Virus record (IMG/VR): IMGVR_UViG_3300025892_000198
Location: 1-21,115 of that record
Reading direction: 5' to 3' (one strand)
Source of the DNA: a virus
Length of the DNA stretch: 21,115 bases
Position numbers and translations under genes: made by a program. The stretch's first letter is position 1; each line of letters begins with the position of its first letter. Under the pieces are notes generated by a model that had not been told where the DNA came from, made no database searches, and saw only the letters and a list, made by a program, of their open reading frames with translations. Below, in pieces: positions 1-21,115 of this stretch.

Positions 1-1
1 A

Positions 2-535
2 GCTAATCCAGAATTAGGTGTGGATCCAGATTTTGATGACAGTACAATCGAACATTTTCCACAAAATACTAGAGATGTAACTTTGAGAAGACACATGACT
101 GTTTTATTAAGTCAAAGAAGTACATTGTATAATATCACATTAGACGGTGATGATTATTTGAGAGGATATGCTTGGACAGGAATGAGTATGGGAAGTACAA
201 AAATGTCTTCACAACCGTTTAGTGCAAATAATATGTTTAGTGGCACACATACAAATACTCAAACAACAGCTATTGCTGGCAGTATAAATGGTATTAATAG
301 ATATATTTCTCCTATGACATTTGTTAACTGGGGTACACATACATTATATGGATTAGGAGATAGTACAAATAGTCGTAAAAATGGTACCGGTGTATCGTTT
401 TCTGATTATGCAGTAGATAATTTAAAAACATACTTAGGTTATCCAACAGAAATTAAAGTTTCTGCTCCAGCAACAGACTTTTCATTAACAAGTATAACTT
501 TTGACCAAACAGATAAAACATTTGATGTAATTTAA
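2..535 (+). CDS. C-terminal part of an unidentified phage structural protein (5' truncated)
   Basis: The reading frame is open to the left edge of the window: the codons before the GTG at 20 read A-N-P-E-L-G in the same frame. The gene therefore almost certainly starts upstream and only about 177 C-terminal residues are visible. The visible part is polar and rich in Ser, Thr, Asn and Gly, with no membrane segment, signal peptide or cysteine. A stretch with LRRHMTVLL and YNITLDGDDYLRGYAW is followed by a Gly/Ser/Asn-rich middle, and the end looks like a small beta domain (KVSAPATDF...TFDVI). I do not recognise the family. Context (late promoter next, then fibre genes, same strand) suggests a virion or fibre-associated protein. 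The TAA at 533-535 is followed by a late-promoter box, so this is probably the last gene of its unit. Confidence 0.7.
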   Translation, partial: ANPELGVDPDFDDSTIEHFPQNTRDVTLRRHMTVLLSQRSTLYNITLDGDDYLRGYAWTGMSMGSTKMSSQPFSANNMFSGTHTNTQTTAIAGSINGINRYISPMTFVNWGTHTLYGLGDSTNSRKNGTGVSFSDYAVDNLKTYLGYPTEIKVSAPATDFSLTSITFDQTDKTFDVI

Positions 536-547
536 TGGTAAAACTTG

Positions 548-555
548 TATAAATA
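548..555 (+). promoter_or_regulatory. T4-type late promoter (TATAAATA)
   Basis: Exact match to the T4 late-promoter box recognised by a gp55-type sigma factor with the sliding clamp. It lies in the 42-nt gap between two genes, 22 nt before the ATG at 578. That leaves room for a short leader carrying the GAGAG ribosome-binding sequence. Seen directly: the motif and its position. Inferred: that it is active. Confidence 0.75.
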
Positions 556-577
556 TTAGGGAAAATTAGAGAGTAAA

Positions 578-1423
578 ATGGCAAAACAAACAATTAACAT
601 TGGTTCTACAGCGGATGACGGTACAGGTACTACAATTCGTGCTGGTGGTGATTTAATTAATGATAACTTTAATGAAATTTATACTGAATTAGGTGACGGT
701 TCATCTTTAAGTATAACCAGTAAAACACAAACACTTACCAATAAAACATTAGACGGTAGTAATAATACCTTTTCTAATATTCCAGGTTCTGCCTTAACAA
801 ACGCAACTTTCACATTAGTTGATGAGAGTTCAACTGAAGCTACAATCTCACTTGGTGAGAGAATGGGTTTAACCGGCGGCACAAACTTAACAACTGCCAT
901 TACAGGTGATAATATAAATGTCACTCTTAATACGACAATAACAGGTTTAACAAGTTTACAAACAGAAACACTTACAAATAACTCTGGTAATTTATTAATT
1001 GATAGTACAACATATATTACAGAATTTAGAGGTGGTGGTAGTACAGACGGACAAATACAATTAAATTGTAGTTCTAACTCTCATGGCCAAAAAATTGTGG
1101 CACAACCTCATAGTGAGGCGGTAACAAATGAAATGTTGTTACCAAAAGGTGCTAACTCAACATTAGTTTCAGAGATTGCAACGCAAACTCTAACAAATAA
1201 AACAATAGGTGTAGGCCAAGTAACAGGTAATACAAGAGCATATACTGGTGACGGTTCTACTGTAGCATTTACAGTTACAGATGGAATGACTGTACAAAAT
1301 ACCTTGGTATTTTTAAATGGTGTTTTCCAAAGACCAACAACAGATTTTACAATATCGGGAACAACGCTGACATTTGGTACGGCACCAATAGCTGCGGATG
1401 CAATAACAATAAAAGAGCTTTAA
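578..1423 (+). CDS. Tail fibre-like structural protein with a shared C-terminal module
   Basis: 281 aa. The N-terminus (INIGSTADDGTGTTIRAGGD, then LINDNFNEIYTELG) is a signature I associate with structural/fibre proteins of marine T4-like phages. The middle is Thr/Asn/Ser-rich beta-type sequence with two copies of a TQTLTNKT motif (near residues 50 and 203), as in trimeric fibre shafts. Residues 222-281 form a compact module (GDGST, then NTLVFLNGV, ISGTTLTF, IKEL) that recurs at the C-termini of the proteins at 13318-13980 and 15141-15848. There is no transmembrane segment or cysteine cluster; the single cysteine is in LNCSSNSHG. The role is inferred as a distal fibre or adhesin component or a connector to another fibre. 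Exact position in the virion is unknown. The start is set by the ATG 22 nt after a TATAAATA box with GAGAG upstream. Confidence 0.85.
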   Translation: MAKQTINIGSTADDGTGTTIRAGGDLINDNFNEIYTELGDGSSLSITSKTQTLTNKTLDGSNNTFSNIPGSALTNATFTLVDESSTEATISLGERMGLTGGTNLTTAITGDNINVTLNTTITGLTSLQTETLTNNSGNLLIDSTTYITEFRGGGSTDGQIQLNCSSNSHGQKIVAQPHSEAVTNEMLLPKGANSTLVSEIATQTLTNKTIGVGQVTGNTRAYTGDGSTVAFTVTDGMTVQNTLVFLNGVFQRPTTDFTISGTTLTFGTAPIAADAITIKEL

Positions 1424-1431
1424 TAGAGGTG

Positions 1432-1439
1432 TATAAATA
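1432..1439 (+). promoter_or_regulatory. T4-type late promoter, unusually close to the start codon
   Basis: Exact TATAAATA box only 5 nt before the ATG at 1445. It lies between a GAGG ribosome-binding-like sequence (1426-1429) and the start codon. With T4-like spacing, transcription would begin at or next to the ATG and give an almost leaderless mRNA. Read-through transcripts would carry the GAGG, but at a long spacing of about 15 nt. Confidence 0.6.
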
Positions 1440-1444
1440 GTAGT

Positions 1445-2179
1445 ATGACTAACAAAATCAAAGAATCGAATATAACAGACGGCGCAGTCACAAGCGATAA
1501 GTTAGCTTCTGGTACAGTTGCTAATGACAGACTTGCAAATAATTCGATTACTATTAATGGTAATACTGTAGCATTAGGTGGTACATTATCGACATTACCT
1601 ACCATTACATCATCTAGTGTTGTAATTACACCGGATTCTGAACAATCATTTACTTTAGCAGGAACAAACTTTGTATCTGTGCCAATTGTAGAGTTAGTTA
1701 GTTCGACAGGTGCAGTTACAGTAGCAAGTGCTGTTACATTTAATAACTCAACAAGTTTAGCAATTACAACAAGCTTATCTGCTGGTACTTACTATGTAAG
1801 AGTAGAAAATCCAGATGGTGGTGCAGTAAGAAGTTCATCAGCAATTTTAGCAGTTAGTAATGCACCTTTTTGGTCAACAGCCGCAGGCAGTTTAGGTACC
1901 ATAACATCAGGCGATACAGCTACATTTCAATTACTCGCTTATGATGACTCTAGTACAGCAGTGACAGGTTACACATTACAATCAGGTTCATTGCCAGGAG
2001 GATTTACTTTAGCTGGTGATTCAACAATTGGTTCAATTTCAGGCACAGAATCAGGTGCTACAGATACAACAACTTATTCTTTTGTTATTAGAGCAACGGA
2101 TAATGAATCACAAACAACTGACAGGACATTTAGTATTACTGTCAATGTGTCGGCTACAGGAGGAGGGCAATTTAACTAA
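1445..2179 (+). CDS. Fibre-like protein with IPT/TIG and Ig-like (He_PIG) domains
   Basis: 244 aa. Residues 1-45 (SNITDGAVTSDKLASGTVAN) resemble the SDKL-type shaft or attachment repeats of phage fibres. Residues about 53-137 look like an IPT/TIG beta-sandwich: ITSSSVVITPDSEQSFTLAGTNF at its start, GTYYVRVENPDG near its end. Residues about 141-236 look like a putative Ig (He_PIG/cadherin-like) domain, with LQSGSLPGGFTL followed by GSISGTESG and then FVIRATD. The same IPT-to-Ig pair occurs in the 473-aa protein at 15862-17283, so the two are paralogous over this part. It is probably a stalk that carries or positions an adhesin. The stop overlaps the next ATG by 1 nt, so translation of the LamG/SPRY protein is likely coupled. 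The AGGAGGG at 2159-2166 serves that next gene. Confidence 0.85.
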   Translation: MTNKIKESNITDGAVTSDKLASGTVANDRLANNSITINGNTVALGGTLSTLPTITSSSVVITPDSEQSFTLAGTNFVSVPIVELVSSTGAVTVASAVTFNNSTSLAITTSLSAGTYYVRVENPDGGAVRSSSAILAVSNAPFWSTAAGSLGTITSGDTATFQLLAYDDSSTAVTGYTLQSGSLPGGFTLAGDSTIGSISGTESGATDTTTYSFVIRATDNESQTTDRTFSITVNVSATGGGQFN

Positions 2180-3606
2180 TGTCTAGTAAAGGTACAGCAT
2201 ATATTGATAGAACACCATCAAGTGGTGGTAACAGAAAAACATGGACTTGGTCATGTTGGTTAAAAAGAACAGGAGTTAATTCAGCTCAAAGACTTTTTAG
2301 CGCAGGAAGTTCAATAGGTACAAATAACGATAACTTATTAAGTGTTCTTTTTGAAAGTGATAATACACTTAAAATTTTTTCGGAAGTTAGCGCTTCTACT
2401 GTTATAGATTTGAGAACAACTCGTGTATTTACGGATACTTTTGGTTATTATCATATTGTTATAGCATTTGATACAACTCAAGCAACAGCAGCTGACCGTG
2501 TTAAAATTTATGTAAATGGTACACAAGAAACAGCTTTATCAGCTACAACTTATCCTAGTTTAAATTTAGATACATTTGTTAATCATACTGTAAAACATAG
2601 AATTGGTTATACAGGAAGTTCATTTGATGGTATTATGTCACATATGCACTTTGCTGATGGAACAGCTTATGCTGCTTCAACTTTTGGCGAAACAGATTCA
2701 ACCACAGGTGAATGGAAATTAACATTGTCTCCTTCTTTTACATTAGGTACAAATGGTTTTACAATTTTTAAAGATGATAATACTATTACAGACCAATCTA
2801 CCAATTCAAATGACTGGACACAAGCAAACGGTTCAATATCTGCTACTCAGGATTGCCCTAGTAATGTATTTTGTACTATGAATGATACGGAGTTTGATTT
2901 TGCAAATGCTGACTCAGATATAGGCGCAGGCGGAACTTTTGTTTATCCAAGGGCAAATGGTAATTACACTTATGCAATGTCAACTCTCGCAATGCCAAAA
3001 GGAAATGGTAAATTTTACTTTGAAGCAAAAAGAATTGTATATGATACTGTTGAAGCAGCAGTTGGTATTGTTGACGCTGAATTTTCTTCAGAAATATTTT
3101 ATGAAAATAGACCAATTGTTACAGCTACTAATACTACAGCAATTGGTAGAGTATTGGCGAATAGTGATGGTCATTCAATAATTTCAGGTACGGCAAACTC
3201 TAGTTATGGTCTCGGTTCACTAGCTGACGGTGATATTGTTTGTATGGCTTGTGATATGGAAAACGGTGCCTTTTATTTTAGAAAAAATGATGGTTCATGG
3301 GCTAATAGCGGCGACCCAACTTCAGGCGCAAGTAAAACTGGTGCGATAGATATATCAGCAACATCTCAATGGACATCAAGTTCTCATTGGAGAGTTTGGT
3401 GTGGAGATGGTGCTACTAACCATGACAGGTGGGCATTTAATTTTGGTAATGGTAATTTTCCATCACAATCAGGTAGTTTTGGTTCTCAATCATATTCAAC
3501 AACTGCTGTGTCAAGTGCAGGCACAAATGCTTCAGGTATAGGTATTTTCGAATTTGATGTACCTACTGGCTACACAGCGCTATGTACTAAGGGGTTAAAC
3601 GAATAA
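2179..3606 (+). CDS. LamG-like plus SPRY-like domain fibre/adhesin protein
   Basis: 475 aa. Residues about 5-185 fit a concanavalin A-like (LamG/Laminin_G_3) sandwich: WTWSCWLKR at 22-30, YYHIVIAFDTTQ at 90-101, VKIYVNG at 108-114, then a GIMSHMHFADG strand. A linker with DQSTNSNDWT (205-214) is typical of these phage proteins. Residues about 255-425 fit a SPRY (B30.2-like) domain: GKFYFEAK at 277-284, and GDIVCMACDMENGAFYFRKN at 351-370, the classic GDxIxxxxDxxNGxxxFxKN strand pair. Both folds commonly bind glycans or proteins, so this is a likely receptor-binding protein. Its start overlaps the previous stop by 1 nt with a very strong upstream Shine-Dalgarno (AGGAGGG). The gene ends 1 nt before the next ATG. 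Domain assignment is by motif reading, not by search. Confidence 0.85.
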   Translation: MSSKGTAYIDRTPSSGGNRKTWTWSCWLKRTGVNSAQRLFSAGSSIGTNNDNLLSVLFESDNTLKIFSEVSASTVIDLRTTRVFTDTFGYYHIVIAFDTTQATAADRVKIYVNGTQETALSATTYPSLNLDTFVNHTVKHRIGYTGSSFDGIMSHMHFADGTAYAASTFGETDSTTGEWKLTLSPSFTLGTNGFTIFKDDNTITDQSTNSNDWTQANGSISATQDCPSNVFCTMNDTEFDFANADSDIGAGGTFVYPRANGNYTYAMSTLAMPKGNGKFYFEAKRIVYDTVEAAVGIVDAEFSSEIFYENRPIVTATNTTAIGRVLANSDGHSIISGTANSSYGLGSLADGDIVCMACDMENGAFYFRKNDGSWANSGDPTSGASKTGAIDISATSQWTSSSHWRVWCGDGATNHDRWAFNFGNGNFPSQSGSFGSQSYSTTAVSSAGTNASGIGIFEFDVPTGYTALCTKGLNE

Positions 3607-3607
3607 T

Positions 3608-4639
3608 ATGGCATACACAACAATTAATAAATCTACAGATTATTTTAATACTAAACTTTATACAGGTAATGGTTCAACAGGTCATGCAATTACAGGTGTA
3701 GGTTTTCAACCAGATTTACTTTGGTTAAAACCAAGAAGCACAACAGGTTATCATAGACTTTTTGATGCAGTAAGAGGTGCAGGATATCAACTATATAGTA
3801 ATGAAACTAATGGTTCTGGTCTAGACACAAATCAAATGTCTTCATTTAATTCAGATGGTTTTACTTTAGGAAATGAAACTGGTTCAAATGCAAATGGAAC
3901 TACTTTTGCCTCATGGAACTGGAAAGCAAATGGACAAGGTTCATCTAACACAGATGGTTCAATAAACACTACTTATACTTCTGTTAATACGACAGCAGGT
4001 TTTTCAATAATTCAATATACAGGTAATGGTGTAGCAGGTGCAACGATTGGACATGGATTAGGTGCAGTACCTAAAATGCTTATAGTAAAACAAACAAACT
4101 CATCTAATAATTGGAAAGTTTATCATGTAAGTATGGGTAACAATAATATTATGAATTTAAATGATACTTCAGCACAAACAGGAAATACTGCTTTTTGGAA
4201 TGACACTACTCCTACATCTACACTTATTTCTCTTGGTACAAATGGTGCAATAAATGGAAGTGGAAATACTTATATTATGTATGCTTTTACTTCTATAACT
4301 GGTTATAGCAAGTTTGGTTCTTTTTCTGGTAATAATAATAATGACGGTTCATTTATTTACACAGGATTTGCACCATCATTTGTTATGGTTAAGAGAAGTA
4401 GTGATATTCAAGGTTGGGTTATGTGGGATAATAAAAGACCTGGTTATAATTTAACTAATCAAAGTCTAACAGCAAACGAAAATAGTGCTGAAGAAACAGG
4501 TAGAACTTTTGATATATTGTCTAATGGTTTTAAAATAAGAGATACTAATACAGCTACTAACGCTGCTTCAACATATATTTACATGGCATTTGGTCAAACC
4601 TTGGTAGGGTCAAACAATATACCATGTACAGCAAGATAA
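3608..4639 (+). CDS. DUF7483-like structural protein made of three tandem repeats
   Basis: 343 aa, Gly/Asn/Thr-rich. Three related units are visible. Each has a YTGN/Y-like strand, a Gly-Phe/Leu-x-P strand, a hydrophobic strand ending in K/R, and then W or H followed by an aromatic. Unit 1 spans about 16-106 (GFQPDLLWLKPRS, then YHRLFDAVRG, ending ASWNWK). Unit 2 spans about 132-227 (GLGAVPKMLIVKQ, then WKVYHVSMG, ending YIMYAF). Unit 3 spans about 236-328 (GFAPSFVMVKRSS, then WVMWDNKRPG, ending YIYMAF). The GFxPDLxWxKxR...H...DxVRG pattern is the one I associate with the DUF7483 family of phage proteins. The gene follows the LamG/SPRY gene by 1 nt and is the last before the gp8 promoter. Presumed virion/fibre component; receptor binding is possible but not shown. 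Confidence 0.8.
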   Translation: MAYTTINKSTDYFNTKLYTGNGSTGHAITGVGFQPDLLWLKPRSTTGYHRLFDAVRGAGYQLYSNETNGSGLDTNQMSSFNSDGFTLGNETGSNANGTTFASWNWKANGQGSSNTDGSINTTYTSVNTTAGFSIIQYTGNGVAGATIGHGLGAVPKMLIVKQTNSSNNWKVYHVSMGNNNIMNLNDTSAQTGNTAFWNDTTPTSTLISLGTNGAINGSGNTYIMYAFTSITGYSKFGSFSGNNNNDGSFIYTGFAPSFVMVKRSSDIQGWVMWDNKRPGYNLTNQSLTANENSAEETGRTFDILSNGFKIRDTNTATNAASTYIYMAFGQTLVGSNNIPCTAR

Positions 4640-4643
4640 ACAG

Positions 4644-4651
4644 TATAAATA
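4644..4651 (+). promoter_or_regulatory. T4-type late promoter before the baseplate genes
   Basis: Exact TATAAATA box 25 nt before the gp8 ATG, followed at 4653 by a second, partial TATAAAGG. It lies entirely in the 37-nt gap between genes and should start a transcript covering gp8, the giant structural protein and the small coiled-coil protein. Confidence 0.75.
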
Positions 4652-4676
4652 GTATAAAGGATAAAAGAGAAATAAT

Positions 4677-6137
4677 ATGCCGGCAATTATAACAAACAAA
4701 TTTAGAAGACACAATGCTCAACAATTCGTTGAATCATTTAGCGAATCAGCAAATACTGTCTATTACATGGGTTTAGGCCGTTCTCAAGCATTTGGCACAT
4801 CTACTAGAGGTGATAGTAGAACCGAAAATGAAGGAACAGATACAAGTCCATTAACTCCAGTTGATTCAATCAAAGATGAATTTTATTATTTTGATGATTT
4901 ATTAGCTGCAAAAAGAATTACAACAAGTGATGTTTCTTTCGCAATACCAAGAAGAAACTGGACTACAAGCACAGTTTACGATTATTATAGACATGATTAC
5001 GGAAATTATATAACTGGTGGCACAACTACACAGTCGGCAAACTCTGGTGCTACTAACTTATTTGATTCTACTTTTTATGTATTAAATAGTAACAATAATG
5101 TTTACAAATGTTTAGATAATAATGGTGGCGCAAACTCAACTGTAGAACCAACAGGAACATCAACATCAATTTTAACAACAGGTGATGGATACAAATGGAA
5201 ATATATGTATTCACTATCTGCTTCACAACAAGTTAACTTTTTATCAACTGACTTTATGGCAGTTGCAACAAATTCAACTGTATCATCAGCGGCTGTTGAT
5301 GGTGCAATTAACATTATAAAAATTAAAACTGCCGGTTCAGGCGGTACAGACGGTACACATACAGGCGTTCCAATTAGAGGAGACGGTAGTTCGGGTGTTT
5401 GCTCAGTTACAGTTTCATCTGGTGCAGTAACAGCTGTAACAGTAACAACACCAGGTACAGGTTATACTTTTGCTTACATAAGAGTTGCAGATATTATAAC
5501 TGCTGGTGCAACAAGTTTAACAGGAACAGAATTAGATGTAATTATAGAACCAAAAGGTGGTCACGGATTTGACGCAGTAACAGAATTAGGTGGTTTCTTT
5601 GTAATGACGAACACTAACTTTGAGGGTGCAGAAACATCAAACTCTGGTGACTTCAATACTACAAACGATTTCAGACGAGTATGTATTGTAAAAGACCCAA
5701 ATTCAGGTGGTTCAGCTGCAACAGCAACTACTTTAAGAGCTGTAAAAGCTGTCTTACTTGCAAGTGCTTCAGGTTCATTTACAGTAGATGAAAAAATTAC
5801 TCAAACAACAACAGGTGCCATAGGCAAAGTTGTTGAGTGGGATAATACAAATAAAATATTATATTATGTTCAAACTAGATTTAATAACGCTGGTTTGGAT
5901 ACAAACGGTAACTTAACAGCGTTTTCTGGAACAAACACGATTACAGGTGCTGATTCGGGTATTACAGGTACTCCTTCAACTTCAACAAGTACAGTTGATA
6001 GTGTTTCATTCACAAGTGGCTATGCAGCTGCTGAATTAGACGCTGACTCAGGTGATGTTGTTTATGTTGAAAATAGAGCACCTATTACAAGAGCTTCAGA
6101 CCAGACAGAAAATGTTAAACTAGTTATTGAATTTTAA
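4677..6137 (+). CDS. 8: Baseplate wedge subunit gp8
   Basis: 486 aa; T4 gp8 is 334 aa. In T4, gp8 dimers are part of each baseplate wedge and contact gp10, gp7 and gp6. The match rests on collinear motifs I recall from T4 gp8: ITNKFR at the N-terminus (T4 VTSKFR), YYMGLGRSQAF (T4 FITFGRSEPW), AIPRRNW (T4 AVIPRRDW), DGYKWKYMY (T4 DGYVWEYLF), and the C-terminal YVENRAPI followed by DQTE and a hydrophobic end (T4 YMENRPPI...DQTE). The extra length is mainly in the middle: a Gly-rich region around residues 215-270 and a FTVDEKITQTTTGAIGKV element near 370, a motif type also seen in the giant downstream protein. It is preceded by a late promoter and ends 11 nt before the next ATG, which has its own AGAGGGA. 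The gp8 assignment is firm; the inserted parts are unassigned. Confidence 0.93.
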   Translation: MPAIITNKFRRHNAQQFVESFSESANTVYYMGLGRSQAFGTSTRGDSRTENEGTDTSPLTPVDSIKDEFYYFDDLLAAKRITTSDVSFAIPRRNWTTSTVYDYYRHDYGNYITGGTTTQSANSGATNLFDSTFYVLNSNNNVYKCLDNNGGANSTVEPTGTSTSILTTGDGYKWKYMYSLSASQQVNFLSTDFMAVATNSTVSSAAVDGAINIIKIKTAGSGGTDGTHTGVPIRGDGSSGVCSVTVSSGAVTAVTVTTPGTGYTFAYIRVADIITAGATSLTGTELDVIIEPKGGHGFDAVTELGGFFVMTNTNFEGAETSNSGDFNTTNDFRRVCIVKDPNSGGSAATATTLRAVKAVLLASASGSFTVDEKITQTTTGAIGKVVEWDNTNKILYYVQTRFNNAGLDTNGNLTAFSGTNTITGADSGITGTPSTSTSTVDSVSFTSGYAAAELDADSGDVVYVENRAPITRASDQTENVKLVIEF

Positions 6138-6148
6138 GAGGGAAATAA

Positions 6149-9100
6149 ATGCCAAGTCCAACTGACTTTAACCTCACGCCTTATTATGATGACTTTGCTG
6201 AGTCAAAGAAGTTCCATAGAGTTCTTTTCAGACCAGCTTTCGCAGTACAGGCTAGAGAGTTAACACAATCACAAACGATTTTACAGAATCAAGTCGAAAG
6301 GCTATCTGACCACATCTTTAAACAAGGTGCAATGGTCATTCCTGGTGAAATCGGTTATGATTTAAATTACTATGCTGTAAAACTATCGGCAAAATCTCTA
6401 TCAGATATTACAAAATATAATAATGTACAATTAACTGGCGTAAGTTCAGGTGTTGTTGCAAACTGTATTGGTGTTGCAGCTACAGACGGAACTGACCCCG
6501 ATACTTTATTTGTAAAATATATCACATCAGGTACTTCAAACACAGCAACGACATTCACAGACGGAGAAACAATTAACTGTACAGTTGATGGTTCAGCCGC
6601 TACAGTAACTTGTTCTACTACAGCTACAGGTTCAGCTGCTACAATCGGAGCAGGTGTTTATTATATAAATGGTTTTCATGTTGAAGTTGCCGAACAAGTT
6701 TTAGTATTAGACAAATATACAAACTCACCATCTTATAGAGTTGGTCTTGCAGTTACAGAATCTTTTGTAACTCCAAATGATGATTTATCTCTAAATGATA
6801 ATGCTGCCGGTGCTTCAAATCAAAATGCTCCAGGCGCTCACAGATTTAAAATAGATTTAACACTTGCTAAGAAAACTTTGACAAGTACCGAAGATTCAAA
6901 CTTTATTGAATTGTTAAGATTAAAAGTAGGTATTATTCAAAACAGAGTTAGAACAACTGAATATGCAGTATTAGAAGATACACTTGCTAGAAGAACATTT
7001 GACGAATCAGGTGATTATCTAGTTAGAGGTATGGAATTAGATATTAGAGAACATCTAATTAATGGCAACAATAGAGGAATTTATACATCTGCTAATGGAG
7101 GTTTAGAAAGTAAACTTGCATTAGGTATTTCTCCTGGTAAAGCATATGTAAAAGGTTATGAAATCGAAACAATTGGTACAACTTTTGTTGAAGTTGATAA
7201 GGCAAGAGATTTTGATACAGAAAATAACTTTAATACAAGATTTAATTTAGGTAACTTTGTAAATGTTTCAAATGTTTACGGTTCTCCAGATGTTGGATTT
7301 GTTTCAGGTGATGTAGAAGCATTTAAAAGAGTAAATCTTTATAATACAACAACATCAAGTAGAGGTACAGAAAATGCAGGCTCAGGTTCAAGTATCAATA
7401 CAATTGGTCGTGCAAAATCCAGAGGTTTTGAATTAAATTCAGGTACAGCTGCTTCAAATATTTTTGCAAGTTCTTCATTAACAGGTGCAGTATATAAACA
7501 TTACTTGTTTGATATTAATATGTTCACACACTTGAACATTAGAACAGCACAAGCATTTACAACAGGTGAAAAAATTACAGGTGGTACTTCAGGTGCTACT
7601 GCTACTTTCGAATCAATTTCTACAACTGAAAGTGCTACAATTACAGGTGCTACAGCAGCTGATCCTGTTGTTGTAACTTCAACTAATACTTTCAAAGAAG
7701 GCCAACAAGTTACAATTGCAAGTGTTGGTGGTATGACTCAACTTAATGGCAATGTTTATACTGTTAGAAATCCTAGTGGTTCAAATTTTGAATTATACGA
7801 TACAGACGGCACTTCTTCAGTAGATGGTACAGGATTTACTTCTTATACTTCAGGCGGTACAGCTGCACACGGTGTAGTTATTGTATCAAGTGTTGTTGGT
7901 ACTTTCTCAGCAGGAGAAACAATTACAGGTGGTACATCATCTAACACAGCAGTAATTCAAACAGACGCTGTAGGTTTAAAAGGTGTAACTACACTTGATT
8001 TCTCTAGTGTAAAACAATTAGGTATGGCAGGTTCGCCAAGTTATACTTCAGATGTTGTAAGAAGTTCAACAAATGGAGAAAGATTACAAATTTCAGGAAC
8101 AGTATCAGTTGCAAATTCAAGTGCTTCTGTAACAGGTTTTGGTACTAGATTTACAGACGAGTTAAAAGTAGGTGATGAAATTACTTTTACTACAGACGCA
8201 GGTGGTTCGGAAACTCAAATTGTTGAAGCAATCATTTCAAATACAAGTTTGACTATTGCAGCTGCAGTTGGCGGTTCAGATGTAACAACTAAATCAAACG
8301 CAACTAGAAATAGAGGTAAATTACAAGAAAGTAATAATAATATTTCTATTTTCAAAATGCCTTATAAAACTATTAAGACATTAAAGACAGCCAATAATTC
8401 AGGCGTAACAGATACAAACTTTGCAGTAAGAAGACACTTTACAGGAACATTATCATCAAATGGTGATGTAACAATTACTGCTGGTACAAACGAAACATTT
8501 GTATCGTTATTAGAGAGAGATTTTTCAGTATCAATAATGACAACTGGTTCTGGCGGTTCAGGTGCAGTTGGTGATGTATTAAGTTTAACAGGTAATAACC
8601 ATGAGGGTGACGCTATCTTTACACTAGGTGGTTCTCCTACAGGTAAAACTTTAACACTAGATTTTGGTGCTAATTATGCAGGCCATAAAGTTAAAGTTCT
8701 TGCAACAATTAATAGAGCTGTTGCAGGTTCTAAAACAAAAACATTAAACGCATCCACAACTTTAGCAGTATCTACACAAGCTACAATAGAAAGTGGTGTG
8801 ATTGGATTAGGCAAAGCTGACATATATAAAATTAATAATATTTACATGTCTCCTGATTTTAGCACAGCGGCTACAAGTTCACACACAGATATTACAGATA
8901 GATTTAATTTAGACAATGGACAAAGAGATAACTTTTATGACATTGGTAGAATTAAATTAAAAACAGGTTCATTAACACCAACAGGTAGATTATTAATCAA
9001 TTTCGATTACTTCTCTCACGGTTCAGGTGATTATTTTGATGTTGACTCTTACTCTGGTGTTGTTGCTTATGCAGATATTCCAAGTTACAATTCAGATACA

Positions 9101-12100
9101 ACTGGTCAAATATATCAATTAAGAGATGTATTAGATTTTAGACCAAGAGTTGATGACGCAAGTACAATCGCTTCTGGTGGACAAGATAGAAGTTTTGATG
9201 GCACAGGTGCTTCACCGGTTGATGTTGTTAAATTTAATTCTGATATATCTACAGACTTTGAATTCTATTTACCAAAAATTGTAAAAATATTTTTAGATAA
9301 AGATGGCACATTTAGAAAAGTAGATGGAGCTTCGGCATTAAGTCCTCAAGCACCAAATAATTTAGATAGTGCAATGCACCTTTACACACTACAATTAGAT
9401 AATTACACTCTTTCAACTGACCATGTTGAAATCGAAATCATTGATAATAGAAGATATACAATGAGAGATATTGGTAAGATTGAAAAGAGATTAGAAAATG
9501 TTGAGTATTACACTCAATTAAATATGTTAGAACAATCAGCACAGTCTTTACAAATACAAGACGCAGACGGTTTTGATAGATTTAAAAACGGATTTATTGT
9601 TGACAACTTTACTGGTCATGGTATCGGTGATGTAGGTAACGCAGATTACAAAGCTGCTATGGCAATGGCTGAAGGCGCTTTGAGACCAACATTTAAGGAA
9701 GACGCAGTACAATTAATCGAAAGAGATGATGACGGTACAGAAATTGTTGACGCAGATAGAACGGCAGCTAATTATCAAAAAACTGGTGATTTATTAACAT
9801 TACCATACACAGAAACAACTTTAGTTGACCAACCTTTTGCAAGTAAATATATTAATGTTAATCCTTTCAATGTATTTACATGGATTGGTACGATTGATTT
9901 AACACCTCCAGGTGATGAATGGAAAGAAACAGAAAGAGCACCAGAATTAGTAATAAACAATCAAGGTGGTTTTGATACTTTAATTTCAGGCAATCCTGGT
10001 TTAGAGAGTGTTGAGATTGGTACAGTTTGGAATGAATGGCAAGATATGTGGGCTGGCGCTCCTAGAGATATGGATGTTAGAGCGCTTGGTGGTCAAGTAA
10101 GAGAACAAACATTTGCTTTTGGTGTTCCAAGACGAGTATTACAAAGACAAGAAGTTACAACTGCTCAATTAGTAAATCAAACTAGAACAGGTGTAAGAAA
10201 TGTATTAGTACCACAAGTTGTTAGAAATTCAATTGGTGACAGAATTATTAATGTTGCATTTGTGCCTTTTGTAAGAGCAAGAACAATTACATTTAACGGT
10301 ACAAGATTTAAACCAAACACAAGAGTTTATCCATACTTTGATAACATTGATGTATCAACTTATGTTACACCAACAGGTGGTTCTTTAGGTGGTAATTTAG
10401 TAACAGACGCTAACGGTGCATTATCAGGAACATTTGCAATACCTGACCCAACAAATAATTCAAATCCAAGATGGAGAACAGGTACAAGAGTATTCAGATT
10501 AACTGCCTCAGCTACAGATGATAGAAGTTCAGATGTAGAAACAGCTGGTGAAGTAGATTACACAGCAAGAGGTATTTTAGAAACTCAACAAGAAACAATT
10601 TTATCTACAAGAGAACCTAGATTACAAAGAACAAACACAACAGATAATAGAGATATTACTAGAACATCTACAAGAGAAACTAACAGACAAGTTGGTTGGT
10701 GGGATCCTCTTGCTCAAACTTTCTTAATTGATGATAGTGGTGGTGTTTTTGTAAGTTCAGTAGATTTATTCTTCCAATCTAAAGATGATACTGTTCCAAT
10801 TACAGTTCAAATTAGAGAAGTTGTAAATGGTTATCCAGGAACGAAGATTTTACCTTTCTCTGAAAAAACAATTAATCCTAGTGCTGTAAATACTAGTACA
10901 GATTCTACAACGGCTACAACATTTACTTTTGATAGTCCAGTTTACATACAAGAAAATGTTGAATACGCATTAGTTGTATTAGCTAACTCTACAGATTACA
11001 ATGCTTGGGTTGCTCGAATGGGAGAAACACAAGTTAATTCTGATAGAACAATATCAGAGCAACCATATGCAGGTGTATTATTTAAATCACAAAATGGTAC
11101 AACATGGACTGCTGACCAAAATGAAGATATTAAATTCAAATTAAAAAGATGTGAATTTGATGTTACAAATACCGGCTCAGTTGTATTGACTAACGATAGT
11201 TTACCAACAAGAACATTAAAAAATAATGCTTTAAGAACAACAAGTGGTTCTAAAGTTATCAGAGTTTTCCATCCAAATCATGGTATGCACGGCACATCAA
11301 ACAATGTTACAATTGCTGGTGTATCCTCAGGAACATATAATGGTTTAGCACACTCCGATATTAACGGAACATATACAAGTATCTCTAATATAACATTAGA
11401 TAGTTACGACATTACTTCACCAAGTTCTTCAAATGCTACAGCAACAGGAGATATTGGTGGCACAAGTATTACAGCAACACAAAATAGATTATATGATGTA
11501 ATGAATTTGAGTATTCAAACAATGACTGTACCTGAAACGACAATAGGATATTCTATTAGACCAACAACTGGTAAATCAGTTCATGGTTCTGAATCAGAAT
11601 TTACTTTAACAAGTTTTTCTAATAGACAATCAGTTGTAGGTAATGATAATATTTACTTTACTGCTCCTCAAATGGTAGCAAGTGATATTAACCAAACAAA
11701 TGAAATGTCAGGCAACAAATCATTATTTGTTCAATTAGATTTATCTTCATCAAATACAAAATTAACACCAGTAATTGATACTCAAAGAATGAGTGCATTT
11801 ACTATTCAAAATAGATTAAATCAACCAACATCATCAAATACACCTAACTTTGTTGATGATGACCAACCAAGTGGTTCTTCTACAGCTGCTATATATTGTA
11901 CAAGACCAATTAGTTTAGAAAATCCATCAACTGCTTTAGAAGTTAGATTAACTCAAAATGTTCGTTCAACTTCAAGTGTTAGAGTTTACTTTAGAGCAAC
12001 ATCTTCGGAAGAAGTTAGAAATATTGATGATTTAGGTTGGACAGCGTTTAATGGTGACGGTAGCGAAGATACTACAGTTACACCGGCTGAAGACGCAAAT

Positions 12101-12238
12101 ACATATAAAGAATACAAATATAGTGCAAGTGATATATCAGAGTTCTCAGCATTTCAAATCAAAATAGTTATGAAAGGTACAAACTCATCATACCCTCCTG
12201 TAATTAAAGATTTGAGAGGAATAGCGTTGGCGGTATAA
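6149..12238 (+). CDS. Giant DUF4815-type baseplate/tail structural protein
   Basis: 2029 aa. The N-terminus has SKKFHRVLFRPAFAVQAREL, then QTILQNQVERLSDHIF (about 19-58), followed near 170-235 by NGFHVEVAEQ, then DNAAGASNQNAPGAHR. These are hallmarks of the DUF4815 phage family. Residues about 469-590 hold two FxxGExITGGTS repeats flanking an E1_FCCH-like domain (VGGMTQLNGNVYTV). About 650-710 is a further small beta repeat (GFGTRFTDELKVGDEI). Near 1105 begins MRDIGKIEKRLENVEYYTQL, a conserved helical segment. WWDPLAQTF at 1517-1525 opens a jelly-roll-like domain common in large phage structural proteins, and near 1708 (HPNHGMHG) a second FCCH-like domain follows. It occupies the place of gp9/gp10 after gp8 in T4, so a wedge or tail-fibre connector role is inferred. 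It has no recognisable enzyme motif. Strong AGAGGGA ribosome-binding site. Confidence 0.88.
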   Translation: MPSPTDFNLTPYYDDFAESKKFHRVLFRPAFAVQARELTQSQTILQNQVERLSDHIFKQGAMVIPGEIGYDLNYYAVKLSAKSLSDITKYNNVQLTGVSSGVVANCIGVAATDGTDPDTLFVKYITSGTSNTATTFTDGETINCTVDGSAATVTCSTTATGSAATIGAGVYYINGFHVEVAEQVLVLDKYTNSPSYRVGLAVTESFVTPNDDLSLNDNAAGASNQNAPGAHRFKIDLTLAKKTLTSTEDSNFIELLRLKVGIIQNRVRTTEYAVLEDTLARRTFDESGDYLVRGMELDIREHLINGNNRGIYTSANGGLESKLALGISPGKAYVKGYEIETIGTTFVEVDKARDFDTENNFNTRFNLGNFVNVSNVYGSPDVGFVSGDVEAFKRVNLYNTTTSSRGTENAGSGSSINTIGRAKSRGFELNSGTAASNIFASSSLTGAVYKHYLFDINMFTHLNIRTAQAFTTGEKITGGTSGATATFESISTTESATITGATAADPVVVTSTNTFKEGQQVTIASVGGMTQLNGNVYTVRNPSGSNFELYDTDGTSSVDGTGFTSYTSGGTAAHGVVIVSSVVGTFSAGETITGGTSSNTAVIQTDAVGLKGVTTLDFSSVKQLGMAGSPSYTSDVVRSSTNGERLQISGTVSVANSSASVTGFGTRFTDELKVGDEITFTTDAGGSETQIVEAIISNTSLTIAAAVGGSDVTTKSNATRNRGKLQESNNNISIFKMPYKTIKTLKTANNSGVTDTNFAVRRHFTGTLSSNGDVTITAGTNETFVSLLERDFSVSIMTTGSGGSGAVGDVLSLTGNNHEGDAIFTLGGSPTGKTLTLDFGANYAGHKVKVLATINRAVAGSKTKTLNASTTLAVSTQATIESGVIGLGKADIYKINNIYMSPDFSTAATSSHTDITDRFNLDNGQRDNFYDIGRIKLKTGSLTPTGRLLINFDYFSHGSGDYFDVDSYSGVVAYADIPSYNSDTTGQIYQLRDVLDFRPRVDDASTIASGGQDRSFDGTGASPVDVVKFNSDISTDFEFYLPKIVKIFLDKDGTFRKVDGASALSPQAPNNLDSAMHLYTLQLDNYTLSTDHVEIEIIDNRRYTMRDIGKIEKRLENVEYYTQLNMLEQSAQSLQIQDADGFDRFKNGFIVDNFTGHGIGDVGNADYKAAMAMAEGALRPTFKEDAVQLIERDDDGTEIVDADRTAANYQKTGDLLTLPYTETTLVDQPFASKYINVNPFNVFTWIGTIDLTPPGDEWKETERAPELVINNQGGFDTLISGNPGLESVEIGTVWNEWQDMWAGAPRDMDVRALGGQVREQTFAFGVPRRVLQRQEVTTAQLVNQTRTGVRNVLVPQVVRNSIGDRIINVAFVPFVRARTITFNGTRFKPNTRVYPYFDNIDVSTYVTPTGGSLGGNLVTDANGALSGTFAIPDPTNNSNPRWRTGTRVFRLTASATDDRSSDVETAGEVDYTARGILETQQETILSTREPRLQRTNTTDNRDITRTSTRETNRQVGWWDPLAQTFLIDDSGGVFVSSVDLFFQSKDDTVPITVQIREVVNGYPGTKILPFSEKTINPSAVNTSTDSTTATTFTFDSPVYIQENVEYALVVLANSTDYNAWVARMGETQVNSDRTISEQPYAGVLFKSQNGTTWTADQNEDIKFKLKRCEFDVTNTGSVVLTNDSLPTRTLKNNALRTTSGSKVIRVFHPNHGMHGTSNNVTIAGVSSGTYNGLAHSDINGTYTSISNITLDSYDITSPSSSNATATGDIGGTSITATQNRLYDVMNLSIQTMTVPETTIGYSIRPTTGKSVHGSESEFTLTSFSNRQSVVGNDNIYFTAPQMVASDINQTNEMSGNKSLFVQLDLSSSNTKLTPVIDTQRMSAFTIQNRLNQPTSSNTPNFVDDDQPSGSSTAAIYCTRPISLENPSTALEVRLTQNVRSTSSVRVYFRATSSEEVRNIDDLGWTAFNGDGSEDTTVTPAEDANTYKEYKYSASDISEFSAFQIKIVMKGTNSSYPPVIKDLRGIALAV

Positions 12239-12239
12239 T

Positions 12240-12458
12240 ATGGCTAGATTAAAAGTACAAGGTCATACAAGTTTAGAAAGAGATATTTATTCTAACGGTA
12301 TTGTAAATACGAATAGGACTGAATATCAAGTTTATATGAATAGAGTAAAAGCTAGAGAAGAACATGGAGACTCAATAAGAAATGCGGTTAAAGATATAAA
12401 TAATTTAAAGGCCGAGTTGAGAGAAATAAAAAATTTATTAAAGGAAATAGTAAAGTAA
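12240..12458 (+). CDS. Small coiled-coil protein, probably virion associated
   Basis: 72 aa, basic. The N-terminal half (HTSLERDIYSNGIVNTNRTE) is polar. Residues about 45-71 (AVKDINNLKAELREIKNLLK) give a clear heptad pattern of I/L residues, so a short C-terminal coiled coil is expected. The ATG lies 1 nt after the stop of the giant structural protein, and the stop lies 1 nt before the next ATG, so it is translated as part of the baseplate-fibre string. I do not recognise a named family; similar small proteins occur beside baseplate genes of marine T4-like phages as far as I recall. Possible roles are a trimerisation or connector peptide or an assembly factor. An exact TATAAATA lies inside the coding sequence (12395-12402). 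Confidence 0.8.
   Translation: MARLKVQGHTSLERDIYSNGIVNTNRTEYQVYMNRVKAREEHGDSIRNAVKDINNLKAELREIKNLLKEIVK
12395..12402 (+). promoter_or_regulatory. Possible internal late promoter
   Basis: Exact TATAAATA inside the 72-aa gene, 57 nt before the ATG at 12460. It also encodes part of KDINN, so it may be a chance match in AT-rich coding sequence. The 12460 gene otherwise has no promoter box of its own. Confidence 0.35.
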
Positions 12459-12459
12459 A

Positions 12460-12870
12460 ATGGCAATTAGAAGCGTAGCAACTACAGATACTTTAGAAAC
12501 CCTAAGAACCACATTTAATTCTTTGGGAACGGAAGTCGGTGATGTTGCAACATTAACAACTACAGCTACTAATATTTCAGCTGCTATTAATGAGCTGAAT
12601 ACTTCCGTTACAGCTGCCTTTACAATTAGAGATTCATCATCTACTGTACAACAAATCAGTTCAGGAGATGTGTTTACATTTGCAGGTGATTCTAATATTA
12701 CTGCTACCGTATCAGCAACAGATACAATGACAATTACGCTAAATAGTACCATAAGTGGTCTTACTAGTATTTCTGGTACATCAATTAACGCAACTACAAC
12801 TTTAAGTGAGAATAGTATAAGAGTTGCAACAAGGCCTTTTGCGATTGCCCAAGCAATTGCTTTAGGTTAA
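12460..12870 (+). CDS. Small fibre-type structural protein
   Basis: 136 aa, very rich in Thr, Ser, Ala and Ile. The N-terminus (SVATTDTLETLRTTFNSLGT, with AAINELNTSV near 40-50) looks like a helical or coiled-coil attachment segment of the kind that starts many marine phage fibre proteins. The rest is beta-prone (TFAGDSNITATVSATDTMTI) and resembles the fibre-shaft text in the 281-aa protein at 578-1423 (GDNINVTLNTTITGLTSL against DTMTITLNSTISGLTSI). It begins 1 nt after the coiled-coil gene, with AAAGGA 14 nt upstream of the ATG as ribosome-binding site. Shorter than typical fibres, so it may be a connector, a cap or a reduced fibre. No enzymatic or binding motif is visible. Confidence 0.82.
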   Translation: MAIRSVATTDTLETLRTTFNSLGTEVGDVATLTTTATNISAAINELNTSVTAAFTIRDSSSTVQQISSGDVFTFAGDSNITATVSATDTMTITLNSTISGLTSISGTSINATTTLSENSIRVATRPFAIAQAIALG

Positions 12871-12883
12871 ACAAGGATTTTAT

Positions 12884-12912
12884 TATAAATAGTATAAATA
12901 GAAGTATAAATA
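12884..12912 (+). promoter_or_regulatory. Three tandem T4-type late promoter boxes
   Basis: Three exact TATAAATA boxes begin at 12884, 12893 and 12905 within 29 nt, between the stop at 12870 and the ATG at 12926. The last ends 13 nt before the ATG, and an AGGAAG ribosome-binding site lies at 12915-12920. Clustering may raise output or fix several start sites; whether all three are used cannot be read from sequence. Confidence 0.75.
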
Positions 12913-12925
12913 ATAGGAAGAAACC

Positions 12926-13291
12926 ATGGCAAACGATTTTAAAAGATTTACAGTAAGTTCAGCGACAACAAGTACAGCTGCGTCTGGTGACGCTCTATAC
13001 TCATGTCCTGCTGGTGCTGGTTCATCAGCCCTAGAAAGTATTGTTATCGGTATCACATTGTCTAATAAAACGACAACAGGTGTTACCGCTGATATTTACC
13101 TAGATGGATATGATGGAACAGACACATATATAGTTAAAAGTGCTACAATTCCTGCCGGCTCAGCTTTAGAAGTAATGTCTGGTAATAAAATTGTATTACA
13201 AAATAACGGTTCAGCAGGTGATGTAATTAGAGTAAGTTGTGGAACAGCAACTGCTTTAGACGCTACACTATCTGTATTAGAAGATGTATAA
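12926..13291 (+). CDS. Conserved small beta-rich virion protein
   Basis: 121 aa. The pattern is an N-terminal KRFTV strand, a central SIVIGITLSNKTTTGVTADIYL, then VKSATIPAGSALEVMSGNKIVL and a final IRVSCGTATALDATLSVLE. I recall a family of about 100-aa phage proteins with this outline (ligand-free beta sandwich, ending DAxLSVLE) in marine T4-like genomes, usually annotated only as virion structural or hypothetical. It has no signal peptide or membrane span; two cysteines (in YSCPAG and VSCGTA) are far apart. It sits behind the strongest-looking late promoter cluster of the window, which suggests a protein needed in many copies, such as a decoration or fibre-base protein. That last point is inference. 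Confidence 0.82.
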   Translation: MANDFKRFTVSSATTSTAASGDALYSCPAGAGSSALESIVIGITLSNKTTTGVTADIYLDGYDGTDTYIVKSATIPAGSALEVMSGNKIVLQNNGSAGDVIRVSCGTATALDATLSVLEDV

Positions 13292-13297
13292 TAAATA
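13290..13297 (+). promoter_or_regulatory. Degenerate late-promoter-like box (AATAAATA)
   Basis: One mismatch from TATAAATA, overlapping the end of the stop codon of the upstream gene and 20 nt before the ATG at 13318. This spacing matches the clear late promoters of the window. Activity is uncertain. Confidence 0.3.
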
Positions 13298-13317
13298 TTA
13301 ATAGGAAGTAATTAAGA

Positions 13318-13980
13318 ATGCCTTATATAGCAGCTAAACCAGGAACAGCGTTTAGAACATTTACCGATAGAGATAATTTTACAGGTGATGGTTCTACTAC
13401 AGCATTTGATATGCAATTTGCTATTGATGAGGCTGGTTTAAACGATTTAAAAATTTATGTAAATGATGTTCTTCAGGTTCCTACAGATGATTATACTTTA
13501 GGTGTAGATGGTGCCGGTGATTATAAGAGAATTACTTTTACATCAGCACCAACAAATGGTCATGCAATTGTTATTTTAAATCCAGGTACAGTAAGAGGCG
13601 GTTTCGCAACTGTAGCTGATAACGCTATTACTTCTACAAAACTAAATACAGAGGCAATTACAGGCCAAACAGAATTAGCTGAACTAGCGGCTGATAATGA
13701 TGTTTTATTAATTTTTGATACATCAACATCAGCATTTAAAAAAATTCAAAAATCAAACATTGCTACGCCTGTTACATTTACTACCGATAAAACAAATACA
13801 GGTGATGGTTCTGCTACGACAGTAACTTGTTTAGCTGGTCACACAGTTGATGATGTTTTAGTATTTGTAAATGGTATTTGTTTAGTACCAACAGATGACT
13901 ATACTATTTCAGGAACAACATTAACTTTTACAACGGCGCCGGCAAATACGGCGGAAATAGTATTAAGGTATCTAGGATAA
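13318..13980 (+). CDS. Modular tail fibre protein with two GDGST-type modules
   Basis: 220 aa in three parts. Residues about 21-91 form one module (FTGDGSTTAFDMQF, then LKIYVNDVLQVPTDDYTL, ending VILNPG). Residues about 115-150 form a linker module (ELAELAADNDVLLIFDTSTS, ending KKIQKSNI) that is shared with the 235-aa protein at 15141-15848. Residues 160-219 form a second copy of the GDGST module (TGDGSATTVTC, VLVFVNGICLVP, YTISGTTLTF, RYL). The second copy is close to the C-termini of the proteins at 578-1423 and 15141-15848. Composition and context indicate a fibre or fibre-connector subunit. The ribosome-binding site AGGAAG at 13303-13308 supports the ATG. It is followed 4 nt later by the next ATG. 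Confidence 0.85.
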   Translation: MPYIAAKPGTAFRTFTDRDNFTGDGSTTAFDMQFAIDEAGLNDLKIYVNDVLQVPTDDYTLGVDGAGDYKRITFTSAPTNGHAIVILNPGTVRGGFATVADNAITSTKLNTEAITGQTELAELAADNDVLLIFDTSTSAFKKIQKSNIATPVTFTTDKTNTGDGSATTVTCLAGHTVDDVLVFVNGICLVPTDDYTISGTTLTFTTAPANTAEIVLRYLG

Positions 13981-13984
13981 AAAA

Positions 13985-15040
13985 ATGGGAACATTAACAA
14001 GAAATTTTGCAAACTTTGCTACAGGTGGTGATGATAAAATAATAAATGATTTATCTACATTAGCATTAAGAGAAGCTACACAATCAAATAGGGTAGCTGT
14101 AGGAACAAGTTCACAATACATAGATGTATTTCAAGATACTTCGGGTTATACGAATGGTGCTAGCACAGCTAGAGATTCTAATGAATATATTTCTACTTTA
14201 GTAGAAACAAGTGACTCAACAAGTATATCATGGGCACAGAGAGCAGATTTTAGTTTACACTATACTAGAGCAGGAAGTGGTGGCGCTACTTATAATCACA
14301 CAGGAAATGCTGCTAGTGACCCAACAACAAATCTTTTAACTGGATATGATGGACAAAGTGCAAGTGGTTTTTCTGAAGCTTCAGCTGCTTACTATCATTG
14401 TTATGTTTTTGACTTAGGAGCAAATACAACTTTTACACCTACACACATGGATTATTATTTTCAAGATGGTGCAGGTAGTTTTACAAATATTAAAACACAA
14501 GCATTTAATAGTTTACCAGGTTCAGGTAATACAAATCCAAGTGACCTTGTTACATTTAGCACTCGTACCTCTATTGTTAATGGTACATCTTATACAGAAA
14601 CAACATCTACATCAACTAAATTTAGATATTTAGCATGGGTAAAACATTATAGTAATGGTACAAATTGGGGTAATAATCACTCTTGGAGATGGAGAGGTAC
14701 TAGATATGTTACATCAGTAAATGCTACAGGTAACTTTACTTGTCCAGCAATTACAGCATCCTCAACTTCATCAATGGGTGCAATGATAACTTACCAGGAT
14801 ATTTCTGGAACAAATGCTTTAAACACAGACATTATACTACAACTTTCAGCTGATAACGGTAGTAACTATTCTACTGCTACACTAACTGCTATGCCAGACT
14901 TTAGTTCTGGTATTAAGATGGCTAAAGTAAATGACTTAGCCGTAACAGCAGGAACCCAATTAAAATATAAAATATCATTCGCCAACCAGAGCTCAGGTTC
15001 TAAAGAGGCGAGAATACGAGGAGTTAGTTTAAACTATTAA
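13985..15040 (+). CDS. Tail fibre/virion protein with C-terminal beta-sandwich
   Basis: 351 aa. The N-terminus (FANFATGGDDKIINDLSTLA, then LREATQSNR) looks like an attachment region, followed by VDVFQDTSGY-like text (YIDVFQDTSG) that is frequent in phage fibre proteins. The middle (about 80-240) is polar with many aromatic residues (YYHCYVFDLG, FRYLAWVKHY, HSWRWRGTRYV) and may form a beta-rich binding domain. Residues about 265-351 (DISGTNALNTDIILQLSADN, YKISFANQ, RIRGVSLNY) match a beta-sandwich that I recall at the C-termini of many phage tail proteins. AGGA at 13974-13977 is the ribosome-binding site. A 15-codon frame in the +1 register follows the stop and may be a lost or alternative C-terminal tail. 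Function is inferred from composition and context. Confidence 0.83.
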   Translation: MGTLTRNFANFATGGDDKIINDLSTLALREATQSNRVAVGTSSQYIDVFQDTSGYTNGASTARDSNEYISTLVETSDSTSISWAQRADFSLHYTRAGSGGATYNHTGNAASDPTTNLLTGYDGQSASGFSEASAAYYHCYVFDLGANTTFTPTHMDYYFQDGAGSFTNIKTQAFNSLPGSGNTNPSDLVTFSTRTSIVNGTSYTETTSTSTKFRYLAWVKHYSNGTNWGNNHSWRWRGTRYVTSVNATGNFTCPAITASSTSSMGAMITYQDISGTNALNTDIILQLSADNGSNYSTATLTAMPDFSSGIKMAKVNDLAVTAGTQLKYKISFANQSSGSKEARIRGVSLNY

Positions 15041-15047
15041 TGGAAAA

Positions 15048-15095
15048 ATGTATAAATGGAATGAATCAACTACTAGTTGGGACCTTGACGAATAA
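15048..15095 (+). CDS. Possible 15-aa micro-ORF or detached C-terminal tail
   Basis: Reads MYKWNESTTSWDLDE, with a W-N-E-S-T-x-S-W pattern reminiscent of short W-rich tails on marine phage fibre proteins. It is in the +1 frame relative to the upstream 351-aa gene, and that frame is open back to 15033, just before the upstream stop. There is no Shine-Dalgarno. It could be a relic after a small frameshift, a micro-protein, or chance. It includes a TATAAATG near-match to the late box at 15051-15058. Confidence 0.25.
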   Translation: MYKWNESTTSWDLDE

Positions 15096-15110
15096 TGATT
15101 AAAAAAAAAC

Positions 15111-15118
15111 TATAAATA
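15111..15118 (+). promoter_or_regulatory. T4-type late promoter
   Basis: Exact TATAAATA preceded by a run of A residues, 22 nt before the ATG at 15141, with AGGATAAAGAGA as the ribosome-binding region. It lies in the 100-nt gap, the largest between clear genes in the window. No hairpin terminator is visible in that gap. Confidence 0.75.
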
Positions 15119-15140
15119 TTAGGATAAAGAGATAAATTAA

Positions 15141-15848
15141 ATGGCATATTTAGGAAGAGAACCAGCATACGGAGCATTTGAAAGACAGTCGATAACGCCT
15201 GACGGTAGTACGACTACTTTTACATTGACTTATACCGTTGCTTCAACAAGTTCAATATTAGTATCAGTTGCTGGTGTACTTCAAGAGCCAAACTCAGCGT
15301 ACACACTTGCTTCAGGCGGTACTCAAATTACATTTACAGAAGCGCCAGCTTCAAGTGCAACAGTATTCTTAATTTACTTAGGAATTGCATACGAAGGTGC
15401 TATTGTAGGTCAAGCTTCATTCACTTCATTTAATGGATTAGCAGAAACATCAGCTGATAATGATAGATTTTTAGTTTACGATTTATCAGCTCAAGAAGTA
15501 AAATACATTGAAAGTCAATATCTTGTAGGTATTACAAGTAGAACAGAGTTAGCAGAGAGAGCTGCCTCAGATGATGAATTTTTAGTTTATGATACATCTA
15601 CTAGTGAAATTAAAAAAATTCAAACAAGTAACATTGTTAAAGCAACAGTACAAAGAACATTTACAGGAGATGGTTCAACAAATACATTTACAGTAACAAG
15701 TGGTGTTACACAAGAAAATACTTTAGTAATTGTCAACGGTATCTCAATGATGGCTGGTACTGATTATACGATTTCGGGAACAACATTAACCTTCAGTACG
15801 ACACCAACCGTTGGTGACAATATTGATGTAAGAGAACTACCAGCATAG
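15141..15848 (+). CDS. Modular tail fibre protein with repeated fibre modules
   Basis: 235 aa. The N-terminal MAYLGREPAYGAFERQS is a recognisable start of fibre-type proteins in marine T4-like phages. Residues about 18-82 are one GDGST-type module (PDGSTTTFTLTYTV, ILVSVAGVLQEP, FLIYLG). Residues about 98-130 and 134-165 are two copies of the linker module (AETSADNDRFLVYDLSAQEV and AERAASDDEFLVYDTSTSEI). Residues 174-235 are a second GDGST module (TNTFTVTSG, NTLVIVNGI, ISGTTLTFSTTP, VRELPA). The layout mirrors the 220-aa protein at 13318-13980 and the C-terminus at 578-1423, so these are products of duplication or module exchange. Likely a fibre base or connector that positions the following adhesin. 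Confidence 0.87.
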   Translation: MAYLGREPAYGAFERQSITPDGSTTTFTLTYTVASTSSILVSVAGVLQEPNSAYTLASGGTQITFTEAPASSATVFLIYLGIAYEGAIVGQASFTSFNGLAETSADNDRFLVYDLSAQEVKYIESQYLVGITSRTELAERAASDDEFLVYDTSTSEIKKIQTSNIVKATVQRTFTGDGSTNTFTVTSGVTQENTLVIVNGISMMAGTDYTISGTTLTFSTTPTVGDNIDVRELPA

Positions 15849-15856
15849 GATAAATA
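15849..15856 (+). promoter_or_regulatory. Degenerate late-promoter-like box next to a start codon (GATAAATA)
   Basis: One mismatch from TATAAATA, starting directly after the stop codon and 5 nt before the ATG at 15862. The geometry and the shared ATAAATAGTARTATG sequence copy the arrangement at 1432-1447, before the other IPT/Ig-like gene. The overlapping AGGA could simply be the ribosome-binding site. Confidence 0.3.
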
Positions 15857-15861
15857 GTAAT

Positions 15862-17283
15862 ATGGCACAACAAAAAGGTATATCAAAAGGTACAACAGCG
15901 AATAGAAGTATCCTTGAAGAAGGTAAAATTCGTTTCAATACCACTACAGGTTTATTAGAGTATTATAATGGTACAGCTTGGGCACCAATTGATACTCCAC
16001 CAACTATTACTAGTGTTTCTGGTGATTTAGTGGAGAGCGGCGCTTCTACAATTGTAATTACTGGTTCATTCTTTAGTACATCAGCTACGGCACAATTAAT
16101 AACAAACGGAGGTTCAGCAATTTCATTTGATACTGTTGTGAGAGATAGTGCAAGTCAATTAACTTGTACTTTAAATGATGGTAATTTAGGTACTGTAGAT
16201 GAACCTTATGATGTTAAAGTGATTAATTCTTCAGGATTATCAAATGTTTTAGAAAATGCTTTAAATGTTGATGAAAGTCCGGCTTGGGTAACTACATCAG
16301 GTGCATTAGGTAATGTAAGTGATAGCGCTACAGGCACACACTTTACATTATCGGCAACTGACCCGGAAAGTCAAGCAGTTTCCTACTACTTAAAATCAGG
16401 TTCATCTTTACCTGGAGGTTTGTCATTAAACTCATCTACAGGTGTAATTTCAGGTGACCCAACAAATGTGGGTGGAAATACTACAACTACATTTACAGTT
16501 CAGGCAACTGACCCAGGTTCAAATGTTACTGAAAGACAATTTAATATTACCATTACACCAACGCTTGATGGTTCATCATCAGCAAGAGCAAATATTTCTT
16601 GTAAGGCAATCTTTGATTTAGGTGCTTCTTTTCAAGGTTCTAGTGCAAGTGGATTATACTATATTACAAACTATGGTACTATTTCTGCCGAACAACATTA
16701 TTGTCAAATGGACACATCTTATAACGGTGGCGGTTATACATTATTATTTGCTGCTAACTCAGCAAGAAATAATTTCTCCGGCACAAACTACCAATTTAAT
16801 TTAAATAACACAGCAACACCTTCACCTGATACTGTTTATGCTAGAACAAGAGGTTCTACATTTACACCAGCTTCTGGTGATAAATTCTTATTAGAAAGAA
16901 GAGCAACAGGTCAATGGATTGTTGGAACAATTAATAGTTGGGCAGCTGGTTCAAGTTGGGCTCACATAAATGGCCATGCTTACTTAGGAAGTTTAAATAA
17001 TGCCACTTCAGAAAACACCGAAAATCTAACATCCAATTATGGTATTGATGATTTTGAATGTTGTGCTCAATCAGGAGGTTGCCAGAGCACTGGTGGCGAC
17101 CTTTGTGGATTTGGTACAGGTGATTCACATGGTTGTTATAACCATGATTCTAATACTTACTGTTACGGCGGTGGTTGGGACAACTCTAACGCATCTTTAA
17201 TGTGGGGTGGTGGTTCTGGTAATAATAACTTTGAAGGAACTTACGCTGCTTATTACTATAGACGAGATTCAAATAGTCAATAA
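15862..17283 (+). CDS. Fibre adhesin with IPT, Ig-like and fibrinogen/intelectin-like domains
   Basis: 473 aa. Residues 19-43 (LEEGKIRFNTTTGLLEYYNG) are a common fibre-tip element. About 47-135 is an IPT/TIG-like domain and about 139-232 a He_PIG Ig-like domain (LKSGSSLPGGLSL, GVISGDPTN, FTVQATDPGS). Both parallel the protein at 1445-2179. From 247 the sequence resembles a fibrinogen-related or intelectin domain: C247-KAIFDLG, GLYYITNYG, YC281-QMD, then GGGYTLLFAAN, and a C-terminal aromatic strand (AAYYYRRD). Residues 400-434 hold six cysteines (400, 401, 407, 415, 425, 434) among Gly, Ser and His. Fibrinogen-related lectins bind acetylated or diol-bearing glycans, so a host-glycan-binding tip is a reasonable inference. 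It closes the second fibre block; a thioredoxin-fold gene follows. Confidence 0.85.
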   Translation: MAQQKGISKGTTANRSILEEGKIRFNTTTGLLEYYNGTAWAPIDTPPTITSVSGDLVESGASTIVITGSFFSTSATAQLITNGGSAISFDTVVRDSASQLTCTLNDGNLGTVDEPYDVKVINSSGLSNVLENALNVDESPAWVTTSGALGNVSDSATGTHFTLSATDPESQAVSYYLKSGSSLPGGLSLNSSTGVISGDPTNVGGNTTTTFTVQATDPGSNVTERQFNITITPTLDGSSSARANISCKAIFDLGASFQGSSASGLYYITNYGTISAEQHYCQMDTSYNGGGYTLLFAANSARNNFSGTNYQFNLNNTATPSPDTVYARTRGSTFTPASGDKFLLERRATGQWIVGTINSWAAGSSWAHINGHAYLGSLNNATSENTENLTSNYGIDDFECCAQSGGCQSTGGDLCGFGTGDSHGCYNHDSNTYCYGGGWDNSNASLMWGGGSGNNNFEGTYAAYYYRRDSNSQ

Positions 17284-17292
17284 ATAATACAA

Positions 17293-17300
17293 TATAAATA
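17293..17300 (+). promoter_or_regulatory. T4-type late promoter of the enzyme cassette
   Basis: Exact TATAAATA box 20 nt before the GTG at 17321, in a 37-nt gap with TAGGAG (17309-17314) as ribosome-binding site. No further exact box was seen until 20577, so it probably drives the whole five-gene cassette to 20576. Confidence 0.72.
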
Positions 17301-17320
17301 TATTATATTAGGAGTTTGAA

Positions 17321-17689
17321 GTGAAACAATTGAATAATTATGATGAAGCCGTTAAGGTTATCAAAAATATTTCCAACGAAAAAGTATTAGGTATAGTAAT
17401 GACTTCAGCTACTTGCGAAGTCTGTAAAAAATTTGTTACTGATACCTTAGAGAAAATCAATGAACAATATTCAGATGTGGTAGAAATCTATCAAATGGAT
17501 ATTGAAAAACATCCAACACAAGGTACACTTCCGGTGCCTACAGTTCCAATCACATATTTTTACATTAAAGATTGTAAAGTATTTCCATTAATGCGTCCTG
17601 GTTATGCAGGATTAGAAATATTAGAAGGTGAAATTAAGAAGTTTAAATTATTATTAAAGGGTGAACCATTTGAAACAGTCTATGGATAG
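17321..17689 (+). CDS. Thioredoxin-like fold protein with CxxC
   Basis: 122 aa, GTG start with TAGGAG 6 nt upstream. The outline is thioredoxin-like: a helix, the strand VLGIVMTSA, the C32-E-V-C35 redox motif at the start of the next helix (KKFVTDTLEKINEQY), the strand IYQMDIEKHP, then VPTVPITYFY with P76 in the place of the conserved cis-proline, and a final helix (LEILEGEIKKF). The CEVC motif differs from the usual CGPC, which would alter redox potential. The family normally catalyses thiol-disulfide exchange in the cytoplasm. It follows the cysteine-rich adhesin gene and overlaps the next gene. Possible partners are the adhesin cysteines or the oxygenases, but this is inference. A role as host redox effector is equally possible. 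Confidence 0.82.
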   Translation: MKQLNNYDEAVKVIKNISNEKVLGIVMTSATCEVCKKFVTDTLEKINEQYSDVVEIYQMDIEKHPTQGTLPVPTVPITYFYIKDCKVFPLMRPGYAGLEILEGEIKKFKLLLKGEPFETVYG

Positions 17690-18323
17690 AATTGAGAGAG
17701 AACATTTAACCTGGGGTCCATATGTGATGAGGACTAAATTACCCCAAGATGTGATTGAAGAATTTAAAAAAAGAGCCGAAAAAACAATAATATCAGACAA
17801 TAATCAATTAGCTGGTCATTTAAAAGACCAGAGAAAATTTAATGAACCTGATTTTGATTGGTTTTGGGACGATATTTTTCCTAATTATTGGAAAGCATAT
17901 AGAGATGGCCATTGCACATATCATAATATTCCTAATAAACCTGTAAATTATAAACCTAGGTCTTTATGGGTAAACTTTATGAAAGCCAATGAATATAATC
18001 CACCACACATACATACTGGTCATTATTCTTTTGTTATTTTTTTAGATGTACCTGAAGAATTAAAAAAAGAACAACAGGAATTTCAAGGAACAAATTTAGG
18101 ACCTGGTACTTTGTTTTTCAATTATGGAGAAGTTACAAATCCTCAATGGACTTCTAATATGAGAAATGTTAAGCCTGAAAATGGAGATTTTTTAATTTTT
18201 CCAGCTTTAACTCAACATTATGTAGCTCCTTTTAAATCAGATGTTACAAGAATTAGTGTTTCTGGAAATTTTGATTTGGTAAAATTGTCTAATATTGATT
18301 ATGAAGATATGAGTTATTTTTAA
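17682..18323 (+). CDS. 2-oxoglutarate/Fe(II)-dependent oxygenase family protein
   Basis: 213 aa from the ATG at 17682, which overlaps the upstream stop by 8 nt. An in-frame GTG at 17661 would add seven residues, but its AAAGG sits too close to serve it. The sequence fits the double-stranded beta-helix oxygenases. Counting from the ATG, WVNFMKANEYNPPHIHTG (96-113) supplies His candidates H109 and H111 for the proximal iron site. The strand SFVIFLDVP follows. GDFLIFPALTQHYVAPF (168-184) gives the distal H179, and R190 in TRISVSGNF, 11 residues on, is placed to bind 2-oxoglutarate. Similar proteins of about 200 aa are frequent in marine T4-like phages; substrates are unknown. The stop overlaps the next ATG by 1 nt, so it is coupled to the zinc-ribbon-like protein. 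Confidence 0.83.
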   Translation: MDRIEREHLTWGPYVMRTKLPQDVIEEFKKRAEKTIISDNNQLAGHLKDQRKFNEPDFDWFWDDIFPNYWKAYRDGHCTYHNIPNKPVNYKPRSLWVNFMKANEYNPPHIHTGHYSFVIFLDVPEELKKEQQEFQGTNLGPGTLFFNYGEVTNPQWTSNMRNVKPENGDFLIFPALTQHYVAPFKSDVTRISVSGNFDLVKLSNIDYEDMSYF

Positions 18324-18508
18324 TGAAAATTTTTGCGAGTAAAGAGTTATCTGAAAAAAGATATAATATATGTAAAGGTTGTGATAACCTAAGAGGATTA
18401 ACAAAAACCTGTAAAGTGTGTAATTGTATTATGCCTTTAAAAGTTAAATTATTAAATGCAGAATGTCCTTTACAAAAATGGACAAGTCCTATGAATAGTT
18501 GGTCATAA
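18323..18508 (+). CDS. Small zinc-ribbon-like protein (DUF6171-like)
   Basis: 61 aa, basic, with six cysteines in the order C17-x2-C20, C30-x2-C33-x-C35 and C48. The core NICKGCDNL, then KTCKVCNCIM, then LLNAECPLQKW matches a family of short phage proteins I associate with DUF6171. These proteins probably bind one Zn(II) or act as small protein-interaction domains. Both ends overlap neighbours by 1 nt (TAATG at 18321-18325 and at 18506-18510), so it is produced together with the two oxygenases that flank it. This may mean it helps them assemble or find substrate, but similar small proteins also occur elsewhere in phages without oxygenases. Function unknown. Confidence 0.78.
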   Translation: MKIFASKELSEKRYNICKGCDNLRGLTKTCKVCNCIMPLKVKLLNAECPLQKWTSPMNSWS

Positions 18509-19059
18509 TGGAAAACTTTATTTTAGAATATCAAATACCTGATAGTGATTTACATATTTGTGACGATTTAATTAAATATTTTCATAATGATAATACTCCA
18601 AAAAAACAAGGCAAATCCGGAGGCCAAGTACAACTAGATAAGAAATCATCTACAGATGCTCCTATTTACATTTCTAATTTTGAATCACAAGATTATTTGC
18701 GACATTTAGAAATAGCATTTAAAATATACACAAGTAAATATCCTAGTTATCCTAAAAATACGAATGTATATAACGGTATTAATATTCAACACTATAAACC
18801 TGGAGAAGGATTTAGACAATGGCACCACGAAAGAGATGGTGGCAATTTTCCGAGTGTTGCTAGAAATTTAGTTTTTATGACATATTTAAATGATGTGCCA
18901 AACGGCGGTACTGAATGGATGTATCAAAATTATAAGTCTGAAGCAAAAAAAGGATTAACAGTATTATGGCCAAGTGACTTTACACACACTCACCGAGGCA
19001 TTATAAGTAATACACATGAAAAATATATTATAACCGGTTGGTTTATATTTAGAAATTAA
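18508..19059 (+). CDS. Prolyl-hydroxylase-like 2OG/Fe(II) oxygenase
   Basis: 183 aa. I chose the ATG at 18508 because it overlaps the upstream stop as TAATG; an in-frame TTG at 18499 is the only nearby alternative. Motifs follow the prolyl-4-hydroxylase type of 2OG oxygenase: INIQHYKPGEGFRQWHHERD (91-110), the strand RNLVFMTYLNDVPNGGTEW (119-137), then GLTVLWPSDFTHTHRG (149-164) and KYIITGWFIF. H162 is the likely distal iron ligand and K172, ten residues on, the 2OG-binding lysine, the same spacing as in prolyl hydroxylases. The proximal motif reads W-H106-H107-E108-R-D110, so the iron pair is probably H106 with E108, not the usual HxD. Substrate unknown; Pro, Lys or nucleotide-linked targets are all possible. 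It shares little with the other oxygenase of the cassette. Confidence 0.83.
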   Translation: MENFILEYQIPDSDLHICDDLIKYFHNDNTPKKQGKSGGQVQLDKKSSTDAPIYISNFESQDYLRHLEIAFKIYTSKYPSYPKNTNVYNGINIQHYKPGEGFRQWHHERDGGNFPSVARNLVFMTYLNDVPNGGTEWMYQNYKSEAKKGLTVLWPSDFTHTHRGIISNTHEKYIITGWFIFRN

Positions 19060-19073
19060 TAATAGAGGTAAAT

Positions 19074-20576
19074 ATGAAAATAGTTATTGTAGGTGGTGGA
19101 ACAGCAGCATGGTTGTCTGCTTTTATTTTTAGTCATGCAACAAAAGGAAATGATATTACTTTGATTGAATCAATGGATGTGCCTATAGTAGGTGTAGGAG
19201 AAGGTTCTACTGGAATATTTGCTGATTTATTGAATGGTAGATTTTTTCCCACAGATGTTCAATTTGAAGAAGTCAAAAGGGTACTTGATGCAACTCCAAA
19301 ATTAGCTATTAATTTTAAAAATTGGACAAGTAAAAAAGATAAAAATTATTTGTCGCCTGTTGACGGTACACCGACAGCTACACAATTTAAAGATACTTTA
19401 TTTTTACAAGGTTTAAAAAAACATAGAGAAAATTATCATTTATCTTCAACTTGTGGATTTAATTGGAATGAAAACAGAATGGCTGGCGGTGCATTTCATT
19501 TTAATACAAATCGAGTAGGTGAATTATTAAAAAATAAATGTATTTACAAAGGCGTTGAAGTTATTAATGGCACAGTACAAAAATGTATTTTAAATGAAAA
19601 TGGTGAAGTTCATTCATTGTTAATGGACGATAATAATATGTTAGAAGGTGATTTATTTGTAGATGCTACAGGTTTTAAAAAGTTTTTAATTAGTGAATTG
19701 GATGAGTGGAAATGGGTAGATTATGTTGGCCATTTACCAATGAACGCAGCTATACCTTTTGACCATAGATATGAAGATATGTCAGAAGAAGAATTTAATA
19801 ATATTAGACCTGAAACTACAGCTCAAGCTATGAACGCAGGTTGGCAATGGATGATACCTACGACACACCGAGTAGGTAAGGGCTATGTTTTTGATGATAC
19901 TATGATAAGTGAAGATGAAGCAATAAAAGAAATTAATGATTTTTACGGCAAAGAAATAGAAGTAAGAAATAAAATTAAGTTCAGGTCTGGTCGATTAGAG
20001 AAACAATGGATGAAAAATGTTTTAGCAATTGGACTTTCAGGTGCATTTGCTGAACCTTTACAAGCTACCTCAATTCACACAACAATAGTACAATTGATAG
20101 AGTTTACTCGTAAGTATTTAAAACAAAGTAAAGAAGAAACTTTAACAGATACAAACAGAAACAAGTTTAATACTCAAATGTCCAGAGTGTATGATGATAT
20201 GAGAGATTTTTTAGTATTACATTATACAGGTGATAGAGATGACACACCATTCTGGAAAAAAATAAAAACACAAGAACACATAACACCACAAGTAAAAGAA
20301 ATTTTAGAAATGTCTAAACACACGATACCTGATATGTCAACTTTTAATATCTATTTTGGTCATGTGAATAATATGTTGTGGAATTGGACATTAGCAGGAC
20401 TTGGACATATTACACCTGAATTAGCTGAAAAGGAAATGAAATACTATCGTGTCGATAGTGAAGCTTGGATTGACGACCATGTTAAGAGATATAGATTAGA
20501 CAGTCAAAATTCTCAAAATATGCAGGATTATATTATGGATGTAAATCATTTGGCCAAAGAAAAGTTTGGTAAATAG
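19074..20576 (+). CDS. Flavin-dependent tryptophan halogenase family protein
   Basis: 500 aa, the usual length for the family. Residues 1-50 carry the FAD-binding GGGTAAWLSA (7-16; family GGGTAGW) and GVGEGSTG (40-47). K76 in TPKLAINFKNW lies where the catalytic lysine of PrnA (K79) is found. DATGF at 197-201 is a second FAD contact. WQWMIP at 257-262 matches the WxWxIP motif that separates halogenases from monooxygenases. FAEPLQATSIH at 325-335 gives E327, matching the active-site glutamate of the EPLESTS motif. Known enzymes oxidise halide with FADH2 and O2 and transfer it via the lysine; VirX1 of cyanophage Syn10 is a characterised phage member that iodinates substrates. An FADH2-supplying reductase is not seen here and would come from the host or elsewhere. 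AGAGG at 19064-19068 supports the ATG. Substrate and halide are unknown. Confidence 0.92.
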   Translation: MKIVIVGGGTAAWLSAFIFSHATKGNDITLIESMDVPIVGVGEGSTGIFADLLNGRFFPTDVQFEEVKRVLDATPKLAINFKNWTSKKDKNYLSPVDGTPTATQFKDTLFLQGLKKHRENYHLSSTCGFNWNENRMAGGAFHFNTNRVGELLKNKCIYKGVEVINGTVQKCILNENGEVHSLLMDDNNMLEGDLFVDATGFKKFLISELDEWKWVDYVGHLPMNAAIPFDHRYEDMSEEEFNNIRPETTAQAMNAGWQWMIPTTHRVGKGYVFDDTMISEDEAIKEINDFYGKEIEVRNKIKFRSGRLEKQWMKNVLAIGLSGAFAEPLQATSIHTTIVQLIEFTRKYLKQSKEETLTDTNRNKFNTQMSRVYDDMRDFLVLHYTGDRDDTPFWKKIKTQEHITPQVKEILEMSKHTIPDMSTFNIYFGHVNNMLWNWTLAGLGHITPELAEKEMKYYRVDSEAWIDDHVKRYRLDSQNSQNMQDYIMDVNHLAKEKFGK

Positions 20577-20604
20577 TATAAATACCATTATAAATATATA
20601 AATA
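20577..20604 (+). promoter_or_regulatory. Three tandem T4-type late promoter boxes
   Basis: Exact TATAAATA boxes at 20577-20584, 20589-20596 and 20597-20604. The first begins on the base after the halogenase stop codon. AGAGG (20607-20611) precedes the ATG at 20617. The last box would give only a very short leader, so the first two are the better candidates for productive mRNA. Confidence 0.72.
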
Positions 20605-20616
20605 TAAGAGGAAATT

Positions 20617-20826
20617 ATGAACATTATAGCAAAAATTAAAAGTTGGTTTTCAGTTAAACCTTTAGTATTAAAGAATGAAGTTAAAAAAATTGATACAAAA
20701 GGATTAGAGAAAAAAACAAAGGCCGAGTTAGAAAAACTTGGCAGAAAAATTGGTATTGAATTAGACAAGAGATTGAATAAAGCAAAACTAATCGCAGAAA
20801 TTAAAAAACAAAACAAGAAGTTATAA
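20617..20826 (+). CDS. Small basic protein with a SAP/HeH-like helical motif
   Basis: 69 aa, strongly basic (Lys-rich). Residues 30-64 (LEKKTKAELEKLGRKIGIEL, then LNKAKLIAEIKK) match the helix-turn-helix outline of SAP or HeH/Rho-N motifs: a T-K-A-E-L helix start, a G-I-E-L turn and K-x-K-L-I at the second helix. Such motifs bind DNA or RNA or serve as protein docking units in phage proteins. The N-terminal part (IIAKIKSWF, VKPLVLKN) is unassigned. It has a good AGAGG ribosome-binding site behind tandem late promoters and ends 2 nt before the next ATG. A late DNA-associated or capsid/tail protein is possible; the function is unknown. Confidence 0.8.
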   Translation: MNIIAKIKSWFSVKPLVLKNEVKKIDTKGLEKKTKAELEKLGRKIGIELDKRLNKAKLIAEIKKQNKKL

Positions 20827-20828
20827 TT

Positions 20829-21050
20829 ATGGATGAACCAAAAAATGTTATATCAATAGACGGCGTAGATTACGATATTGAAAAGTTACCTATAGAGTTA
20901 AGAAACTCAATAGCGGCTAGACAAGAAATTCAACAATCTAAAGTTCGACATGAAATTGAATTGGAAAAAATAGATGTATTGACTAATCATTACAATAGTA
21001 AAATACAAGAAGGAATAAAACAATTCAATGGCGGCAGTAGCAAATCTTAG
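20829..21050 (+). CDS. DUF6447-like small protein
   Basis: 73 aa. The N-terminus ISIDGVDYDIEKLPIELRNS followed by a helix (IAARQEIQQSKVRHEIELEK, then IDVLTNHYNSKIQEGI) has the layout I associate with DUF6447: an IxIDGxEYDxxxL strand pair and an amphipathic helix of about 35 residues. These proteins are found in many tailed phages with no known role. The coding sequence starts 2 nt after the SAP-like gene, and its last 23 nt overlap the next gene in another frame, which implies translational coupling. No cysteine or membrane span. Family call by motif memory, not by search. Confidence 0.78.
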   Translation: MDEPKNVISIDGVDYDIEKLPIELRNSIAARQEIQQSKVRHEIELEKIDVLTNHYNSKIQEGIKQFNGGSSKS

Positions 21051-21115
21051 GATAGACCAAGGCGCTTCGTTTAGTTCAGATGTAACTGTAACTAATTCGG
21101 CTGGAGACGCTATAG
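21028..21115 (+). CDS. N-terminal start of a conserved phage structural protein (3' truncated)
   Basis: The ATG at 21028 opens a frame that runs off the right edge; 29 codons are visible (MAAVANLRIDQGASFSSDVT, then VTNSAGDAI). The NLxIDQGASFSxxVTVxxxxGDA pattern is one I recall at the start of small virion structural proteins in marine T4-like phages. The gene overlaps the preceding DUF6447-like gene by 23 nt. An AAGAAGGA stretch at 21007-21014 lies at a plausible, slightly long distance upstream of the ATG. Because it is truncated, only family resemblance can be stated. Confidence 0.75.
   Translation, partial: MAAVANLRIDQGASFSSDVTVTNSAGDAI

Follow-up and report, generated by a model that had tools for sequence, protein, structure and literature searches.

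Genes annotated as "tryptophan halogenases" were noted in phages as early as the first cyanophage genomes, and we know of no accepted function for them. Among the described flavin-dependent halogenases (FDHs), the tryptophan 5-, 6- and 7-halogenases PrnA, RebH, Thal and PyrH process free tryptophan and possess a catalytic Glu and a long Trp-binding lid. In PrnA, the exchange E346Q lowers the rate about 100-fold and K79A abolishes the reaction; in MalA, replacement of the Glu by Gln inactivates the enzyme (PMC5727139, PMC8407142). Phenol halogenases lack the catalytic Glu altogether (PMC8407142). The bacterial enzyme BrvH (PDB 6frl) has a short lid, an open site and a Ser instead of a Gly in its halide loop (PMC5945002), and keeps the catalytic Glu (EPLESTS). 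MibH, SrpI, ChlH and VhaA halogenate an aromatic residue within a peptide, which in the case of MibH and VhaA has been hydroxylated beforehand (PMC12615548); the substrates of all four are bacterial peptide natural products, not virion proteins.

The phage FDHs include VirX1 from cyanophage Syn10 (PDB 6qgm) and the "prnA" halogenases (T4-GC 212) of S-PM2, Syn1, HTVC008M and P-SSM2. In jumbo cyanophages, clusters of halogenase and 2OG oxygenase genes have been read as secondary-metabolite systems (PMC7824862), and protection against antibiotics was proposed earlier for a phage halogenase (PMC2984593). Furthermore, marine phages carry Fe(II) oxygenases in their host-recognition islands (PMC3909814). 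Among the open-licence papers searched, we found no report of a halogenated virion protein or of an FDH with Gln at the catalytic Glu position (Gln-type FDH).

The gene described here is located on a 21-kb IMG/VR fragment of a T4-like pelagimyovirus; this whole stretch of 21,115 nucleotides is referred to as the window. Its product belongs to a known family, yet combines a natural catalytic variant with an unusually telling genomic context. The halogenases of S-PM2, Syn1, HTVC008M and P-SSM2 fall into the same PHROG (phrog_2928), but are only 29-36% identical to it; S-PM2 and Syn1 likewise contain the motif EPLQATS, whereas HTVC008M and P-SSM2 have retained the Glu. As for most phage FDHs, no lectin-headed adhesin adjoins these four. 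VirX1 shares the WxWxIP motif and a Lys (K75) in the column of PrnA K79. However, it is only ~27% identical, belongs to a separate clade and contains EPLESTG, with Glu and Gly where the window FDH has Gln and Ser. BrvH resembles the window FDH in its short lid, open site and halide-loop Ser and differs by its Glu.

Gln at the position of the catalytic Glu

The ORF at positions 19074-20576(+) is uninterrupted, begins with ATG behind a ribosome-binding-like site (AGAGGT), and codes for 500 aa. It matched the profile PF04820 with E=1.2e-88 (298.5 bits versus a cut-off of 21) and phrog_2928 with 1e-95; all NCBIfam matches to other FAD monooxygenase families were far under their cut-offs, and these families were rejected. 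An AlphaFold2 model based on a 90-sequence alignment reached a pLDDT of 95.8 and a pTM of 0.94. Applying Foldseek, Thal, PrnA, RebH, PyrH, LooH and Pseudoalteromonas L11 halogenases were detected with TM values of 0.81-0.85, the nearest folds being Trp halogenases. Among relatives of the gene, dN/dS is 0.09-0.36, with the top value near saturation. These low values indicate that the gene is maintained and exclude a chance ORF or a relic. That the protein is an FDH by descent is very likely, and it is likely that it halogenates some substrate, as opposed to catalyzing another chemistry. The confident fold prediction, the conserved Lys and the purifying selection argue that the enzyme is probably functional, in agreement with the initial annotation, which had called it a probably active halogenase and had suggested modelling its structure.

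Residues were assigned by means of a 144-sequence alignment, with the 538-aa PrnA of B. cenocepacia, which aligns without gaps to PDB 2apg, as numbering reference. Of the catalytic signatures that had been considered intact, two are indeed in place. Lys76 (codon 19299-19301(+)) corresponds to PrnA K79, and a Lys occupies this column in 320 of 322 aligned viral FDHs. The WxWxIP motif (residues 257-262; 19842-19859(+)) is present as W257QW259MI261P262 and corresponds to PrnA W272/W274/I276/P277. This motif is thought to block monooxygenation. The FAD motif GxGxxG is preserved in part: it reads GGGTAA, which retains the first two Gly residues, but the third is replaced by Ala12 (19107-19109(+)), at a position occupied by Gly in most FDHs (294 of 315 aligned viral sequences).

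The Glu of the EPLxATS motif, in contrast, had been misassigned. Glu327 (20052-20054(+)) corresponds to the non-catalytic PrnA E343, T332 to T348, and S333 to G349. The catalytic Glu, which is the second Glu of EPLE (PrnA E346, RebH E357), is replaced by Gln330 (20061-20063(+)). This numbering agrees with that of BrvH, whose catalytic E349 and halide-binding T351/S352 are equivalent to RebH E357 and T359/G360 (PMC5945002); the catalytic Glu is therefore located two residues ahead of the Thr. The residues F325..P328..A331.S333 deviate both from the Fx.Px.Sx.G tunnel motif described for active FDHs (PMC8407142) and from its variant with a charged residue. The lid segment comprises 49 residues, compared to 60 in PrnA and 51 in VirX1; a shortened lid is shared with BrvH and other FDHs whose sites are open (PMC5945002). 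Two features of Trp/indole halogenases, the active-site Glu and the long Trp-binding lid, have no counterpart in the phage enzyme.

The initial annotation had mentioned that Gln replaces a Glu common in bacterial enzymes, but had overlooked the significance of this exchange. In a set of 327 viral FDHs, which was enriched through a Gln-motif scan, position 330 is a Gln in 66 and a Glu in 257 sequences. A comparison set of 110 bacterial FDHs, drawn from 80 genome loci, contains 106 with Glu and none with Gln. The exact motif GLSxxFxEPLQAT was detected in 50 viral contigs, and a scan of 84,980 prokaryote genomes gave no match to it; as a control, the version with Glu was found in 20 of the 110 bacterial FDHs. 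The phylogeny that had been recommended yielded a virus-only clade: all Gln-type sequences formed one all-viral group in the tree containing bacterial sequences (61 tips, support 96) and again after removal of the motif columns (62 sequences, support 99). On the trees, 3-5 changes are needed to explain the Gln, varying with sampling. Judged from these sequences, the Gln may be ancestral in this clade with returns to Glu, or may have originated several times separately. Enzymes in which Gln naturally stands in for Glu provide material for comparison in the dispute over what the active-site Glu does in halogenases. Note that two FDH-like proteins (L066 5777-7318 and L067 5983-7524) contain an Arg instead of the Lys at the K79 position and DPLTGSS instead of EPLEATS; they are probably not halogenases.

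A recurrent adhesin cassette in three phage backbones

The genomic context, of which the initial annotation had made no use, is more informative than the enzyme itself. Parts of the baseplate and tail genes of the window match Pelagibacter phage Mosig EXVC030M with 76% nucleotide identity, and these pelagimyophage genes exclude a misclassified bacterial contig. Downstream of the VrlC/baseplate gene, at the site corresponding to 12.2-21.1 kb of the window, Mosig carries a different island (L008 20841-32831) with radical SAM-like, carbamoyltransferase, nitroreductase and aminotransferase genes.

Five genes directly precede the FDH gene. The first codes for a tail-fibre adhesin (15862-17283(+)) with a TIG and He_PIG Ig-like stalk and a Cys-rich C-terminal head (16573-17280(+)). 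The head has a fibrinogen/intelectin-like signature (Fibrinogen_C, E=9.5e-4), which at 19.5 bits is under the Pfam cut-off of 22. AlphaFold2 modelling of the head from 6 sequences gave a pLDDT of 31, and no match to this type of head was found among 50,697 phage records. The adhesin is followed by a thioredoxin-like protein with a CxxC motif (17321-17689(+); PF00085, 2.4e-4, just under the cut-off), a 2OG-FeII_Oxy_5 oxygenase (17661-18323(+); PF13759, 1.1e-16; phrog_81), a small Cys-rich, Zn-ribbon-like protein (DUF6171, 18323-18508(+); PF19668, 5e-6), and a 2OG-FeII_Oxy_3 oxygenase (18499-19059(+); PF13640, 2.8e-8; phrog_61). Downstream of the FDH gene lie two small ORFs; contig L002, which overlaps the window, continues with further fibre-like genes.

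The nearest FDHs, both of the Gln-type, are encoded on contigs L136 (54% identity) and L113 (53%). Both contigs display the order adhesin, thioredoxin-like protein, Zn-ribbon-like protein and FDH as in the window, and both lack the two 2OG oxygenases. The three proteins accompanying the FDH are homologous across all three loci: the eight Cys residues of the adhesin head and C32/C35 of the thioredoxin-like protein are invariant, and the Zn-ribbon-like protein is 59-64% identical to its counterparts. The latter was rejected as a specific partner of the FDH, as it is generic in phages and accompanies an FDH in only 2 of 80 loci. Like the window adhesin, those of L136 (1368-2867) and L113 (4520-5788) have heads that resemble animal intelectin/fibrinogen-like lectin domains. 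In reverse scans of viral contigs with the adhesin head or the thioredoxin-like protein, which detect close relatives only, L136 and L113 were the only loci found besides the window.

The three copies reside in different phage backbones, namely the T4-like pelagimyovirus of the window, a T7-like pelagipodovirus (L136) and a P-SSP7-like cyanopodovirus (L113). In L136, the gene ahead of the cassette codes for a tail fibre with 77.6% identity to that of podovirus HTVC021P; in L113, the genes after the cassette are 73% identical to those of cyanopodovirus P-SSP7. It follows from these flanks that the cassette has been transferred among one myovirus and two T7-like phages with different host groups.

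A second, separate lineage of Gln-type FDHs (L093, L120 and L127; support 100, long stem) is also linked to lectin-headed adhesins. In all three cases the FDH gene starts about 26-30 nt behind the adhesin gene (L093 6175-8823 and L127 1836-3008 again resemble the animal lectins). The heads match fibrinogen-like domains of intelectin-1 and tenascin/angiopoietin, with a best value of 1.9e-5 for intelectin-1. All three full-length relatives of this head are accompanied by an FDH; 13 distant relatives are not. Because the stalk of the L093 adhesin is homologous to that of the window adhesin (2e-23), the cassette and the second lineage are not fully independent cases. The cassette is represented by only three contigs and the second arrangement by three more, two of them short. 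Lectin-type heads adjoin 6 of 37 non-redundant Gln-type FDHs versus 0 of 193 other viral FDHs, counted as loci and not as independent events.

Candidate substrates of the phage halogenase

The gene linkage suggests that the FDH chemically finishes the part of the virion that grips the host. We tentatively favour, at a little under an even chance, a role in tail-fibre maturation, in which a Gln-type, two-component, FADH2-dependent FDH acts as the last enzyme of a mobile adhesin module and halogenates aromatic residues of the adhesin head. The narrower statement that the neighbouring adhesin is the natural substrate is given slightly less credence; it is based on the linkage, the short lid and the precedent of MibH and VhaA (PMC12615548), whose modification of an aromatic residue within a peptide corresponds to the proposed way of working. 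Still more cautiously, we consider it possible that a virus-only Gln-type FDH, together with a dedicated thiol oxidoreductase and sometimes with hydroxylases, post-translationally halogenates the receptor-binding lectin tip, and that the cassette passes among phages of SAR11 and picocyanobacteria, both T4-like and T7-like.

For the activity, the halide, the substrate, the order of steps and the role of the Gln, we propose the following scheme. FADH2 would be supplied by a flavin reductase of the host. This is assumed; no flavin reductase (PF01613) was found in six related phage genomes or in the window, whereas the profile matched 13 of 14 control genomes. The flavin hydroperoxide would react with halide to HOX, which would travel through the WxWxIP-lined tunnel to Lys76. 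A Tyr or Trp side chain of the newly made adhesin head would enter the open site beneath the short lid and become halogenated, and the CxxC and 2OG enzymes would oxidise Cys residues or hydroxylate the same adhesin. With Gln330, the carboxylate that serves in the reaction with indole is lost, and the site may be better suited to an electron-rich target, for example a phenol; a preference for Tyr on these grounds is a guess.

Several points argue against maturation of the adhesin: the E346Q exchange strongly slows PrnA, most phage FDHs do not lie beside such an adhesin, and the linked loci are few and not fully independent. Tail-fibre loci are hot spots of gene exchange, and the linkage can therefore also result from hitch-hiking. 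If adhesin maturation is correct, halogenation would be a new viral route to diversify or harden the host-recognition surface. In any case, the cassette provides a concrete and cheaply testable substrate hypothesis for phage halogenases.

The main rival is the halogenation of a small molecule. The FDH and the 2OG oxygenases would serve an auxiliary metabolic or biosynthetic purpose and modify a small aromatic in the infected cell, such as indole, a quinone or a metabolite derived from an amino acid. The product would be an antibiotic, a signal or a decoration of the surface, and the adhesin would merely be carried along. We regard this as possible, if rather doubtful. It would fit the readings published for jumbo cyanophages and the proposed antibiotic protection, and BrvH and VirX1 are examples of characterised FDHs with small aromatic substrates. 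Many contigs contain several FDH paralogues, up to five on a single one, and each of two 2OG oxygenase families was present in 36 of 88 FDH neighbourhoods examined. In 16 records with a length of 50 kb or more, which are partly related and in which both kinds of genes are clustered, 19 of 35 FDHs have a 2OG gene no more than 3 kb away, versus 6.6 expected (circular shifts, p ~0.001); in six phage genomes alone, the proximity is weak (p 0.03-0.07 at 3 kb). However, L136 and L113 keep adhesin, thioredoxin-like protein and FDH together across phage types without any 2OG gene, the window contains no dedicated small-molecule pathway genes, and the Trp-binding lid is shortened.

It is unlikely that the protein has changed its chemistry and acts as a hydroxylase or oxidase of its target, or that it is a weak enzyme or a relic whose fold serves only in structure or regulation. 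Gln330, Ala12 and the deviating tunnel motif point in this direction, as do the PrnA and MalA exchanges (PMC5727139, PMC8407142). Against it stand the nearly invariant Lys76 column, the preserved WxWxIP motif, the low dN/dS values, the retention of Gln through a diverse clade, and the phenol halogenases that manage without the Glu (PMC8407142). A broad iodinase like VirX1, to which the initial annotation had pointed, shares superfamily, phage origin and a similarly short lid, but is rejected as very improbable on the basis of sequence identity, motif and tree.

Further halogenase neighbourhoods

Several records, among them those of L038, L042 and L047 (G022, G023 and G027), contain 3-5 FDHs of different clades among 2OG oxygenases. 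Frequent FDH neighbours are labelled "ferrochelatase" (phrog_2954) or "DNA endonuclease V" (phrog_274), for example L042:2590-3243(-), L046:7535-8179(+) and L003 5028-5669. Their HxD...H pattern suggests 2OG/cupin-type oxygenases, and the labels are probably wrong. In L012 (3668-5953) and L127 (768-1811), Gln-type FDHs are located after or near glycine-rich (PF21722) tail adhesins, possibly a further coupling to adhesins. The Gln-type FDH of L132 (337-3243) adjoins SET-domain and WavE-like genes.
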